DNA of 64,000 nt from Streptomyces sp. NBC_00377. GTDB lineage: Bacteria; Actinomycetota; Actinomycetes; Streptomycetales; Streptomycetaceae. This document shows, one piece after another, positions 1 to 64,000 of the stretch. The translations under genes were made by a program, and so were the position numbers. The number at the start of each line of letters is the position of its first letter. Positions within the stretch are counted from its first letter, which is position 1. The DNA lies in NCBI RefSeq assembly GCF_036075115.1, contig NZ_CP107958.1, forward strand, positions 4,340,001-4,404,000, given 5' to 3'. The notes below the pieces were generated by a model. It was not told the origin of the DNA. It saw nothing but the letters and a program-made list of their open reading frames with translations, and ran no database searches.

Positions 1-2
1 TC

Positions 3-3000
3 GTCGGTGATGTCCCCGTCGCCTCCGTCGAGGAGCGGCAGGCCGAGCGGCCGGCGACCGAGACGCACGGCGTCCCCGGCGGTGTGTGCCCCTACCGTGG
101 GCTCGCCTCGTACCGCGAGCAGGACGCGCGGTGGTTCTTCGGCCGGGAGCGCAGTACGGACGCCCTCGTCGCCCAGCTGCGCGCGGCGGAACGAACGGGT
201 GGCCTGGTCATGCTGGTCGGCGCCTCGGGAGCGGGCAAGTCCTCCCTGCTCAGCGCGGGTCTCGTGCCCGCCCTCCAGAACGGTGGGCCGGCCGACCGGA
301 ACAGCGGCGGCCGGGCGGCGAGGACCGGCACCGACGGCGCCACGAGCCCCACGAAGGTCCTCCAGATCGTGCCGGGCGCCGATCCCCTGGCCGAGCTGAC
401 CAGCCGCATCCCCGAGCTCGCCCCCTTCACGGCGCGGGCGCCGGAGTCCGCCGCCGGGTCCCACGCCCACGCCTCCGCCACGGCCGGGGCGCCCGGCACC
501 CCTCGTTTCGCGCGTGCCGTCCGGGAGGCCGTGACCGCCTGGGCCCGGCGGGAGGCGGACCCCTCGCCCACCGGGCCCTCACCCACGGGCCCCTCACCCA
601 CCGTCCCCTCACTCGCGGGGCCCTCACCTGCGGGGCCCTCACCTGCGGGGCCCTCACCTGCGGGGCCCTCACCTGCGGGGCCCTCACCTGCGGGGCCCTC
701 ACCTGCGGGGCCCTCACCCGCCAGCGTCCCCTCCGCCCCTCCCGTCCGACCCCATGCCGCTCGCCCGGTCATCATCGTCGACCAGTTCGAGGAGGCGTTC
801 ACCCTCTGCGCCGACGAGGCGAACCGGCGTCTCTTCATCCAGCTCCTGCACGCGGCCTGCACCCCGGCGGGCCCCGGCGGAGACCCTGCTCGTGTCCCCG
901 GCGGCCCCACCACCCCCGGCCCCACCGGCACCGGAGCCACGGGACCCGGGACCGGCGCACCACCACCGGCCCCGCCCCCCGTCCTCGTCGTCCTGGGTGT
1001 CCGTGCCGACTTCTACGAGGAGTGCCTCGGTCACCCCGAGCTCTCCGACGCCCTCCAGCACCGGCACATGGTGCTGGGGCCGCTGACCACCCCTGAGCTG
1101 CGCGACGCGGTGACCGGGCCGGCCAGGGCGGTGGGGCTCGAGCTCGAACCGGGGCTGGCGGAGCTGATCATCCGCGAGGTGAGCGCCGACGGTCCGCAGG
1201 GAGCGCACGCGGGCGCGCTGCCCCTGCTCTCACACGCCCTGCTCGCCACCTGGCAGCGCCGGAAGGCGGGGCGGCTGACGCTGGCCGGCTACCACGCGGC
1301 GGGCGGTATCCAGGGCGCGGTGGCGGCGACCGCCGAGCAGGCCTGGTCCGGGCTGGACCCGGCGGCGCGCACGGCGGCCCGGCTGCTCCTGCTGCGGCTG
1401 GTCAGGCTCGGCGAGGACACCCAGGCCACCAGGCGGCGGGGCACCCGGCGCCAGCTCGCGCAGGAGTCGGCCGACCCCGGCAGGACCGAGGAGTCGCTCG
1501 AGGCGCTGGTACGCGCCCGGCTCGTGACCCTGGACGCGGATACCGTCGAGATCACCCACGAGGCGCTGCTGCACGCCTGGCCCCGGCTGCGCGGCTGGAT
1601 CGACGAGGACCGCAGCGACCATCTGCTGCGTCAGCGGCTGGAGGAGGACGGCCGGGCCTGGGAGGGCTCGAAGCGCGACGCGGCACTGCTCTACCGGGGC
1701 TCCCGGCTGGAGCAGGCCCACAGTTGGGCGAAGTCGGCCGGTGACACCTTCCTGACCCGCAGCGCGGTGGAGTTCCTGGCCGCGTCGGTCAGGCTGCGCA
1801 GGCGCATCGTGTGGATCGGCCGGGGCGCGGTGTCGGCGCTGGTGGTGCTGGCGATCCTCGCCGTCGGGGCGGCCGTGGTCGCCTGGCAGCAGCGCAACGA
1901 CGCCGTGTTCGAGCAGGTGGTCGCGGAGGCCGACCGCGTGCAGTACACGGATCCGTCGCTGTCCGCGCAGCTCGACCTGGTGGCGCACGACCTGCGGCCG
2001 GACGACGCGGGCACCGACAACCGCCTGATCTCGATCGTGAACGCACCGCTGGCCACGCCCCTGCTCGGCCACACCGGCGCCGTCTACCTCACCTCCTTCA
2101 GCCCGGACGGCAAGGTCCTGGCCACCGCCAGCTACGACCGGACCGTCCGGCTGTGGGACGTCAGCGACCGGTCCCGGCCCGAGCCCCTGGGCAAGCCGCT
2201 CACCGGCCACACGAGCTGGGTGAGCAGCGCGGTGTTCAGCCCGGACGGCCGCACCCTCGCCAGCGCGGGCGACGACGGCACCGTCCGGCTGTGGGACGTC
2301 CGGGATCCCGCCCGCCCGCGCCCGCTCGGAACGCCCCTCCCCGGCCGCGCCGGCACGATCTACCTGCTCGCCTTCAGCCCCGACGGGCGGACGCTGGCCT
2401 CCGCGGGCGAGGACGGCACCGTGCGCCTGTGGGACATGGGTGCCGCTTCCGCGGGAGCCGAGCCGGGCGCGGGGGAGGAGCCGGGCCGGCCGACGCCGCT
2501 CGCCGTGCTGTCCGGCCACACCGCCGCCGTGCGCTCGGTGGCGTTCAGCCCGGACGGCCGGACCCTCGCGGCGGGCGGCGACGACAACACGATCCGGCTG
2601 TGGGACACGGCCGACCCGCGCCGGCCGAAGCGGCTCGACACGGTCCTGACGGGCCACACCGACACCGTGCACACGCTGGCCTTCAGTCCCGACGGCGACA
2701 CCCTCGCCAGCGGCAGCGCGGACGACACGATCCGGCTGTGGAACATGACCGGCCCCGGCCGGGCGGCCCAGCTCGGCGCCCCGCTCAACGGGCACACGGG
2801 GCCCGTGTGGTCGGTGGCCTTCAACCCCTCCGGAACCATGCTCGCCGCCGGCAGCGCGGACAGTACGGCCACCCTGTGGAACGTCAGCGACCCGGCGTAC
2901 CCCTCGCAGGTCGGCGAGCCGCTCGCGGGGGGCAGCGGGGAGATGTACGCCCTCGGCTTCAGCCCCGACGGCCGTACCCTCGCCACCGGCAACGGCGACA

Positions 3001-4070
3001 GCAAGGTCCGTCTCTGGTCGGTCCCGACGTCGGACATGATCGGCCGCAGCGGCTCCTTCCGGCCGGACGGGCGGGTGCTCGCCACGGCCGCCCGCGACGG
3101 CAGGGTCCGGCTGTGGAACGTGGCGGATCCCGGCCGGCCGGTGACGCTGGGCGCGCCCTTCATGCCCGACGACGGCAGCGAGCGCACCCTCGCGTTCTCA
3201 CCCGACGGCCGTACGCTCGCCGTGCTGACGGCCAACCGGGCGGTGTACCTGTGGGACGTCACCGACCCGGCGCGGCCCGTCTCCGCGGGACCGCCCGTCG
3301 CCCTGCACACCCGGTTCCTGGGTCCCGACGCGCTGGCCTTCGCCCCGGACGGACGCACGCTGGCGACCGCCTACGACGACCGCACGATCCAGCTGTGGGA
3401 CGTGAGCGATCCCGCCCGCGTGACCGCGCTCGGCGCCCCGCTCACCGGCCACAGGGGCTTCGTCAACGCCCTGGTGTTCAGCCCCGACGGACGCACTCTC
3501 GCCAGCGGCGGCGCGGACCACACCGTGCGGCTCTGGGACGTGAGCGACCCCCTGCACTCCACCGCGCTCGGCACCCCGCTCACCGGGCACACCGGCCCCG
3601 TCAACGCGCTCGGCTACAGCCCGGACGGCCGCACACTGGCCAGCGGCAGCGACGACGACGCCGTACGGCTCTGGAACGTGACCGACCCGGCGAAGGCCTC
3701 CCCGCGGGGCGCGCCCCTCACCGGCCACACCGAGGCGGTCGTGTCGCTGACCTTCAGCCAGGACGGCGACACCCTCGCCAGCGGCGGCAACGACAACACG
3801 ATCCGGCTGTGGAACGTGACCGACCCGGCCGGGGCCTCCCCCATCGGGCAGTCGATGAGCCCCAACGCCAAGACCGGAAACTTCCTCTCCTTCAGCCGCA
3901 ACAGCCACATGCTCGGCGTCTCCAGCGGCGCCGACACCGTACGGCTGTGGAATCTGGACGTCGACGAGGCGATCACCCGGATCTGCGCGACCACCCGGGG
4001 CGTGCTGACGGCCGACAAGTGGCACGAGTACCTGCCCCGGCTCCCCTACGAACCTCCGTGCGAAGAATGA
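3..4070 (+). CDS. nSTAND1-type NTPase with WD40 repeats, 5' end outside the window
   Basis: The reading frame is open to the left edge, so the true start lies outside the window; a GTG at 84 is only an internal candidate. Counting from that GTG, the entry motif CPYRGLASYREQD leads into a P-loop (GASGAGKS, residues 47-54), a Walker B-like VIIVDQFEEAF near 230, and one membrane segment near 576-602. About 14 WD40 repeats (typical ending RLWDV) follow to the end. A Pro/Ser-rich (GPSPA)n linker splits the NTPase domain near residue 155-210. The family acts as a signal-dependent ATPase switch with a WD40 protein-binding propeller outside or beside the membrane. Missing upstream parts are often a helix-turn-helix or protease domain. 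The ligand and function are unknown. Confidence 0.88.
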   Translation, partial: VGDVPVASVEERQAERPATETHGVPGGVCPYRGLASYREQDARWFFGRERSTDALVAQLRAAERTGGLVMLVGASGAGKSSLLSAGLVPALQNGGPADRNSGGRAARTGTDGATSPTKVLQIVPGADPLAELTSRIPELAPFTARAPESAAGSHAHASATAGAPGTPRFARAVREAVTAWARREADPSPTGPSPTGPSPTVPSLAGPSPAGPSPAGPSPAGPSPAGPSPAGPSPAGPSPASVPSAPPVRPHAARPVIIVDQFEEAFTLCADEANRRLFIQLLHAACTPAGPGGDPARVPGGPTTPGPTGTGATGPGTGAPPPAPPPVLVVLGVRADFYEECLGHPELSDALQHRHMVLGPLTTPELRDAVTGPARAVGLELEPGLAELIIREVSADGPQGAHAGALPLLSHALLATWQRRKAGRLTLAGYHAAGGIQGAVAATAEQAWSGLDPAARTAARLLLLRLVRLGEDTQATRRRGTRRQLAQESADPGRTEESLEALVRARLVTLDADTVEITHEALLHAWPRLRGWIDEDRSDHLLRQRLEEDGRAWEGSKRDAALLYRGSRLEQAHSWAKSAGDTFLTRSAVEFLAASVRLRRRIVWIGRGAVSALVVLAILAVGAAVVAWQQRNDAVFEQVVAEADRVQYTDPSLSAQLDLVAHDLRPDDAGTDNRLISIVNAPLATPLLGHTGAVYLTSFSPDGKVLATASYDRTVRLWDVSDRSRPEPLGKPLTGHTSWVSSAVFSPDGRTLASAGDDGTVRLWDVRDPARPRPLGTPLPGRAGTIYLLAFSPDGRTLASAGEDGTVRLWDMGAASAGAEPGAGEEPGRPTPLAVLSGHTAAVRSVAFSPDGRTLAAGGDDNTIRLWDTADPRRPKRLDTVLTGHTDTVHTLAFSPDGDTLASGSADDTIRLWNMTGPGRAAQLGAPLNGHTGPVWSVAFNPSGTMLAAGSADSTATLWNVSDPAYPSQVGEPLAGGSGEMYALGFSPDGRTLATGNGDSKVRLWSVPTSDMIGRSGSFRPDGRVLATAARDGRVRLWNVADPGRPVTLGAPFMPDDGSERTLAFSPDGRTLAVLTANRAVYLWDVTDPARPVSAGPPVALHTRFLGPDALAFAPDGRTLATAYDDRTIQLWDVSDPARVTALGAPLTGHRGFVNALVFSPDGRTLASGGADHTVRLWDVSDPLHSTALGTPLTGHTGPVNALGYSPDGRTLASGSDDDAVRLWNVTDPAKASPRGAPLTGHTEAVVSLTFSQDGDTLASGGNDNTIRLWNVTDPAGASPIGQSMSPNAKTGNFLSFSRNSHMLGVSSGADTVRLWNLDVDEAITRICATTRGVLTADKWHEYLPRLPYEPPCEE
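561..725 (+). repeat. 15-bp tandem repeat coding for (GPSPA)n
   Basis: The unit ccctcacctgcgggg occurs six times without change (621-710) and is flanked by about four degenerate copies. It is in frame and encodes a Gly-Pro-Ser-Pro-Ala linker inside the nSTAND/WD40 protein. Copy number probably varies between strains by slippage; that is an inference. Confidence 0.9.
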
Positions 4071-4384
4071 ACGCGACCCGGGCGCGAGAGTGATCCCGAT
4101 CACAACCGCAAGGCAGCTGAGAAGTCGACGCCCGCCGACCCGACAGCCTTGTTAGCCTTGGCCATAGCCCGGTCGCTGGTGCATCCCCCGTCGCCAGCGA
4201 CCGGGCCTTTTCCTGCCCGGTCACGTCTCGGGTGAGTCCTGCGCGGCGGCGCGGCCGCTCCGCACCACCCGTCCGCCGGGCCTCGACCCGGCACCGGGTG
4301 ATCCAGGAGGACGGCACGCAGGAGCCGTCCGCCCCGACACACACAAACCGACCGCCGCCCGGGCGCGACCGCCCTCGGGCGCGG
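4071..4384. other. Intergenic region between convergent genes
   Basis: This 314-bp stretch separates the WD40 protein (+) from the gene on the minus strand ending at 4385. It holds one strong terminator hairpin at 4167-4206. I see no convincing gene or promoter in the remainder. Confidence 0.6.
4167..4212 (+). terminator. Rho-independent terminator after the WD40 protein
   Basis: A perfect 13-bp stem (gcccggtcgctgg at 4167-4179 paired with ccagcgaccgggc at 4194-4206) encloses a 14-nt loop and is followed by cttttcc. It lies about 100 bp after the WD40 gene stop and reads in the same direction. Confidence 0.85.
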
Positions 4385-4936
4385 TCACTCCACCGGCCCG
4401 CCGGCCAGGGTCATCCAGTGGGCGACCCTGCGCAGGGTGGCCTCGTCCACCTGGTCGACCAGGGTCCGCACGGCCGTCACGTCGTCCGGCGCGAGGTCGT
4501 ACAGGCCGGCCTTGCCCAGGCCCGCCATCAGGACCTGGTGCCGGCGGTCCTGCATGCGCTCCGCGTGCCTGGCGTGGCCGGGCCGCGTGACGCTGTCGGC
4601 CGACGCCCCGGGCGCGGCCACCGACGTGGACCCGCCCGGAGATGCGCCCGGGGACCCGCCCACGGATGCGCCCCACGTGGTCGCCTGGGACGGGTCGAAG
4701 CGCTGCCATCCGCCGCCCCCCGGCCCCCACAGGGCGACCGTCGCCTCGTCCCCCCGGGCACGCCGGACCTGCGTCATCTCACCGATCGCGTACAACACGG
4801 GTGTGCGGTCGGGGGATTCGGCGGCCGCGCGCCAGGACGCCGAGGCGCGGTCGTAGAACATCGCCACCCAGCGCGGGTCCCCCGGCGGCTGCGGACTCTC
4901 CGCGGGACGGGTCGGACGGTCCGGATCGGTCTCCAT
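4385..4936 (-). CDS. Conserved hypothetical protein
   Basis: A 183-residue protein of unknown function. The start is the ATG at 4936 because an aaggggcg ribosome site precedes it; an upstream in-frame ATG at 5038 lacks one. The N-terminal half contains WVAMFYDRASASWRAAA and MTQVRRARGDEATVALWGPG. A Gly/Ser/Pro-rich spacer follows, and the helical C-terminal part includes DLAPDDVTAVRTLVDQV. No signal peptide or membrane segment is apparent. A perfect 23-bp palindrome lies 40 bp upstream, so transcription may be controlled by a TetR-type repressor (inference). No family is recognised. Confidence 0.75.
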   Translation of the reverse strand: METDPDRPTRPAESPQPPGDPRWVAMFYDRASASWRAAAESPDRTPVLYAIGEMTQVRRARGDEATVALWGPGGGGWQRFDPSQATTWGASVGGSPGASPGGSTSVAAPGASADSVTRPGHARHAERMQDRRHQVLMAGLGKAGLYDLAPDDVTAVRTLVDQVDEATLRRVAHWMTLAGGPVE

Positions 4937-4976
4937 GGCAGCTCGCCCCTTCCGTATCGGCACGGCAGGGGCGACC

Positions 4977-4999
4977 ATAGCTGACGGACCGTCAGCTAT
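4977..4999. promoter_or_regulatory. Perfect 23-bp palindrome, TetR-type operator candidate
   Basis: The arms atagctgacgg (4977-4987) and ccgtcagctat (4989-4999) are exact inverted copies around one central base. The core TGACGG-N-CCGTCA is the kind of site bound by many TetR-family repressors. It sits between two minus-strand genes, 40 bp ahead of the start at 4936. No TetR gene is present in the window. Confidence 0.6.
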
Positions 5000-5060
5000 C
5001 CAGACGGGCGGCGGGGACGGTAGGCCCCGGCGCGTCACCCTCCCCCGCGGCGGCCGGAGT

Positions 5061-5468
5061 TCAGATTCCGCCGGCGCTCTCGCGGGTGAGTGCCGCCTCC
5101 CGGTGCTCGTTGCAGCGCGGGAAGGCGGTGGCGTGCGCGCCCGGGTGTCGCTGGTGGGCCTGGAGGGCGGCGCTCACCAGGGTCATCAGCAGGTCGATGT
5201 CCGTCTCGCACTCCAGACGGACGGTCACCCAGGCCGAGCCGGGCAGCAGCCGGATGGCGGTGGAGTGTCTGAGGTCCCTCTCGAACCGGCGGATCGCCGC
5301 GGCGGTGAGGTGCAGATCGACACTGCGGTCGGAGTGGAAGTGCACGATCTCGACCCCGCCCGAGCGCACCGCCCGGCCGGTGCCGCAGCTGGGCCGGACC
5401 TCCGTGAGGTCCGGCCAGGTCGCCAGTCGTGTCAGGGCACGCGAGGCCGCCGTCATGGTCCCCATCAT
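5061..5468 (-). CDS. Luciferase-domain (DUF5519-like) protein
   Basis: A 135-residue small cytoplasmic protein. The segments GGVEIVHFHSDRSVDLHLT, RLLPGSAWVTVRLE and ETDIDLLMTLVSAALQAHQ fit the small 'luciferase domain' (DUF5519-like) proteins common in Streptomyces. Despite that name, no light-emitting activity is implied and the role is unknown. Three close in-frame ATG codons (5468, 5465, 5456) make the exact start uncertain. It lies upstream of, and in the same direction as, the hypothetical gene at 4385-4936, with the palindrome in between. Confidence 0.7.
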   Translation of the reverse strand: MMGTMTAASRALTRLATWPDLTEVRPSCGTGRAVRSGGVEIVHFHSDRSVDLHLTAAAIRRFERDLRHSTAIRLLPGSAWVTVRLECETDIDLLMTLVSAALQAHQRHPGAHATAFPRCNEHREAALTRESAGGI

Positions 5469-5581
5469 GAGGCGCTCACCGCCCGGCCACCAGGGGTTGA
5501 GGAAGCCGTAACCGGGCCTTGACAGGGAAAGTCCGGGCGCGGGAAGGGTTTCCGGGACCGAACGTCAGCGGAGGGGAACCC

Positions 5582-6346
5582 TCAGTTGTTCCACGACTCG
5601 TCGTAGGGGTCCCGGGGTACCGGGGTCGGCTCGGCGGCGGTGACCTCGATGAAGGGGATCGGGCCGCCGTTGACCGGGTCGTGGACGGTGCGGGGGATGT
5701 AGGTGCCGGTGACGGACAGCCAGGCGTCCGGCTGGAGAACCGGGGGGATGTGCCCGGTCAGACCGACCTTGACCGGCTGGGCGTCGGCGGCGCAGCAGTT
5801 GAGGGCCATCCGGACCAGGTAGGGCGTGCCGTCCTGGTCCAGGGCCACGAAGCCGGTCAGGCGGATCTCGCGGCCGGTGAGGGTGCGGCCGTGGTCGTAG
5901 ACCGCGCGGCCCGCGTAGTCGACGACGCTCAGGGCGAGCGGGTCCGCGGCCGGGAGGGCAGGGTAGGCGAGGGGCTCCTGGAGGGCCGTTCCCGTGCGGG
6001 TCGCGCTGTACGAGCCGAGGGCCGGCGGGGCGACCAGGATCAGCGCCAGCAGCGGGAGGATCAGGAGCCAGGAGACCCGGGGTTCGGGGTGCACGTGGCC
6101 CTGCTCACGGCCCCGGCCGTCCTGCCGGTCCTGATCGTGCTCGTGCTCCTCTTCCCGCCGCCCCCGGGCCCTTCGGCGCTCGTACCACGCCGTCGCCAGG
6201 GCCGTGACGATCAGGATCGCGCCGGACGCCAGCAGCAGGGGGCGCAGGCCCGCCTTGACGTAGCGGAGGTAGAGGTCGGTGGTGCCGGCGTGCAGGAGGG
6301 CGGCGCCGAGGAGGAAGAGGACGGCCGCCTGGGACTGTCGGTTCAC
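5582..6346 (-). CDS. TIGR03943/YcgQ-type membrane protein
   Basis: A 254-residue protein starting at GTG 6346, whose first bases overlap the TGA of the upstream permease (GTGA), implying coupled translation. Two N-terminal membrane helices (residues about 6-50) are followed by a charged RGRREEEHEHDQDRQDGRG spacer and a third helix near 90-110. A C-terminal extracytoplasmic domain contains LTGFVALDQDGTPYLVRMALNCCAADAQPV. This is the layout of the DUF1980/YcgQ family, almost always encoded next to a YcgR-like permease. The paired cysteines in LNCCAAD suggest metal or redox chemistry (inference). The substrate is unknown. Confidence 0.85.
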   Translation of the reverse strand: MNRQSQAAVLFLLGAALLHAGTTDLYLRYVKAGLRPLLLASGAILIVTALATAWYERRRARGRREEEHEHDQDRQDGRGREQGHVHPEPRVSWLLILPLLALILVAPPALGSYSATRTGTALQEPLAYPALPAADPLALSVVDYAGRAVYDHGRTLTGREIRLTGFVALDQDGTPYLVRMALNCCAADAQPVKVGLTGHIPPVLQPDAWLSVTGTYIPRTVHDPVNGGPIPFIEVTAAEPTPVPRDPYDESWNN

Positions 6347-7383
6347 AGGAGCACCCACCCCGTCAGGACCGCCGACGCGATCGCCAGCACGAACGTCGCC
6401 GGGGCGAAGCGCAGGGCGAAGCCCCGGCCGAAGGTGCCCGCCTGCATCGCGAACAGCTTGAGGTCGATCATCGGGCCGACCACCAGGAAGGCGAGCCGGG
6501 CCGTGAGGGAGAACTGGGTCAGGGAAGCGGCGACGAACGCGTCCGCCTCCGAGCAGATGGAGAGGATCACCGCGAGGACGGCCAGCGTCAGGACGGCGAC
6601 CGCCGGGTTCTCCGCCGCCGTGCGCAGCCAGCTCGCCGGGGCGACGGACTTCAGGGTCGCCGCCGCCATCGCGCCCAGGACCAGGAAGCCGCCCGCGTGC
6701 ATCACGTCGTGCCGGACCGAGTCCCAGAAGGCCGCCCCCCTGGTCTCCCCCTCGTGCGGGGCGTGGGCCGGCAGGCGCAGCCAGTCCGTGCGGCCCAGCC
6801 GCTGCCACAGCCAGCCCATCACGCAGGCGACGAGCAGACTGGCGACGAAACGGGCCAGCACCATCTCGGGGTTGCGGGGGAAGGCAACGGCGGTCGCCGT
6901 CAGCACGATCGGGTTGATCGCCGGTGCGGAGAGCAGGAAGGCGAGGGCCGCGGCCGGGGTCACGCCCCGCCGGACCAGGGCGCCGGCCACGGGGACCGAC
7001 GCGCACTCGCAGCCGGGCAGCAGCGCACCCGCGACCCCGGCGACCGGGACGGCGAGTCCGGGACGGGACGGCAGGGCGCGGGCGAAGAAGGAGGGCGGTA
7101 CGTAGACCGCGATCGCCGCCGACAGCAGCACCCCCAGCACCAGGAACGGCAGGGCCTGCACCACCACCGCCACGAACACCGTCGTCCAGCTCTGCATCAC
7201 CGGGGCGGACAGCGCGCGGCGGATCGGGCTCTGCAACAGCACCAGCAGGAGCAGCAGCATGGTCAGGACGAGCGGGGAGGTGAGCCGCCCGGACCCGTCG
7301 GACGGCTCGGGCGGCGCGGGCGGCGTCCGCGGACGGTCCGGGCGCGCGCCCTCCTCCCGCGGGGCCGCTCTGGTGATGGCCAC
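6343..7383 (-). CDS. DUF318/YcgR-family permease
   Basis: A 346-residue integral membrane protein. The start chosen is the GTG at 7383, preceded by a strong ggaggt ribosome site nine bases upstream; an ATG at 7434 is possible. After a charged N-terminus, about eight membrane helices follow. The family signature ALLPGCECASVPVAGALVRR contains two cysteines (PGCEC) typical of these permeases, and the second half repeats the fold with LSICSEADAFVAAS. It overlaps the start of the TIGR03943 partner by four bases. The pair probably forms a transporter or metal-handling complex. The substrate is not established. Confidence 0.85.
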   Translation of the reverse strand: MAITRAAPREEGARPDRPRTPPAPPEPSDGSGRLTSPLVLTMLLLLLVLLQSPIRRALSAPVMQSWTTVFVAVVVQALPFLVLGVLLSAAIAVYVPPSFFARALPSRPGLAVPVAGVAGALLPGCECASVPVAGALVRRGVTPAAALAFLLSAPAINPIVLTATAVAFPRNPEMVLARFVASLLVACVMGWLWQRLGRTDWLRLPAHAPHEGETRGAAFWDSVRHDVMHAGGFLVLGAMAAATLKSVAPASWLRTAAENPAVAVLTLAVLAVILSICSEADAFVAASLTQFSLTARLAFLVVGPMIDLKLFAMQAGTFGRGFALRFAPATFVLAIASAVLTGWVLL

Positions 7384-7530
7384 GGGTCGCGCACCTCCGG
7401 CTTCCGTGTCGTCCCTGATGCCTGTTTCTCGCATTCCCTCCCCTTTCATACGGGGGTTCCCCACCGGGTGTTCACCCTTGTTCATCTCGTCCGTGGAACC
7501 TCCCGCCCCGGTGAGGCAGTCTTCTCCCTC

Positions 7531-9492
7531 GTGGGCAGCGTTCCGAATCAGGGTCAGCAGCCGGGCACCGCCGGCGCGCACATGGTGGTGTGCGGCGACG
7601 ACGGACTGGCGCACCGGCTCGCCGCCGAGCTGCGGGGGGTGTACGAGGAGCAGGTGACGCTCGTCGTGCCGCCCGCCGAGCGCACGGTGCGGCCGCCGGT
7701 CGTGGGGCGGGCGCGCGCGGTGTCGGCGGCGCTGCTCGACCGGGTGGTGAGCGCGGCCGTCAACCGGGCGGCGGGCAACGGCGTGCCCACCGTCACGAGC
7801 GAACCCGTGAGCGGTCAGCGGACCCTGGAGGCGCTGGAGGCCACCGAGGCCGTACTCGCCGAGGCCGGTGTGGAGCGGGCCGCCGCGCTGGCGCTCGTGT
7901 ACGACGACGACGAGACCAACATCCGTGCCGCCCTCACCGCCCGCCGGCTCAACCCCCGGCTGCGGCTCGTCCTGCGGCTCTACAACCGGCGGTTGGGCCA
8001 GCACATCGAGGAACTCCTCGACCAGGCGGCCGCGTTGGCCGCCGAGAGCGCGAGGGCGTCGGGGGACGCCTACGACACCAATGCCGGGGACGCCTCGACG
8101 ACCGTCCTGTCCGACGCCGACACCGCCGCTCCCGCGCTCGCCGCGACGGCCGTCGTCGGCACCAGCAAGGTCGTCCAGACGGACGGACTGCTGCTGCGCG
8201 CGGTGGAGCGGCCTCCTACCGGCCCCGGCGAGTCCGACCCACCGGGCCTGCCCACGCTCGCGCTGCTGTCGGCGAACGGCAGTGACCCGGCCTTCGCGGA
8301 CGGCTCCGAGACCAGCGGTGAGCAGGGGCCGCTGCTGCTGCCCGACGCGGCGGCCGTGCGGGAGGCGGCCGCGTCCGGCAGGCGCGGGTCCGTCGTCCTG
8401 GAGCAGGTCGCGTACTCCGCGGGGCCCGCGCTGCCGGCGGGGCGGGGAGTCGGGGTGATGGCGCCGTTCGCCTCGCTGTTCTCGCGCCGGCTGCGGTGGT
8501 CACTGGCCGGTCTCCTCGGGTGTGTCTTCGCGCTGGCGGTGGCGCTGTGGCTGGTGACCGGCATCCATCCGCTGGGGGCGCTGTACCTGACGCTGCTCGA
8601 CCTGTTCGCCATCAACGACCCGGCCGTCGGTGCCACCACCGAGCGCCAGGTCCTTCAGCTCCTCTCCGGGCTCATGGGTCTGCTGCTGCTGCCGGTGCTG
8701 CTCGCGGCCGTGCTGGAGGCGCTCGGCACCTTCCGCGGGGCGGGGGCGCTGCGCCGGCCGCCCCGGGGCCTGGGCGGCCATGTCGTACTCCTGGGGCTGG
8801 GGAAGATCGGCACCCGGGTGCTGATCCGGCTGCGGGAGCTGAACATCCCCGTGGTGTGCGTCGAGGCCGGGCCCGAGGCGCGCGGGCTCGCGGTGGCGCG
8901 GCGCTTACGGGTACCGGTGGTGCTCGGGGACGTCACCCAGGAAGGGGTGCTGGAGGCCGCGAAGATCCATCGCGCGCATGCGCTGCTCGCGGTGACCAGC
9001 TCCGACACGACGAACCTGGAGGCCGCGTTGTACGCGCGGTCGCTGCGGCCCGACCTGCGGGTGGTGCTGCGGCTGTACGACGACGACTTCGCGACCGCCG
9101 TCTACCGCACCCTGCGGGCCGCGCATCCGCAGGCGCTGACCCGCAGCCGGAGCGTGACGCACCTCGCGGCGCCGTCGTTCGCCGGGGCGATGATGGGGCG
9201 GCAGATCCTGGGGGCGATCCCGGTGGAACGGCGGGTGCTGCTCTTCGCCGCGCTGCGGGTCGGGGGACACGCCCAGCTGGAGGGCAGGACGGTCGGGGAG
9301 GCGTTCCGGGCCGGGTACTGGCGGGTGCTGGCGCTGGACACGGGGCGGGAGCGGCAAGGGGGTCCGGGGCTGGTCTGGGATCTTCCGGACACGTACGTCC
9401 TGCGGGCGTCCGACCGGGTGGTGCTGGCCGCGACCCGGCGGGGCCTGGCGGAGCTGCTGCGCCGCAGACGGCGAGGGGAGCCGGCGGCGTAG
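7531..9492 (+). CDS. Tandem TrkA-N (RCK) NAD-binding membrane protein with a TTA codon
   Basis: A 653-residue protein, divergent from the permease operon. The start is most likely GTG 7531, with ATG 7582 as an alternative. The first Rossmann-type domain (about 18-200) begins MVVCGDDGLAHRLA. Two membrane helices (about 320-343 and 373-398) flank a short pore-like loop (LLDLFAINDP). The second TrkA-N domain starts VVLLGLGKIGTRVL and contains VVLGDVTQEGVL, followed by a TrkA-C-like end. The layout resembles RCK-gated ion channels of the CASTOR/POLLUX type, so potassium or calcium flux controlled by nucleotide is likely (family knowledge). Leu459 is encoded by TTA (8905-8907), so translation probably depends on bldA tRNA and development. 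Confidence 0.82.
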   Translation: MGSVPNQGQQPGTAGAHMVVCGDDGLAHRLAAELRGVYEEQVTLVVPPAERTVRPPVVGRARAVSAALLDRVVSAAVNRAAGNGVPTVTSEPVSGQRTLEALEATEAVLAEAGVERAAALALVYDDDETNIRAALTARRLNPRLRLVLRLYNRRLGQHIEELLDQAAALAAESARASGDAYDTNAGDASTTVLSDADTAAPALAATAVVGTSKVVQTDGLLLRAVERPPTGPGESDPPGLPTLALLSANGSDPAFADGSETSGEQGPLLLPDAAAVREAAASGRRGSVVLEQVAYSAGPALPAGRGVGVMAPFASLFSRRLRWSLAGLLGCVFALAVALWLVTGIHPLGALYLTLLDLFAINDPAVGATTERQVLQLLSGLMGLLLLPVLLAAVLEALGTFRGAGALRRPPRGLGGHVVLLGLGKIGTRVLIRLRELNIPVVCVEAGPEARGLAVARRLRVPVVLGDVTQEGVLEAAKIHRAHALLAVTSSDTTNLEAALYARSLRPDLRVVLRLYDDDFATAVYRTLRAAHPQALTRSRSVTHLAAPSFAGAMMGRQILGAIPVERRVLLFAALRVGGHAQLEGRTVGEAFRAGYWRVLALDTGRERQGGPGLVWDLPDTYVLRASDRVVLAATRRGLAELLRRRRRGEPAA

Positions 9493-9520
9493 GGGCGGGC
9501 CGGAGGGGCGAGCGGGATGC

Positions 9521-9551
9521 GGTGGGGGCGAGGTTCTCCCCCGCCCCCACC
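9521..9551. terminator. GC-rich hairpin between convergent genes
   Basis: The arms ggtgggggcg (9521-9530) and cgcccccacc (9542-9551) pair perfectly around an 11-nt loop, midway between the stops of the TrkA-N gene (+) and the S9 peptidase gene (-). There is no T-run, so it may act as a bidirectional stem terminator of the Streptomyces kind. Confidence 0.5.
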
Positions 9552-9574
9552 CCCGCCGCCACCACCACCACGGC

Positions 9575-11389
9575 CTACCGGAGGTGCCGTTCCGCGAACT
9601 CCAGTTCCAGCCTCACCTGCTTGATGCGTTCGTCCACCACCAGGGAGCCGTGTCCCGCGTCGTAGCGGTACACCTCGTGGACCGCTTCCCCGGACTCCAG
9701 ACGCCTGACGTAGTTGTCGATCTGACGGATGGGGCAGCGGGGGTCGTTCACACCGGCCGAGATGTAGACGGGGGCCCGCACCTTGTCGACGTACGTCAGC
9801 GGCGACGAGGCCTCGAAGCGCTCGGGTACCTCCTCGGGGGTGCCGCCGAGCAGCGTGCGGTCCATCGCCTTCAGCGCCTCCATCTCGTCGTGGTAGGCGG
9901 TGACGTAGTCGGCGACGGGGACGGCCGCGATGCCCACGGCCCACGCGTCGGGCTGGACGCCGAGGCCGAGGAGGGTGAGGTAGCCGCCCCAGGAGCCGCC
10001 GGTGAGGATCAGCCGGTCGGGGTCGGCGAGACCCGAGCTCACCGCCCATTCCCGCACCGCCGCGATGTCCTCCAGCTCGATCAGGCCGACCCGGTGCTTG
10101 AGGGCGTCCGTCCAGGCGCGGCCGTAGCCCGTGGAGCCGCGGTAGTTGATGCGCACCACCGCGTAGCCGTGGTCCACCCACGCGGCCGGGGCGGCCGCGA
10201 AGGAGTCGCTGTCGTGCCAGGTCGGGCCGCCGTGGATGTCGAAGACCGTGGGCAGCGGGCCGGTGGTGTCCGCGGGCTTCTGGACCAGCGCGTGGATGCG
10301 GCCGCCCGGCCCCTCCACCCACACGTCCTGCACCGGGACCGAACCCGGGGACTTCATGCCGGGAGGGTCAAGGACCACTTCGCCGGTCGTCGAGCGGACC
10401 GCCGGCGGCCGGGCCGCGGAGGACCACAGGTACTCGACGCTGCCGTCGGGACGGGCCGTGGCGGAGGAGACCGTGCCCGGCGGGGTGGCGATCCGCTCCA
10501 GAGCGGCGCTCGCCAGGTCGTAGCGGAACAGTTCGCTGCGCGCCTCGAAGCTGTGCACGATGAGCAGACCCGAGCCGTCCGGATACCACTCGGCGCTGAC
10601 GTCGCCCGGCAGGTCGAGGGCCAGATCGGTCTCCACGCCCGTGACCACGTCCCAGACCAGGGGCTCCCAGCGGCCGCGGCGCTGGTGGCCGATCAGCAGC
10701 CGGGGGTCGCCGTCGACCGGGGCGAAGCCGAGCACCTCGAGGCCCAGTTCCTCGGCGCCGCCCTTGGTGTCGTCGAGTTCGGCGACCTTCGAGCCGTCGG
10801 GGCGGAGCACCCGCAGCGCGGAGTGCATCGCGTCGCCGTGCTCGGTGTGCTCGAGGGCGATGAGGGAGCCGTCGTGGGAGAGGTCGCCCACGCCCGCCGA
10901 CTCGCGGTGGCGGTACAGCTCGAAGGGGGGCTCGCCGGTCCGTGCCACATGGATGGTGGTGCCCTCCTCGTCCGTGGAGCGGCCGACCACCGCCGTCCGG
11001 CCGTCGCGGCCGAGCGCCAGGCCCGCCGGGTAGGAGGCGGAAAGGCCGGGGGTGGCCGGCTCGTCGGCCCCGCCGTCGAAGGGCTGGCGCCGCCAGACGC
11101 CGAACTCGTCGCCGTCCTTGTCGTCGAACCACCAGATCCACGCGCCGTCCGGGGAGAGCACGCCGTCCGTCGTGCCGTTGGCCCGGTCGGTCACCTGGCG
11201 CTGCCGGCCCGTGGCCCGGTCCCAGGCGTACAGCTCGTACGTCCCTGTCGCATTGGAAACGAACAGGGCGCGGTCCGGGGCGTCCTGCGCCCAGTCGGGC
11301 AGCGACACCCGGGGCGCCCTGAAGCGCTTCTCCCAGTCCGGCATCTCCTCGTACTGCTCGGGCGCGGCGGACCCGTTGCTCTCAGTCAT
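9575..11389 (-). CDS. S9 family (prolyl oligopeptidase-like) serine peptidase
   Basis: A 604-residue cytoplasmic protein without a signal peptide, starting MTESNGSA at ATG 11389. The N-terminal two thirds form a beta-propeller like those of acylaminoacyl peptidases (LFVSNATGTYELYAWDRAT, GTTDGVLSPDGAWIWWFDD). The C-terminal alpha/beta hydrolase carries the triad: Ser466 in GGSWGGY, Asp549 in GVNDPRCP and His580 in DAGHGSL. It probably cleaves short peptides or acyl-peptides in the cytoplasm. It is divergent from the SURF1 gene, with 157 bp between them. Length and motif order fit the family. Confidence 0.92.
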   Translation of the reverse strand: MTESNGSAAPEQYEEMPDWEKRFRAPRVSLPDWAQDAPDRALFVSNATGTYELYAWDRATGRQRQVTDRANGTTDGVLSPDGAWIWWFDDKDGDEFGVWRRQPFDGGADEPATPGLSASYPAGLALGRDGRTAVVGRSTDEEGTTIHVARTGEPPFELYRHRESAGVGDLSHDGSLIALEHTEHGDAMHSALRVLRPDGSKVAELDDTKGGAEELGLEVLGFAPVDGDPRLLIGHQRRGRWEPLVWDVVTGVETDLALDLPGDVSAEWYPDGSGLLIVHSFEARSELFRYDLASAALERIATPPGTVSSATARPDGSVEYLWSSAARPPAVRSTTGEVVLDPPGMKSPGSVPVQDVWVEGPGGRIHALVQKPADTTGPLPTVFDIHGGPTWHDSDSFAAAPAAWVDHGYAVVRINYRGSTGYGRAWTDALKHRVGLIELEDIAAVREWAVSSGLADPDRLILTGGSWGGYLTLLGLGVQPDAWAVGIAAVPVADYVTAYHDEMEALKAMDRTLLGGTPEEVPERFEASSPLTYVDKVRAPVYISAGVNDPRCPIRQIDNYVRRLESGEAVHEVYRYDAGHGSLVVDERIKQVRLELEFAERHLR

Positions 11390-11546
11390 GACCCCATACT
11401 GCCCGCCCGCGAGGACGTGGAGACGCCCAGGTCCCCAGGCTGTGGACAACTTCGCACCGACTTCCCACCTCCCTCCCACCGATGAGTGCCGCCCGGGCCT
11501 CACCCCGCGGGCCGGCAGCCCGCGTCGGCCCCGTACCGTGGAGGGC

Positions 11547-12398
11547 GTGTACCGGTTCCTGCTGACGCCCCGCTGGTGGGGGATCAACGTCTTCGTGCTG
11601 CTGGCCATCCCCTTCTGCGTGTTCATGGGGTCCTGGCAGCTGAGCCGGTTCGAGGCGCGGGTGGACGAACACCGCAGCGCCGAGGCACACGCCGAGTCAG
11701 CCCGCACCGAGGCCGCGCGGCCGCTGGCAGAACTGCTGCCCGTGGACAAGGCGACCTCCGGGAGGCAGACCACCGCCACCGGGCGCTACGGCAAACAGCT
11801 GCTGGTGCCCGGCCGGCAGCTGGACGGCAGGGACGGGTACTACGTGCTGACCCTGCTGCGCACGGACGCCGGCAAGGCGCTGCCCGTGGTGCGCGGCTGG
11901 CTGCCCGGCAGCGCCGACTCCGCGCGCGCCCCGGCGCCGCCGTCCGGCCGGGTCACCGTCACCGGCGCGCTCCAGGCGTCGGAGACCCCCGGCGACAACG
12001 GCGTGAGCGCGCAGGGCGGCCTGCCGGCCGGGCAGACCGCGGCGATCAGCGCCGCCTCACTGGTCAACGTGGTGCCGTACGACCTCTACGACGCCTGGAT
12101 CACGCTCGACACCGCCGACCCGGGGATGACGGCGGTACCCGCGGCCGCGGCGGCCGACACGGGGCTCGATCTGAAGGCGTTCCAGAACCTGGGCTACACC
12201 GGCGAGTGGTTCGTCTTCGCCGGGTTCGTGGTGTTCATGTGGTTCCGGCTGCTGCGCCGCGAGGTGGAGTTCGCGCGGGACGCGGAACTCGGCATCCTCC
12301 CGGAGGAACCCGCCACCGTCCTGCCCGAGCGGAACGCCGGCGGCCGGGGCGAGCCGGACGGGAACGTTCAGGAGGACGCCAGCACGCCCGTCCGGTAG
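11547..12398 (+). CDS. SURF1-family cytochrome oxidase assembly protein
   Basis: A 283-residue inner membrane protein. The start is GTG 11547 after a gtggaggg ribosome site. The N-terminal helix (VFVLLAIPFCVFMGSWQLSRF) and the C-terminal helix (WFVFAGFVVFMWFRLL) bracket an extracytoplasmic domain with GRQLDGRDGYYVLTLL and VVRGWLPG, as in Shy1/SURF1 proteins that help insert haem a into cytochrome c oxidase. The 3' end overlaps the convergent sigma-factor-associated membrane protein by 31 bp. Confidence 0.92.
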   Translation: MYRFLLTPRWWGINVFVLLAIPFCVFMGSWQLSRFEARVDEHRSAEAHAESARTEAARPLAELLPVDKATSGRQTTATGRYGKQLLVPGRQLDGRDGYYVLTLLRTDAGKALPVVRGWLPGSADSARAPAPPSGRVTVTGALQASETPGDNGVSAQGGLPAGQTAAISAASLVNVVPYDLYDAWITLDTADPGMTAVPAAAAADTGLDLKAFQNLGYTGEWFVFAGFVVFMWFRLLRREVEFARDAELGILPEEPATVLPERNAGGRGEPDGNVQEDASTPVR

Positions 12399-13573
12399 AT
12401 CGTCCCGGCGCACGCGTCCGGCACCGTGGCCACGCTCGTCGGGGAGCCGCCCTCGGCCGTGTAGGACACGCTCACGCTGCCGTCGGCCGTGCCGTCCTCG
12501 GTGAACAGCTGTGCCGCGGTGCCGGAGGTGGTCTCGCCGGTCGTGCTCGACTGGTCGGTCGAGGTCGGGGAGGGGGACGCCGAGCCGCCGCTGTCGCCGC
12601 CGCTGCCGCCGCCCGTGGTGGGGCAGGTCTCGGAGGGCACCCAGGCGAACTTCACCTCGTAGGCGGAGCCGGGGGCGAGTGCCAGCTGGGAGACGTAGAG
12701 CGAGGGGTCGGGCAGACGGGCCGCCACGTCGCCGGAGGCGTGTTCCGCGACGGTGATCTTCGTGGCGTCGGCGGCGCCCTGGACGCCGATCGTCACGCTG
12801 ACGGCGCCACCGACGGTGCAGGCGGCGGTGGAGGTGTTCTGGACGCGGAAGGTGCCGTAGACGGTGCCGGCCGAGTCGGGGACCTCGACGGTGGGCGCTC
12901 CCGCGTCGAGCTGCTCCCCCGTGCACGGGGCGGCGCTCGCCGCGGACTCCACGGTGTGGCCGGCGCCGCTGGAGGCGGTGCCGCCCGCGGTCTCCTTGTC
13001 CTGGCCGGGGTCGGTGGCGCTGCCCTTGCCCTGCTCGCCGGTCCTGCCGGAGGAGCCGCCGACCTTGCCGGTGGAGCCGCCGTCAGGGTCCTTGCCCTGG
13101 TCCGTGCCTCCTTGCGCCTGTGAGGCCTGGCCGGCGAGCGAAGGGTTGGCGTCGGACCCACCGGCGTTCGACACGTGCAGCACGGCCGGGACGGCGGTGC
13201 CGAGGAAGAGGGCCGCGGCGGCCACGCCGACGGCGGCCTGCCGCTTACGGGCCCGCCGGACGGGCACGGCCCGCCGCAGGTGGTCCAGCGTGCCGTCGCG
13301 CGGCTCCATCTCCTGGACGGCGTCGTGCAGCATCCGGCGCAGTGCCAGCTCGTCCGAGTCGAGCCCGTCGGGGCTCTGGTCGTCGAGGTGGTGGTTCACG
13401 GTTGAGTTCCCAGCGTGCGATTGCTTCGGATCCGGTCTGCGCGGCGGCGACGTCGGCCCGTGCCACGCGAGGGGCTCGTGGCGCTCGGCGCTGCCGGCAG
13501 TGTCTTGGCTGTCCCGACTCTCATGGCTGTCACGGCTGTCGTCGGGGCCCCGTCCTTCGGCTTCCCCGCTCAC
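12368..13573 (-). CDS. Membrane protein coupled to sigma factor, possible anti-sigma or effector
   Basis: A 401-residue protein. Its GTG start at 13573 overlaps the stop of the upstream sigma factor gene (GTGA), so the two are translationally coupled. An N-terminal charged and disordered stretch is followed by a helical part (DELALRRMLHDAVQEMEP) and one membrane helix near residues 112-134. The extracytoplasmic tail is very rich in Gly, Ser and Asp, with an internal beta-rich domain (ADATKITVAEHASGD) and two Cys. Position and topology suggest an anti-sigma factor or a sensor partner. No ZAS zinc motif is visible, so this is inference. An internal GTG at about 13400 (NHHLDDQ) is an alternative start. 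Confidence 0.75.
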   Translation of the reverse strand: MSGEAEGRGPDDSRDSHESRDSQDTAGSAERHEPLAWHGPTSPPRRPDPKQSHAGNSTVNHHLDDQSPDGLDSDELALRRMLHDAVQEMEPRDGTLDHLRRAVPVRRARKRQAAVGVAAAALFLGTAVPAVLHVSNAGGSDANPSLAGQASQAQGGTDQGKDPDGGSTGKVGGSSGRTGEQGKGSATDPGQDKETAGGTASSGAGHTVESAASAAPCTGEQLDAGAPTVEVPDSAGTVYGTFRVQNTSTAACTVGGAVSVTIGVQGAADATKITVAEHASGDVAARLPDPSLYVSQLALAPGSAYEVKFAWVPSETCPTTGGGSGGDSGGSASPSPTSTDQSSTTGETTSGTAAQLFTEDGTADGSVSVSYTAEGGSPTSVATVPDACAGTIYRTGVLASS

Positions 13574-14280
13574 GCCGATGCCTCCATGGCTATGCGCAGG
13601 GCGGCGATGCCGCGCGAACCGTAGGCCTTGACCGAGCCGAGGGAGACCCCGAGGGCCTCGGCGACCTGGGCCTCGGTCATGTCCGCGAAGTAGCGCAGCA
13701 CGAGGACCTCGCGCTGACGGCGCTGGAGGCCCTTCATCGCCTTGATCAGCGAGTCGCGCTCCAGCTGGTCGTAGGCGCCCTCCTCCGCGCTGGCCATGTC
13801 CGGCATCGGCTTGGAGAGCAGCTTCAGACCGAGGATGCGGCGGCGCAGGGCGGAGCGGGAGAGGTTGACGACCGTCTGGCGCAGGTAGGCGAGGGTCTTC
13901 TCCGGGTCGCGGACGCGCTTGCGCGCGGAGTGGACGCGGATGAAGGCCTCCTGGACGACGTCCTCGCAGGAGGCGGTGTCGTCGAGGAGAAGGGCGGCGA
14001 GACCGAGCAGCGAGCGGTAGTGGGCCCGGTAGGTCTCGGTGAGGTGGTCGACGGTGGTGCCCGCCGCCACGGCGTCGTCGGCGGAGACGGTCGGTCCGGC
14101 GGTGTCGGCGGTATCGGCGCCGTCACGCTGACTGGGTATGCGGGCGGGCCGCGCTGCGGGCATGGGCGCGATCACCGGCATGCCGCCGGACGCGCCGGGC
14201 ACACGGGGTCGGAGGACGGCTCGCGGCGGCCGCAGGGCCGCGCCACGGGGCGCCACTGGGAGTTCGAGTACCTCTGCCAC
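13570..14280 (-). CDS. SigE-family ECF-like RNA polymerase sigma factor
   Basis: A 236-residue sigma factor. Region 2 is seen in YRAHYRSLLGLAALLLDDTA and CEDVVQEAFIRVHSARKRV; region 4 in LQRRQREVLVLRYFADMTE and AQVAEALGVSLGSVKAYGSR. The start is placed at GTG 14280 (VAEVLELPV), although no close ribosome site is visible; the frame continues upstream to 14421. A proline/alanine-rich N-terminal extension precedes region 2. It is followed, with overlap, by its probable membrane partner. It lies downstream of asd-ask on the same strand, but 372 bp of non-coding DNA makes it a separate transcript. Confidence 0.88.
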   Translation of the reverse strand: MAEVLELPVAPRGAALRPPRAVLRPRVPGASGGMPVIAPMPAARPARIPSQRDGADTADTAGPTVSADDAVAAGTTVDHLTETYRAHYRSLLGLAALLLDDTASCEDVVQEAFIRVHSARKRVRDPEKTLAYLRQTVVNLSRSALRRRILGLKLLSKPMPDMASAEEGAYDQLERDSLIKAMKGLQRRQREVLVLRYFADMTEAQVAEALGVSLGSVKAYGSRGIAALRIAMEASA

Positions 14281-14652
14281 GCCAGTTGGACACACTTCCC
14301 CCCGTGGGGGTTGTACGCGTCCGGTGTCACTTTTGCGTCGGCCAAGGCCCCGCGCACCCGTCTCATGTGTCCCGATCTTCCCCTGTATCCCATTTGTAGG
14401 GCGTCCCCACGCCCGGATCACCGCGTCCCCGAACGCTGTGATCGTTCACACGCCTGCGCCACCCCGAGGGGTGACCGCAAAGACGCTCCCCGCCCTGCGC
14501 ACGGTTGCGGAGAGCGGGGAGGAAAATCTTCGGATGCCAAAGGTGTCCGATACAAGTGGTTCGGACCGTCGACCGGCTCACATTGCCCTGTGATCCTACA
14601 AAGCCGTCAAGCCGTCAAGCCGTGGCCAGCGCTTTTCCTTCCCGGAAGCGCT
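14281..14652. other. Intergenic region between asd and the sigma factor gene
   Basis: A 372-bp gap that should hold the sigma factor promoter (minus strand). Visible structures are an 8-bp stem (ctccccgc 14486-14493 with gcggggag 14514-14521), a threefold gccgtcaa-type direct repeat near 14602-14622, and the hairpin directly after asd. I could not pick a convincing -35/-10 pair. Confidence 0.5.
14628..14652 (-). terminator. Hairpin directly after asd
   Basis: The arms agcgctt (14628-14634) and aagcgct (14646-14652) pair around an 11-nt loop, ending right next to the asd stop codon. There is no clear U-tract on the minus strand, so the terminator call is tentative. Confidence 0.45.
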
Positions 14653-15756
14653 TCACCGTACGTCGCCGGACGGCCTTTTCCGGACGGGCCCGCGGCCTCC
14701 CGACAGCTCGGCCGCCACCAGCTCCGCGATCTGCGCGGTGTTCAGCGCGGCCCCCTTGCGCAGGTTGTCCCCGCAGACGAACAGTTCGAGCGCCGTCGGG
14801 TCGTCGAGGGCCCGCCGTACCCGGCCCACCCAGGTGGGATCCGTGCCGACCACGTCGGCGGGCGTGGGGAACTCCCCCGCCGCCGGGTTGTCGAAGAGGA
14901 CGACACCGGGCGCCGTCGCGATGATCTCGCGGGCGCCGTCCACGGTGACCTCGTCCTGGAAGCGGGCGTGCACGGTGAGGGAGTGCGTGGTGACCACGGG
15001 GACGCGCACACAGGTCACGGCCACCGGCAGCTTCGGCAGCCCGAGGATCTTGCGGGACTCGTCCCGCACCTTCATCTCCTCCGACGACCAGCCGTCCGCG
15101 CGCAGCGACCCGGCCCAGGGCACGACGTTCAGCGCCACCGGCTCCGGGAAAGGACCGGTGTCGTCGCCGACGGCCCGCCGCAGATCGCCCGGGCCGGTCC
15201 CCAGCTCGGTGCCGGCGACCAGCGAGATCTGCCGCCGCAGCGTCTCCACCCCGGCCCGCCCGGCCCCGCTCACCGCCTGGTACGACGACACCACCAGCTC
15301 ACGCAGCCCGTACTCGGCGTGCAGCGCGCCCAGGGCGACGATCATGGACAGCGTCGTGCAGTTGGGGTTGGCGACGATCCCGCGTGGCCGGTTGCGCACC
15401 GTGTGCCCGTTGACCTCGGGGACCACCAGTGGCACCTCGGGGTCCATCCGGAAGGCGCCGGAGTTGTCCACCACGACGACGCCCTTGGCGGCGGCGACCG
15501 GCGCCCAGTGCGCGGCGACGTCGTCGGGCACGTCGAACATGGCGACGTCGACCCCGTCGAAGGCCTCCTCCGACAGGGCCACCACCTCGACCTCCTCGCC
15601 GCGCACGGCCAGCTTGCGGCCGGCCGAGCGTGGGGAGGCGACGAGGCGGATCTCGCCCCAGATGTCGGCCCGCTGGGACAGGATCTTGAGCATGACCGTG
15701 CCGACGGCCCCGGTCGCTCCCACGACCGCGAGGGTCGGCCGCACCGTGTCGGCCAT
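14653..15756 (-). CDS. asd: Aspartate-semialdehyde dehydrogenase
   Basis: A 367-residue enzyme that reduces aspartyl phosphate to aspartate semialdehyde with NADPH, the second step towards lysine, threonine, methionine and diaminopimelate. The N-terminal Rossmann motif is [16 protein letters not shown]. Catalytic Cys133 is in NPNCTT. Other family motifs are [14 protein letters not shown] and [13 protein letters not shown] (substrate-binding His). The ATG at 15756 overlaps the TGA of ask by one base (TGATG), so the two enzymes of the pathway are made together. Confidence 0.97.
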
Positions 15757-16277
15757 CAGCGGCCGGTGCCCCCGTAGACGACGGCCTCGTCGCTGTCCGA
15801 GTCCAGTCCGAAGGCGGTGTGCACGGCGCGCACGGCCTCGTTGACGTCGTCGGCGCGCGTCACGACCGAGATGCGGATCTCGGAGGTCGAGATGAGCTCG
15901 ATGTTGACGCCCGCGTCGGCCAGGGCCTTGAAGAAGTCGGCCGTGACGCCAGGGTTGGTCTTCATCCCCGCGCCGACCAGGGAAATCTTGCCGATCTGGT
16001 CGTCGTAGCGCAGCGAGTCGAAGCCGATGCCGGCCCGGTTCTTCTCCAGGGCGTCGATGGCCTTGCGGCCCTCGGCCTTGGGGAGCGTGAAGGAGATGTC
16101 CGTCAGACCGGTGGCGGCCGCGGACACGTTCTGCACGATCATGTCGATGTTGATCTCGGCGTCCGAGATCGTACGGAAGATCGCGGCCGCCTCGCCCGGC
16201 TTGTCCGGCACACCGACGACCGTGACCTTGGCCTCGGAGGTGTCGTGCGCGACACCGGAGATGATGGCCTGCTCCAC
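15756..16277 (-). CDS. Probable internal start for the aspartokinase beta subunit (ACT domains)
   Basis: Inside ask, GTG 16277 ([17 protein letters not shown]) is preceded by an aagggg ribosome site at seven bases spacing. It would yield a 173-residue in-frame product holding only the two ACT domains. In Corynebacterium lysC, an equivalent in-frame start at the same place gives a 172-residue beta subunit of an alpha2-beta2 enzyme. That start and site are visible here; production of the protein is inferred. Confidence 0.6.
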
Positions 16278-17048
16278 CGGCTTGTCCCCTTGCTGCTGTG
16301 TCCTGTGAACGAGTGGCTCGCTGCTGACCCACGTGCCCTGGAGTCCGCTGAAGGACGAGCGGACGTGGATCGGGATGTTGTAGCGGCGGGCGTACTCCAC
16401 ACAGCGGTGGAGCAGCACCTTGGAGCCGGAGGCCGCGAGCTCCAGCATGTCCTCGAAGGCGATCCAGTCGATCTTCTGCGCCTTCTTCACCACGCGCGGG
16501 TCGGCGGTGAACACGCCGTCCACGTCCGTGTAGATCTCGCAGACCTCGGCGTCGAGCGCGGCGGCGAGGGCGACGGCCGTGGTGTCGGACCCGCCACGTC
16601 CCAGCGTGGTGATGTCCTTCTTGTCCTGGCTGACGCCCTGGAACCCGGCGACGATAGCGATGTTGCCCTCGTCCAGCGCGGTCCGGATGCGGCCCGGCGT
16701 GACATCGATGATCCGGGCTTTGTTGTGGACCGAGTCGGTGATGACGCCTGCCTGGCTGCCGGTGAACGACTGGGCGCTGTGGCCCAGGTTCTTGATCGCC
16801 ATCGCCAGCAGGGCCATGGAGATCCGCTCTCCGGCGGTCAGCAGCATGTCGAATTCCCGGCCGCTGGGCATCGGGGATACCTGCTCGGCGAGATCGATCA
16901 GCTCGTCCGTCGTGTCGCCCATCGCGGAAACGACGACGACCACCTGGTGGCCGTTCTTCTTCGCTTCCACGATCCGCTTGGCGACGCGCTTGATGCCCTC
17001 GGCATCGGCTACGGAGGAGCCTCCGTACTTCTGCACGACAAGGCCCAC
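15756..17048 (-). CDS. ask: Aspartokinase, alpha subunit
   Basis: A 430-residue enzyme that phosphorylates aspartate, the first step of the aspartate pathway. The start is GTG 17048 with gaggagc eight bases upstream ([17 protein letters not shown]). The kinase domain carries [26 protein letters not shown] and [15 protein letters not shown]. Two ACT domains follow, beginning near [17 protein letters not shown], and normally give lysine/threonine feedback control. It forms an operon with asd. As in other actinobacteria, an internal start for a regulatory beta subunit is probable (separate entry). Confidence 0.97.
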
Positions 17049-17109
17049 GTGCGCTCCTCGCTCAGTTTGTCTGTTTCCGCACATACGCCCTTGTACTGCG
17101 GGTCGGCTC

Positions 17110-17115
17110 AGTCTA
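17110..17115 (-). promoter_or_regulatory. Possible -10 box of the ask-asd operon
   Basis: TAGACT on the minus strand (agtcta on the plus strand) lies about 62 bp ahead of the ask start and matches the TANNNT pattern. No good -35 box is visible at 16-19 bp, so confidence is limited. Confidence 0.35.
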
Positions 17116-17274
17116 ACGAGCGCCCGAATCCCGCCTCCCGAGTACCGCATGGTGAGACTCGGCGGGGTTCGGCGAGACTCACGGAAGAGACCGGAAAGGG
17201 ATACGGACGCCCGTCGTCGGGTCTTCCCTTCCCAAAGTCTCCGAAGTGATAGCTGTGAATTAAGTTTCAAGCAC

Positions 17275-17289
17275 TATCGTGCCGCTGTG
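17275..17289 (+). promoter_or_regulatory. -10 box and probable leaderless start of the response regulator
   Basis: TATCGT (17275-17280) ends six bases before GTG 17287. There is no ribosome site and the region upstream is AT-rich for this genome. This spacing fits a leaderless transcript beginning at the GTG. The -35 region (about 17252) is poor. Confidence 0.45.
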
Positions 17290-18012
17290 CACGTACTCCT
17301 GGTGGAAGACGACGAACCGGTGGCCGAGTCTCTGCGCCGCGGACTGAGGCGCTACGGCTTCGAGGTCGACTGGGTCACCACGGGCGCCGCCGCTCTCGCG
17401 CACACCGGCCCCTACGACGTCGTCCTGCTGGACCTGGGCCTGCCCGACACCGACGGCCTCGACGTCTGCAAGGCGCTGCGCGAGCGAGGCGACATCCCGA
17501 TCATCGTGATCAGCGCCCGCAGCGACGAGACGGACCGGGTGGTCGGCCTGGAGCTGGGCGCCGACGACTACGTGTCCAAGCCCTTCGGGGTCCGGGAGGT
17601 CATCGCGCGGATACGGGCGGTGATGCGGCGGGTGCAGCGTACGGCGCACGAGAGCGGGACCGGCGGGGCGGACCGGTACGGGTCCCGGCTGACCGTCGAC
17701 CGCAAGGCGGCCCGCGTCCATGTGGACGGCGAGGAGGTCGCGCTCGCGCCGAAGGAGTACGACCTGCTGTCCTTCCTCACCGAGGAGCCGGGCGCGCTGA
17801 TGTCCCGCGAACAGATCATGGAAGCGGTCTGGGACGCGAACTGGTTCGGGCCGACGAAGACGCTGGACGTGCACGTGGCGGCACTGCGCCGGAAGTTCGC
17901 CGGGGTCGTCGCCATCGAGGCGGTGCGGGGCGTCGGCTTCCGGCTGGAGATCGTCGGCGGGAGCGCTCCCGGTCCTGGTCCCGGACCTGGCCCCGGTGGT
18001 CCGGCGTCATGA
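17287..18012 (+). CDS. OmpR/PhoB-family response regulator
   Basis: A 241-residue two-domain regulator. The receiver begins VHVLLVEDDEPVAESL, with phospho-acceptor Asp49 in VVLLDLGLPDTDG and the conserved Lys in DDYVSKPFG. The winged-helix output domain includes LAPKEYDLLSFLTEEPGALM and TLDVHVAALRRKF. The C-terminus is a Gly-Pro repeat. The stop overlaps the ATG of the histidine kinase (ATGA), so this is a coupled two-component system. A likely target is the convergent secreted protein gene at 19374-19880, which has three 11-bp direct repeats in its upstream region. Confidence 0.93.
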   Translation: MHVLLVEDDEPVAESLRRGLRRYGFEVDWVTTGAAALAHTGPYDVVLLDLGLPDTDGLDVCKALRERGDIPIIVISARSDETDRVVGLELGADDYVSKPFGVREVIARIRAVMRRVQRTAHESGTGGADRYGSRLTVDRKAARVHVDGEEVALAPKEYDLLSFLTEEPGALMSREQIMEAVWDANWFGPTKTLDVHVAALRRKFAGVVAIEAVRGVGFRLEIVGGSAPGPGPGPGPGGPAS

Positions 18013-19373
18013 TCAAGCAGCTCATCCGCAGCTATGTGCTGCTGGTGGCCGTCGCCATCCTCCTGTTCACCGTGCCGGTGGCCTTCACCCTCACCGCCCA
18101 GTTGCGCGGTGACACCGAGGTGTCCGTCGAGCGCGAGGCGACCACCATGGCGCTGCTGCTGGGCAGCGGCGACACCGCCTCCTGCCAGGCGCTGGAGAGG
18201 ATGGCCGCGGCCTACGCCAGGGAGACCGGCGACCAGGTGCAGGCCACCACCGGTGCCCGGTGCACGGCGGCCCTGCCCCGCCCCGAACGGGACGCGGCGC
18301 TGACGAGGGCCCTGGCGCAGGGCCGGCCGACCACCGACTGGGGGTCGGACTTCATCTGGGGCCGCGAGCTGGTGATCACCGTCCCCGCGAAGGACGACGG
18401 CCAGGTGGCCGGCGCCGTACGGATCGTCTACGCGACCTCGGGACTCACCCACAGGCTGTGGACGATCTGGGGATTCCGGGCGGGCCTCGCCGTTGCGGTG
18501 CTCGGCGTGGCCGCCCTGATCGGCACGGTCGTCGCCCGCCGCATCACCCTGCCGCTGCGCCAGCTCAACGACATGGCGAGCAAGTTCAGCGACGGCGACC
18601 TGACGGCGCGCTCACCCGTGACCGGCCCCCAGGAGACCCGGACCCTGGCCCGCACGCTCAACCAGGCCGGGGAGCGCCTCGACACGCTGATCGTCTCGCA
18701 GCGCAACTTCGTGGCGGACGCCTCGCACCAGCTGCGGACCCCGCTGACGGCGCTGCGCCTTTCCCTGGACAACATCGCGGACGGTGTCGACGACGAGTTC
18801 GTACGGGAGGACGTGGAGCAGGCCACCGCCGAGGTGGTGCGGATGAGCCGGCTGGTCAACGGGCTGCTGGTGCTGGCCAGGGCCGAGGCCAAGGTGACGG
18901 CGGCGGAACCGCTGTCCCTCTCCGACATCGTGACCGAACGCCTGTCGGTGTGGAGGCCGGCCGCCGACGAGCGCGGAGTCACCATCGCGCTCAGGGGGAG
19001 TGGTGTCGACGACCGGCCGTCTGTGCTGGCCAGCCCCGGTCATCTGGACCAGGTGCTGGACAACGTGTTCTCGAACGCCCTGGAGGTCTCGCCCGACGGC
19101 GGGCGGATCACCGTCCGGGCGGAGTCGGAGGGCGACAGGGTGGTCCTGTCGGTCCTCGACGAGGGTCCGGGCATGTCGGACGCGGAGAAGTCCCGCGCTT
19201 TCGACCGCTTCTGGCGCGGCCAGGGCCTCACCGGGCGCTCCGGCTCCGGTCTCGGCCTCGCCGTCGTCCGGCAGCTGGTGACGGACGACGGCGGGACGGT
19301 GACCCTGACGGACGCTCCCGGGGGCGGCCTGTGCGTGCGGGTCACGCTCCGGGCCGGCCGGCGGACGGGCTGA
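18009..19373 (+). CDS. Sensor histidine kinase partner of the OmpR-type regulator
   Basis: A 454-residue membrane kinase. The first helix (YVLLVAVAILLFTVPVAFTL) and a second near 155-178 (GFRAGLAVAVLGVAALIGTV) enclose an extracytoplasmic sensor of about 120 residues with two Cys (TASCQALE, GARCTAAL). A HAMP linker follows, then the H-box DASHQLRTPLTALRLSL. The ATPase has N-box NVFSNALEV, DEGPGM and GSGLGLAV. Its TGA directly abuts the stop of the convergent SnoaL-like gene (TGATCA), leaving no terminator between them. Confidence 0.93.
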   Translation: MIKQLIRSYVLLVAVAILLFTVPVAFTLTAQLRGDTEVSVEREATTMALLLGSGDTASCQALERMAAAYARETGDQVQATTGARCTAALPRPERDAALTRALAQGRPTTDWGSDFIWGRELVITVPAKDDGQVAGAVRIVYATSGLTHRLWTIWGFRAGLAVAVLGVAALIGTVVARRITLPLRQLNDMASKFSDGDLTARSPVTGPQETRTLARTLNQAGERLDTLIVSQRNFVADASHQLRTPLTALRLSLDNIADGVDDEFVREDVEQATAEVVRMSRLVNGLLVLARAEAKVTAAEPLSLSDIVTERLSVWRPAADERGVTIALRGSGVDDRPSVLASPGHLDQVLDNVFSNALEVSPDGGRITVRAESEGDRVVLSVLDEGPGMSDAEKSRAFDRFWRGQGLTGRSGSGLGLAVVRQLVTDDGGTVTLTDAPGGGLCVRVTLRAGRRTG

Positions 19374-19880
19374 TCAGCCCTCGGGCATCGCGGACGAGTG
19401 GTGGTTGACGATCTTCCACTGGCCGCCGCGCTTCTCGTACTCGTAGGTGTAGCGGGCCTCGACGACGCGCTTCCGGCCGGTGCCGGGGTCGGTGAGGGTG
19501 AACTCGTAGACACCGGTGTCGATGGCGGAGTCGCTGTCCAGGACGTTGATGATCGTCCGGACCTTCTTGCCGACCGGCTTGTTCTGGAGGAAGTGCTCGA
19601 AGTAGTCGACGATGCCGGCGCGGTCGGTGCGGACCTTGTTGGAGACGGTGGGCAGCAGGACCGCGTCCTTGGCGTAGCGGTCGGCCACCGTGTCCGCGTC
19701 GCCGGTGTGCAGCGCGGCGTTCCAGCCGTCGAAGAGGGCGGCGATCTGCTTCACGGAGGGCTTCGAGGGCTTCGAGGGCTTCGCGGAGCCCGCCGCACTG
19801 ACTCCGACCGACACCGTGGCGGCGGTGACGACGGCGGTGGCGGTGACGAGGGCGGCGCGTATGCGGGTCTTGCGGGTCAT
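19374..19880 (-). CDS. Secreted SgcJ/EcaC-type SnoaL-like protein
   Basis: A 168-residue protein with a Sec signal peptide (MTRKTRIRAALVTATAVVTA, likely cleaved after SVGVSAAGSA), a (KPS)n linker and a NTF2/SnoaL-like domain (IAALFDGWNAALHTGDADTV, KDAVLLPTVSN, KRGGQWKIVNHHSSAMPEG). Such domains bind small ligands or self-associate; annotation pipelines often call them SgcJ/EcaC oxidoreductases, but catalysis is unproven. An aggag ribosome site precedes the ATG. Three 11-bp direct repeats lie 66-98 bp upstream, and an OmpR-type two-component system is convergent with it, so control by that system is plausible. Confidence 0.82.
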   Translation of the reverse strand: MTRKTRIRAALVTATAVVTAATVSVGVSAAGSAKPSKPSKPSVKQIAALFDGWNAALHTGDADTVADRYAKDAVLLPTVSNKVRTDRAGIVDYFEHFLQNKPVGKKVRTIINVLDSDSAIDTGVYEFTLTDPGTGRKRVVEARYTYEYEKRGGQWKIVNHHSSAMPEG

Positions 19881-19945
19881 CGCAACTCCTGTGCGGCTTG
19901 CTGCTGTCGGGATGACCCAAGACTCGCGTCCGGCCGGTTAACGCC

Positions 19946-19978
19946 CGTGCAGCCGACGTGCAGCGGACGTACAGGAAA
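19946..19978. promoter_or_regulatory. Three 11-bp direct repeats, candidate OmpR-family operator
   Basis: Consecutive units cgtgcagccga (19946-19956), cgtgcagcgga (19957-19967) and cgtacaggaaa (19968-19978) have an exact 11-bp period. OmpR/PhoB-family regulators bind such 11-bp direct repeats. The array lies upstream of the secreted SnoaL-like gene (start 19880) and beside an OmpR-type two-component pair. Confidence 0.6.
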
Positions 19979-20005
19979 TCGCCAATTCCCGGGCGCCGCA
20001 CCGGC

Positions 20006-20197
20006 TCAGGAGGTGGCGGCCTTCGCGCCCCGGTCACGGACCAGGCCGACACCGGCTCCGAGCGACACGACACCCATCCCGACGGCCGTCATCACACCCT
20101 GCGTCCCGTCCACCACGAAGGGTGCGGCGGCGGCGACCACGAGGTTGAAGAGGAAGAGGAACCAGAGAACGGGGCGGGAGGAGAGCAGGGCCTTCAT
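20006..20197 (-). CDS. Small membrane protein
   Basis: A 63-residue protein starting MKALLSSRPVLWFLFLFNL after a gaaggaag ribosome site. Two hydrophobic helices (about 9-27 and 33-53) are separated by a short loop (FVVDGTQG) and end in a charged tail (VRDRGAKAATS). It has no known family. It is divergent from the PhzF gene. Codon use matches the neighbours, so it is probably real. Confidence 0.6.
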   Translation of the reverse strand: MKALLSSRPVLWFLFLFNLVVAAAAPFVVDGTQGVMTAVGMGVVSLGAGVGLVRDRGAKAATS

Positions 20198-20320
20198 GAC
20201 GGGACTTCCTTCGGGGAGCGGGGACCGCCGCCTGCGCGGTGCCACCTGCGCGGTTTCGCTTGCGAGAACAACGGTCCCGCCCCGGACCTGCGCAAACGAG
20301 GGAGCGAACTCCCGAAGGCA

Positions 20321-20340
20321 TGGTGTAGACAGGTACACCA
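20321..20340. promoter_or_regulatory. Inverted repeat touching the PhzF start codon
   Basis: tggtgta (20321-20327) and tacacca (20334-20340) are exact inverted copies with a 6-bp spacer; the last base is the A of the ATG. No ribosome site is clear, so the transcript may be leaderless with an operator over its start point (inference). Confidence 0.4.
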
Positions 20341-21182
20341 TGACGATGGACGTTCTGCGTTACGTGGCCTTCGGCACGGACCCGGCCGGGGGAAACCCCG
20401 CGGGTGTGGTGCTCGACGCCACCGGTGCCGACGACGCGACCATGCTGGCGGCTGCGGCCGAAGTGGGCTACTCGGAAACCGCGTTCGTGACACCCTCCGA
20501 CGACGGCACGCTGGCCGTCCGGTACTTCAGCCCGCTGGCCGAGGTGCCGTTCTGCGGCCACGCGACGATCGCCACGGCCGTCGCCCACGCCGACCGGCAC
20601 GGCACCGGGCCACTGATCCTGCACACCAGCGCGGGCGTCGTCCCCGTCACCACCACCGTGGCAGACGACGGGACGACCGTGGCGACCCTCGTGAGCGTCA
20701 CGCCGCGCACGGAGCCCCTCACGGAATCCGACCTGGCCGAACTGCTGGCCGCCCTGCGCTGGTCGGCGGACGACCTGGACCCGGCGCTACCACCCCGCGT
20801 GGCCTACGGGGGCGCCTGGCACCCGGTCATCGCCGCCGCCGACCGCGGCCGGCTGGCGGACCTCGACTACGACATGCCCGCGCTCACCGCGCTGATGGCC
20901 CGCCGGGACTGGACCACGATCGACCTGGTGTGGCGGGAGTCGCCCACCGTCTTCCACGCCCGCAACCCCTTCCCGCCCGGCGGGGTGGTCGAGGACCCGG
21001 CCACCGGCGCGGCGGCCGCCGCGTTCGGCGGCTATCTGCGCGAGCTCGAACTCGTCCCCGTCCCCGCGACCTTGACGATCCGTCAGGGTGAGGACATGGG
21101 CCGCCCGAGCTTCCTCACGGTCTTCGTCCCCGAGGGACGGGACACCGGCATCGCCGTCACGGGCGCCGCCGTGCCGATCTGA
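20340..21182 (+). CDS. PhzF-family isomerase/epimerase
   Basis: A 280-residue protein of the PhzF/diaminopimelate-epimerase fold. The N-terminal half has GGNPAGVVLDATG and the catalytic Glu in GYSETAFVTP. The motif FCGHATIATA and the C-terminal VEDPATGAAAAAFGGYL form the family's two symmetrical active-site loops. Members isomerise small acids such as dihydroxyanthranilate, but most are of unknown substrate. No phenazine genes lie nearby, so a housekeeping or stand-alone role is likely. Start ATG 20340 (MTMDVLRY) overlaps an inverted repeat. Confidence 0.9.
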   Translation: MTMDVLRYVAFGTDPAGGNPAGVVLDATGADDATMLAAAAEVGYSETAFVTPSDDGTLAVRYFSPLAEVPFCGHATIATAVAHADRHGTGPLILHTSAGVVPVTTTVADDGTTVATLVSVTPRTEPLTESDLAELLAALRWSADDLDPALPPRVAYGGAWHPVIAAADRGRLADLDYDMPALTALMARRDWTTIDLVWRESPTVFHARNPFPPGGVVEDPATGAAAAAFGGYLRELELVPVPATLTIRQGEDMGRPSFLTVFVPEGRDTGIAVTGAAVPI

Positions 21183-21281
21183 CCCGGGAGGCCGGCGCCC
21201 GGCCGGGCAGGACGCCCCGTCCGGGCCGTTCACCGGGCCGGATACGCGACGCCCGGCCGGGCACGACCTCCGAGACGGGGC

Positions 21282-21944
21282 CTAGCCGGCCGGGCGGACG
21301 CCCAGGCGTTCGCCGATCTCCTCCGCCATGACCCGGCCCGCCTCGAACTCGAGGGTCTCGTCGCCGAGGGGGCTCTGGTCGGTGTCGAGACCGTCCAGTT
21401 CCTCCAGGGGCTGGTCCAGCCGGACGTGGGCGAGCACCGAGTGCAGGGCGCGCAGGGTCGCCGAGGCGGTGGAGCCCCAGTTGGAGAAGTAGGAGAACTG
21501 CCACCACCACAGGGCCTCGGTGACACGGCCCGCGCGGTAGTGGACCATGCCGTGGCGCAGATCGGCGATGACGTCGGCGAGATCGTCGGAGATCCGGGCG
21601 GGCACGGGCGCCTTGCGGGGCTCGTACGGGTCGAAGACCTCCGAGTAGACGTCGACCGGCTCGAGGAGCCGGGCGAGGTTCTCGCGGAGCTCGTCGGCGT
21701 CCGGCTCGAAGCCCGGGTCCGGCTCGTAGCGCTCGTCGGGGAGGATGTCCTCGTGGGCGCCGAGACGGCCGCCGGCCAGGAGCAGCTGGGAGACCTCCAG
21801 GAGGAGGAAGGGGACCGCCGAGCCGGGTTCGTCGCCCTTCGCCACTTCGGTGACGGCCACCAGGAAGCTTTCGACCTGGTCCGCGATCTGGACCGCGAAG
21901 TCGTCCGGGTTCGGTTCGGTCGCGTGCAGCGTGGCGTCAGACAT
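21282..21944 (-). CDS. DUF5063 protein, recR operon
   Basis: A 220-residue soluble acidic protein. The motifs [36 protein letters not shown] and [20 protein letters not shown] match the DUF5063 family, which is regularly found next to recR in Streptomyces. Function is unknown; an association with recombination or repair is inferred from the neighbour. Its ATG overlaps the recR stop by eight bases (ATGTCTGA), indicating coupled translation. Confidence 0.85.
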
Positions 21945-22536
21945 CTAGGAGTCGTCTCCCCTCGAAGGCGCGGCCGAGGGTGACCTCGTCCGCGTATTCC
22001 AGGTCGCCGCCCACCGGGAGGCCGCTGGCCAGGCGGGTGACCTTCAGGCCCATGGGTTTGATCATGCGGGCGAGGTACGTGGCCGTCGCCTCGCCCTCCA
22101 GGTTCGGGTCCGTGGCGAGGATCAGCTCCGTGACCGTGCCGTCGGCCAGCCGCGCGAGCAGTTCCCGGATCCGCAGGTCGTCGGGGCCGACACCCTCGAT
22201 GGGACTGATCGCGCCCCCCAGGACGTGGTACCTGCCGCGGAACTCGCGTGTGCGTTCGACCGCGACGACGTCCTTCGGCTCCTCGACGACACAGATCACC
22301 GCCGGATCGCGGCGCGGGTCGCGGCAGATGCCGCACAGCTCCTCCTGCGCCACGTTGCCGCAGGTCGCGCAGAAGCGGACCTTCGCCTTGACCTCCATGA
22401 GGGCCTGCGCGAGCCGGCGCACGTCCGTCGGTTCCGCCTGGAGGATGTGGAAGGCGATCCGCTGCGCGCTCTTGGGACCGACGCCGGGCAGTCGCCCCAG
22501 CTCGTCGATGAGGTCCTGGACCACGCCTTCGTACAA
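21937..22536 (-). CDS. recR: Recombination mediator protein RecR
   Basis: A 199-residue protein of normal length. It starts at TTG 22536 ([18 protein letters not shown]), the canonical RecR N-terminus. The helix-hairpin-helix has [15 protein letters not shown]. The C4 zinc finger is [16 protein letters not shown] and the Toprim domain includes [11 protein letters not shown]. With RecO and RecF it loads RecA at single-strand gaps. It follows ybaB by 78 bp and is overlapped by the DUF5063 gene, making a three-gene operon. Confidence 0.97.
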
Positions 22537-22614
22537 CGGACTGCCGTCCTTCCTGGGTTCCTTGCAGTACGTACGGTAGTTGGCCGAGGCCGGTCTGCGT
22601 AAGGCGGACCGGTC

Positions 22615-22959
22615 CTAGAAAGGCAGTCCCGGGATGCCGCTGCCGCCGCCCAGGCCCTCGGCCAGCGGGCCGAGCTTCTGCTGCTGGAGCGTCTGCGCGT
22701 TCTCGTTGGCCGCGTGGACGGCCGCGACGATCAGGTCGGCGAGGGTCTCGGTGTCCTGCGGGTCCACCGCCTTCGGGTCGATCCGCAGGGCGCGCAGCTC
22801 GCCGGAGCCGGTCACCGTCGCCTGCACCAGGCCGCCGCCCGCCTGCCCGTCGACCTCCGTGTTCGCCAGCTCCTCCTGGGCACGGGCCAGGTCCTGCTGC
22901 ATCTTCTGGGCCTGCTGGAGCAGCTGCTGCATGTTGGGCTGGCCACCACCGGGAATCAC
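22615..22959 (-). CDS. ybaB: YbaB/EbfC nucleoid-associated protein
   Basis: A 114-residue protein starting at GTG 22959 ([18 protein letters not shown]). The Gln-rich first helix ([16 protein letters not shown]), the central [15 protein letters not shown] strand pair and the final helix ([17 protein letters not shown]) match YbaB/EbfC, a small dimeric DNA-binding protein. As in many bacteria it precedes recR. The Gly-rich C-terminus is common in actinobacteria. Confidence 0.95.
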
Positions 22960-23274
22960 GATCAGCTCCTGTGTCTCACGACTGTCGGGCGTGCCTTCGA
23001 GCGGGGTTCCGTCCCGCTCGCCACGAGCCTACGTGGTCTGTGCGGGTGTCGCCCCAGCACTCTTTCGAGTGAGTTATGTGTGAGGCCTATACCTGATCAA
23101 GGCCCACTTCCAGGCGTAAAAGAGGTGAAACCTTCCTCTTCGCCACCCATTGGGAGGTAGGAAAGGTCCGGCGCGTCAGCATCAGGCGTCACGGGTGTCA
23201 CGCAACGCGAGCGGTCGGGATCGGTCGGATTCGGCGGTCGGGATCAGTCGGCCGGGATCAGTAGGGAGTGCCGG
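22960..23274. other. Divergent intergenic region, ybaB-recR and SLATT genes
   Basis: A 315-bp gap with the probable promoter of the ybaB operon on the minus strand (23071-23100) and, towards 23260, the agggagtgcc ribosome site of the SLATT gene. I see no gene here. Confidence 0.6.
23071..23100 (-). promoter_or_regulatory. Probable promoter of ybaB-recR-DUF5063
   Basis: On the minus strand, TTGATC (23100-23095) is followed after 18 bp by TAACTC (23076-23071). Transcription would start near 23064, leaving a leader of about 105 nt before ybaB. Confidence 0.5.
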
Positions 23275-24027
23275 GTGGGTCAGCAGCCGGAGAGGCAGCC
23301 CGAGGGTCCGCCCCAGGACGGGCGGGGTGAGGGCGCGGCCGGGCTGCGGCCGGGCGATCTGGCCGGGCGGACGTTTCCGCTCGGGGACTGGGGCGAGCCG
23401 GCCGAGCGGCTCGACGAGCTCTACCGGTGGGTGGAGCGCGGGGCGCTGGAGACCGCCGCCTGGTACCTCACGGACCGGGTGTGGAAGCGCCGGGCCGCCC
23501 GGGGACTGCGCACCGGGGCGGCGATGGGCGCGGTGTGCGCGGCGGCGCTGCCGCTGCTGGACCTCACCCGGGTGATGGGCGATGTCGCCGCCTGGGGATA
23601 CCTGGCGCTGCTCCTCGCGGTGGCGTGCGTGGCGGTGGACCGGTTCTTCGGGGTGACGTCCGGCTGGATAAGGGACGTGGCCACCGCGCAGGCGGTGCAG
23701 CGCCGGCTCCAGGTGCTCCAGTTCGACTGGGCCTCGGAGAGCGTCCGGGAGGTGCTGGGCCCGGCGGAGGGCACGGCGAGCGAGGCCGCCGAGCGGTGCC
23801 TGGCGGTGCTGCGCCGGTTCTCGGAGGACGTCACGGAGCTGGTGCGCACGGAGACGGCGGACTGGATGGTCGAGTTCCGGACCGGTCCGGCCCCGATGGG
23901 GATGCAGGCGGCGGGTGTCCCCGGCGTGCGGGCGGACGCCGGCGGCGGCTACGGGCGGCTGCCCATGCCGCCGGGGGCGAACGCCCGGCCGAACATGCCC
24001 CGCCAGCGGCCGCCGGAGCCGCGGTGA
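23275..24027 (+). CDS. SLATT-domain two-helix membrane protein
   Basis: A 250-residue protein. After a Gly/Pro-rich N-terminus, LYRWVERGALETAAWYLTDR and VWKRRAARGLRTG lead into two membrane helices (about 82-100 and 104-122: MGAVCAAALPLLDL and WGYLALLLAVACVAVDRF). The post-helix motif FFGVTSGWIRDVATAQAVQ is typical of SLATT domains. The C-terminal tail is disordered and Pro/Gly-rich. SLATT proteins are proposed pore-forming effectors in nucleotide-signalled conflict systems, but here no SMODS or SLOG gene is adjacent. The role in this conserved position is unknown. Confidence 0.75.
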   Translation: MGQQPERQPEGPPQDGRGEGAAGLRPGDLAGRTFPLGDWGEPAERLDELYRWVERGALETAAWYLTDRVWKRRAARGLRTGAAMGAVCAAALPLLDLTRVMGDVAAWGYLALLLAVACVAVDRFFGVTSGWIRDVATAQAVQRRLQVLQFDWASESVREVLGPAEGTASEAAERCLAVLRRFSEDVTELVRTETADWMVEFRTGPAPMGMQAAGVPGVRADAGGGYGRLPMPPGANARPNMPRQRPPEPR

Positions 24028-24165
24028 GGGAGCGCGGCTCCACGCCCCCGCCGCCCTTGTCCTCCCGTCCCGGAGGTCGTGCCCCCGGTCGCCTCCCGTA
24101 CTGGACAGCCCCGCCCGCGGACTCTCCGGAGGGAGCGCCCCCGGACGGGCCCGCAGGACGGACGT

Positions 24166-26079
24166 TCACTGCCGGGTGTACGTCAGTTTCTCCCCGGTGC
24201 CGGTGTTCACGCGGCGCAGTCTGCCGTCGGCGAGGAGGGTGACCTCGGACGCGGCGCCGGGGCTGCACGCGGAGAGGGGCTCGCCGGTGGTGACCTTGGA
24301 GGGGCCGATCTCCAGCGGGCCCTCACCGCCCGGGCGCCGGGAGAGTGCGGCGCTGAACTCGCAGTGGTAGCCCTTCCCGTCGGCGACGAGGGCGAGCACA
24401 GCGTCGCCCACCTGGCCCTGGGCGAGGGTCAGCCGGCGCGTGTCGCTGCCGCTCGCGCTGTCGATCCTGGTGGTCCAGGTGCCGAGGTAGGCCGCAGGGA
24501 CCACCCCGCCCGTGGGGGACGCGGAGGGCGACCCGGAGGCGGAGGAGGACGCGGTCGAGTCCGGGGAAGGCGGCCCCGAGACCTTCGCGGCGGAGGACGT
24601 GCCGGGCGTCGGATGAGCGGTGGTGTCGCCGTCGTCGCCGTTCATGAACGCGTACACCGAGCCGCCCGCGGCGACCGCGACCACCAGGGCGACCGCGACG
24701 AGCAGGGCGGTCGTCCGGCCGCTGCGCCGCGCCGGCTCCTGCGGGCCGCCCGGTTCGGCGGTGCCGGCGGGCCCGTACGGGCCGTACCCCGGGGCGCTGC
24801 CGGGGCCCGCCGTGCCGTCCGCGTACGGGTTGTACGGCGTCCCCGCGCCGGGCGCCGCGGACCAGCCGGCCGACGGCTGGTGCGGGACGCCATGGGTGGG
24901 GGCCTGGGCCGGGGGCGCGGCCGGATGCTGCTGGGGGTGGCCGTACGCCGGGTGGGCCGGGGCGGTCCACGTACCGGGCTGAGGAGCCTGCGGCGGGACG
25001 CCGCCCGCGACCAGCGTGGAGCGGTGGTCCGCGGAGGGCGCGTCGCCGCGCGGGCCGGAGTGTTCCGGGAACGCCTCGGAGGCGGCGGCCGGGTACGGGT
25101 CCGCGCCGGGGCGCGACCGGGAGCCGGCGTAGGACGGGTCCGCGCCCTCCGCACCCTCGGGGTCCTCCACCTCCAGCAGCCGCACGGCGTGGCGGCCGAG
25201 CTGGGCCACCAGGGCGCCGGGCAGCCAGGGGTCGCGGGAGCGGCCGTCGGAGACGGTGTCGTCGACGCCGGTGAGTTCCAGGACGCGGTCGAGGGAGGGA
25301 CGGGCGCCGGGGTCCTTGCGCAGACAGCCGCGGACCAGGTCGGCGATGCCCTCGGGGACGCCCGAGAGGTCGGGGTCGTTCTGGGCGATGCGGAACATCA
25401 GGGCGTGCGCCCCGCTGTCGGCGGAGCCGAAGGGCAGGGCGCCGGTGGCGGCGTAGGTGATGACCGAGCCGAGGCAGAAGACGTCGCTCGCGGGCGTGAC
25501 CGGGGCGCCGCGCAGCTGCTCGGGGGCCATGAAGCCGGGCGAGCCGATCACCGCGCCGGTCTGGGTCAGCCGGCTGTCGCCCGTCACGCTTTCCAGCGCC
25601 CGTGCGACGCCGAAGTCGATGACGCGGGGTCCCTCGATGGTCACCATCACGTTGGACGGCTTGAGGTCCCGGTGGACGATGCCGGCCGCGTGGATGTTGG
25701 TCAGCGCGTGCGCGAGCCCGGCGGCGAGGATGCGCACGGACCGCTCGGGCAGCGGACCGTGGTCGTGGCCCACGACCTGCTGGAGGCTCGGCCCGGCCAC
25801 ATAGCCGGTCGCCACCCAGGGCACGGCTGCCTCGGTGTCGGCGTCCAGGACCGGCGCGGTCCAGAACCCGCCGACCCGCTGGGCGTTGCGCACCTCCTGC
25901 CGGAACCGCGCCCGGAACTCCTCGCGCGCCGCCAGCTCACGCCGGACCAGCTTCACGGCGACCGTCCGCCCGCGGTCCGAGCGGGCGAGGTAGACCTGCC
26001 CCATGCCGCCTGCTCCCAGCCGCGCGAGCAGCCGGTAGCCGCCGATGCGCTGCGGGTCCTCCGGGCCCAGCTTCTCCAT
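24166..26079 (-). CDS. Receptor-type serine/threonine protein kinase
   Basis: A 637-residue kinase starting at ATG 26079 (MEKLGPEDPQRIGGYRLL). The eukaryotic-type kinase domain has GAGGMGQVYLA, ATP-binding Lys43 (VAVKLV), HRDLKPSN with Asp138, VIDFGVARAL and the APE-like MAPEQL. A long Pro/Ala/Gly-rich juxtamembrane region follows, then one membrane helix (about 453-475). The outer domain is of about 120 residues (YLGTWTTRID, GKGYHCEFSAAL) with two Cys. It has no PASTA repeats, so its signal differs from that of PknB. An 8+8 bp inverted repeat lies just ahead of the start and may be an operator. Confidence 0.93.
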   Translation of the reverse strand: MEKLGPEDPQRIGGYRLLARLGAGGMGQVYLARSDRGRTVAVKLVRRELAAREEFRARFRQEVRNAQRVGGFWTAPVLDADTEAAVPWVATGYVAGPSLQQVVGHDHGPLPERSVRILAAGLAHALTNIHAAGIVHRDLKPSNVMVTIEGPRVIDFGVARALESVTGDSRLTQTGAVIGSPGFMAPEQLRGAPVTPASDVFCLGSVITYAATGALPFGSADSGAHALMFRIAQNDPDLSGVPEGIADLVRGCLRKDPGARPSLDRVLELTGVDDTVSDGRSRDPWLPGALVAQLGRHAVRLLEVEDPEGAEGADPSYAGSRSRPGADPYPAAASEAFPEHSGPRGDAPSADHRSTLVAGGVPPQAPQPGTWTAPAHPAYGHPQQHPAAPPAQAPTHGVPHQPSAGWSAAPGAGTPYNPYADGTAGPGSAPGYGPYGPAGTAEPGGPQEPARRSGRTTALLVAVALVVAVAAGGSVYAFMNGDDGDTTAHPTPGTSSAAKVSGPPSPDSTASSSASGSPSASPTGGVVPAAYLGTWTTRIDSASGSDTRRLTLAQGQVGDAVLALVADGKGYHCEFSAALSRRPGGEGPLEIGPSKVTTGEPLSACSPGAASEVTLLADGRLRRVNTGTGEKLTYTRQ

Positions 26080-26393
26080 CGCAGCGCCGCCTTTCCCGCA
26101 CATGTGTGATCGAGACATGTGCATTCCAGCCGAGAATAATCCGGCCGTTGTGGGAGTAGTGCGGTGAGGTGTCTACGGTTGCGTAACAGCGGGCGCCCCG
26201 CGTCCAGCACCGTGGACGGCCGTTCCGGTACGTGTACGGCTGCCCGCCGAACCTGTTCGTGCGCGGGCGGGGCCGTGCCCGCCGGGGCGGGCGGAACCCG
26301 CCTCCACGCCCGACAACCTGTCGCGGAATCGCCCCGTCCAGGGAACAGGACGCCGATACCGCTTCCGCATCGCGGACATTTACGCTCACTGGC
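26080..26393. other. Divergent intergenic region, kinase and aminotransferase
   Basis: A 314-bp gap containing the inverted repeat at 26098-26122 and a TACGCT -10-like box (26381-26386) eight bases before the aminotransferase ATG. No gene is visible. Confidence 0.55.
26098..26122. promoter_or_regulatory. Inverted repeat upstream of the kinase gene
   Basis: gcacatgt (26098-26105) and acatgtgc (26115-26122) are perfect inverted copies with a 9-bp spacer, 19 bp before the kinase ATG. The symmetry suggests a dimeric repressor site covering the start of transcription. Confidence 0.5.
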
Positions 26394-27749
26394 ATGACCC
26401 CTCAGACCGACCCCCAGGCCGGCGCCGCCGTGAAGGCCGCGGACCGCGCGCATGTCTTCCACTCCTGGTCCGCCCAGGAGCTCATCGACCCGCTTGCCGT
26501 GGCCGGCGCGCAGGGGTCGTACTTCTGGGACTACGACGGCAAGCGCTACCTCGACCTCACCAGCGGGCTCGTCTACGCGAACATCGGCTACCAGCACCCG
26601 AAGGTCGTCGCCGCGATCCAGGAGCAGGCCGCACACCTGACCACCTTCGCGCCCGCCTTCGCCGTCGAGGCCCGCTCCGAGGCCGCCCGGCTGATCGCCG
26701 AGCGGACCCCCGGCGACCTGGACAAGATCTTCTTCACCAACGGCGGCGCGGACGCGGTCGAGCACGCCGTGCGCATGGCCCGGCTGCACACCGGGCGGGC
26801 CAAGGTGCTCTCCGCCTACCGCTCGTACCACGGCGGCACCCAGCAGGCCGTGAACCTCACCGGCGACCCGCGCCGCTGGGCCTCCGACAGCGCGAGCGCC
26901 GGAGTCGTGCACTTCTGGGCGCCCTACCTGTACCGCTCCCGCTTCTACGCGGAGACGGAGGAGCAGGAGACCGCGCGGGCGCTCGAGCACCTGGAGACCA
27001 CGATCGCCTTCGAGGGGCCGGGGACGATCGCCGCGATCATCCTGGAGACCGTCCCGGGCACCGCGGGGATCATGGTCCCGCCGCCCGGCTACCTCGCCGG
27101 GGTGCGGCAGCTCTGCGACCAGTACGGGATCGTCTTCGTGCTGGACGAGGTCATGGCCGGGTTCGGACGCACCGGTGAGTGGTTCGCGGCCGACCTGTTC
27201 GGGGTGACTCCCGACCTGATGACCTTCGCCAAGGGCGTGAACAGCGGATATGTGCCGCTCGGCGGGGTCGCGATCTCCGGCGCGATCGCGGAGACCTTCG
27301 CCAGGCGGCCCTACCCGGGCGGCCTGACGTACTCCGGGCACCCGCTGGCCTGCGCGGCCGCCGTCGCGACGATCGGCGTCATGGCGCAGGAGGGCATCGT
27401 CGACAACGCGAAGAACCTGGGCGCCTCGGTCGTCGGGCCGGGGCTGCGGGAGCTGGCCGAGCGGCACGCGTGCGTCGGCGAGGTCCGCGGGGTCGGCATG
27501 TTCTGGGCCCTGGAACTGGTGAAGAACCGGGAGACCCGTGAGCCGCTCGTGCCGTACAACGCGGCGGGCGAGGCCAACGCGGCCATGGCCGCCTTCGGCG
27601 CGGCCGCGAAGAAGGCCGGGGTCTGGCCGTTCGTGAACATGAACCGCACCCACTTCGTGCCGCCGCTCAACGTCTCGGAGTCCGAGGTCAAGGAGGGCCT
27701 CGCGGCCCTGGACGCGGCGCTCTCGGTGGCCGACGAGTACACGGACTAG
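26394..27749 (+). CDS. Class III PLP-dependent aminotransferase
   Basis: A 451-residue fold-type I aminotransferase. The motifs YFWDYDGKRYLDLTSGL, IFFTNGGADAVEHAVRMARL, SYHGGTQQ, VFVLDEVMAGFGRTGEWFA and the PLP-lysine segment MTFAKGVNSGYVPLGG place it in class III with omega-amino-acid:pyruvate transaminases. The substrate cannot be told from sequence; omega-amino acids or polyamine-derived amines are typical. The ATG at 26394 has no ribosome site but a TACGCT box seven bases before it, so the transcript may be leaderless. A GntR gene follows after a strong hairpin. Confidence 0.9.
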   Translation: MTPQTDPQAGAAVKAADRAHVFHSWSAQELIDPLAVAGAQGSYFWDYDGKRYLDLTSGLVYANIGYQHPKVVAAIQEQAAHLTTFAPAFAVEARSEAARLIAERTPGDLDKIFFTNGGADAVEHAVRMARLHTGRAKVLSAYRSYHGGTQQAVNLTGDPRRWASDSASAGVVHFWAPYLYRSRFYAETEEQETARALEHLETTIAFEGPGTIAAIILETVPGTAGIMVPPPGYLAGVRQLCDQYGIVFVLDEVMAGFGRTGEWFAADLFGVTPDLMTFAKGVNSGYVPLGGVAISGAIAETFARRPYPGGLTYSGHPLACAAAVATIGVMAQEGIVDNAKNLGASVVGPGLRELAERHACVGEVRGVGMFWALELVKNRETREPLVPYNAAGEANAAMAAFGAAAKKAGVWPFVNMNRTHFVPPLNVSESEVKEGLAALDAALSVADEYTD

Positions 27750-27849
27750 GGAGGGACCGGGCACCGGTCGGGGCCGCTCGGGAACCCCTCGGGAACGGGT
27801 CCGGGGCCGCTGCACGCAACGGACCGGGATTTCGTCGAACGCGTAAGGT

Positions 27850-27886
27850 GGCGTGCTCGTACATGTCTACGAGCACGCCTTTCTTT
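27850..27886 (+). terminator. Strong hairpin with T-run, terminator and/or GntR operator
   Basis: ggcgtgctcgta (27850-27861) pairs perfectly with tacgagcacgcc (27868-27879) around a 6-nt loop, followed by tttcttt. It ends transcription from the aminotransferase. It also lies 29 bp before the GntR gene and just after a TAAGGT box (27844-27849), so it could double as an autoregulatory operator. Confidence 0.75.
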
Positions 27887-27914
27887 CCGCACCCGACGAT
27901 GGAGACGCCCGACG

Positions 27915-28616
27915 ATGCCCGGCAGCACCGGCAACGGAGCCGTGACGCGCAGCACCCTGCGACAGCAGATCGCCGACGCGCTTCGTGACGAAGTGCTGGG
28001 GGGACGGCTCAAGCCGGGCCAGGAGTTCACGGTCAAGGAGATCGCCGAGCAGTACGGCGTCTCCGCGACCCCCGTCCGCGAGGCGCTCGTCGACCTCTCC
28101 GCGCAGGGCCTGCTGGAAGCCGACCAGCACCGGGGCTTCAGGGTCCACGAGTACTCCGTCGAGGACTTCCGCGGCATGATCGAGGCGCGCAGCCTGATCA
28201 TCGAGGGGATGTTCCTCGCCCTCGACGAGGGCCGTCAGCGCCACCTGAACTACGACGACCCGCGGACCGCGGCCGCCATAGCCGGCGTGCGCCGCCGCGG
28301 CGACGAGGCGCAGCGGGCCGCGGCCGCCGGCGACCTCACCGTCCTCATCGGCTACGACCTGCGCTTCTGGCGCGAGCTGAGCGCCCTGTTCGGCAACCCG
28401 TACCTCGCCGACTTCCTGCACCGCCTGCGGTTGCAGTCCTGGGTGTGCACGGTCCAGCACGTGCGGGTCCTGACCGATCTGCGCGGCCTCCTGTGGTCCG
28501 GCCACGCCGAACTGGTCGACGCCCTGTACCGCCGCGACACCGTCACCGCCCGGGCGATGCTCGCGGCGTACAACGACGACTCCATCGCCCTGGTCGAGCG
28601 GCTGGCGGCGGGATGA
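27915..28616 (+). CDS. GntR-family regulator with FCD domain
   Basis: A 233-residue repressor-type regulator. The winged helix (LRQQIADALRDEVLGGRLKPG, FTVKEIAEQYGVSATPVREA) is followed by an all-helical FCD ligand domain. Candidate ligand/metal positions lie in EARSLIIEGMF, GYDLRFWRELSALF and the final GHAELVDALYRRD. FCD members sense organic acids or lipids. Its TGA overlaps the ATG of the glycosyltransferase fusion gene, implying co-expression. A long palindrome immediately upstream may be its own operator. Confidence 0.92.
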   Translation: MPGSTGNGAVTRSTLRQQIADALRDEVLGGRLKPGQEFTVKEIAEQYGVSATPVREALVDLSAQGLLEADQHRGFRVHEYSVEDFRGMIEARSLIIEGMFLALDEGRQRHLNYDDPRTAAAIAGVRRRGDEAQRAAAAGDLTVLIGYDLRFWRELSALFGNPYLADFLHRLRLQSWVCTVQHVRVLTDLRGLLWSGHAELVDALYRRDTVTARAMLAAYNDDSIALVERLAAG

Positions 28617-31087
28617 GCAGGGCTGACGCCCCCAGCACGCCCGGCACCGCGCACCGCACCCCGACCGTCGAGCTGTCCGTCGTCATCCCCGCCTACAACG
28701 AGGAGCGCCGGCTCGGCCCCACCCTGGACGCCGTCACCCGCCACCTCGACGCCGGCGGGAACCACGGGCGCACCTGGGAGATCCTGGTCGCCGACGACGG
28801 GTCCACCGACGCCACCCGCGAGCTGGTCACCGTCCGCCGCGACCCCCGGGTGAGGCTCGTCGTCGGATCCGGCACCGGCAACCGGGGCAAGGGCCACGCC
28901 CTGCGGCACGGCGTCGCCGCCAGCCGGGGCCGCCGGGTACTGGTCATGGACGCCGATCTCGCCACCCCCGTCGAGGAGTTGGAGCGCCTGGAGAAGGCGC
29001 TCGCCGACGGACACGCGGCGGCGATCGGCTCGCGCGCCGTCCCCGGCGCGACCCTCGGCGACCGCCAGCACCGGATACGTGAACTCCTGGGCGCCGCGGG
29101 CAACCTCCTCATACGCCGGACGACCCTGCGCGGAACGCGGGACACCCAGTGCGGGTTCAAGCTGTTCGACGGCGAGAGGGCCCGCACCGCCTTCGCCGCC
29201 TCCCGCCTCAACGGCTGGGCCATCGACGTGGAGGTGCTGCGGCACTTCCAGCGCGTCGGCTGGCCGGTCGCCGAGGTGCCCGTGCAGTGGTCGCACCGGC
29301 CCGGCTCCAAGGTCCGGCCCGCGGACTACCTCCGGTTCCTGCGCGACCTGGTCCGGCTGCGGATGCCGCAGCCGGGACCCGCGGACGTCGTGGCCGTCCT
29401 GCTGTTCCTCGCGATGGCGGCTGCCCTCTACTCCGGCCGCCTCCTCGACCCGGCGCACCGCTATCTCACCGACTCCCTCCAGGACCAGAACCAGTGGGAG
29501 TGGTTCTTCGCGGTGACCGCCGACAACGTCGCTCACCTGCGCAACCCCCTGTTCACCGACCTCCAGGGCTTCCCCGGCGGCGTGAACCTGATGGCCAACA
29601 CCACGATGACGGGCCTGTCCGTCCCGCTCACCCCCGTCACCCTGCTGCTCGGTCCGGCCCTCACCCTCAGCCTGGTGATGACGCTGGGCCTGGCCGCCAC
29701 GGCCGCCGCCTGGTACCGGCTGATCGTGAAACGGCTGGTCGGGCAGCGCGCGGCCGCCTTCGCCGGAGCCGCGCTCGCCGCGTTCGCCCCGCCCATGGTC
29801 AGTCACGCCAACGCCCATCCGAACTTCGTCGTGCTGTTCATGATCCCGGCGATCGTCGACCGGGCGCTGCGGCTCGCGACCGGTGCGCGGGTCACCCGGG
29901 ACGCGGTCGTCCTCGGCCTGATGGCGGCGTACCAGTTCTTCCTCGGCGAGGAGCCCCTGCTGCTCGCCGCGCTGGGCATGCTGGTGTTCGCCGTCGCCTA
30001 CGGCGCCGTCCGCCCCGAGGTGGCGCGGCAGGCGGCCCGCCCCCTGCTGACCGGTCTGGCGGTCGCCGCCGCCGTCTGTCTCCCGCTCGTCCTCTACCCG
30101 CTGGCCTGGCAGTTCTCCGGCCCGCAGAGCTACACCGGTATCGACCACGGCACCGCGCCCGGGGTCGCCAACTCCGTCCGGGCACTGCTCTCGTTCGCCG
30201 AGCGCTCCCTCATCGCGGGCGACGCCCGTCGCGCCGACGCCCTCTCCCTCAACCCGACCGAGCAGAACGCCTTCTACGGCTGGCCGCTGGTCCTGCTCGC
30301 CTTCGCGATCGCGGTGGGGCTGTGGCGCCGGCCGGTGGTCAGGGCGCTGGCCTGTACGGCGGTGGCCGCGGCGGTGCTGTCCCTCGGCGCGCGCATCCCC
30401 CTCCCGCTCACCGGCACCACGGTTCCGGGCCCCTGGGCCCTGCTCGCCGGCCTGCCCCTGTTCGAGTCGGTCATCGAGAGCCGGGTCGCGCTGGTCTGCG
30501 CCCCGCCGCTGGGCATGCTGCTCGCCCTGGCGGTCGACCGCCTGGCGCGGGCCCGCCGGCTGGGCACCCAGTACGCCGGGCTGCTCGCCGTCTGCGTCGC
30601 CCTGCTCCCCCTGATCCCCGCCCCGCTGAAGTCCGAGCCCCGCGCCGAGGTGCCCGCCTTCTTCACCGACGGCACGTGGAAGACGTACGTCCAGGGCGGC
30701 GAGACCCTGGTCCCGGTGCCGCTCGCCGAACCGGAGGACGCCGAGGCGCTGCACTGGCAGACGGCGGCCGGCCTCGGCTTCCGGATGCCCGGCGGCTACT
30801 TCAACGGGCCCTACGGCGACGGCGACCGCACCGGCGTCTACGGCGTCCCGCTGCGCTTCACGGCGAGCCTGCTGCGGGACGTGCGGTACACGGGCGTGGT
30901 CCCGGTGATCGACGCCCGCGCCCGCGCCGCGGCCCGCGAGGACCTCACGTACTGGCGGGCGGGCGCGCTGGTGCTGGCCCCGCAGCCGCACGCCGACCGG
31001 CTGCGTGAGACGGTGGACAAGCTCCTGGGCCGGCCGGGTGGGCGGGTGGCCGGAGTGTGGGTATGGGACCTGCACGAGGGGAGCTGA
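28613..31087 (+). CDS. GT2 glycosyltransferase fused to a polytopic membrane domain
   Basis: An 824-residue fusion. Residues 1-260 are a GT2 domain like dolichyl-phosphate glucosyl/mannosyltransferases (SVVIPAYNEERRLGPTL, ILVADDGSTDATRE, GNRGKGHALRHG, LVMDADLATP, DTQCGFKLFDGE). Residues 260-640 hold about ten membrane helices, like GT-C or DUF6311 proteins. The C-terminal part is extracytoplasmic (FFTDGTWKTYVQGG, MPGGYFNGPYGDGD). A plausible role is making a polyprenyl-phosphate sugar and adding it to an external glycan; acceptor unknown. Coupled to the GntR gene by an ATGA overlap. Confidence 0.85.
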   Translation: MSRADAPSTPGTAHRTPTVELSVVIPAYNEERRLGPTLDAVTRHLDAGGNHGRTWEILVADDGSTDATRELVTVRRDPRVRLVVGSGTGNRGKGHALRHGVAASRGRRVLVMDADLATPVEELERLEKALADGHAAAIGSRAVPGATLGDRQHRIRELLGAAGNLLIRRTTLRGTRDTQCGFKLFDGERARTAFAASRLNGWAIDVEVLRHFQRVGWPVAEVPVQWSHRPGSKVRPADYLRFLRDLVRLRMPQPGPADVVAVLLFLAMAAALYSGRLLDPAHRYLTDSLQDQNQWEWFFAVTADNVAHLRNPLFTDLQGFPGGVNLMANTTMTGLSVPLTPVTLLLGPALTLSLVMTLGLAATAAAWYRLIVKRLVGQRAAAFAGAALAAFAPPMVSHANAHPNFVVLFMIPAIVDRALRLATGARVTRDAVVLGLMAAYQFFLGEEPLLLAALGMLVFAVAYGAVRPEVARQAARPLLTGLAVAAAVCLPLVLYPLAWQFSGPQSYTGIDHGTAPGVANSVRALLSFAERSLIAGDARRADALSLNPTEQNAFYGWPLVLLAFAIAVGLWRRPVVRALACTAVAAAVLSLGARIPLPLTGTTVPGPWALLAGLPLFESVIESRVALVCAPPLGMLLALAVDRLARARRLGTQYAGLLAVCVALLPLIPAPLKSEPRAEVPAFFTDGTWKTYVQGGETLVPVPLAEPEDAEALHWQTAAGLGFRMPGGYFNGPYGDGDRTGVYGVPLRFTASLLRDVRYTGVVPVIDARARAAAREDLTYWRAGALVLAPQPHADRLRETVDKLLGRPGGRVAGVWVWDLHEGS

Positions 31088-31146
31088 TGCGTGCCGCACG
31101 GACTAGTCTTCCCTGACCGGTCAACGTACTGAGTGAGGAGCTCTCT

Positions 31147-31797
31147 TTGGCCTGTGACCTGTGGCTGGTGCCGCTCGTCGACGTGTTGTGCCACACCCCC
31201 GACAATCCCTTCGCCGACGAACTCGCCCAGTACAACAAGGTGCTGGCCGAGGCCGGGCTCCCGCCCGTGCCGGTGTACCAGTACATGCCCGGGCTGTCCG
31301 GCGAGGTCGCCCCGGTGGCCGGCTTCGACTACGACGCCCTGCACTTCCTGCGCCGCGTCTACCTCCTCCAGGTGTGCGGGCTGCCGGTGACGCCGGTGGA
31401 CGAACTGGGCGGCGACTATGAACAGCTCCTCGAGATGTTCGAGGCGACGGCCAAGCAGTCGCACCTGGTCTGGCACTACGACCACGCGGGCGCGTACGTC
31501 CCCGTCGACTTCTCGCAGCCGCTGTCCAACGACGAACTCCTCGCGGGTGGCGGCCCGCTGGGTTCCGCGCAGTCCCTGCTGCGGGAACTGGAGTACGTGG
31601 GCCCCTCCATCGGCATCGATCCGGCCAATCCGCCGTCGGCTCCGCAACCGCCCGCCGGCCCCACGGAGTTGGAGGAGCCCGCCGTTCCGGCGCCGTACGA
31701 TCCGAGCCCCTTCGCGCGCGAGCGGCACGTCTGGCTCGGGCTGCACGCGGCGGCGACGCGGAGCCTGGCGCAGGGCTCGATGATCGTGTTCAGCTGA
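31147..31797 (+). CDS. Conserved hypothetical protein
   Basis: A 216-residue soluble acidic protein with TTG start 31147 after a clear gaggag ribosome site. The N-terminus LACDLWLVPLVDVLCHTPDN is followed by FADELAQYNKVLAEAGLPPV, the segment YEQLLEMFEATAKQSHLVWH, and a Pro-rich linker near residue 165. It has no recognised family and no signal peptide. It lies 59 bp after the glycosyltransferase fusion, so the two may be one transcript. Confidence 0.75.
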   Translation: MACDLWLVPLVDVLCHTPDNPFADELAQYNKVLAEAGLPPVPVYQYMPGLSGEVAPVAGFDYDALHFLRRVYLLQVCGLPVTPVDELGGDYEQLLEMFEATAKQSHLVWHYDHAGAYVPVDFSQPLSNDELLAGGGPLGSAQSLLRELEYVGPSIGIDPANPPSAPQPPAGPTELEEPAVPAPYDPSPFARERHVWLGLHAAATRSLAQGSMIVFS

Positions 31798-31819
31798 CCC
31801 GACCGTCTCCCGCCGGGCT

Positions 31820-31844
31820 GACCGCCTCAGCTCAGCGGGCGGTC
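31820..31844. terminator. Hairpin between convergent genes
   Basis: gaccgcc (31820-31826) pairs with ggcggtc (31838-31844) around an 11-nt loop in the 57-bp gap between stops at 31797 (+) and 31855 (-). Confidence 0.5.
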
Positions 31845-31854
31845 GACGGCCCGG

Positions 31855-32148
31855 TCAACGGCCGAGCTGGGACAGGCCCCTCTGGACGTCCTCCATGTTC
31901 ATCACCGGCGTGTAGGAGATCTCCGATCCGAGGTTGAGGAAGAACGGCTCGCTGAGCACGGGCATCTGCGCGCTGTCCTGCATGTCGAAGAATATGTAGG
32001 CGGTGCGCTTGCCGTGGTCGGTGGTGAAGTAGGCCGCTTCGGGCTTGATCTGCTCCATCGATTCCTGGATCAGTTTCCCCAGGGTGCCGCTGCGGATGGC
32101 CTCGTTCGCCTTCTCCGTGTCCATGGACGCCTTGAGCAGGACGCGCAT
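31855..32148 (-). CDS. Small hypothetical protein, ferredoxin-like fold likely
   Basis: A 97-residue protein starting MRVLLKASMDTEKANEAI after an aaggtgag ribosome site. The pattern of a strand, a long helix (SGTLGKLIQESMEQI), strands (AAYFTTDHGKRTAYIFFDM) and a last helix (NMEDVQRGLSQLGR) looks like a dimeric alpha-beta barrel. No family is named with certainty. A CGTATACG-centred near-palindrome lies about 50 bp upstream. Confidence 0.7.
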   Translation of the reverse strand: MRVLLKASMDTEKANEAIRSGTLGKLIQESMEQIKPEAAYFTTDHGKRTAYIFFDMQDSAQMPVLSEPFFLNLGSEISYTPVMNMEDVQRGLSQLGR

Positions 32149-32196
32149 CGCACTCACCTTCTTCTGGCCGAGGCACGCCGATGTCCCCACCAGGAT

Positions 32197-32213
32197 ATGC
32201 CCGTATACGGCAT
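32197..32213. promoter_or_regulatory. Near-palindrome around CGTATACG
   Basis: atgcccgtatacggcat is symmetrical apart from one extra C; the core CGTATACG is a perfect 8-bp palindrome. It lies upstream of the start at 32148 and at the stop of the small exported-protein remnant. Confidence 0.3.
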
Positions 32214-32444
32214 TTATCCCTCGGGGAGGCGCCCGCCCACCGACACCGGACGGGCGCCTGCGCGAGCGTCGGCCGCGCGCGGCAACGCCTCGGCCGCGGC
32301 CGTCAGAAGACCGGTGTCCCGGCCTGCGTCAGCTTCCGAGGCCTCGGCGATACCGGAACCGACCGCTCCCGCGACGGCGAGGGCCGCTCCGGTGACGGCC
32401 GACTTCTGGACGAACTCATGGCGGTTCAGGGGGGCGACGGGCAT
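32214..32444 (-). CDS. Short protein with degenerate Tat-like signal, possible gene remnant
   Basis: A 76-residue frame starting MPVAPLNRHEFVQKSAVTGA with an aggag ribosome site at six bases. It looks like the N-terminus of a Tat-exported protein (polar NR-x-EFVQKS, then a hydrophobic AALAVAGAVGSGIA stretch), but the second arginine is His. The protein ends 40 residues later without a mature domain. It may be a small exported protein or, more likely, a truncated remnant of a longer enzyme. Confidence 0.45.
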   Translation of the reverse strand: MPVAPLNRHEFVQKSAVTGAALAVAGAVGSGIAEASEADAGRDTGLLTAAAEALPRAADARAGARPVSVGGRLPEG

Positions 32445-32535
32445 TCGGGGCTCCTGGAACTGGTGGGGAAGGAGGGCAACTACCCGCGTAGCTGCTTGCT
32501 TCCGCCAGTTACGGGCGTAACCGCGAACGGGCCAT

Positions 32536-32565
32536 GGGCCGGTCAGGGATGTCCAAGACCGGCCC
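32536..32565 (-). terminator. Hairpin after purA
   Basis: gggccggtc (32536-32544) pairs with gaccggccc (32557-32565) around a 12-nt loop, about 40 bp after the purA stop on the minus strand. No U-tract is visible. Confidence 0.55.
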
Positions 32566-32602
32566 AAGCCGACAGGTCCGTCCGGTGATGCCGTCGGACG
32601 GC

Positions 32603-33886
32603 CTACAGGAACGAGTTGATCTCGATCGTCTCGTCGCGTCCGGGGCCCACGCCGATCGCGGAGATCGGGGCGCCGGACATCTCCTCCAGCGCCTTGACGT
32701 ACGACTGGGCGTTCTTCGGCAGGTCGGAGAACGACTTCGCCTTGGTGATGTCCTCGGACCAGCCGGGCAGCGACTCGTAGATCGGCTTCGCGTGGTGGAA
32801 GTCGCTCTGCGAGTACGGCAGTTCCTCGACCCGCTTGCCGTCGATCTCGTACGCCACGCAGACCGGGATCTGCTCCCAGCCGGTCAGGACGTCCAGCTTG
32901 GTCAGGAAGAAGTCCGTCAGGCCGTTCACGCGGGTCGCGTAGCGGGCGATGACCGCGTCGAACCAGCCGCAGCGGCGGTCACGGCCGGTCGTCACGCCCC
33001 GCTCGCCGCCGATGCGCCGCAACGCCTCGCCGTCCTCGTCGAGGAGCTCGGTCGGGAAGGGGCCCGAGCCGACACGGGTCGTGTACGCCTTCAGGATGCC
33101 GATGACCCGGCCGATCTTCGTCGGACCCACGCCCGCACCCGTGCAGGCGCCGCCCGCGGTCGGGTTGGACGAGGTGACGAAGGGGTACGTGCCGTGGTCG
33201 ATGTCGAGGAGCGTGCCCTGACCGCCCTCGAAGAGGACGACCTTGTCCTCGTCCAGGGCCTGGTTGAGGACCAGGACCGTGTCGGTGACGTACGGAGCGA
33301 GCTTCTCCGCGTAGCCGAGCAGTTCCTCGACGACCTGGTCGACGGCGATCGCGCGGCGGTTGTACAGCTTGGTGAGCAGCTGGTTCTTGGCGTCGAGCGC
33401 CGCCTCGACCTTCTGCGTGAGGATCGACTCGTCGTACAGGTCCTGGACCCGGATGCCGACGCGGTTGATCTTGTCGGCGTATGTCGGACCGATACCGCGG
33501 CCGGTGGTGCCGATCTTGCGCTTTCCGAGGAAGCGTTCCGTCACCTTGTCGACAGTGACGTTGTACGGGGTGATGATGTGCGCGTTGCCGCTGATCAGCA
33601 GCTTCGACGTATCGACGCCGCGCTCGTTCAGACCGCTCAGCTCGGAGAGCAGGACCGACGGGTCGACAACGACACCGTTACCGATGACCGGCGTACAGCC
33701 GGGTGACAGGATTCCGGAAGGGAGCAGGTGGAGTGCGTACTTCTGGTCGCCCACGACGACCGTGTGGCCGGCGTTGTTGCCGCCCTGGTAGCGCACTACG
33801 TAATCCACCGAGCCACCGAGAAGGTCGGTGGCCTTTCCCTTGCCTTCGTCACCCCACTGAGCACCGAGCAGCACAAGTGCGGGCAC
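32603..33886 (-). CDS. purA: Adenylosuccinate synthetase
   Basis: A 427-residue enzyme joining IMP and aspartate with GTP to give adenylosuccinate, the first committed step to AMP. The P-loop-like QWGDEGKGK (residues 10-18), [23 protein letters not shown], the substrate loop [11 protein letters not shown] and GWFDAV are all intact. The start is GTG 33886 with aagggg nine bases upstream. The leader holds four hairpins, suggesting RNA-level control (separate entries). Confidence 0.98.
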
Positions 33887-33934
33887 GCGCGTACACCCCT
33901 TCCGGGTGGGGCATGTCCAAGGCCAGGGGCGTAC

Positions 33935-34050
33935 GCGGTGGCTCATTCCACCGCGTGCACCACGTGCACGGCGACCGCCGTCGGTCGCCGCTTGCCGGAC
34001 CCGGATGCCCCGGAATAGACCAAGCCCCTGGCGCAATAGCGCAAGGGGCT
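33935..34050 (-). promoter_or_regulatory. Structured purA leader with four successive hairpins
   Basis: Four inverted repeats lie within 120 bp upstream of purA. They are gcggtgg/ccaccgc (33935-33941, 33948-33954); cgtgcac/gtgcacg (33954-33960, 33964-33970); ggcgaccg/cggtcgcc (33970-33977, 33982-33989); and agcccct...gcgc/gcgc...aggggct (34023-34034, 34039-34050). All arms pair perfectly except one internal mismatch in the last. A TAGCAT -10-like box (34068-34063, minus) would place them all in the purA 5' leader. A riboswitch, attenuator or protein-binding leader is possible. Confidence 0.5.
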
Positions 34051-34092
34051 CTTGCACAAAGATGCTACCCGAGGAAGCGAGGCAGGACCGAG

Positions 34093-34962
34093 GTGGCGAC
34101 TTCTCCGACGCCCGATCAGCTGCTGGTGATCATCGATCCGGCCGCCCGGCGCACGGACGGGGAGTCCGTACGAATCGCGAAAGACGTGCTCAGCGCGGGT
34201 GCGGCGAGTACGAAGGTGTGCCTCCCCGAGGGCCCCGAGGAGTTCGCCCGGGTACTGGCGCGGCGGGGGTCGAGGCGGCCGGTGGTCATCGGCGACGACC
34301 GTGCGCTGATGCGGGCGGTGGGCCTGCTGCACCGGCAGCGGACCATGGCCGAATGTGTGCTGTCGGTGGTGCCGGTGGGCGCGTCCCTGGGCGTCGCGCA
34401 CGCCCTCGGGGTGCCCACGGGGGCCGTGGCGGCTGCCCGGGCCGTCCTGGACGGCGCCGAGCGGCGTCTGGACGTACTGGTGGACGACAGCGACGGTGTG
34501 GTGCTGGGCGCGCTGCGGATCCCGCCGGTGCCGCTCGCTCCGCAGCCGGAGCCGGCCGTGGCCGAGGCCGGGCTCACCGACGGCGGCCGTCCCTGGCTGC
34601 GGACGTACCACTCCCTGTTCCGGACGTGGGTGCCGCCACGGCCGTCCCGGCTCTCTCCCGCCGACGTCCCGCCCGGCCCGGCCCGGCTGCGGATCGAGGT
34701 GGACGGGGTGACGCTGGTCGACCTCGACCAGCCGGTGGAGGCCGTCTCGGTGACCCCGGGGCCCTCCGGCACGGCGGTCGTGGAGGTCCGGCCGCTGTCC
34801 CTGGGAGCGGTCGCGGCGCCCCTGGAGGCCAGGGGACGCACCGTGACCGTCTCGGGCGCGGACTTCCGCTACCGGGCGGACGCGATGGTCGCGGGGCCGG
34901 TACGACGGCGCACCTGGACGGTCCGGGAGGGGGCGCTGGGACTGATGCTGCCGGGGCGGTGA
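34093..34962 (+). CDS. Diacylglycerol-kinase-like protein with a degenerate nucleotide motif
   Basis: A 289-residue protein starting at GTG 34093 ([20 protein letters not shown]). The overall layout, an N-terminal Rossmann-like half ([23 protein letters not shown]) and a C-terminal beta-rich half ([32 protein letters not shown]), resembles the DAGK/LCB5/NAD-kinase superfamily. The usual GGDGT nucleotide loop is replaced by [11 protein letters not shown]. It may be a pseudo-kinase or bind a different ligand. It is divergent from purA and soluble. Confidence 0.6.
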
Positions 34963-35197
34963 GACGGGCCCGCCGTGGTCCTTCGGGGCCCCGGCACCGG
35001 TGGAGGCAGTACCTCCTCGACCACGGCGACAGGACGAAGTCCCCCTTGCTGATCTCGGCCTCGCAGCCGTCCGGCACGATCACCGCGCCGAGGACGTCCG
35101 GCGGTTCTCGAAGCCGTGGGGGCCGGTGCCGTTCATCGTCGGCCGCCCCGTCCTCGACGGCGTGATGCGCCGTCCCCTCCCACGGAACAGCCGCCGC

Positions 35198-36055
35198 TCA
35201 CGGCAGTCGCCCGACCACGGCCTCGTCATCGGAATCGTCCTTCAGGGCCACCCCCGTACGCCCCAGCTCCCGCGCCCGCGCCAGCAGCGCCGCCAGCTTC
35301 CCCGCCGCCGTCTCGTAGTCCAGGCCCAGTGGCGGCCGGATGTTGGACAGGCAGTTGCGGTCGGCGTCCGTGGTGACGCCCGGCACGGGCCGGTGGGTCA
35401 GGTACGCGCCCAGGGAGTCCGCCGCCGACATGCCGGGGCGTTCACCGACGAGGAGCACCACGGCCGTGGCGCCCATGGCGTGCGCGATGTCGTCCCCGAG
35501 GGCCACCCGGGCCTGTTCGGCGAGGACGACGGGCGCCACCCGGGTGCCGGACGGCAACCGCTCGGTCGTCGCCCGGACCATCGCCGCGGCGTGTTCGTGC
35601 ACCGCCCGGCTGGAGAGCCCGTCGGCGACCACGAAGACGACGTCCCACTCGCCTGCGGGCAGATGAGCCCGGTCGACGGGGTTCAGCCGGCGGCCCAGGT
35701 CGGGGCGCTGGAGGTAGGTGAGACGGTCCGGGGCGGCACTGCGGACCCGGACCACCGAGGTGCCGGTCAGCCGCGCCGCCACCGCGTCCGGGTCGAACGG
35801 CGAGTGCACCGCGTCCCGGGCGGCGGCGTGCGCGGCCTGGAGCTCCAGGCGGTGCCGGGTGGGCAGCGCCGAACCGGCCCGGCCCAGGCCGATACGCGCC
35901 TGGGTGCGCAGACGCAGGGCCGCCCACAACTCGCCCTGATGGTCGGTGCCCTGACTTTCGACCACCTGGTTGCCGGCGACCCGCTTGTCGGTGACCTGGT
36001 TGTCGGTGGCCGGGCTGTCGGTGGCCCGACTGTCGGTGGCCTGGCTGATGGTCAT
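35198..36055 (-). CDS. eutC: Ethanolamine ammonia-lyase small subunit
   Basis: A 285-residue subunit. The conserved core has LRLRTQARIGLGRAGSALPT, HAAARDAVHSPFD and WDVVFVVADGLSSRAV, then VVLAEQARVALGDDIAHAMG, VVLLVGERPGMSAADSLGAYL and DADRNCLSNIRPPLGL, all typical of EutC. With EutB it uses adenosylcobalamin to split ethanolamine into acetaldehyde and ammonia. The N-terminal 40 residues are a low-complexity ATDS-type repeat from a 12-bp DNA repeat. Its ATG overlaps the eutB stop (ATGA). Confidence 0.95.
   Translation of the reverse strand: MTISQATDSRATDSPATDNQVTDKRVAGNQVVESQGTDHQGELWAALRLRTQARIGLGRAGSALPTRHRLELQAAHAAARDAVHSPFDPDAVAARLTGTSVVRVRSAAPDRLTYLQRPDLGRRLNPVDRAHLPAGEWDVVFVVADGLSSRAVHEHAAAMVRATTERLPSGTRVAPVVLAEQARVALGDDIAHAMGATAVVLLVGERPGMSAADSLGAYLTHRPVPGVTTDADRNCLSNIRPPLGLDYETAAGKLAALLARARELGRTGVALKDDSDDEAVVGRLP
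35990..36050 (-). repeat. Degenerate 12-15 bp repeats in the eutC 5' end
   Basis: The sequence ctgtcggtggcc and variants recur about four times, encoding the TDSRATDSPATDN N-terminal extension of EutC. The extension is outside the conserved core. Confidence 0.6.
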
Positions 36056-37485
36056 GCGGCGAGCTCCCGTCCGTCCGCGCGTCCCGTGCGCCCTGCGCGC
36101 CCGGTGGTGGCGATCTCCGTCAGCGGATGGGCCGTGCCGGACAGCTCGCGGATGCCGCCACGCGGGTCCAGCAGCCCGATCGAATCCAGCCACGCCTCGA
36201 ACTCCGGCGCCGGGCGCAGCCCCAGCACCTCCCGCAGGTACAACGCGTCGTGGTAGGAGGCCGACTGGTAGTTGAGCATGATGTCGTCGCCGCCCGGCGT
36301 GCAGATCACGAACGAGGCCCCGGCCACGCCGAGCATCGTCAGCATCGTGGCGATGTCGTCGTCATCGGCGTCGGCGTGGTTCGTGTAGCAGATGTCCAGG
36401 CCCATGGGCAGGCCGAGCAGCTTGCCGCAGAAGTGGTCCTCGAGGGCCGCGCGCAGGATCTGCCGGCCGTCGTAGAGGTACTCCGGGCCGATGAAGCCGA
36501 CGACCGTGTTCACCAGCAACGGGTCGTACCGCCGGGCGACCGCGTACGCCCGCGCCTCGACCGTCTGCTGGTCGACCCCGTGGTGCGCGCCGGCCGAGAG
36601 GGCGCTGCCCTGCCCGGTCTCGAAGTACATGACGTTCCGGCCGACCGTCCCCCGCTCCAGCGCCAGCGCCGCCTCGTACGCTTCGTCCAGCAGGCCGAGG
36701 GTGACCCCGAAGGAGGCGTTCGCGGTCTGGGTGCCGGCGATGGACTGGAAGACGAGGTCGACGGGGGCGCCCCGCTCCATCAGGTCCACGCTGGTGGTGA
36801 CGTGGCACAGCACGCAGGACTGGGTGGGGATCGCGTACCGCCCGATCACCCCGTCGAGCAGTTCCAGCAGGTCCCGTACGGCCTTCGGGCTGTCGGTGGC
36901 CGGGTTGACGCCGATCACCGCGTCGCCCGAGCCCAGCAGGAGGCCGTCGAGGAGGGCGGCGGCGACACCGGCCGGGTCATCGGTCGGGTGGTTGGGCTGG
37001 AGCCGGGTGGCCAGCCGTCCCGGCAGCCCGATGGTCGAGCGGAACGCGGTCACCACCCGCACCTTCCGCGCCACGGCCACCAGATCCGCGTTCCCCATGA
37101 GCTTGCAGACCGCGGCCGCCATCTCCGGGGTGAGACCCGGGGCGAGAGCGGCCAGTGTCACCGCGTCCGCCGCCTCCGACAGGAGCCACTCCCGCAGCTC
37201 CCCGACCGTCATCGACGCCACCGGCGCGAAGGCGGCCGGGTCGTGGGTGTCGAGGATGAGCCGGGTGACGTCGTCGTCCTCGTAGGGGACCAGGGGCCGG
37301 GTCAGGAAGTCGGTCAGCGGCGTCTCCGCCAGCGCCCAGCGCGCCGCGACCCGCTGCCGGGCGTCCCGGGCCGCGAGACCGGCCAGGCGGTCGCCGGAGC
37401 GTTCGGGGCTCGCGGCGGCGAGCAGCCGGGCGAGCGAGTCGAAGCGGTACCGCTCGCCGCCGAGGGTGGAGGTGTAGGCGCTCAT
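36052..37485 (-). CDS. eutB: Ethanolamine ammonia-lyase large subunit
   Basis: A 477-residue catalytic subunit. MSAYTSTLGGERYRFDSL is the usual start (ATG 37485). Family motifs include VGELREWLLSEAADAVTLA, GLTPEMAAAVCKLMGNADL, LLGSGDAVIGVNPATDS, FQSIAGTQTANASFGV, FETGQGSALSAGAHHGVDQQ and CYTNHADADDDD. With EutC and adenosylcobalamin it converts ethanolamine to acetaldehyde and ammonia. There are no microcompartment genes nearby, so the pathway is the simple cytosolic kind. It is divergent from a probable ethanolamine permease. Confidence 0.96.
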   Translation of the reverse strand: MSAYTSTLGGERYRFDSLARLLAAASPERSGDRLAGLAARDARQRVAARWALAETPLTDFLTRPLVPYEDDDVTRLILDTHDPAAFAPVASMTVGELREWLLSEAADAVTLAALAPGLTPEMAAAVCKLMGNADLVAVARKVRVVTAFRSTIGLPGRLATRLQPNHPTDDPAGVAAALLDGLLLGSGDAVIGVNPATDSPKAVRDLLELLDGVIGRYAIPTQSCVLCHVTTSVDLMERGAPVDLVFQSIAGTQTANASFGVTLGLLDEAYEAALALERGTVGRNVMYFETGQGSALSAGAHHGVDQQTVEARAYAVARRYDPLLVNTVVGFIGPEYLYDGRQILRAALEDHFCGKLLGLPMGLDICYTNHADADDDDIATMLTMLGVAGASFVICTPGGDDIMLNYQSASYHDALYLREVLGLRPAPEFEAWLDSIGLLDPRGGIRELSGTAHPLTEIATTGRAGRTGRADGRELAA

Positions 37486-37515
37486 GGCGGCGACCGTACG
37501 AGGTGCGTGTTGCCG

Positions 37516-37541
37516 CCAGATTTCTAAAGGTCTGGTTGACA
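37516..37541. promoter_or_regulatory. eutBC/permease divergent control region
   Basis: A partial inverted repeat ccaga-N10-tctgg (37516-37535) is followed directly by a consensus TTGACA -35 box (37536-37541) reading towards the permease. The region is AT-rich for this genome. No matching -10 was found at 16-18 bp. Confidence 0.4.
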
Positions 37542-37634
37542 AGTATTTAACGTCCCGATGCCCTTGACCGACTCATTCGGGCTGAAGAGTTCCGGTCCAG
37601 CACACCCGTGCAGGACCAGGAGAGGGGCCACCCG

Positions 37635-39155
37635 ATGGCAGTGGACGAGGGCGTCGCCCCGGCGGCGGACACAGCGGCGAAACCGGGCGGAGAAGGTGCC
37701 GTTCACCGGCTCAAACCGAACGCCATCGGCCTGCTCGGGGTGGTCTTCATGGCCGTCGCGACGGCCGCGCCGATCACCGCGATGACCGGCAACGTGCCCT
37801 TCATGGTGTCGTCGGGCAACGGCATCGGCGCCCCGGCGAGCTACCTCGTCGCAATGGTCGTCCTGGCGATCTTTTCCGTCGGCTTCACCTCGATGGCGAA
37901 GCACATCACTTCGACGGGCGCCTTCTACGGCTTCATCTCCTACGGCCTCGGCCGCTCGGTCGGACTCGCCTCGGGACTGCTCGCGACCTTCGCGTACGTG
38001 GTGTTCGAGCCGGCGCTGATCGGCATCTTCTCGACCTTCGCCACCACCACCCTGCACGACCAGACGGGCCTCGACATCCCCTGGTGGGCGTTCGCGGTGC
38101 TGATGCTCGCGGTCAACGCGACGGGCACCTGGTTCGGCGTCTCCGTCGCCGAGAAGCTGCTCGTCGTCCTGCTCGCCACCGAGGTGACGATCCTCGCGGC
38201 CATGGCGGTCTCGGTCGCCTTCCACGGCGGCGGCCCGGACGGCTTCAGCGTCGACCCGGTCAACCCGGTCAACGCCTTCAAGGGGACCAGCGCGGGCCTC
38301 GGACTCTTCTTCGCCTTCTGGTCCTGGGTCGGCTTCGAGTCGACGGCGATGTACGGCGAGGAGTCACGCAACCCGAAGAAGATCATCCCCAAGGCCACGA
38401 TGATCTCGGTGCTGGGCGTCGGCGTCTTCTACGTCTTCGTCTCCTGGATGGCCATCACGGGCACCGGACAGTCGTCGGCCGTGAAGGTCGCCACCGACGA
38501 TCCGCTCGGCCTGTTCTTCGGCCCCACCGAGCGGTACGTCGGGCACTGGGCCGTCGACGTCATGCAGTGGCTGATGATCACCGGTTCGCTGGCCTGCGGC
38601 ATGGCCTTCCACAACTGTGCCGCCCGCTACATGTACGCGCTGGGCCGCGAGGGCGTACTGCCCTCCCTGAAGAACACCGTCGGCCGCACCCATGACCGGC
38701 ACGGCTCCCCGCACATCGCGGGCCTGGTGCAGACCGTCGTATCGGCCGTTCTGATCGGCGCGTTCTGGGCGGCGGGCAAGGACCCGTACACCGGTACGTA
38801 CGTGCTGCTCGCGATCCTCGGCACGATGGCGATCCTGGTGGTGCAGGCGGTGTGCTCCTTCGCCGTGCTGGTCTACTTCCGCTCCCACCACCCCGAGAGC
38901 CGGCACTGGTTCAGGACGTTCACCGCCCCGCTCGTCGGCGGCGTCGCCATGCTCGCCGTGGTCACGCTGCTGGTGTCCAACATGGGGGTCGCGGCGGGGC
39001 CGGAATCGGGTTCCCTGGTGCTGAAGGCGACGCCGTGGCTGGTCGCGCTGATCGCGGTGGCCGGCGTGGGCTACGCCCAGTACCTGAAGCGGCGGGACCC
39101 GTCCCGCTACCTGCTGCTGGGACGGACGGTGCTGGAGGAGACGAAGGAGCGCTGA
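37635..39155 (+). CDS. APC-family amino acid/ethanolamine permease
   Basis: A 506-residue integral membrane protein with about 12 helices. The start is ATG 37635 with an aggagagggg ribosome site (MAVDEGVAPAADTAAKPG). The first helices (GLLGVVFMAVATAAPITAMTG), STGAFYGFISYGLGRSVG and FWSWVGFESTAMYGEESRNP are APC superfamily motifs. It is divergent from eutBC, so uptake of ethanolamine is the likely job; this is context-based. Confidence 0.88.
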   Translation: MAVDEGVAPAADTAAKPGGEGAVHRLKPNAIGLLGVVFMAVATAAPITAMTGNVPFMVSSGNGIGAPASYLVAMVVLAIFSVGFTSMAKHITSTGAFYGFISYGLGRSVGLASGLLATFAYVVFEPALIGIFSTFATTTLHDQTGLDIPWWAFAVLMLAVNATGTWFGVSVAEKLLVVLLATEVTILAAMAVSVAFHGGGPDGFSVDPVNPVNAFKGTSAGLGLFFAFWSWVGFESTAMYGEESRNPKKIIPKATMISVLGVGVFYVFVSWMAITGTGQSSAVKVATDDPLGLFFGPTERYVGHWAVDVMQWLMITGSLACGMAFHNCAARYMYALGREGVLPSLKNTVGRTHDRHGSPHIAGLVQTVVSAVLIGAFWAAGKDPYTGTYVLLAILGTMAILVVQAVCSFAVLVYFRSHHPESRHWFRTFTAPLVGGVAMLAVVTLLVSNMGVAAGPESGSLVLKATPWLVALIAVAGVGYAQYLKRRDPSRYLLLGRTVLEETKER

Positions 39156-39243
39156 CCCCGGTCGTTCGCCTCGGCACACACGACGCCGGGGCGGAGTGGC
39201 CGGGGCGGGAACCCGGGGCGGCCCGCGCGCGTCCGTCCCGGGC

Positions 39244-39468
39244 ATGGGACAACGCACGCAGGCCGCCGTCGGCTGCCTCGCCATGGCTCTGGGCTGGGGC
39301 GCGGGGCTGGCGGTGTGGGCCAGAGGCGTCCGCGGCCGCTTCTGGCGTTTCGAGCAGAGCCCCGACTGGAGCGTCCTCTACGCGGAACTTCCGCTGGCCC
39401 TGCTGGGCGGAACGGCCGGAGGCCTGGCCCTGTGGGCCGTGTTCGGCCGCCTCAGAGGGTCACGCTGA
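39244..39468 (+). CDS. Small two-helix membrane protein
   Basis: A 74-residue frame starting MGQRTQAAVGCLAMALGWGA. Two hydrophobic segments (about 6-25 and 48-68) flank RGRFWRFEQSPDWSVLYAEL. Third-position GC is high, as in real genes, but no ribosome site is clear. The 3' end overlaps the convergent P450 gene by 17 bp. Function is unknown. Confidence 0.5.
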   Translation: MGQRTQAAVGCLAMALGWGAGLAVWARGVRGRFWRFEQSPDWSVLYAELPLALLGGTAGGLALWAVFGRLRGSR

Positions 39469-40669
39469 GCCCCTCCAGCCCCCGGATCACGAAGTTCGGC
39501 TTGCGCCGGGGCTCCGCCGCCAGGGCCAGGGTGGGAGCCCGTTCCAACAGTGCCGTCATGGAGGCGGCCAGCTCGATACGGGCCAGCGGGGCGCCGATGC
39601 AGTAGTGGATGCCCGCGCTGAAGGAGATGTGCGGGTTCTCGGCGCGGGTGAGGTCGAGCCGGTCCGGGTCGGCGAAGACGGCCGGATCGTGGTTCGCCGC
39701 CCCGAACAGCATCGCGATCTCGGCACCCCGGGGGATCACGGTCCCGTCGATCTCGATCTCGTCGAGCACCCACCGCTCGAAAAGCTGGAGCGGGGTGTCG
39801 TAGCGCATCAGCTCCTCGACGGCGGAAGGGACGAGCGAGTGGTCGGCGCGCAGGGCGGCCAGCTGCTCCGGGTTCCGGAACAGCGCCCACCAACCGTTGA
39901 CGGTGGCGTTCACGGTCGCCTCGTGCCCCGCGTTGAGCAGCAGCACGGCGGTCGAGATCATCTCCTGCTCGGTGAGCCGGTCACCCTCGTCGTGCGCCGC
40001 GATGAGACCGGAGATGAGATCGTCGCCGGGCTCCTCGCGCCGGGCGGCGATGAGCTCCTTCAGATACTCGGAGAACTCGACGGAGGCCCGCACGGCGCGC
40101 GTCGCCGTCTCCTTCGACGGGCTGAGCTCGTACATCCCGCAGATGTCCGCCGACCAGGGCCGCAGCGGCCCCCGGTCCGGCTCCGGGATGCCGAGCATCT
40201 CCGCGATCACGGCGACGGGCAGCGGTTCGGCGACATCGCTCAGCAGATCGCCGCCGCCCGACTCCACCAGCCGGTCCACCAGCTCCCCGGCCAGCTGCCG
40301 CACATACGGCTTGAGCCGCTCCACCGTGCGCGGGGTGAACGCCTTCGACACCAGCCGCCGGATCCGGGTGTGGTCGGGCGGCTCCAGGTCGAGCATCCCG
40401 TGATCGTTGAGCGTGTGGAAGGGCTCCTGCTCGGCCGGAGGCGCCGTCCGCCCGAAGTCCTCGTGCGTGAACCGGTGCTGATACGTCCGCCCGAGCCGCC
40501 GCTCCCGCAGCAGCGCCGAGACATCCGCGTGCCGCGGCACCAGCCACTGGTCGGTCGGCTCGTAGTAGATCACCCGCCCCCGCTCCCGCAGCTCGGCGTA
40601 CGCCGGGTAAGGGTCCGACACGAACGCGGGATCCCAGGGATCGAAGGAGAGAACGTCAACTGCTGCCAT
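39452..40669 (-). CDS. Cytochrome P450, CYP107-like
   Basis: A 405-residue soluble P450. The I-helix is LLLNAGHEATVN, the K-helix ExxR is EELMR, and the haem-binding loop is FSAGIHYCIGAPLARIE with the cysteine ligand. DLEPPDHTRIRRLVSKAFTP is the usual bacterial C-helix region. It resembles CYP107 enzymes, which hydroxylate macrolides, steroids and other lipophiles. No ferredoxin or biosynthetic genes are adjacent, so the substrate is unknown. No clear ribosome site precedes the ATG. Confidence 0.93.
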   Translation of the reverse strand: MAAVDVLSFDPWDPAFVSDPYPAYAELRERGRVIYYEPTDQWLVPRHADVSALLRERRLGRTYQHRFTHEDFGRTAPPAEQEPFHTLNDHGMLDLEPPDHTRIRRLVSKAFTPRTVERLKPYVRQLAGELVDRLVESGGGDLLSDVAEPLPVAVIAEMLGIPEPDRGPLRPWSADICGMYELSPSKETATRAVRASVEFSEYLKELIAARREEPGDDLISGLIAAHDEGDRLTEQEMISTAVLLLNAGHEATVNATVNGWWALFRNPEQLAALRADHSLVPSAVEELMRYDTPLQLFERWVLDEIEIDGTVIPRGAEIAMLFGAANHDPAVFADPDRLDLTRAENPHISFSAGIHYCIGAPLARIELAASMTALLERAPTLALAAEPRRKPNFVIRGLEGLSVTL

Positions 40670-41156
40670 GACCGGACGCTAGCCGGTGAACGGACGCCTG
40701 ACCAGGGGGGTCTTTACAGGGCACGGGTCCGGAAGGTGGGGAGCGCCCGGCACAAGGGGAGGGTCCGGCACGTGGGCAGGGTCCGGCACGTGGGCAGGGT
40801 CCGGCACGTGGGCAGGGTCCGGCACGTGGGCAGGGTCCGGCACGTGGGCAGGGTCCGGCACGTGGGGAGCGCCCGGCGCGGCGGGGGGGGGCGGGGCCGT
40901 GGCGGCGGTCACCGTGTTCCGCACCGCCCCGCACCACTCTGCCCCGCACCGCCCTGCCCCGCACCGCCCGCCGGGTAGGGGTACGGCCCGCCCTAAGGGC
41001 TGTCCCCTAATCCCTGGCGGGCGCGCGACGACAGCTACGGCACCTCGCCGCGTTGTCGGAACGCCCGAATACATCCGGTATGCGGACGTGCCTCCGCCTT
41101 GCGATGCACCGCATCTGACGCCGCGCACTGATCCACCAGGGATTACGGGACAGCCC
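40670..41156. other. Repeat-rich intergenic region between P450 and response regulator
   Basis: This 487-bp stretch holds an 18-bp tandem repeat array (40751-40876), GC-rich dodecamer-like repeats (gccccgcaccgc variants, 40918-40970) and a MITE-like element (40993-41160). Open frames across it on both strands are products of the repeats and I do not accept them as genes. Confidence 0.7.
40751..40876. repeat. 18-bp tandem repeat array
   Basis: The unit cacgtgggcagggtccgg is repeated five times exactly (40769-40858) with one degenerate copy on each side. Each unit contains the palindrome CACGTG. There are no spacers, so it is not a CRISPR. It lies upstream of the P450 gene and might influence its transcription. 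Confidence 0.9.
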
Positions 41157-41160
41157 TTAG
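40993..41160. mobile_element. MITE-like element with 25-bp terminal inverted repeats
   Basis: The left end ctaagggctgtcccctaatc (40993-41012, continuing ccctgg to 41017) and the right end (41136-41160, finishing gggacagcccttag) are inverted copies with 24 of 25 bases matching. The 168-bp element has no coding capacity and can fold into a long hairpin. Very similar 'gggctgtccc...' ends recur in many Streptomyces genomes (from memory). The right end supplies the TAA stop of the response regulator at 41157. Confidence 0.8.
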
Positions 41161-41822
41161 CCCGGTGTCACCAATCTCGCCTCGTAGGCGAACACCGCCG
41201 CCTGGGTGCGGTCCCGCAGGCCCAGCTTGACCAGGATCCGGCTCACGTGGGTCTTGATGGTCGACTCGGCCACCACCAGCCGGCCGGCTATCTCCAGGTT
41301 CGACAGGCCCTGCGCGATCAGGACGAGTACCTCCGTCTCCCGCTCGGTCAGGTCGCCGTAGGCCGCCTGCGCCGTCAGGGACAGCCGCGGGGTGTCGGAC
41401 AGCTTCGAGAACTCCGTGATCAGGCGCTTGGTGACGGACGGGGCCAGCAGGGCCTCGCCCGCCGCCACCACCCGGACCCCGTCGGCCAGCTGGCGTGCCG
41501 ACGCGTCCTTCAGCAGGAAGCCCGAGGCGCCCGCGCGCAGTGCCTGGTAGACGTACTCGTCCAGGTCGAACGTCGTCAGCACCAGGACCTTCGCCGCGCC
41601 GTCCGCCGCCACGATCTCCCGCGTCGCCTCGATGCCGTTCAGTTCGGGCATGCGGATGTCCATGAGCACCACGTCCGGCGTCAGTTCACGGACCCGGTCG
41701 ACCGCCTCCCGGCCGTTGACCGCCTCGCCCACGACCTCGATGTCCGGCATCGCGTTCAGCAGGACCGAGAATCCCTCGCGCACCATCATCTGGTCGTCGG
41801 CGATCAGCACTCGAATCGTCAT
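41157..41822 (-). CDS. NarL/LuxR-family response regulator, copy 1
   Basis: A 221-residue regulator: receiver MTIRVLIADDQMMVREGF with phospho-acceptor Asp55 (VVLMDIRMPELNG) and the conserved Lys in GFLLKDAS. The LuxR helix-turn-helix is LTERETEVLVLIAQGLSNLE and IKTHVSRILVKLGL. The TAA stop lies inside the MITE-like element, so the last residues (RLVTPG) differ from the paralogue (GLVRPAGY). It starts within the histidine kinase stop (ATGA). Confidence 0.95.
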   Translation of the reverse strand: MTIRVLIADDQMMVREGFSVLLNAMPDIEVVGEAVNGREAVDRVRELTPDVVLMDIRMPELNGIEATREIVAADGAAKVLVLTTFDLDEYVYQALRAGASGFLLKDASARQLADGVRVVAAGEALLAPSVTKRLITEFSKLSDTPRLSLTAQAAYGDLTERETEVLVLIAQGLSNLEIAGRLVVAESTIKTHVSRILVKLGLRDRTQAAVFAYEARLVTPG

Positions 41823-43189
41823 CTTCCACTCTCACTCGCGGCGCGGCCGGCGGGCACCGGCAGGAACACGGTCACCTCGTAGCCGCCCGCAGGCGTCGGC
41901 TCCGCCGTCATCTCGCCGTTCAGCATGCTCACCCTCTCCCGCATCCCCGTGATGCCGTGGCCGGCGCCGGGAGAGGGCTTGATCAGGGACGGGTTCGGCG
42001 GTGCGCCGTTGACTATCCGTAGCCCGAGGCCGCCCAGCACATAGCCGATCTCCACGTCGGCGCTCGCGCCGGGAGCGTGCCGCAGTGTGTTGCTCAGGGC
42101 CTCCTGGACTATCCGGTACGCCGACAGCTCCACGCCCTGCGGCAGCTCGCGCACCGCGCCGGTGACCGTCTTCTCCACGTCCAGGCCCGTGGCCCGCACG
42201 TTGGCGAGCAGCCCGTCCAGTTCGGCGAGCGTGGGCTGCGGGGCGTCGGGGACCTCGTAGTCCTCGGCGCGGACCACGCCCAGGACCCGGCGCAGCTCCG
42301 TGAGGGCCGCCACCGCGTTCTCCCGGATGGTGGCGAAGGCGTTCTCCAGCTCCGGCGGAGGGTTCTGCACCCGGTAGGGGGCGGCCTCCGCCTGGATGGC
42401 GACCACCGACATGTGGTGGGCGACGACGTCGTGCAGTTCGCGGGCGATCGTGGTGCGCTCCTCCAGCAGAGTGCGGCGGGAGCGCTCGTGCGCGGTCACC
42501 GTCTGCTGGGCCGTCACCTTCTCCTCGGCCTGCCGGCGGATGTGCCAGACGGTGACGGCGAGCAGGAGGATCGCGGAGAACACCAGCATGGGGGCGGTGT
42601 TCGTGTAGTAGTGGTCCCAGCTGAAGACGGTCTCGGCGATGAAGCCGTAGGCCGCTGTCAGCATCCACATCCACGCCGCCGTGCGCGGCCGGGTGCGTAT
42701 CGCCACGACCGTCAGGACGACCAGGTGGGCGGTGAAGCTGCCCGGCAGCCAGGGCCACTCGCCGTAGGTCGTGCCGACGACGGCGACGACCGTGGTCGCC
42801 GCGAGCGACAGCCAGAACGCGCCGACCGGCCGTACCAGCGTCAGCAGCACCGGGACCAGCGCGAGCAGGCCCGTCAGCAGACCCAGACCGCCGCCCTGGT
42901 CGTCCACCCAGGCGATCAGCATCGCCAGGCCGCCGGCCGCCCCGACCAGCGCGTGCCGGGACCAGGTCGCGTACTCCCGCCTTCGGCCCTTCAGGCCGCG
43001 CAGGAGGCGCCCGCTGGGCTCCCTGCGGGGCAGCGGGCGGTAGGCGAAGGCATCGTGGAAGAGGTCCTCCCGCAAGCCGCGCAGGGCGTCCACGGCCGCC
43101 CGGAACTCCGGGCTGCGCGGCCGGTAGGCCTCGTAGGAGTCGTCCGGGTCGTCCGGGCGCGTGGGGTGCGTCTGCGTCGTGTCGGTCAC
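41819..43189 (-). CDS. Sensor histidine kinase of the HisKA_3 type, copy 1
   Basis: A 456-residue kinase with GTG start 43189. An N-terminal cytoplasmic part (DSYEAYRPRSPEFRAAVDAL) precedes about six membrane helices. The dimerisation/phospho-acceptor motif is TIARELHDVVAHHMSVVAI and the ATPase has GAGHGITGMRERV. It is paired by an ATGA overlap with its regulator, and a paralogous pair is immediately upstream. NarL-type kinases with little extracytoplasmic sequence usually sense the membrane itself, as LiaS-type proteins do (inference). Confidence 0.93.
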   Translation of the reverse strand: MTDTTQTHPTRPDDPDDSYEAYRPRSPEFRAAVDALRGLREDLFHDAFAYRPLPRREPSGRLLRGLKGRRREYATWSRHALVGAAGGLAMLIAWVDDQGGGLGLLTGLLALVPVLLTLVRPVGAFWLSLAATTVVAVVGTTYGEWPWLPGSFTAHLVVLTVVAIRTRPRTAAWMWMLTAAYGFIAETVFSWDHYYTNTAPMLVFSAILLLAVTVWHIRRQAEEKVTAQQTVTAHERSRRTLLEERTTIARELHDVVAHHMSVVAIQAEAAPYRVQNPPPELENAFATIRENAVAALTELRRVLGVVRAEDYEVPDAPQPTLAELDGLLANVRATGLDVEKTVTGAVRELPQGVELSAYRIVQEALSNTLRHAPGASADVEIGYVLGGLGLRIVNGAPPNPSLIKPSPGAGHGITGMRERVSMLNGEMTAEPTPAGGYEVTVFLPVPAGRAASESGR

Positions 43190-43232
43190 GTTCAGAACGG
43201 TAGGCGGAGGAAGGGGCCCCGGTCGTCACCAG

Positions 43233-43272
43233 TGAGAGGGGTTCCGGTGGCTCCCTCTCAAGTACTACGGGT
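43233..43272. promoter_or_regulatory. Inverted repeat plus GTACTACGG motif ahead of the copy 1 kinase
   Basis: tgagaggg (43233-43240) and ccctctca (43253-43260) are exact inverted copies 12 bp apart. The motif agtactacgggt follows directly (43261-43272). They lie 44-83 bp upstream of the kinase start. The second motif recurs elsewhere in the window. Confidence 0.45.
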
Positions 43273-43312
43273 CGGCCGGGGCGCGACGGGGCCGCCGCCG
43301 GGGAGCCGCCGC

Positions 43313-43990
43313 TCAGTACCCCGCGGGTCTCACCAGCCCCGACTCGTAGGCGAACACCGCCGCCTGGGTGCGGTCCCGCAGGCCCAGTTTCACCAGGATG
43401 CGGCCCACGTGTGTCTTCACGGTCTGCTCGGCGACGAAGAGATGGTCGGCGATCTCCGCGTTGGACAACCCCTGCGCGATCAGGGTGAGCACCTCCGTCT
43501 CGCGCTCGGTGAGGTCCCCGACGCGCTCCTTCAGCGGGGCTCTGGGCCTGCCGTCGAGGCGGGAGAACTCGGCGATCAGCTTGCGGGTGATGACGGGGGC
43601 GAGCAGGGCGTCGCCGGCCGCCACCACGCGGACCGCCTCGGCGAGCTGGTCCGCGGACGCGTCCTTGAGCAGGAACCCCGACGCCCCGGCCCGCAGCGCG
43701 TCGTACACGTACTCGTCGAGATCGAAGGTGGTGAGCACCAGCACCTTGATATGGGGGTGTGTGAGGGTGATCCGGTGCGTGGCGTCGATGCCGCCGAGCT
43801 CGGGCATGCGGATGTCCATCAGGACGACGTCCGGATCGAGTTCGGCGACCTTCGCGACGGCGTCCAGACCGTGCACCGCCTGGCCGATCACCTCGATGCC
43901 GGGATGGGCGTTGAGCAGCACGGTGAAGCCCTGCCTGACCATCTGCTGGTCGTCGGCGATCAGTACGCGGATGGTGTCGGCGGTCGTCAT
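43313..43990 (-). CDS. NarL/LuxR-family response regulator, copy 2
   Basis: A 225-residue paralogue of the regulator at 41157. Asp59 lies in VVLMDIRMPELGG, and LTERETEVLTLIAQGLSNAE with VKTHVGRILVKLGLRDRTQ forms the DNA-binding domain. It is about 70% similar to copy 1 by eye. It overlaps its kinase (ATGA). Confidence 0.95.
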   Translation of the reverse strand: MTTADTIRVLIADDQQMVRQGFTVLLNAHPGIEVIGQAVHGLDAVAKVAELDPDVVLMDIRMPELGGIDATHRITLTHPHIKVLVLTTFDLDEYVYDALRAGASGFLLKDASADQLAEAVRVVAAGDALLAPVITRKLIAEFSRLDGRPRAPLKERVGDLTERETEVLTLIAQGLSNAEIADHLFVAEQTVKTHVGRILVKLGLRDRTQAAVFAYESGLVRPAGY

Positions 43991-45432
43991 CGGTTTCCCT
44001 CTGCTGTCGGGGGCCGGGGGCGCCGGCCGGGCATGTGGTCCGGATCGTCCGGGAAGACGAGTTCGAGGCCGTCGAGGGTGCCCGGATCGGCGCCGTGGTC
44101 CCGGTCGCCGGAGGTGTCCGAGCCGTCGCGGGGGATCGCCGCGCCGTCCCTCGGAAGGAACGCCGACACCGCGAAACCGCCGTGCAGGGTCGGGTACGCG
44201 CTGACATGGCCGCCCAGCATCACCGCCCGCTCACGCATCCCGAGCAACCCGTGCCCCGCACCGGGGGACGACGGCACGGGCCTGCGCGGGCGGGAGTTGG
44301 TGACCTCCAGGTGCAGACCCCGCTCGTGGTGGGCGACCTCCACCCGCACCTGGGAACCCGGAGCGTGCCGCAGGGCGTTGCTGAGGGCCTCCTGCACTAT
44401 CCGGTACGCCGACAGCTGCACGCCCGGCGGATACGCCGGCGCCTCGCCCTCGACCTCGGCCACCACGTCCAGTCCCGCGGCGCGGGTGTTCTCCAGGAGG
44501 GCGTCGAGCCGGTCCAGCGTGGGCTGCGGCGTGTCCGGGGCGGCTCCGGCGCCGGCCGCGCCGAGGCCGTAGGGGTCCTCGGGGTTCTCCGAGCGCAGCA
44601 CCCCGAGCACCCGGCGCAGTTCGGCGAGCGCCTCCACGGCGTTCTGCCGGATCCCGGCGAGGTTCTCCTTCAGCTCCTCGGACGGGTTCTCCACCAGGTA
44701 CGGGGCGACCTGGGCCTGGATGGAGATCACCGACATGTGATGGGCCACGACGTCGTGCAGTTCGCGCGCGATCCGGTTGCGCTCCTCGAGGACGGTGCGG
44801 CGGGCACGCTCCTCCGCGGTGAGCGTCTCCTGCTCGACGAGCCGGGTGCGGGCCTCCCGGCGGCCGCGCAGGGCGCTGCCGAGGAGCACCACGACCGCGA
44901 ACACGATCACCGCCGCCGGACCGGACGGCGCGTAGTGGGCAGCGCCGATGAGCCCTTCCACGACGTAGGTGATCAGCGCGGTCATGCCCAGAGCCGCGAC
45001 GGACGCGCGGGTGGGCAGGCGCAGCGACAACAGGAGCAGCACCATGGCGTGGGCGATCAGACCGGGCACGCCCCACGGCCAGGAGGCGTCGGGCTCGGCC
45101 TGGCCCGCCAGCAGTGGGGAACGGGCGCCGAGGGCCACGACCACCGTGACCGTCATCGAAAGCCACCACGCGGGGACCGGCCGCCACAGGGCCAGCACCA
45201 CGGCCGCGCCCTGCGCGGTGGCGCAGAACAGACCGTAGTTCGCGCCCTGCCGGTACTCGTCGGTGATCTGCGCCGCGCCCGCCAGGGCGACACCGACGCC
45301 GACCAGGATCACATGCCAGTGCGGCAGGCGGCGCAGCAGCACGAACGGCGGCAACGGCGCCAACCGGGTCGTCCACAGATCGTCCCGCAGCGCCCGCAGA
45401 CCCCTGGCCAGCCACTCCCCCATGCCGTTCAT
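43987..45432 (-). CDS. Sensor histidine kinase of the HisKA_3 type, copy 2
   Basis: A 481-residue kinase. The start is placed at ATG 45432 (MNGMGEWLARGL) because a TAGGGT box lies eight bases upstream, suggesting a leaderless transcript. About six helices are followed by RIARELHDVVAHHMSVISI and SPGAGHGLLGMRERA. A C-terminal acidic, Pro-rich tail (after residue 430) is absent from copy 1. It lies 11 bp downstream of the acyltransferase stop. Confidence 0.92.
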   Translation of the reverse strand: MNGMGEWLARGLRALRDDLWTTRLAPLPPFVLLRRLPHWHVILVGVGVALAGAAQITDEYRQGANYGLFCATAQGAAVVLALWRPVPAWWLSMTVTVVVALGARSPLLAGQAEPDASWPWGVPGLIAHAMVLLLLSLRLPTRASVAALGMTALITYVVEGLIGAAHYAPSGPAAVIVFAVVVLLGSALRGRREARTRLVEQETLTAEERARRTVLEERNRIARELHDVVAHHMSVISIQAQVAPYLVENPSEELKENLAGIRQNAVEALAELRRVLGVLRSENPEDPYGLGAAGAGAAPDTPQPTLDRLDALLENTRAAGLDVVAEVEGEAPAYPPGVQLSAYRIVQEALSNALRHAPGSQVRVEVAHHERGLHLEVTNSRPRRPVPSSPGAGHGLLGMRERAVMLGGHVSAYPTLHGGFAVSAFLPRDGAAIPRDGSDTSGDRDHGADPGTLDGLELVFPDDPDHMPGRRPRPPTAEGNR

Positions 45433-45439
45433 CCGCACC

Positions 45440-45445
45440 ACCCTA
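45440..45445 (-). promoter_or_regulatory. -10 box for the copy 2 kinase, leaderless start
   Basis: TAGGGT on the minus strand ends eight bases before ATG 45432, with no ribosome site between. The -35 region is weak. Confidence 0.4.
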
Positions 45446-46906
45446 GACACGCCGCGTCCCCCGCGACCCCGGTGTTTTCCGGAGGTGTCCGACGCGCACC
45501 ACGCGGGACCCGCCCCGCTCCCTCGGCGCACGCCGCCCTCCCCCGCTCTCGTAGCCGTGGAACGCCGCCCGGCAGACGCCCAGCACGAGGGCGAAGACCG
45601 GCAGCCACAGCAGCCGGGCCGCCGCCCAGCCCAGCCCGTCGGGGACGGTGTGCAGGCCGGGCAGACGGCCCGCGAACAGGCCCGTCGCGGTGGTCGCCAT
45701 CATGGCCGTCTGGTGCCAGAGGAACACCGTCATGGCCGACAGGTTGACCAGCGCCACCCCCGCCCAGACGAGGGGCCCGCGCATCACCCGGCGCAGCCGG
45801 TCCCGCAGCAGCAGTGCCGCTCCGCACTGGGCGAGCCCGAAGGTGACGGCGGCCAGCGTCGGCGGGTTGAGGTTGGAGACCGCCGCGCCCGGCACGCCCA
45901 CCATCGAAGCCGGGTAGCCGGCCCAGCCGACGAGCAGCGCGGTCGCCGCCACCCCGCCGACCAGGAGGAGCCGGCCCGCGCGGGGCCGCTCCAGCTCGCC
46001 CCTGGTCCAGGCCGCGCCCAGGGTGTACGGCACCAGCCAGCCCGCCATCACGTTCACCCAGCCCAGCCAGGACGGGCCGCCCAGGCCGAAGCGCACCAGG
46101 TCCACATGGAGGACGACGGCCAGCGGCCACAGCGGGTTGAGCCGCGCCAGCAGCGGGGTCGCGGTCGTCAGCACGGCGAAGACCAGCAGGAACCACAGGG
46201 GGGACAACGCCAGTTTGACCACGGTGTGCACGGTGACGAAGGACGCGCCGCCGAGCAGGAGACCGGCCGCGGCCACCGTCCACACCCCCAGCAGGGCGGC
46301 CACCGGGACGAACAGCCGTGTCAGCCTGGTGCTCAGCCAGGCGCCGTAGGTCCCGCCCCGTGCGCGGGCCGAGGCCAGGCTGCGGGTGGCCACATGACCG
46401 CCCACCATGAAGAACACCGCGAGGGTCTGGAACATCCAGGACACCGGCGCCAGCCAGGGCATGGGCCCCAGCGGGCTGGCGGCCCGCAGTGTGGCGCCGT
46501 CGGCGACGAGCGCCGTCACCAGCCAGTGGCCGAGGACGACACCGAGGATCGCCAGGGCGCGCAGGGCGTCCACGGCCCGGTCGCGCCGTGGGGGCGTGGC
46601 GGCGTCGATCCGGGTGGCGGCCCGCCGGATGCCGAACAGCATCCGCCGCAGCGCTCCGCGCTCCGCCGCCCCACGCGCGGGTGATTCGTGCACTGGTGAT
46701 CCGTGCACTGGTGCTTCGTGTGCGGGTGACCCGCACGCCCGTGACTCGTGCGCCGCTGACCCGTGCGCCCGTGTCCCATGTCCGCGAGCCCGTTCCTGTT
46801 CCCGCCCCTCGGGCGCCCCCGCCCGAGGCACTCCCGCGTCACGGACCTGCGGCTCACGCGCCTCCGTCTCACGCTCTCGTGTCTCACGCTCCCGTGTCTC
46901 ACGCAC
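45443..46906 (-). CDS. Acyltransferase-3-family membrane protein
   Basis: A 487-residue protein. The start is GTG 46906 with a strong ggaggt ribosome site five bases upstream; it overlaps the preceding hydrolase gene by eight bases. The first 120 residues are low-complexity (RETRERETRERET, then His/Ala/Gly/Ser-rich), encoded by short DNA repeats. The acyltransferase domain starts RRDRAVDALRALAILGVVLG HWL-like, with about ten helices (SWMFQTLAVFFMVGG, MTVFLWHQTAMM). Family members O-acylate sugars or antibiotics on the cell surface. The target is unknown. Confidence 0.85.
   Translation of the reverse strand: MRETRERETRERETEAREPQVRDAGVPRAGAPEGREQERARGHGTRAHGSAAHESRACGSPAHEAPVHGSPVHESPARGAAERGALRRMLFGIRRAATRIDAATPPRRDRAVDALRALAILGVVLGHWLVTALVADGATLRAASPLGPMPWLAPVSWMFQTLAVFFMVGGHVATRSLASARARGGTYGAWLSTRLTRLFVPVAALLGVWTVAAAGLLLGGASFVTVHTVVKLALSPLWFLLVFAVLTTATPLLARLNPLWPLAVVLHVDLVRFGLGGPSWLGWVNVMAGWLVPYTLGAAWTRGELERPRAGRLLLVGGVAATALLVGWAGYPASMVGVPGAAVSNLNPPTLAAVTFGLAQCGAALLLRDRLRRVMRGPLVWAGVALVNLSAMTVFLWHQTAMMATTATGLFAGRLPGLHTVPDGLGWAAARLLWLPVFALVLGVCRAAFHGYESGGGRRAPRERGGSRVVRVGHLRKTPGSRGTRRV
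46681..46905. repeat. Short direct repeats coding the acyltransferase N-terminus
   Basis: Two repeat zones are visible: variants of gtgattcgtgcactg about every 15 bp at 46681-46775, and copies of tctcacgctcccgtg at 46867-46905. They encode His/Ser/Ala-rich and RETRE-rich stretches. Confidence 0.6.
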
Positions 46907-47993
46907 CGGTGACCTCCGAGGTCCGGCCGAGGACGATCCGGGCGATGTTGGCCAGGGAGACCGAGCCCGGCTTGAAGTAGTCGCTGTGGCCGCCGGCGCC
47001 GGCCGCGAAGACATGGGCGCCGAACGACGGGGACAGGGGATCGGTGCCGAAGCCGACCGTCGTGCCGAACAGGTCGGCGCTGACGTGCGGGACGTCCGCC
47101 ACCCAGTCGTCGGCGCCCCGGGCCGCCCAGACCAGCGCGCGGGTGCGCAGGTCCGCCGCCGACTCCGCGCCCGTGCCCGGGCTGCCGAGGAGGACGAGAT
47201 CCGTCACCTCCAGGTGCGGGGCGGCGCGGCCGCACACGACGGAGCCGTACGAGTGGCAGAGCAGGGTGACACGGGACCCCGGCCCGGTGACGGCGCTCAG
47301 CTCGCGCAGGAACTCCCGCAGGTCCGGGGCCGCTTCGTCGGCGCGGTCCGGGGTGATCGCGGTGGTGCTGATCGTGCCGGGGGTGGTGTAGCCGAGCCAG
47401 GCCACCACCGCCGTACGCGGCGCCGTGGCCTCCCGGGTGAGCCGCCCGTGCAGTGCGGCCGCTCCCGCGCGGAAGCGTTCGTAGGTGTCCAGGGAGGTGT
47501 CGGAGCCCGGCACGAGAACGGCGACACGGTCGGCGTGGGCGAGGTCTCCGAACACCTCGACCGCCCGGCCGGCACCCCGGCCGTCGAAGGAGAGCAGTCT
47601 CCGCGACGGGGCGGCCAGCGCCCGGTCCGCGGCGGCGCGGTGGCGGTCCCCGTGGGCGGCGGCCATCCGGGACGCCAGCGCGGCGTTGGCCCGGTTGGCG
47701 GCGTACGCCTCCTCCAGCGTCGCCGCCGTCAGCGGGGCGAGGGTGGCGGGGGCCGGGGCCGGGATGGGTGGCCGGGCCGCCGCCGTGAGGGGGACGACCA
47801 CGGCGGCGGTGACGAGGACGGCCAGCACGGCGCGGACCCCGCGCCGCCCCCGGGACGTTCCCCTTTCACGGCGCTGTTCCCGCGCCGTTTCCCCTTCCCC
47901 GCGCCGCTCCTGGAGTGCCGCACCCGCGTCGCGCCGCCCCTGCCGCGTCTCCTCCGTACGACGCCGTCGCCCGCGAGTACGAACCTCCGTCAT
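46899..47993 (-). CDS. Exported alpha/beta hydrolase (DUF1023-like)
   Basis: A 364-residue protein with an Arg-rich N-terminus, a hydrophobic anchor or signal (VRAVLAVLVTAAVVVPLTAA, about 53-72) and an alpha/beta hydrolase domain. The strand and loop AVLVPGSDTSLDTYERF and the nucleophile elbow LLCHSYGSVVCG match the DUF1023 family. GSPGTGAESAADL and GHSDYFKPGS near the end supply likely Asp/His partners. It is probably a secreted or membrane-anchored esterase. Translation is coupled to the acyltransferase gene. Confidence 0.85.
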   Translation of the reverse strand: MTEVRTRGRRRRTEETRQGRRDAGAALQERRGEGETAREQRRERGTSRGRRGVRAVLAVLVTAAVVVPLTAAARPPIPAPAPATLAPLTAATLEEAYAANRANAALASRMAAAHGDRHRAAADRALAAPSRRLLSFDGRGAGRAVEVFGDLAHADRVAVLVPGSDTSLDTYERFRAGAAALHGRLTREATAPRTAVVAWLGYTTPGTISTTAITPDRADEAAPDLREFLRELSAVTGPGSRVTLLCHSYGSVVCGRAAPHLEVTDLVLLGSPGTGAESAADLRTRALVWAARGADDWVADVPHVSADLFGTTVGFGTDPLSPSFGAHVFAAGAGGHSDYFKPGSVSLANIARIVLGRTSEVTGA

Positions 47994-48106
47994 CCCGCCC
48001 CTCCCCCGCCAGTACGCCCGGCCATCGGGCCTTGCTGGCTTGGAAGTTACGGATCGGCGCGCGTCGTTCGCGTCCCGCTGAGGGAGTCATCTCCGACGTA
48101 GCTCTC

Positions 48107-48120
48107 AGGTACTACGGGTA
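48107..48120. promoter_or_regulatory. GTACTACGG motif, site B
   Basis: aggtactacgggta upstream of the hydrolase gene. The 18 bases from 48103 (ctctcaggtactacgggt) match site A at 43255-43272 except one base. Confidence 0.4.
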
Positions 48121-48223
48121 CGACAACCAAGGGTTGCTCCGGGGAGGCAACGGAAGAAGAAACAGGGGCGCCAGGGATCAGTCACTGTCCCGACCGTCAA
48201 GCCTGTCACCCCTCTCCGGGCTG

Positions 48224-49108
48224 TCACCACGCCAGTTGTGCGATCTCCTCCGCGACCACCGCGCACGCGTCCGCCGCCGGGTCGATCAAAGGGAAGTGGC
48301 CGACGTCCTCCAGGAGGGTCAGGCCCACCACCTCTCCCGCCTTCGCCGCCGCGTCCGCGTACGCCTCGGCGACCGCCTGCGGGACGACCAGGTCGGTGCG
48401 GCCCTGGACCAGGGTCGTCGCGACGCCGGTGGGCAACAGCAGGGCGGGGTCGGCGTACGGTCGTCGCTCCTCGAACTGCTCTCTGCCGCCCAGGAGTTGC
48501 TCGGCCGCTCCGCCGCACACATCCAGCTTCCCGGCGACCTCGAAGTCGGCGATCGGAGCCAGCGCCACGACGCCCCGCAGTGAGGCCGAGTCCCTGGTGC
48601 GCCAAGGCGTGCCGGCGGGCAGCACATGCCGGGCCGCCGCCCACAGGGCGAGGTGGCCGCCGGCCGAGTGACCGGCGAGCACCGTGCGGCGCGCGTCGGC
48701 CTGCGGTACGGCTTCCCGGGCCAGGGCGGGCAGCGCGTCGAGGGCCGCGGCGATGTCGTCGAAGGTCTCCGGCCACCGCCCGGCGACCGGGGACGCCCCT
48801 TCCGGGGCCGGGCTCCCGGCCCCCCGCCGGTACTCCACGTTGGCCACGGCGAACCCGCGCTGGGCCAGGAAGTCCGCGAAGGGTGTGATGTGCCTCCGGT
48901 CGTACGGCGCCCGCCAGGCCCCGCCGTGCAGCACGACGACGAGCGGGACGGATCCTCCCGGACCCACCTGCGCTCGCGGGACGTAGAAGTCGATCACCTG
49001 GTCGGGGTGATCTCCGTACGCCGTGATGACGTCGGGCTCGACGGGCGGATGCGCGAAGGCCGACGCCTCCTCGGCGGCGGCCCGGGCTGCGACAACGTCG
49101 TCGGGCAT
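48224..49108 (-). CDS. Alpha/beta hydrolase, probable kynurenine formamidase
   Basis: A 294-residue soluble hydrolase starting MPDDVVAARAAAEEASAF after a gagagg site. The oxyanion motif HGGAWR, the nucleophile in LAGHSAGGHLALWAAA and the late EDVGHFPLIDP (His) are those of the hormone-sensitive-lipase/formamidase group. It follows kynA and kynU on the same strand, so it probably hydrolyses N-formylkynurenine to kynurenine (context-based; a 281-bp gap separates it from kynU). Confidence 0.8.
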   Translation of the reverse strand: MPDDVVAARAAAEEASAFAHPPVEPDVITAYGDHPDQVIDFYVPRAQVGPGGSVPLVVVLHGGAWRAPYDRRHITPFADFLAQRGFAVANVEYRRGAGSPAPEGASPVAGRWPETFDDIAAALDALPALAREAVPQADARRTVLAGHSAGGHLALWAAARHVLPAGTPWRTRDSASLRGVVALAPIADFEVAGKLDVCGGAAEQLLGGREQFEERRPYADPALLLPTGVATTLVQGRTDLVVPQAVAEAYADAAAKAGEVVGLTLLEDVGHFPLIDPAADACAVVAEEIAQLAW

Positions 49109-49130
49109 GCTCCAACCTCTCAGCGGCGAT

Positions 49131-49165
49131 GGGGGTACCTCCCAGGCTTTCGGCACTGGGGGAGG
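49131..49165. repeat. Streptomyces extragenic palindrome
   Basis: gggggtacctcccag (49131-49145) and ctgggggagg (49156-49165) form a stem with a short loop. This type of 'ggtacctccc...gggggagg' palindrome is scattered between Streptomyces genes (from memory). Here it sits just ahead of the formamidase-like gene. Confidence 0.6.
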
Positions 49166-49389
49166 ATGTGGCGGACCAGGAGGAACTTCGGCCGTTGGCC
49201 GGGACGGTATCAGGACCGTGACGTGCGCGGACACGCGGATGTCACGCTCGGTGAGAGGCCACCGGTCCAGATGAACGGTTCTGCTGTTCCGCCGCCCCGG
49301 CAGGCCCGCCCGCCGGAGATCCCCCTGGGCGTACCCCTAGGTACGACCAGGAGACCCGCCCGGTTCACCGACCGGGTCGGTCCGCCGGA

Positions 49390-50592
49390 TCAGCGCAGTT
49401 CCTCCGCCAGCACCCGCGCCGCCCGCTCGACGTCCGCGAACCCGACGTACAGCGGGGTGAAGCCGAAGCGGAGGACGTCCGGGCGGCGGAAGTCACCCAC
49501 GATGCCGCGCCCGATCAGCCGTGCCATGACCTCGCCGGCGTCCTCGCAGCGCAGCGCCACCTGGCTGCCGCGCTCCTCGTGACGCGGCGGAGTGAGCGAC
49601 TCGACCCGTCCCTCGGGGACGTACGCGGCGACGCATTCCAGGAAGAAGTCAGTCAGCGCCAGCGACTTCGCCCGAACCGCCTCGACCGGGACCCCGTCCC
49701 AGACCTCGAGTGCCGCCTCCAGGGCGAGCATGGACAGGATGTCCGGGGTGCCGACCCGGCCCCGCCGCGCACCGCTCGCCGGTTCGTACGTCTCGCGCAT
49801 GCCGAAGGGTTCGGCGTGCGAGTTCCAGCCGGGCAGCGGCGAGTCGAACCGGTCCTGGAGGCCGCGGCGGACGTACAGGTACGCCGGTGAACCCGGGCCG
49901 CCGTTCAGGTACTTGTAGGTGCAGCCGACCGCGAGGTCCACGCCGTGCTCGTCGAGACCGACGGGCAGGGCCCCGGCACTGTGGCACAGGTCCCAGACGG
50001 CGATCGCGCCCGCCGCGTGCACGGCGGCGGTGAGCGACGGCAGGTCGTGCAGTCGCCCGGTGCGGTAGTCGACGTGGTTGAGCAGGACGGCGGCCGTACG
50101 CTCCGACAGCGCCGCCGGCACCTCTCCCGGTGTCACCGGGCGCAGGGTGTGGCCGGTGAGGCGGGCCGCGGACTCGGCGATGTAACCGTCCGTGGGGAAC
50201 GTCGTCGCGTCGACGAGGATCTCGTCCCGGCCGCCGTCCACCAGGCGTACCGCGCCCACCAGCGCCTTGAAGACGTTGACGCTGGTCGAGTCGCCGACCA
50301 CGATCTGCCCGGCCGCCGCACCCACCAGCGGGGCGATCAGGTCGCCGATCCGCTCGGGCGCGGTCCACCAGCCGCTCTCGTCCCAGGAACGGATCCGCAG
50401 CGCGCCCCACTGGCGCCGTACGACGTCCTCGACGTGACCGGGGACGGACCGGGGCAGCGCGCCCAGCGAGTTCCCGTCGAGGTAGACACCGTCGTCGAGG
50501 AGGAACTGGGCACGCTTGCAGGCCAGTTCGTCGCCGCCGTCCAACTCCTTCGCCTTGACGGCGAGTTGCTCGAACCCGAGACGCTCAGACAT
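49390..50592 (-). CDS. kynU: Kynureninase
   Basis: A 400-residue PLP enzyme cleaving kynurenine to anthranilate and alanine. Motifs are YLDGNSLGALPRSVPGHV, VVGDSTSVNVFKALVGA, LLNHVDYRTGRLHDL, WDLCHSAGALPV (PLP-binding Asp) and the lysine in GCTYKYLNGGPGSPAYLY. The ATG overlaps the kynA stop by eight bases (ATGTCTGA), so both are translated together. No neighbouring antibiotic genes are seen; general tryptophan breakdown is likely. Confidence 0.97.
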   Translation of the reverse strand: MSERLGFEQLAVKAKELDGGDELACKRAQFLLDDGVYLDGNSLGALPRSVPGHVEDVVRRQWGALRIRSWDESGWWTAPERIGDLIAPLVGAAAGQIVVGDSTSVNVFKALVGAVRLVDGGRDEILVDATTFPTDGYIAESAARLTGHTLRPVTPGEVPAALSERTAAVLLNHVDYRTGRLHDLPSLTAAVHAAGAIAVWDLCHSAGALPVGLDEHGVDLAVGCTYKYLNGGPGSPAYLYVRRGLQDRFDSPLPGWNSHAEPFGMRETYEPASGARRGRVGTPDILSMLALEAALEVWDGVPVEAVRAKSLALTDFFLECVAAYVPEGRVESLTPPRHEERGSQVALRCEDAGEVMARLIGRGIVGDFRRPDVLRFGFTPLYVGFADVERAARVLAEELR

Positions 50593-51430
50593 GGGACCTG
50601 GCCGTCCACAGCTCCGGGAACACGTTCTTCTGCGCGCGCTTCTCCAGCCAGGCCACGCCGGCCGAGCCGCCCGTGCCGGCCTTCGCGCCCATCGCGCGGC
50701 GGGTGGCGACGAGATGATCGTTGCGCCAGCGCCAGACCAGCTCGGCGACGTCCGTCAACGCCTCGCCGAGGCGCGCGATCTCGTCACCCTCGTCGCCCGA
50801 GTACACGTCCGTCCAGACCGCCTCGACCTCCGCCGAGGGCTCGTAGCGCCGCGAGACGTCACGCTCCAGGACGGACGCCGGGATCGCGTGACCGCGCCGG
50901 GCCAGCAGCCGCAGCACCTCGTCGTAGAGGCTCGGCTCGTGCAGCGCCTTCTCCAGCTCCGCGTGCACGCGGGGCGCGCCCCGGTGCGGGACCAGCATGG
51001 ACGCCGACTTGTCGCCGAGCAGGAACTCCATGCGGCGGTACATCGCCGACTGGAAGCCCGAGCCCTCGCCGAGCGCGGAGCGGTACGAGTTGAACTGGGC
51101 CGGGGTCAGCTGCCCGAGCGGCCTCCAGGACGCGTTGAGGGCGTCCAGCTCACGGACGGAACGCTTCAGCGCGTCGACCGCCACCGGAATCCGGTCCTGG
51201 CGGAGCGCCTGCGCGGCGGTCTCCCACTCGTGCACGATGACCGTGAACCACAGCTCCATCACCTGGGTCGTGACCAGGAAGACCATCTCTCCGGGATCGT
51301 CGGAGAGGGTGTGCTGGAGGTGGGTGAGCACGTCCGCCTTGACGTAGTCCTCGTACGGCGTGGTGCCGGCGAAGTCGAGATGCGGGGTCTCGGGCTCCGA
51401 AGCCTCTTGGGGCTGAGCCTGCTGGGACAT
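50585..51430 (-). CDS. kynA: Tryptophan 2,3-dioxygenase
   Basis: A 281-residue haem dioxygenase opening the indole ring of tryptophan to N-formylkynurenine. Substrate-binding motifs TTPYEDYVKADVLTHLQ, MVFLVTTQVMELWFTVIVHEW and FNSYRSALGEGSGFQS (RxxLGxGSGFQS) are intact, as is the haem His region RWRNDHLVATRRAMG. The start is ATG 51430 with ggagac upstream. It is first in the kyn operon. Confidence 0.97.
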   Translation of the reverse strand: MSQQAQPQEASEPETPHLDFAGTTPYEDYVKADVLTHLQHTLSDDPGEMVFLVTTQVMELWFTVIVHEWETAAQALRQDRIPVAVDALKRSVRELDALNASWRPLGQLTPAQFNSYRSALGEGSGFQSAMYRRMEFLLGDKSASMLVPHRGAPRVHAELEKALHEPSLYDEVLRLLARRGHAIPASVLERDVSRRYEPSAEVEAVWTDVYSGDEGDEIARLGEALTDVAELVWRWRNDHLVATRRAMGAKAGTGGSAGVAWLEKRAQKNVFPELWTARSHV

Positions 51431-51915
51431 CGCTGTCTCCTGTTGTACTCCGGGTAGCGGTCCGCCCCTGCCGTTACCGACACGGGGGCCCCGGTCCCCA
51501 CCGGCACATAGTGCGCAATGCCGACCCGTAAACGCAAGGCCCGCCTGGGTCACACCGGACGGGCCTCGGAAGAACACACAGGTGAACGGCTGTCCCACGG
51601 TCTGGGCGGCCGTGGGCGAGGAGTCCTTCAGGGACGGGGAGCAGCGCTCCCACGCCTCCTGCTCGCCGATCGCCCGCGCGGCCGAGGAGGCCGGGTCCCC
51701 AGCCGCACCGGGACCCGGCTCCGTTCGTCAGCTGAGCACCGGCTCGATGTCCGCCGGATCGAAGATCGGCCCGTCGGACGCGGGCTTGATGATGACCGTG
51801 CGGAAGACACCGTGCGGAAGACCTCGAGGACGGCGGCGTGCTGCTGCTCGATCACCGGCTTCTCCCACCGCTCTCGACGTCCCGGACGCCCGTCCCCGAG
51901 TGGCAGACTGCTTGC
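51431..51915. other. Region upstream of kynA with gene remnant
   Basis: A 485-bp stretch between kynA (-) and the DUF3151 gene (+). It contains a 7-bp stem (aggcccg 51537-51543, cgggcct 51560-51566) about 110 bp ahead of kynA and the frame-shifted remnant at 51728-51855. I see no intact gene. Confidence 0.5.
51728..51855 (-). pseudogene. Short frame broken by a 14-bp tandem duplication
   Basis: Read on the minus strand, VIEQQHAAVLEVFRTV is followed out of frame by VIIKPASDGPIFDPADIEP and a TGA at 51728. Removing one of two tandem 14-bp copies (accgtgcggaagac at 51795-51808 and 51809-51822) restores one continuous frame. No family is recognised and no certain start is seen; it could be the C-terminus of a lost gene. 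Confidence 0.4.
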
Positions 51916-52335
51916 ATGACGACGCACAAGAACCTGCTCGGCGGCCCGGACCCGACCTACCTGCCGGAGAACGAAGAGGCGTACCGCCTGCTGGGCGAGG
52001 AGTCCCAGGCGCCGGCCGAGGTCGCGGCTAAGCACCCCACGTTCTCGCTCGCCTGGGCGATGCTCGCCGACGACGCCTTCGAGGGAGGGCGAGTCGTCGA
52101 GTCGTACGCCTACGCCCGCACCGGCTACCACCGCGGCCTGGACTCCCTGCGCCGTGCCGGATGGAAAGGGCATGGCCCCATCCCCTGGGACCACCGCCCC
52201 AATCGCGGGTTCCTGCGCTGCCTCGCCGCCCTCGCTCGTGCCGCGGGTGCAATCGACGAGAAGGACGAGACGGAGCGTTGCTGGCAGTTCCTCAAGGACA
52301 GCAGCGCCGAGGCGTACACCGAACTGAAGCGGTAG
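51916..52335 (+). CDS. DUF3151 protein
   Basis: A 139-residue protein starting MTTHKNLLGGPDPTYLP, matching DUF3151, a family largely limited to actinobacteria. The core TFSLAWAMLADDAFEGGRVV and SYAYARTGYHRGLDSLRR is TPR-like helical sequence. The ATG has no ribosome site, but CAGACT lies six bases before it, suggesting a leaderless transcript. A broken inverted relative lies immediately downstream. Function is unknown. Confidence 0.9.
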   Translation: MTTHKNLLGGPDPTYLPENEEAYRLLGEESQAPAEVAAKHPTFSLAWAMLADDAFEGGRVVESYAYARTGYHRGLDSLRRAGWKGHGPIPWDHRPNRGFLRCLAALARAAGAIDEKDETERCWQFLKDSSAEAYTELKR

Positions 52336-52411
52336 TCACCGAAGTCGACACGGCCGTGCCGCCGTCACCCCGACAGCGACGGCGGCACGTGGTGCAGAAG
52401 TGGAACCCTCC

Positions 52412-52587
52412 CATGTAGCGCCCTTCTCCCGGGGCACCGGGCCGTGGCCCTTCGCGCCGCCCCGGCGCAGGCCGCCCAGGCCGCGGTGGTACCCCGTACG
52501 GGCGTACGCGTACGACTCCACGACGCTGCCCCGCTCGAACACGTCGTCAGCGAGCCGGGCCCAGGCCGGCGAGGACGTCGGGTACGC
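52412..52587 (-). pseudogene. Broken inverted copy of DUF3151
   Basis: On the minus strand the frame encodes YPTSSPAWARLADDVFERGS, VVESYAYARTGYHRGLGGLR and RGGAKGHGPVPRE, closely matching residues about 37-85 of the intact DUF3151 protein. Both N- and C-terminal parts are missing and there is no start codon of its own. It lies head-to-head at the 3' side of the intact gene, between it and the MFS gene. Confidence 0.75.
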
Positions 52588-52607
52588 GCGTCGCCCGGTC
52601 CGCCGCC

Positions 52608-54185
52608 TCAGCTCAGGCGGCCCTTCGTCCGCTGCCCCTCCAGCGGGGGCGCCAGGACACTGCCGTGCGTCCTGCACTCCGGCCGGCGGCAGTCCGGGGC
52701 CGGGCGGCGCACCGTCGTGAAGGCGACGACCGCGCCCAGCGCGAGCACCCCCGCGCACAGCACCATCGCCCGCCGGAAGGCGTCGTCGAAGGCCGTGGCC
52801 GAGCGGTACGCCTCCTCACTCATGCCGGTCAGCAGCGGCAGCGCGGCCACGGCCACGAGTCCCGCCACGCGGGCCGCCGCGTTGTTGACGCCGCTGGCCA
52901 CGCCGGCCCGGGCGACGTCCACGGAGGCCAGGACCGTCGCGGTGAGCGGCGCGACCAGCGCGACCATCCCGCAGCCCAGGACCAGGACGGCGGGCAGCAC
53001 GTCGGCGGCGTAGGACGCGCCGGGACCGACCCGCAGCATCAGGAGCATCCCCGCGGCGCACAGCAGCGGGCCGACGGTGAGCGGGATCCGCGGTCCGATG
53101 CGCTCGGCCAGTGCGCCGGAGCGGGCGGACAGCAGCAGCATCAGCACGGTCGTCGGCAGCAGCGCCGTACCGGCGCCGAGCGCGGACCAGCCGACCACGA
53201 CCTGGAGCTGGACCGCGGACAGGAAGAAGAACCCGCCGAAGGCGGCGTACACGCACAGAGTGACCAGGTTGACGGCCGTGAACTGGCGGGAGGCGAAGAT
53301 GTCGAGCGGCAGCATCGGGTCCGGGTGGCGGCGCTCCACCGCCACGAAGGCCACCCCGGCCGCCACTCCCGCGACGGCCGCTCCCGTGACGACCCCTACG
53401 GGTCCGCTCGGGGCCTCGATCAGCGCGTAGGTGACGAGGGCGAGCGCCAGCGCGCCGAGGAAGGCGCCCAGCACGTCGAAGCGGCCCCCCGGACGTCCGT
53501 GCGGATCGCCTTTCGCGCTCCGGGCGGCATGGGCGGCCGCGGCGACCTCGGTCGTGCTCGATGCCGCCTCGTCGGTCTCGCCGATCGCGGCGGAGGGGGC
53601 GGGGCGTCCGTCCGACTCCGGTACGTGCCGCAGGGCCACCGGCACGCACACCACCGCCAGCGGCAGGTTCAGCAGGAACACCCACCGCCATCCCGGGCCG
53701 TCCACCAGCCAGCCGCCCAGGAACGGCCCGACGGCCGCCCCTATGCCACCGAACCCCGACCACAGGCCCACCGCGCGCCCCCGGTCGTCGCGGTGGAAGG
53801 AGGCCTGGATGAGCGCGAGCGAGCCCGGTGTGAGGAGCGCGCCGCCGACGCCCTGCAACGCGCGCGCGGCGATCAGCACCCCGGCGTTCGGAGCGAGTCC
53901 GCACAGCAGCGAGGCGGCGGCGAACCACACCACCCCGACCACGAACACCTTGCGCCGCCCGTAGTGGTCCCCCAGGGAGCCGCCGAGCAGGATCAGCCCG
54001 GCCAGCGTCAGCAGATACGCGTTGACGGTCCACTGGAGGACGGCCAGGTCGGCGTCCAGGTCGCGGCCGATACGCGGGAGGGCGACGTTGACGACGGTCG
54101 AGTCCAGCAGGGCCATGCTGGAACCGAGAACGGTGGTGAGCAGGATCCACCTGCCCTGCGGCGAGGCCAACCGGACGTCAGGCAT
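52608..54185 (-). CDS. MFS drug transporter, DHA2 type
   Basis: A 525-residue transporter with 14 predicted helices. The start MPDVRLASPQGRWILLTTVLG is followed by motif D1 (SSMALLDSTVVNVALPRIG), motif A (LGDHYGRRKVFV), motif B (ARALQGVGGALLTPGSLAL) and motif C (GFGGIGAAVGPFLGGWLVD). A poorly conserved cytoplasmic loop near residues 195-235 is Ala/Glu-rich. It is a proton-driven multidrug exporter of the EmrB/QacA kind; substrate unknown. A GTACTACGG-type motif and a hairpin lie just upstream. Confidence 0.92.
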   Translation of the reverse strand: MPDVRLASPQGRWILLTTVLGSSMALLDSTVVNVALPRIGRDLDADLAVLQWTVNAYLLTLAGLILLGGSLGDHYGRRKVFVVGVVWFAAASLLCGLAPNAGVLIAARALQGVGGALLTPGSLALIQASFHRDDRGRAVGLWSGFGGIGAAVGPFLGGWLVDGPGWRWVFLLNLPLAVVCVPVALRHVPESDGRPAPSAAIGETDEAASSTTEVAAAAHAARSAKGDPHGRPGGRFDVLGAFLGALALALVTYALIEAPSGPVGVVTGAAVAGVAAGVAFVAVERRHPDPMLPLDIFASRQFTAVNLVTLCVYAAFGGFFFLSAVQLQVVVGWSALGAGTALLPTTVLMLLLSARSGALAERIGPRIPLTVGPLLCAAGMLLMLRVGPGASYAADVLPAVLVLGCGMVALVAPLTATVLASVDVARAGVASGVNNAAARVAGLVAVAALPLLTGMSEEAYRSATAFDDAFRRAMVLCAGVLALGAVVAFTTVRRPAPDCRRPECRTHGSVLAPPLEGQRTKGRLS

Positions 54186-54202
54186 GCCCCCAGGTATACA
54201 GC

Positions 54203-54233
54203 GAGCCCGGCGCCGTAGACAGACGCCGGGCTC
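54203..54233 (-). terminator. Hairpin between fba and the MFS gene
   Basis: gagcccggcg (54203-54212) pairs perfectly with cgccgggctc (54224-54233) around an 11-nt loop. It lies 50 bp after the fba stop on the minus strand, so it likely ends fba transcription. Confidence 0.6.
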
Positions 54234-54238
54234 ACCCG

Positions 54239-54252
54239 TACCCGTAGTACCT
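54239..54252. promoter_or_regulatory. GTACTACGG motif, site C (reverse orientation)
   Basis: tacccgtagtacct is the exact reverse complement of site B (aggtactacgggta). It lies 54 bp ahead of the MFS start and between the fba stop and the hairpin. Confidence 0.4.
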
Positions 54253-54281
54253 CCGAGGCGTCCCGGAGGAGCCCTCAGGGG

Positions 54282-55313
54282 TTACTTGATCTTCTGGCCC
54301 GCCGAACGCAGGTGCTGCGCCGCCTCGAGGACCCGCGCGGCCATGCCGGCCTCGGCCAGCTTGCCCCAGGTCCGCGGGTCGTAGGTCTTCTTGGAGCCGA
54401 CCTCGCCGTCGACCTTCAGGACGCCGTCGTAGTTGCGGAACATGTGGTCGGCGACGGGACGCGTGAAGGCGTACTGCGTGTCCGTGTCGATGTTCATCTT
54501 GACGACGCCGTTCTCCAGCGCGGTCGCGATCTCCTCCGGGGTGGAGCCGGAGCCGCCGTGGAAGACGAAGTCGAACGGCTTGGAGCCGGCCGGCTTGCCG
54601 TACTTCGCGGCGATGCCCTCGTTCAGCTCCTTGAGCAGGTCGGGGCGGAGCACGACGTTGCCCGGCTTGTACACGCCGTGGACGTTGCCGAAGGACGCGG
54701 CCAGCAGGTAGCGGCCCTTCTCGCCCAGGCCCAGCGCCTCGACGGTGCGCACCGCGTCATCGACCGTGGTGTACAGCGAGTCGTTGATCTCGTGCGAGAC
54801 GCCGTCCTCCTCGCCGCCCGTCGGGGTGATCTCCACCTCGAGGATGATCTTCGCGGCGGCGGCGCGGGCGAGCAGCTCCTGCGCCACGGCGAGGTTGTCG
54901 GCGAGGGTCTCGGCCGAGCCGTCCCACATGTGGGACTGGAAGAGCGGGTTGCGACCGGCCTTCACGCGCTCCTCGGAGATCGCGAGCAGCGGGCGGACGA
55001 ACCCGTCGAGCTTGTCCTTCGGGCAGTGGTCCGTGTGCAGCGCGATGGTGACCGGGTACTTCTCGGCGACGATGTGCGCGAACTCGGCGAGGGCCAGCGC
55101 GCCCGTCACCATGTCCTTGCTGTACTGGCCGCCGGCGAACTCGGCGCCACCCGTCGTGATCTGGACGATGCCGTCGCTCTCCGCCTCCGCGAAGCCGCGC
55201 AGTGCCGCGTGCAGGGTCTGGCTCGAGGTCACGTTGATGGCCGGGTAGGCGAACTTGCCTGCCTTCGCCCGGTCGAGCATCTCGTTGTAGACCTCGGGGG
55301 TTGCGATGGGCAT
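54282..55313 (-). CDS. fba: Class II fructose-bisphosphate aldolase
   Basis: A 343-residue zinc-dependent aldolase that splits fructose 1,6-bisphosphate in glycolysis and makes it in gluconeogenesis. Metal and substrate residues are visible in TIALHTDHCPKDK, LEVEITPTGGEED, AASFGNVHGVYKPGN, DFVFHGGSGST and MNIDTDTQYAF. The ATG has aaggagcg upstream. It is single-gene, with a hairpin after it and a 165-bp leader region before it. Confidence 0.98.
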   Translation of the reverse strand: MPIATPEVYNEMLDRAKAGKFAYPAINVTSSQTLHAALRGFAEAESDGIVQITTGGAEFAGGQYSKDMVTGALALAEFAHIVAEKYPVTIALHTDHCPKDKLDGFVRPLLAISEERVKAGRNPLFQSHMWDGSAETLADNLAVAQELLARAAAAKIILEVEITPTGGEEDGVSHEINDSLYTTVDDAVRTVEALGLGEKGRYLLAASFGNVHGVYKPGNVVLRPDLLKELNEGIAAKYGKPAGSKPFDFVFHGGSGSTPEEIATALENGVVKMNIDTDTQYAFTRPVADHMFRNYDGVLKVDGEVGSKKTYDPRTWGKLAEAGMAARVLEAAQHLRSAGQKIK

Positions 55314-55358
55314 CTGTCCGCTCCTTGGTATCTGCGGGTTGGCGATCTGTCGATCTGC

Positions 55359-55367
55359 GTACTACGG
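55359..55367. promoter_or_regulatory. GTACTACGG motif, site D
   Basis: gtactacgg lies 46 bp upstream of fba, sharing the nine-base core of sites A-C but not their flanks. Confidence 0.3.
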
Positions 55368-55478
55368 CCCTGACCTAGACCTGGGGTGCGACGTCATCGT
55401 CGGCCCCATCTTTCCAGACCTGGGCGAATGGTCCATGCCTGGTCCACACCCCGGTCAAGTGCAGGTCAAGACGGCCCT

Positions 55479-56033
55479 TCAGTCCAGACCCAGTTCATCC
55501 TTCGAGAAGGCGAACAGGTACGGCACACCCGCGCCCTCGCGGATCTTCTCGTCGGCGCCGGTCGCCCGGTCCACGATCGTCGCCACGGCCACGACCTCGG
55601 CGCCCGCCTCGCGCACGGCCTCCACGGCGGCCAGCGGCGAACCGCCGGTGGTGGAGGTGTCCTCGACGACCAGCACGCGCCGGCCCTTGATCTCCGGGCC
55701 CTCGACCCGCCGCTGGAGCCCGTGCGCCTTCGCCGCCTTGCGGACAACGAAGGCGTCCAGCTTCTTCCCGCGCGCGGCGGCCGCGTGCAGCATGGCGCCG
55801 GCCACCGGGTCGGCGCCCATGGTCAGACCGCCCACCGCGTCGAAGTCGAGCCCGGCGGTCAGGTCGAGCAGCACCTGCCCGACCAGCGGAGCGGCCTCTC
55901 CGTCGAGGGTGATGCGGCGGAGGTCGATGTAGTAGTCCGCCTCCAGGCCCGACGACAGGGTCACCTTGCCGTGCACCACGGCCTTGTCCTTGATCTGCCG
56001 CAGCAGCGCGCCGCGTACGTCCACGTCCGTCAT
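55479..56033 (-). CDS. pyrE: Orotate phosphoribosyltransferase
   Basis: A 184-residue enzyme making orotidine 5'-phosphate from orotate and PRPP. LSSGLEADYYIDLRRITLDG is the usual N-terminal loop. The PRPP motif is RVLVVEDTSTTGGSPLAAVE and the Lys in VVRKAAKAHG is typical. It follows the GalM-type gene by 56 bp on the same strand and may be co-transcribed with it. Confidence 0.96.
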   Translation of the reverse strand: MTDVDVRGALLRQIKDKAVVHGKVTLSSGLEADYYIDLRRITLDGEAAPLVGQVLLDLTAGLDFDAVGGLTMGADPVAGAMLHAAAARGKKLDAFVVRKAAKAHGLQRRVEGPEIKGRRVLVVEDTSTTGGSPLAAVEAVREAGAEVVAVATIVDRATGADEKIREGAGVPYLFAFSKDELGLD

Positions 56034-56089
56034 GTCCCTCAGCTTAGAGGCGTGCCCGGCAGGTCACAGGCGTGGCCCGGCGCCGGCAG

Positions 56090-56896
56090 TCAGAGCCGGG
56101 TCCAGCGCCAGGTGGTGGTGGCCTCCAGCGGCTCCAGCGGCGTGACCAGGCGCGGGTGCGTGTTCAGGCCGTCGGGCGGGCCGGTCTGGGGCTCCACGCA
56201 CACGGCCGCCTCCTGCTCGTCGTAGACGACGACCCACTCCTCGGGGCTGGTCACCTTCAGCTCCAGCCGGCCGGGCCAGGTGAGGCCCACGTCGACGCCG
56301 CCGGGCATGCCGAAGCAGTCGTCCCAGGGTCCGGCCTGCGGCGCGATGCGGTTGCCGGTCGGCAGGTGGTCGTCGCCGCGCTCCTCCTGCCATCCGGGCT
56401 GGAAGGAGACCCGCACGTCCTGGTCCTTCGGGCCGTCCGGGCCGCCCAGGTTGCGGTTGAACCAGGGGTGCCAGCCGATCTGCGCCGGGAAGGACGAGTC
56501 GTAGGTCTCGACGGCCATGGCGAGGGTCAGCGCGTCCTCCGCCAGGGTGAACACCTGGGTGACCAGTCCGGCGAAGGGCCAGGGCGCCACGAGTCGGTAC
56601 GTCAGCACGACCTCCTCGGCCGTCCGCCGCGCCACCTTCCAGGCGCCGTCGCGAGCGGTGCCGTGAATGGCGTTCGGCGCGGCGTTGAGCGGCATCTGGT
56701 GGACGGTTCCGCCGTCCCGGAAGCGGCCGTCGCGGATCCTGCCGCACCAGGGGACCATCGGGAAACAGCCGAAGCGTTCCCCCTGGCGCAGCAGTTCGAG
56801 GCCGCCGACCCGCAGCCCTCCGACCCGGCCGCCGTTGCCCGGCTGCACGGTCACCTCCGCGTCGCCCGCGGTCAGCGTGATGTCTTCGTCACTCAC
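56090..56896 (-). CDS. Aldose 1-epimerase (GalM) family protein
   Basis: A 268-residue soluble protein starting at GTG 56896 (VSDEDITLTAGDAEV). The family motifs FPMVPWCGRIRDGRF, NAIHGTARDGAWKV (His), PAQIGWHPWFNRNL (His) and VVVYDEQEAAVCVEPQTGPPD (Glu) are intact. It interconverts anomers of a sugar; which one is not clear. It precedes pyrE. Confidence 0.92.
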   Translation of the reverse strand: MSDEDITLTAGDAEVTVQPGNGGRVGGLRVGGLELLRQGERFGCFPMVPWCGRIRDGRFRDGGTVHQMPLNAAPNAIHGTARDGAWKVARRTAEEVVLTYRLVAPWPFAGLVTQVFTLAEDALTLAMAVETYDSSFPAQIGWHPWFNRNLGGPDGPKDQDVRVSFQPGWQEERGDDHLPTGNRIAPQAGPWDDCFGMPGGVDVGLTWPGRLELKVTSPEEWVVVYDEQEAAVCVEPQTGPPDGLNTHPRLVTPLEPLEATTTWRWTRL

Positions 56897-57282
56897 GGGA
56901 CGACCCTACTGGGACGATCAGACAGCCGCGGTGGCGGTCCGGCCGCGACGCCGGGCGAACAACCGGGCCGCGCCTTCGCCTCGAACGGGGGGGCTGTGAT
57001 CCCGGGGTTCGACCGCCGCCGGCGTCACCCCACCCTCACCACCCGTCCCCCGCTCGCCCCACCCGCCCCCGGCCGGACGCCCAGGGTCCGGCGTCCAGCG
57101 GTCCAGGCGCCCAGCGCTCCACGGGCCGGGCCGGGACATCCCGAACGCCCAGGACCAGGCACCCAGCCGACCCGACTCAGGCTCAGCGCTCCACGGGGCG
57201 CCCGGCGCACACCCGTCCTCGGCGTCCTCGGGCGGGCACCTGTTCCCGTTCCCGCCGCTCCGGACCTCGCCCGACCGCGGTC
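56897..57282. other. Intergenic region between GalM-type and CoxG-type genes
   Basis: A 386-bp GC-rich stretch with duplicated phrases such as cagcgctccacgggg (near 57111 and 57184). No ribosome site or plausible frame; I see no gene. Confidence 0.5.
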
Positions 57283-58185
57283 TCAGCCGCGTCGGCGCAG
57301 TGCCCGGCCCACCACGATCGCCGACGCCACGACCAGCGCGGCCGCCGGAGCGGCCCACCGCAGGGTGCTGTTCGGTACGACGGTCTGCGGGGCGGGGACC
57401 GGCGCGTACCGTCCGCGCGGCGGGGCGTGGTCCACTTCCTCGGCGCTGCGCCCGATCATCGTCCGGCGGGCGTGCGCGGCCTCCGCGGGCGGTTCCCCGG
57501 GCCCGGTGACGTCCTCGAGCCCGTCGGGGGACGCCTCCGCCTCGAAGAGGGACGCGGAGGCCGCCGACCCGTCGAGGTCGTCCCCGTCGTCCGCTTCATC
57601 GACGTCGTCCACGTCCACGTCGTCGGCGTCGGCGTCGGCGTCGGCGTGCTGGACGTCGTCCGCGTCGGCCGCGTGACCGATGTCGTCCGCATCCTCGGCG
57701 GCTTCCGCAGCGGGGACCGGGTTCTCCTCGGCGTCGGATCCCGCGGCTTCCTCCCGCTCCTGCGGGACCGTCGCCCCCAGGTTCTCCGCGAAGCGGCTGA
57801 GCAGTCGGACGACCGCCGCGTCCACCGCCTCCGTCGGCAGCTCCGCGATCCGGCCGTCCGCCGACGCGGCCCCCTCGAAGCGGAGCGTGGCGCCCTCGTC
57901 GGATTCGCGCAGTCGTAGCGTGAGGGCCAGTTTCACCACACCGCTGCCGCGCGCCTCGGTCGCGTCGCCCTCCACGGCGAACGCGCCGTCCTCGCGCGGG
58001 GAGACCCGTACGGCGCCCCGGTAGGTGATGGTGTGGCCGCCGATCCGCACCTTCAGCCGCCCCGCGACGGGCTCGGTGCCTGCGTCCTGCTGGAGGCCGG
58101 GGACCGCCCGGGCCACCTGCGCGGGATCCGCGAGGGCCGCCCTCAACCGCTCGGCCGGAACCGGAACGAACACCTCTTGCTCCAT
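57283..58185 (-). CDS. CoxG-like SRPBCC protein with acidic linker and membrane anchor
   Basis: A 300-residue protein starting MEQEVFVPVPAERLRAAL. Residues 1-140 form a SRPBCC/CoxG domain (PGLQQDAGTEPVAGRLKVRI, FEGAASADGRIAELPTEAV). A strongly acidic Asp/Ala repeat follows (about 165-210), encoded by repeated gtcggc units, and a C-terminal membrane helix (LRWAAPAAALVVASAIVVG). CoxG domains bind lipids or tether complexes to the membrane; no CO dehydrogenase genes are nearby, so the partner is unknown. Confidence 0.82.
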   Translation of the reverse strand: MEQEVFVPVPAERLRAALADPAQVARAVPGLQQDAGTEPVAGRLKVRIGGHTITYRGAVRVSPREDGAFAVEGDATEARGSGVVKLALTLRLRESDEGATLRFEGAASADGRIAELPTEAVDAAVVRLLSRFAENLGATVPQEREEAAGSDAEENPVPAAEAAEDADDIGHAADADDVQHADADADADDVDVDDVDEADDGDDLDGSAASASLFEAEASPDGLEDVTGPGEPPAEAAHARRTMIGRSAEEVDHAPPRGRYAPVPAPQTVVPNSTLRWAAPAAALVVASAIVVGRALRRRG

Positions 58186-58273
58186 GACAGCGGAGCCTAC
58201 CCAGCGGCCGGCGGAAAGCACCCGGCGAAACCGGGAATCGGGCCCGGCGGGCCACGACCGGTGGTACGCCCCC

Positions 58274-59947
58274 TCAGTACCGCGGATGCACCAGCGTCGA
58301 AGCCCGCAGGCCCGTGATGCGGGTCTTCTCGGCCGCCCGCGCGTCAGCGGTCAGCTCCGCCTGGGTCAGGGTGCGTGGTGCAGGCTCCTGCCGGTCGAGG
58401 CGCAGCGGCGGACGGGTGTCGGCGGTGGCCAGGAGGAACCCCCAGTCGCGTGGCGCCCGTGAGGTGCCGGCGGTGCGGTCGGGTCCCGCGGTGAGGCCGG
58501 TGGCGCGGCCGTCCACGCGGTAGGGGGCGGTGTACAGGCCCGCCGCGCGCATCGTCGCCTCGACCGTCCAGAAGACGCGCGGCCGGGAGGCGACCGGGCC
58601 GGCGTGCACGACGAGTCGGCCGCCGGGCGCGAGGGCGCGGCGTGCCAGGCCGTAGAACTCCTGCGAGTAGAGCTTCGTGCTCGCCGTGATGCCGGGGTCG
58701 GGCAGATCCGCGACGACCACGTCGTACGTCGCCGGAGGGGCCCCGCGCAGCCACTGGAATGCCTCCTCCGTGGTGAGGTGGACGCGCGGGTCGCCGTAGG
58801 CGTGTTCGTTGGCGCGGGACAGGGCCGGGTCGCTGCGGGCCAGCCGGACGAGGCCGGGGTCGAGCGCGACGACGTCGACGCGGCGCACGCCGGGATGGCC
58901 GAGGGCCTCGCGGGCGGCCAGGCCGTCGCCGCCGCCGAGGAGCAGCACGCGTGCGTGCGGGCCGCTCATCGCGGGGTGGACCAGGGCCTCGTGGTACCGC
59001 CGCTCGTCGTGGCCCGCGAAACGCAGGCGGCCGTCCAGATAGAGGTCGAGGGGACGGCCCCCGGTGCCGCCGGTGAGGACGATCCCCTGGAGGCCGGTCC
59101 GCACCGCCACGCGCACGTCGTCGCCGTACACCGCCTGCCGTGCCGCCCGTTCGAAGTCGTCGACGAGGACGGCCGCGGAGGCGAGGACGCCGAGGACGGT
59201 GATGTTGGCGACGAGCAGGAGGCAGCGGGCCCGGCAGGTGAGGTCACGGCGGAAGAGGCCCAGCACGAGCGCCGCACCGGCCAGCACGTTGACGCCGCCG
59301 GTCAGCAGGGAGCTGGTCAGCTGGCCCAGGAACGGCAGCAGCAGGAACGGGAAGGCGAGGCCGCCCACCAGCGCGCCCACGTAGTCCGCGGCGAACAGGT
59401 CGGCCACCGCGCCGCCCGCGTCCTGGCGGCGGACCCGCTGGATGAGCTCCATGAGCAGGGGGACCTCGGCGCCGATGAGCAGACCGATGGCGAGGGAGAA
59501 CGCGACGAGAAGGACGCGGGGGGCGTCCGCCCACAGGCCGCCCCAGTCACCCGTCCAGGCGAACACCGCGTACAGCGCCATGGCGCTGCATCCGCCGACC
59601 AGCGCGAGGGTCGCCTCCAGGGCGCCGAAGCCGGCCGCGGCGAACCGGCGCAGCCGTTTGGCGGCGAGGGAGCCGATGCCCATCGCGAAGACCATCACGG
59701 ACAGCACGACGGAGGCCTGGGTGACGGAGTCGCCCATCAGGTACGAGGCGAAGGCGACGAGTTCCAGTTCGTAGACGAGACCGCAGGCCGCGCAGACGAA
59801 GACGCACGCGAGCACCAGGAACCGCCCCGTGTCCGGCCGGACGGGGAGCCGCGCGGGACCGGGCCGGGGCGGCCCTCCGGGCGGCCGGACACCGGGCGGG
59901 GCCGACGTGTGCGTTTCGATCACGACTGCGACGTTACGTGACCGCAC
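58274..59947 (-). CDS. Membrane-bound spermidine-synthase-like protein
   Basis: A 557-residue protein. The start chosen is GTG 59947 with gaaggg upstream; an internal GTG 59923 (VIETHTSAP) is possible. Seven or so helices ([40 protein letters not shown]) precede a methyltransferase-fold aminopropyltransferase domain: [42 protein letters not shown]. The second half would transfer aminopropyl from decarboxylated AdoMet to a polyamine at the membrane; the substrate is not proven. It follows the DUF2617 gene by 71 bp. Confidence 0.9.
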
Positions 59948-60018
59948 GGGTGCCCTTCGTCACCCACACGTGTGGAATCCGAGGGCAGGTGCATCCGGAT
60001 GTTTGAGCCGCCGTCGCT

Positions 60019-60573
60019 TCAGACTCCGCCTGCGAAAGCACGCGCGGACGGGTCGGCGTCACCCGACCGCGCACGCATCCCGACCCTGGTCCTGGTCGCC
60101 ACCAACTGCCCGTCCTGCGGGTAGGCGTGCCAGGTGCGCCAGTGCACCTGACCCTCACCGCGGTGGGCGAGCAGGGCGGTGAAGGCGTGCGGGCTGCCGG
60201 GGAAGACGCCGGCGAGGCCGTGCGGATGCTCGGAGACGAGGGCCAGGAGTTCCTGGGCACGGCCCGCGAACTGGCCGGGCGAGAGCACCTCGACGCGGGC
60301 CGCGAACTCGTACTCCCAGGCGCCGACGCGTTTGGCGACGCCCAGCGGGAGCGGGGTGCTGCTGCCGGGGATGCAGGCCACCGTCTCCGAGCAACAGCCC
60401 TGTTCCTCCTCGAGCAGCACTTGGTGCGATGCGCCGAGCAGCCTCAACTGCATTTTGGCGTCCGACAGTTCGAGGTCGAGGGTGGCGAGGGCGGGCAGCG
60501 GCTCACGCCCCAGGGCCCAGGCCAGGTCGGCCGCGCGCGTGTCGGTGTAGGAGGTGTTGAGGGTCGTGAGCAT
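60019..60573 (-). CDS. DUF2617 protein
   Basis: A 184-residue soluble protein starting MLTTLNTSYTDTRAADLAWA. The segments LELSDAKMQLRLLGASHQV, CCSETVACIPG and VHWRTWHAYPQDGQLVATRT fit the DUF2617 family, which in actinobacteria is regularly encoded just before the spermidine-synthase-like membrane protein. Function unknown; a shared job with that enzyme is inferred. Confidence 0.88.
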   Translation of the reverse strand: MLTTLNTSYTDTRAADLAWALGREPLPALATLDLELSDAKMQLRLLGASHQVLLEEEQGCCSETVACIPGSSTPLPLGVAKRVGAWEYEFAARVEVLSPGQFAGRAQELLALVSEHPHGLAGVFPGSPHAFTALLAHRGEGQVHWRTWHAYPQDGQLVATRTRVGMRARSGDADPSARAFAGGV

Positions 60574-61029
60574 GGATCGGCTCCGCGGAGACGCAAAGAG
60601 AAGAGGAGTAGGTCCGGCACACCCCGGTCGAAGCCGGGACAACGGCCCCGGTCAGCCCGGCCTGGAAAGGTCGTCCGCTCGAGACGTCCGAAAGGGTGGG
60701 AGGGGCTGCGTTGGTGGTTTAGAGGGAATCATGAACTGCGGTGGATCCACAGCGTTTTTACCCAACTTCGTGCGGTTTCCATCCCCCGGGGGGTCAACAG
60801 CTCAACTGTTCAGCCATGAGGTGCCCCGAGCGGCCCGGACGTGCATCCGCGCGCCCCCCATGAAAGGCGCGAGGACGGGTAACCGATGCGGCCGCGGTGA
60901 CGGGCGGCCGGTCCGGGCCGCCCGGAGTGCATGAGCGGTACGACGTGGTACGACCGCGGAGCCCGTGGTCAGGGTCGGGCCCCGCGGTCCGGATGCGGCT
61001 CCCCCCGCGGGGAGCTCAGCCGCCCCGTG
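60574..61029. other. Intergenic region
   Basis: A 456-bp gap after the Cys/Gly-rich small gene and ahead of DUF2617 (both minus). It contains a terminator-like hairpin (60998-61015), a short inverted repeat aacag/ctgtt near 60798-60812 and a comparatively AT-rich patch at 60715-60775 that may carry the DUF2617 promoter. No gene is accepted. Confidence 0.5.
60998..61015 (-). terminator. Hairpin after the Cys/Gly-rich gene
   Basis: gctcccc (60998-61004) pairs with ggggagc (61009-61015) around a 4-nt loop, 15 bp after the stop at 61030 on the minus strand. Confidence 0.5.
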
Positions 61030-61320
61030 TCAGCTGCCTCCGCCGCATCCGCCGCCTCCGCCGCCGCAGGACGAGCCGCCTCCGCAGGAGGACCCTCCGC
61101 CGCAGGAGTGGCCCCCGTGGCCGCCGTGCCCGCCGCCGTCGGAGCCGCTGTCGCCCCCGCCTGCCCACCAGCTGCCGCCGGCCGCCGCGCTTCCGCCGCC
61201 GCCGTACCCGCGCGACCGGCCGCTGCGGTGCGGCCGTGCGGCGCCGCCCCTGCGGGCGTTGACCGCCAGGGCCGCCACGAGCACGATCGCGATCACCGTC
61301 AGGATGATGCCGAAGACCAT
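61030..61320 (-). CDS. Small membrane protein with Cys/Gly-rich tail
   Basis: A 96-residue protein with a very strong ribosome site (ggaggg) before ATG 61320. One N-terminal membrane helix (MVFGIILTVIAIVLVAALAV) is followed by a basic stretch (RPHRSGRSRGYG) and a tail of His/Gly and CGGG repeats, ending in four regularly spaced cysteines. The tail may bind metal or form thiol cross-links outside or inside the cell. It is divergent from the aminotransferase gene. No named family. Confidence 0.7.
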   Translation of the reverse strand: MVFGIILTVIAIVLVAALAVNARRGGAARPHRSGRSRGYGGGGSAAAGGSWWAGGGDSGSDGGGHGGHGGHSCGGGSSCGGGSSCGGGGGGCGGGS

Positions 61321-61432
61321 GGCGCCACCCTCCTTCCATGTCCCCCGAAGCGGCCCCCCGTGGGCGCCTCGCGCGGCGACCGAGCGCCGCGTGAACGGGG
61401 GATGCCCGTACGTCCCGGCCACCAAAGCAGAG

Positions 61433-61470
61433 TTGAGGAACTCCAGAGCTTCGGCGCAGGATGACGGGCA
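61433..61470 (+). promoter_or_regulatory. Promoter giving a leaderless aminotransferase mRNA
   Basis: TTGAGG (61433-61438), an 18-bp spacer and CAGGAT (61457-61462) are followed after seven bases by the ATG at 61470. No ribosome site precedes this ATG, so transcription likely begins at its A. Confidence 0.65.
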
Positions 61471-62660
61471 TGACCTCCACCGCACGACCCTTCCTCAACC
61501 GTCGTCTCGCCGAGTTCGGGACGACGATCTTCGCCGAGATGTCCGCCCTGGCCGCGGCGACCGGATCGATCAACCTGGGTCAGGGGTTCCCCGACACCGA
61601 CGGCCCCGAGGAGATCCGCGAGGCGGCCGTGCGGGCGCTGCGGGACGGACGCGGCAACCAGTACCCGCCGGGCCCCGGGGTCCCGGAGCTGCGTACGGCG
61701 ATCGCCGACCACCAGCGCCGCCGTTACGGCCTCTCCTTCGACCCGGACACGGAGGTCCTGGTCACCGCGGGCGCCACGGAGGCCATCGCCGCCACCCTCC
61801 TCGCGCTGCTGGAACCCGGGGACGAGGTCGTCGCCCTGGAGCCGTACTACGACTCCTACGCGGCCTGCATCGCGATGGCGGGCGCCGCCCGGGTGCCCGT
61901 CACCCTGCGCCCGGACCCGGAGCAGGCGCGTTTCCGCCTCGACCTGGACGAGCTGCGCGACGCGGTCACCGAGCGCACCCGGCTGCTGCTGATCAACACC
62001 CCGCACAACCCGACCGGCACGGTCCTCACCCGTGAGGAGCTGACGGCGGTCGCCGAGCTGGCGGTGGAGCGGGACCTGCTGGTCGTGACGGACGAGGTGT
62101 ACGAGCACCTGGTGTTCGACGAGGCCGAGCACGTGCCGCCGGCGACGCTGCCCGGGATGCGGGAGCGGACGGTCACCATCGGCAGCGCGGGCAAGACGTT
62201 CTCGTTCACGGGCTGGAAGGTCGGCTGGGTCACGGCGGCGCCGGGGCTGGTGACGGCGGTGCGGGCGGCGAAGCAGTTCCTGACGTACGTCGCGTCGGGG
62301 CCCTTCCAGTACGCGGCGGCCGAAGCGCTGACACTCCCGGACGCCTACTTCGAGGCGTTCCGCGAGGACATGCGGGCCAAGCGGGACCTGCTGTCGGCGG
62401 GCCTGAGGGAGGCGGGCTTCGAGGTCTACAACCCCTCGGGCACGTACTTCATCACCACCGACATCCGCCCCCTCGGCGACACGGACGGCATCGCCTTCTG
62501 CCGCGCCCTGCCCGAACGCGCGGGCGTCGTCGCCATCCCGAATGCGGTCTTCTACGACCACAAGGACGAGGGGGCGCCCTTCGTACGGTTCGCGTTCTGC
62601 AAACGCACGGATGTCCTGACGGACGCGACGGAACGGCTCCGCAAGGCATTCGCGCACTGA
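61470..62660 (+). CDS. Class I PLP-dependent aminotransferase
   Basis: A 396-residue fold-type I aminotransferase. GSINLGQGFPDTDGPEEI, the Asn in LLINTPHNPTGTV, VVTDEVYEHLVFD and the PLP-lysine segment GSAGKTFSFTGWKVGW are conserved, as in aspartate/kynurenine/diaminopimelate aminotransferases. An alternative ATG at 61461 lies within the -10 box region and is unlikely. A truncated paralogue of its C-terminal third lies 750 bp downstream, beyond the YefM-YoeB module. Substrate not certain. Confidence 0.93.
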   Translation: MTSTARPFLNRRLAEFGTTIFAEMSALAAATGSINLGQGFPDTDGPEEIREAAVRALRDGRGNQYPPGPGVPELRTAIADHQRRRYGLSFDPDTEVLVTAGATEAIAATLLALLEPGDEVVALEPYYDSYAACIAMAGAARVPVTLRPDPEQARFRLDLDELRDAVTERTRLLLINTPHNPTGTVLTREELTAVAELAVERDLLVVTDEVYEHLVFDEAEHVPPATLPGMRERTVTIGSAGKTFSFTGWKVGWVTAAPGLVTAVRAAKQFLTYVASGPFQYAAAEALTLPDAYFEAFREDMRAKRDLLSAGLREAGFEVYNPSGTYFITTDIRPLGDTDGIAFCRALPERAGVVAIPNAVFYDHKDEGAPFVRFAFCKRTDVLTDATERLRKAFAH

Positions 62661-62753
62661 CCGCCGCGCTGCGGGACCGGTCGACGCGTCCCCCGCCGCA
62701 TGCCACGCCTCACCTGCCCGGCACTTTCGCACCGGAGGCCGGCACCTCGGCCC

Positions 62754-62794
62754 TTGCCGCACCGACAGGGACGGACGTACAATTTCCTGTACGT
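62754..62794 (+). promoter_or_regulatory. yefM-yoeB promoter and operator
   Basis: TTGCCG (62754-62759), an 18-bp spacer and TACAAT (62778-62783) form a good promoter. The -10 lies inside a perfect inverted repeat acgtaca-N6-tgtacgt (62775-62794). YefM repressors are known to bind TGTACA-type repeats, so autoregulation by the YefM-YoeB complex is likely. Confidence 0.75.
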
Positions 62795-62808
62795 GGAAGG
62801 GGTCAATT

Positions 62809-63066
62809 GTGAAGACCATGACGTATTCCGAGTCGCGCGCACGGTACGCCGAGGTGCTCAACTCCGTCACCGACGATCGCGAAGAGGTCGTCATCACCCG
62901 GGCCGGACACGAGCCGGTCGTCATCGTTTCCCTTGAGGACTACGAGTCCCTGAAGGAGACGGCGTACCTGCTGCGCAGTCCGGCCAACGCCCGGCGCCTG
63001 CTCGCGTCCATCGACGAGCTGGAAAGCGGCGGCGGCACCGTGCGTGAGCTGGCGACCGGCGAGTAA
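62809..63066 (+). CDS. yefM: YefM/Phd-family antitoxin
   Basis: An 85-residue antitoxin starting at GTG 62809 (VKTMTYSESRARYAEVL). It aligns along its length with E. coli YefM: the N-terminal DNA-binding and dimer part (VVITRAGHEPVVIVSLEDYE) and the toxin-binding C-terminal part (SLKETAYLLRSPANARRLL, ELESGGGTVRELA). It binds and blocks YoeB and represses its own promoter. The toxin gene starts 11 bp after its stop. Confidence 0.95.
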   Translation: MKTMTYSESRARYAEVLNSVTDDREEVVITRAGHEPVVIVSLEDYESLKETAYLLRSPANARRLLASIDELESGGGTVRELATGE

Positions 63067-63076
63067 GGGCCGCGAG

Positions 63077-63337
63077 TTGAAGATCACCTTCTCTTCCCGT
63101 GCCTGGGAGGACTACCTGTGGTGGCAGCTTCAGGACCGGAAGATCCTCAAGCGCATCAACACGCTCATCGCGGACATCACCCGGAACGGCAACGAGGGCA
63201 TCGGCAAACCGGAACCGCTCAAGCACGGATTCCAGGGCTACTGGTCACGCCGCATCAACGACGAGCACCGGCTGATCTACAAGGCCACCGAGGACGGCGT
63301 CCTGATCGCTCAGTGCCGCTATCACTACGAAAGCTGA
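63077..63337 (+). CDS. yoeB: YoeB-family mRNA interferase toxin
   Basis: An 86-residue RelE-fold ribosome-dependent RNase starting at TTG 63077 with aaggg upstream. The catalytic set Glu46, Arg65 and His83 (KPEPLKH, NDEHRLIY, CRYHYE) is intact and at the same positions as in E. coli YoeB. It cleaves mRNA at the ribosomal A site when free of YefM. The module sits between an intact aminotransferase and a truncated copy of it. Confidence 0.96.
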   Translation: MKITFSSRAWEDYLWWQLQDRKILKRINTLIADITRNGNEGIGKPEPLKHGFQGYWSRRINDEHRLIYKATEDGVLIAQCRYHYES

Positions 63338-63413
63338 CGGAACCCGGGGGTCGGGCACAGCACCCTTCTCACAACTGACCCGCGTCGCAGACAAATAGGC
63401 GTGCGAACACGGA

Positions 63414-63851
63414 GTGGGCTGGGTTACCGGCGCCCCCGATCTCGTCGCCGCCGTCCGCTCGGCCAAGCAGTTCCTGACGTATGTCGCCTCCGGGCCCTTC
63501 CAATACGCCGTGGCCGAGGCCCTGCGCCTGCCCGACTCGTACTTCGCGGACTTCCGCGCGGACATGCTGGCCAAACGGAACCTGCTCGCGGGCGGCCTGG
63601 AGCGGGCGGGCTTCAAGGTCTTCCGCCCGGCCGGCACGTACTTCATCACCACCGACATCCGGCCCCTTGGCGAGAGCGACGGTTTCACCTTCTGCCGTGC
63701 GCTGCCGGAGCGCTGCGGGGTGGTAGCGATCCCCAACGCGGTCTTCTACGACCACCGCGAGCAGGGTGCACCCTTTGTTCGCTTCGCGTTCTGCAAGCGG
63801 ACAGGCGTGCTGGCGGACGCGGCCACCCGACTCAAGACGCTGGCCGCCTGA
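63414..63851 (+). pseudogene. Truncated aminotransferase (C-terminal third only)
   Basis: The 145 residues from MGWVTGAPDLVAAV to the end match the C-terminal part of the aminotransferase at 61470 at about 75% by eye (KQFLTYVASGPFQY, GTYFITTDIRPLG and VVAIPNAVFYDH are shared). The match starts immediately after the PLP-lysine segment, so the cofactor site is missing and it cannot be an active enzyme. The frame is otherwise undamaged, and the level of divergence argues against a recent duplication. Confidence 0.85.
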
Positions 63852-64000
63852 CAGCCACAGACGTACCAGCACATGTACCGGCCACACGGCCTGATTGCTC
63901 CGAGCCGCCGCGCACCCGCACTCGACTGCCGCCTGGGCGACCGGGACACCGGTGACGACCAGGAACAACCACGTCCGGCGACGGCGGTGCCGACGGCACG

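Follow-up and report, generated by a model that had tools for sequence, protein, structure and literature searches.

A stop-preserving MITE insertion at a response regulator gene of Streptomyces sp. NBC_00377, and a hairpin core found beneath many different ends

The locus and its element

The window analysed here is a stretch of 64,000 nucleotides of Streptomyces sp. NBC_00377 (contig NZ_CP107958.1, positions 4,340,001 to 4,404,000), in which the gene of a NarL-type response regulator ends at the edge of a short palindromic MITE. The features of the locus, in window coordinates and with the evidence on which each assignment rests, are:

40993-41160, no strand: MITE with its C...G target context (inverted arms, copies in the same genome, exact end repeats)
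40996-41157, no strand: element proper without the duplicated TA (alignment of copies and flanks)
40994-40995, no strand: left copy of the duplicated TA (copies aligned with flanks)
41158-41159, no strand: right copy of the duplicated TA, bases 1-2 of the regulator stop (aligned copies and orthologues)
40996-41020, plus strand: left terminal repeat, beginning AGGGCTGTCCC (arms and exact match)
41133-41157, minus strand: right terminal repeat (arms and exact match)
41039-41109, minus strand: conserved hairpin core, with the minus strand as S strand, present also under other end types (alignment of A- and B-type copies, comparison across end types)
41157-41159, minus strand: regulator stop codon TAA, with TA derived from the target and A from the element, the native stop probably TAG (ORF list and orthologues)
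41157-41822, minus strand: NarL-type response regulator, Response_reg and GerE (ORF list and domain search)
41819-43189, minus strand: adjoining histidine kinase, HisKA_3 and HATPase_c, likely partner of the regulator (ORF list and domain search)

Counted from TA to TA the MITE spans 166 bp (40994-41159), or 162 bp once the TA duplication is set apart. Its arms (40988-41020 and 41133-41165) are complementary at 88% over 33 nt, and AGGGCTGTCCC occurs exactly at 40996-41006 on the plus strand and at 41147-41157 on the minus strand. The element is short and non-autonomous: it carries no transposase gene, and the reading frames of at least 90 aa that cross it extend far past it. Four more copies with 98-99% identity to it lie elsewhere in the genome, which marks it as a dispersed repeat rather than a palindrome that arose by chance; the five near-identical copies (98-100% identity) all have CTAAGGGCTGTCC at both ends. 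The BLAST search of the genome with the MITE gave 31 matches, some of them reverse-strand rows of one copy, and those beyond the five near-full-length ones are partial or belong to relatives with different ends. The sequence-only reading, which had described a MITE-like element with these ends and the stop codon at this position and had proposed a search for further copies, is borne out in these points.

Beyond this genome, the MITE has matches in 59 plasmid records, and its 15-base end motif is present in 61 of 150 genomes; among the matches listed, the named-genome loci with this end are nearly all from Streptomyces. The phage collection searched with the element gave no match. Filled and empty sites across species suggest that the element has been mobile. 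What lies at the locus is an ordinary MITE insertion, with a mechanism that preserves the stop and a family in which one core is combined with many ends.

Two further features were seen nearby. An 18-bp tandem repeat, GGGTCCGGCACGTGGGCA, occupies positions 40725-40868 between a P450 gene and the MITE, with about five exact units from 40761 and variants on both sides. On the minus strand, 41157-45531 holds two neighbouring regulator/kinase-like gene pairs, apparently a tandem duplication, and several other genomes, too, contain another matching regulator at a distance of about 2 kb.

The stop codon of the regulator

The regulator frame (41157-41822, minus strand) ends ...EARLVTPG, followed by a TAA which straddles the right edge of the MITE. 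The adjacent paralogue ends differently (GLVRPAGY), from which the sequence-only reading had concluded that the gene had probably lost its own 3' end to the element and had received its stop codon from it. The 3' part of the gene matched 146 of 150 genomes, and the best 30 loci, our own included, were compared. In all 29 orthologous loci the MITE end is absent from the 57 bases past the stop; the stop lies at the same codon in each of these 29, and the C-terminus is RLVTPG in 24 of them and RLVTPR, RLVTPK, RLVRPG or RLVVPG, at equal length, in the remaining five. The paralogue was thus a misleading standard of comparison, and displacement of the native 3' end with a shortened or altered C-terminus, suggested by the unlikeness to that paralogue, has next to no probability given the element-free orthologues that share both the TPG ending and the stop position. 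Judged by these orthologues, the regulator protein is unaltered by the insertion.

The bases of the stop do differ. The 29 orthologues use TGA (20) or TAG (9) and never TAA, and six of the nine TAG stops sit in CTAG. The two nearest orthologues (90% and 87% identity) read GGC TAG, so that a CTAG target coincides with their stop, and the native stop is therefore the most likely point of insertion here; judging from the stops of the relatives, the ancestral codon in this very strain was probably TAG. The element therefore contributes the final A of TAA, whereas T and A are duplicated target, so that the idea of a stop codon supplied by the MITE holds for one base in three. The target-site duplication sought by the sequence-only reading is this TA, within a CTAG target.

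Two other copies in the same genome, L002 and L005, tell a similar story. Their counterparts in the relative G062 (91% and 89% identity) are free of the element, and in both the frame terminates at the corresponding codon within a CTAG, reading ACC TAG and AAC TAG, respectively. The other 22 of the 24 loci compared for the two copies end, as judged by eye, no more than about 6 residues from that position, and their stops are TGA, TAG or TAA.

The CTAG target

The survey of exact ends in named genomes yielded at least 112 ends in at least 80 loci. The bases before the exact ends, among 112 listed, are CTA in 79, CTG in 13, CCA in 10 and others in 10. C and G lie directly outside TA in 81 of 85 paired ends among the matches listed, some of which were found by a C-initial pattern; for A-type sites picked regardless of the outer bases, C lies outside TA on both sides in 62 of 66 from named genomes and in 5 of 5 from our own. 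Since this holds in nearly all sites, the target is C^TA^G, with TA duplicated. TA is self-complementary, and a TA borne by the element is therefore indistinguishable from a duplicated one save by empty sites. Four A-type elements (L157, L160, L195, L205) speak against the plain model: they show symmetric CTGA...TCAG at both ends instead of CTAA...TTAG, which plain TA duplication does not explain.

CTAG is strongly depleted in this genome. In a 400-kb sample (L279-L298) it was seen 82 times, against 249 expected from trinucleotides, whereas seven further palindromes of four bases with equal composition occur 890 to 2741 times each in this sample. Moreover, only 6 of 79 background CTAGs lie inside genes.

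IS5-type elements with the same ends

Three 887-bp elements in species G010 have the ends of the MITE, with TA at their termini. One of them, L109, encodes a 256-aa DDE transposase which matches the Pfam families DDE_Tnp_1, HTH_Tnp_4 and DDE_Tnp_4 above cut-off; its best NCBIfam model is the IS5 family (E 5e-33), with a score of 114.8 that is below the cut-off of 140. A related transposase in G076 matches the same Pfam families, and its best NCBIfam model is likewise IS5-family. The 887-bp length is within about 0.8-1 kb, and the 2-bp TA duplication is as in the IS5/IS427 group, for which excerpts of PMC3281130 describe elements of 832-865 bp with 2-bp repeats, except for a 4-bp repeat in one of 842 bp. 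An excerpt of PMC9241763 reports CTAG repeats for an IS5-type element of Mycobacterium shottsii. The 887-bp IS resembles IS427-like members of the IS5 family in having a DDE transposase, though one that scores below the family cut-off, and a TA duplication, and it shares its ends with the MITE, whereas the MITE has only about 18 exact terminal bp in common with it and an interior without match. Compared by BLAST with eight IS-like sequences, the MITE showed terminal matches of 18 bp exact, or up to 33 bp at lower identity, and a sole non-terminal match of 16 bp at chance level. The view of the MITE as an internally deleted IS is thus unsupported.

In the genome of strain NBC_00377 itself, no pair at IS distance was found among 18 matches to these ends (at most one mismatch); the genome holds one intact IS5-like transposase gene of 64% identity, whose element has other ends, CTAGAGGTTGTCCCGT. 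The end motifs of the B, L344 and C types were found in 2, 2 and 7 of 121 genomes, respectively, and a search for longer elements with these ends identified no IS for them; the C-type pairs examined are all short.

These data are consistent with a model in which an IS5-like transposase, acting in trans, would insert the non-autonomous palindromic element with its IS5-type ends into C^TA^G, the CTAG hit here being the regulator's native TAG stop. Duplication of TA, followed by the A with which the element starts, would turn TAG into TAA; any element starting with A or G after TA would always rebuild a stop (TAA or TAG). The target would also direct insertions to gene ends and spacers, because CTAG is rare and seldom lies inside genes in this genome. 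We consider it highly probable that the element entered C^TA^G at the native TAG stop by means of an IS5-like transposase and left the protein unchanged. The insertion was presumably near-neutral for the host, but may influence the 3' end of the mRNA.

Excess of insertions at stop codons

Insertion sites were classed as stop, inside gene or intergenic with a gene caller based on codon usage. Of 82 A-type sites, four with short flanks and four with another tetranucleotide were set aside, leaving 74 with a restored CTAG; insertions were merged only if their flanks were identical, and related sites are possibly counted twice in these numbers. Gene stops account for 32 of the 74, with 4 sites inside genes and 38 intergenic, compared with 16 stops, 14 inside genes and 52 intergenic among 82 background CTAGs of the same named loci (p = 0.0017 for stops against the rest, p = 0.007 for stops against intergenic). 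The excess is larger in our own genome, where 14 of 18 A- and B-type sites (one B site reads CTAC) are at stops; the background there, sampled in 20 segments of 20 kb each, has 10 stops among 79 CTAGs (p = 1e-7, or 3e-7 when the comparison is confined to intergenic CTAGs). A simpler rule based on ORFs and GC3 gave 35 of 82 A-type sites at stops versus 16 of 91 in the background, and 9 of 13 versus 7 of 79 for the B type; six of nine sites of a third end type are at stops. Of the 11 rows for IS-length elements with the same ends, among them a pair with a common left end, one is at a stop, which suggests, for a small number, that the excess belongs to the MITEs rather than to the IS-length elements.

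The excess might merely reflect how common CTAG is at stops, where TAG follows C, with no further preference or selection. CTAG is indeed depleted and seldom found in genes, and 10 of 79 and 16 of 82 background CTAGs are stops; however, the elements exceed this background in both sets, and some of the excess stays when intergenic CTAGs alone are taken for comparison, which makes availability of the target improbable as the whole explanation. A preference for stops and selection against other insertions both fit the excess and cannot be separated by the counts. On the safest reading, we are dealing with a non-autonomous element that is moved by IS5-type enzymes and that selection tolerates, since the choice of target holds it away from genes and its initial base restores stop codons.

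A hairpin core beneath many ends

The MITE folds far better than shuffled sequences (z -10.4 on the minus and -6.7 on the plus strand, with 0 of 200 shuffles as good on either strand), and the hairpin predicted on the sense strand of the regulator has -120.9 kcal/mol. In 43 aligned A- and B-type copies, interior stretches are near-invariant although the A and B ends differ. Orientation was set for 86 copies, with 8 of the 82 A-type and 1 of the 13 B-type copies left out, and in all 86 the S (minus) strand folds better than its complement by about 24 kcal/mol; the consensus energies are -103.9 for S and -55.2 for the complement. Among the pairs of the S structure that are altered in two or more A- and B-type sequences, G-U was found at 22 and A-C at 2, versus 10 and 19 among singletons (p = 2e-5 for shared against singleton changes, uncorrected for kinship); for the complement's own structure the corresponding numbers are 7 and 7 shared and 14 and 10 singletons. 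The shared changes therefore keep the pairing of the S strand, and the recent ones do not. Rfam gave no match in the window at gathering score; at E up to 1, six element loci matched only MIR898 (32.2 bits at a cut-off of 75, E 0.0025), which we take as chance similarity to a palindrome.

The core is found well beyond the A and B types. With a query made from the core, matches at E up to 0.001 were obtained in 96 of 101 genomes, a number that is an upper bound because the query held a G+C-rich inserted hairpin and many matches were weak; a 16-base core motif (up to 2 mismatches) was found in 28 of the 30 best loci, one per genome. The inverted ends that flank these cores are of many different kinds, often with CTAG or CCAG still at their borders. 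End-type classes were read by eye and then measured. For 13 representatives picked by eye, identity of the ends has a mean of 0.47 (0.24-0.86, some being related), where shuffled ends give 0.35 with a 95th percentile of 0.48, and identity of the cores has a mean of 0.86 (0.64-1.00), raised by how they were found. All nine paired C-type elements that were examined, from several species, contain the core as well. In one species, G012, the C type has expanded greatly, to 77 exact ends, of which 39 are forward and 38 reverse.

In 26 cores chosen from 34 extracted, several of them A-type, changes on both sides occur at 14 of 32 pairs and 95% of cells are paired; none of 500 shuffles reaches any of five measures (kinship uncorrected), and the covariation signal is lost when partners are slid. 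Across end types the preference for G-U over A-C is not significant (shared 10 versus 4, singletons 3 versus 6, p = 0.10), being significant only in the set of A- and B-type copies.

On a bolder reading, the core would be a module, of either structured RNA or single-stranded DNA, that itself contributes to the spread of the element. We tentatively propose, as a possibility for which the odds are not favourable, an undescribed module of this kind in Streptomyces that wears the ends of several CTAG-targeting IS. If so, the core would be a parasite that swaps its transposase and keeps its own functional core, and the CTAG target together with the stop-rebuilding ends would let it settle in stops harmlessly.

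A real possibility, though one to which we give somewhat less than an even chance, is that the conserved core is recognised as DNA, either as a protein site or as a single-stranded hairpin, and not as RNA. Single-stranded DNA, too, tolerates G-T pairs better than A-C, and this, like the random orientation of the elements to host genes described below, fits recognition as DNA; RNA and single-stranded DNA, however, are not told apart by the present data. In the A- and B-type copies G-U is favoured over A-C on one strand, which is not what one would predict for a purely double-stranded site; this argument from strand specificity is itself weakened by the comparison across end types.

Possible effects on the host

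Genes run into the S strand and into its complement about equally (A type 17:15, 5 unset; B type 4:4, 1 unset), and host mRNA is therefore not an obvious place of selection; a role of the sense strand in host mRNA was accordingly rejected. A transcript through the MITE would carry a very stable predicted hairpin, and any effect on the regulator would be exerted via the mRNA 3' end. No intrinsic terminator (a G+C stem followed by a T-run) was found in 40600-41900, and a scan for promoters and terminators at the locus found none.

It is conceivable, though rather doubtful, that the element is retained at gene ends because it benefits the host. It might serve as a transcription terminator, a role also suggested in the sequence-only reading, or its hairpin might shield the 3' end of the mRNA or lead to cleavage there, RNase III being one candidate enzyme. 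The stop excess beyond CTAG availability and the stability of the hairpin on the regulator's sense strand would agree with such a benefit, and there are precedents: according to excerpts of PMC10969869, Correia elements are processed by RNase III and ERIC elements affect 3' ends, and RNase III is treated in connection with NEMIS in an excerpt of PMC2229807. However, a T-run terminator is lacking in the interval scanned, genes enter both strands about equally despite the difference in folding energy, and survival of harmless insertions accounts for the excess equally well.

Relation to known elements

The MITE described here illustrates a simple route to a harmless transposable element, namely to target a tetranucleotide that is rare in genes yet overlaps TAG stops, and to have a purine as its first base, which restores the stop in every case. 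MITEs are usually regarded as shrunken insertion sequences; in contrast, the interior of this one has no match to the insertion sequences that share its ends. The question this raises is why elements with different ends share one hairpin core that is kept by compensatory changes. Our literature search, which covered few subscription papers, found no paper on Streptomyces MITEs of this kind.

YPAL, also called RU-2, of Yersinia sits just after stop codons. In an excerpt of PMC2229807 it is described as a 168-bp palindromic element, similar in length to the MITE, and, unlike the MITE, as having no terminal TA and duplications of 3-26 bp. By their descriptions in excerpts of PMC2229807 and PMC10969869, Correia/NEMIS, ERIC and RUP elements are like the MITE in being shorter than 200 bp and in having inverted ends, terminal TA and stable hairpin transcripts. 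Unlike these, the MITE targets CTAG, restores a stop and belongs to a family with one core under many ends.

Elements of other sizes were also observed. L011, L013-L017, L024, L121-L124, L127 and L128 are versions of about 194-230 bp in which the core arms hold an additional hairpin, or two, each of about 30 nt, and L141, L157, L174 and L175 are elements of 38-59 bp that consist of little beyond the two ends. L157 sits between two converging reading frames, each of which stops at its edge.
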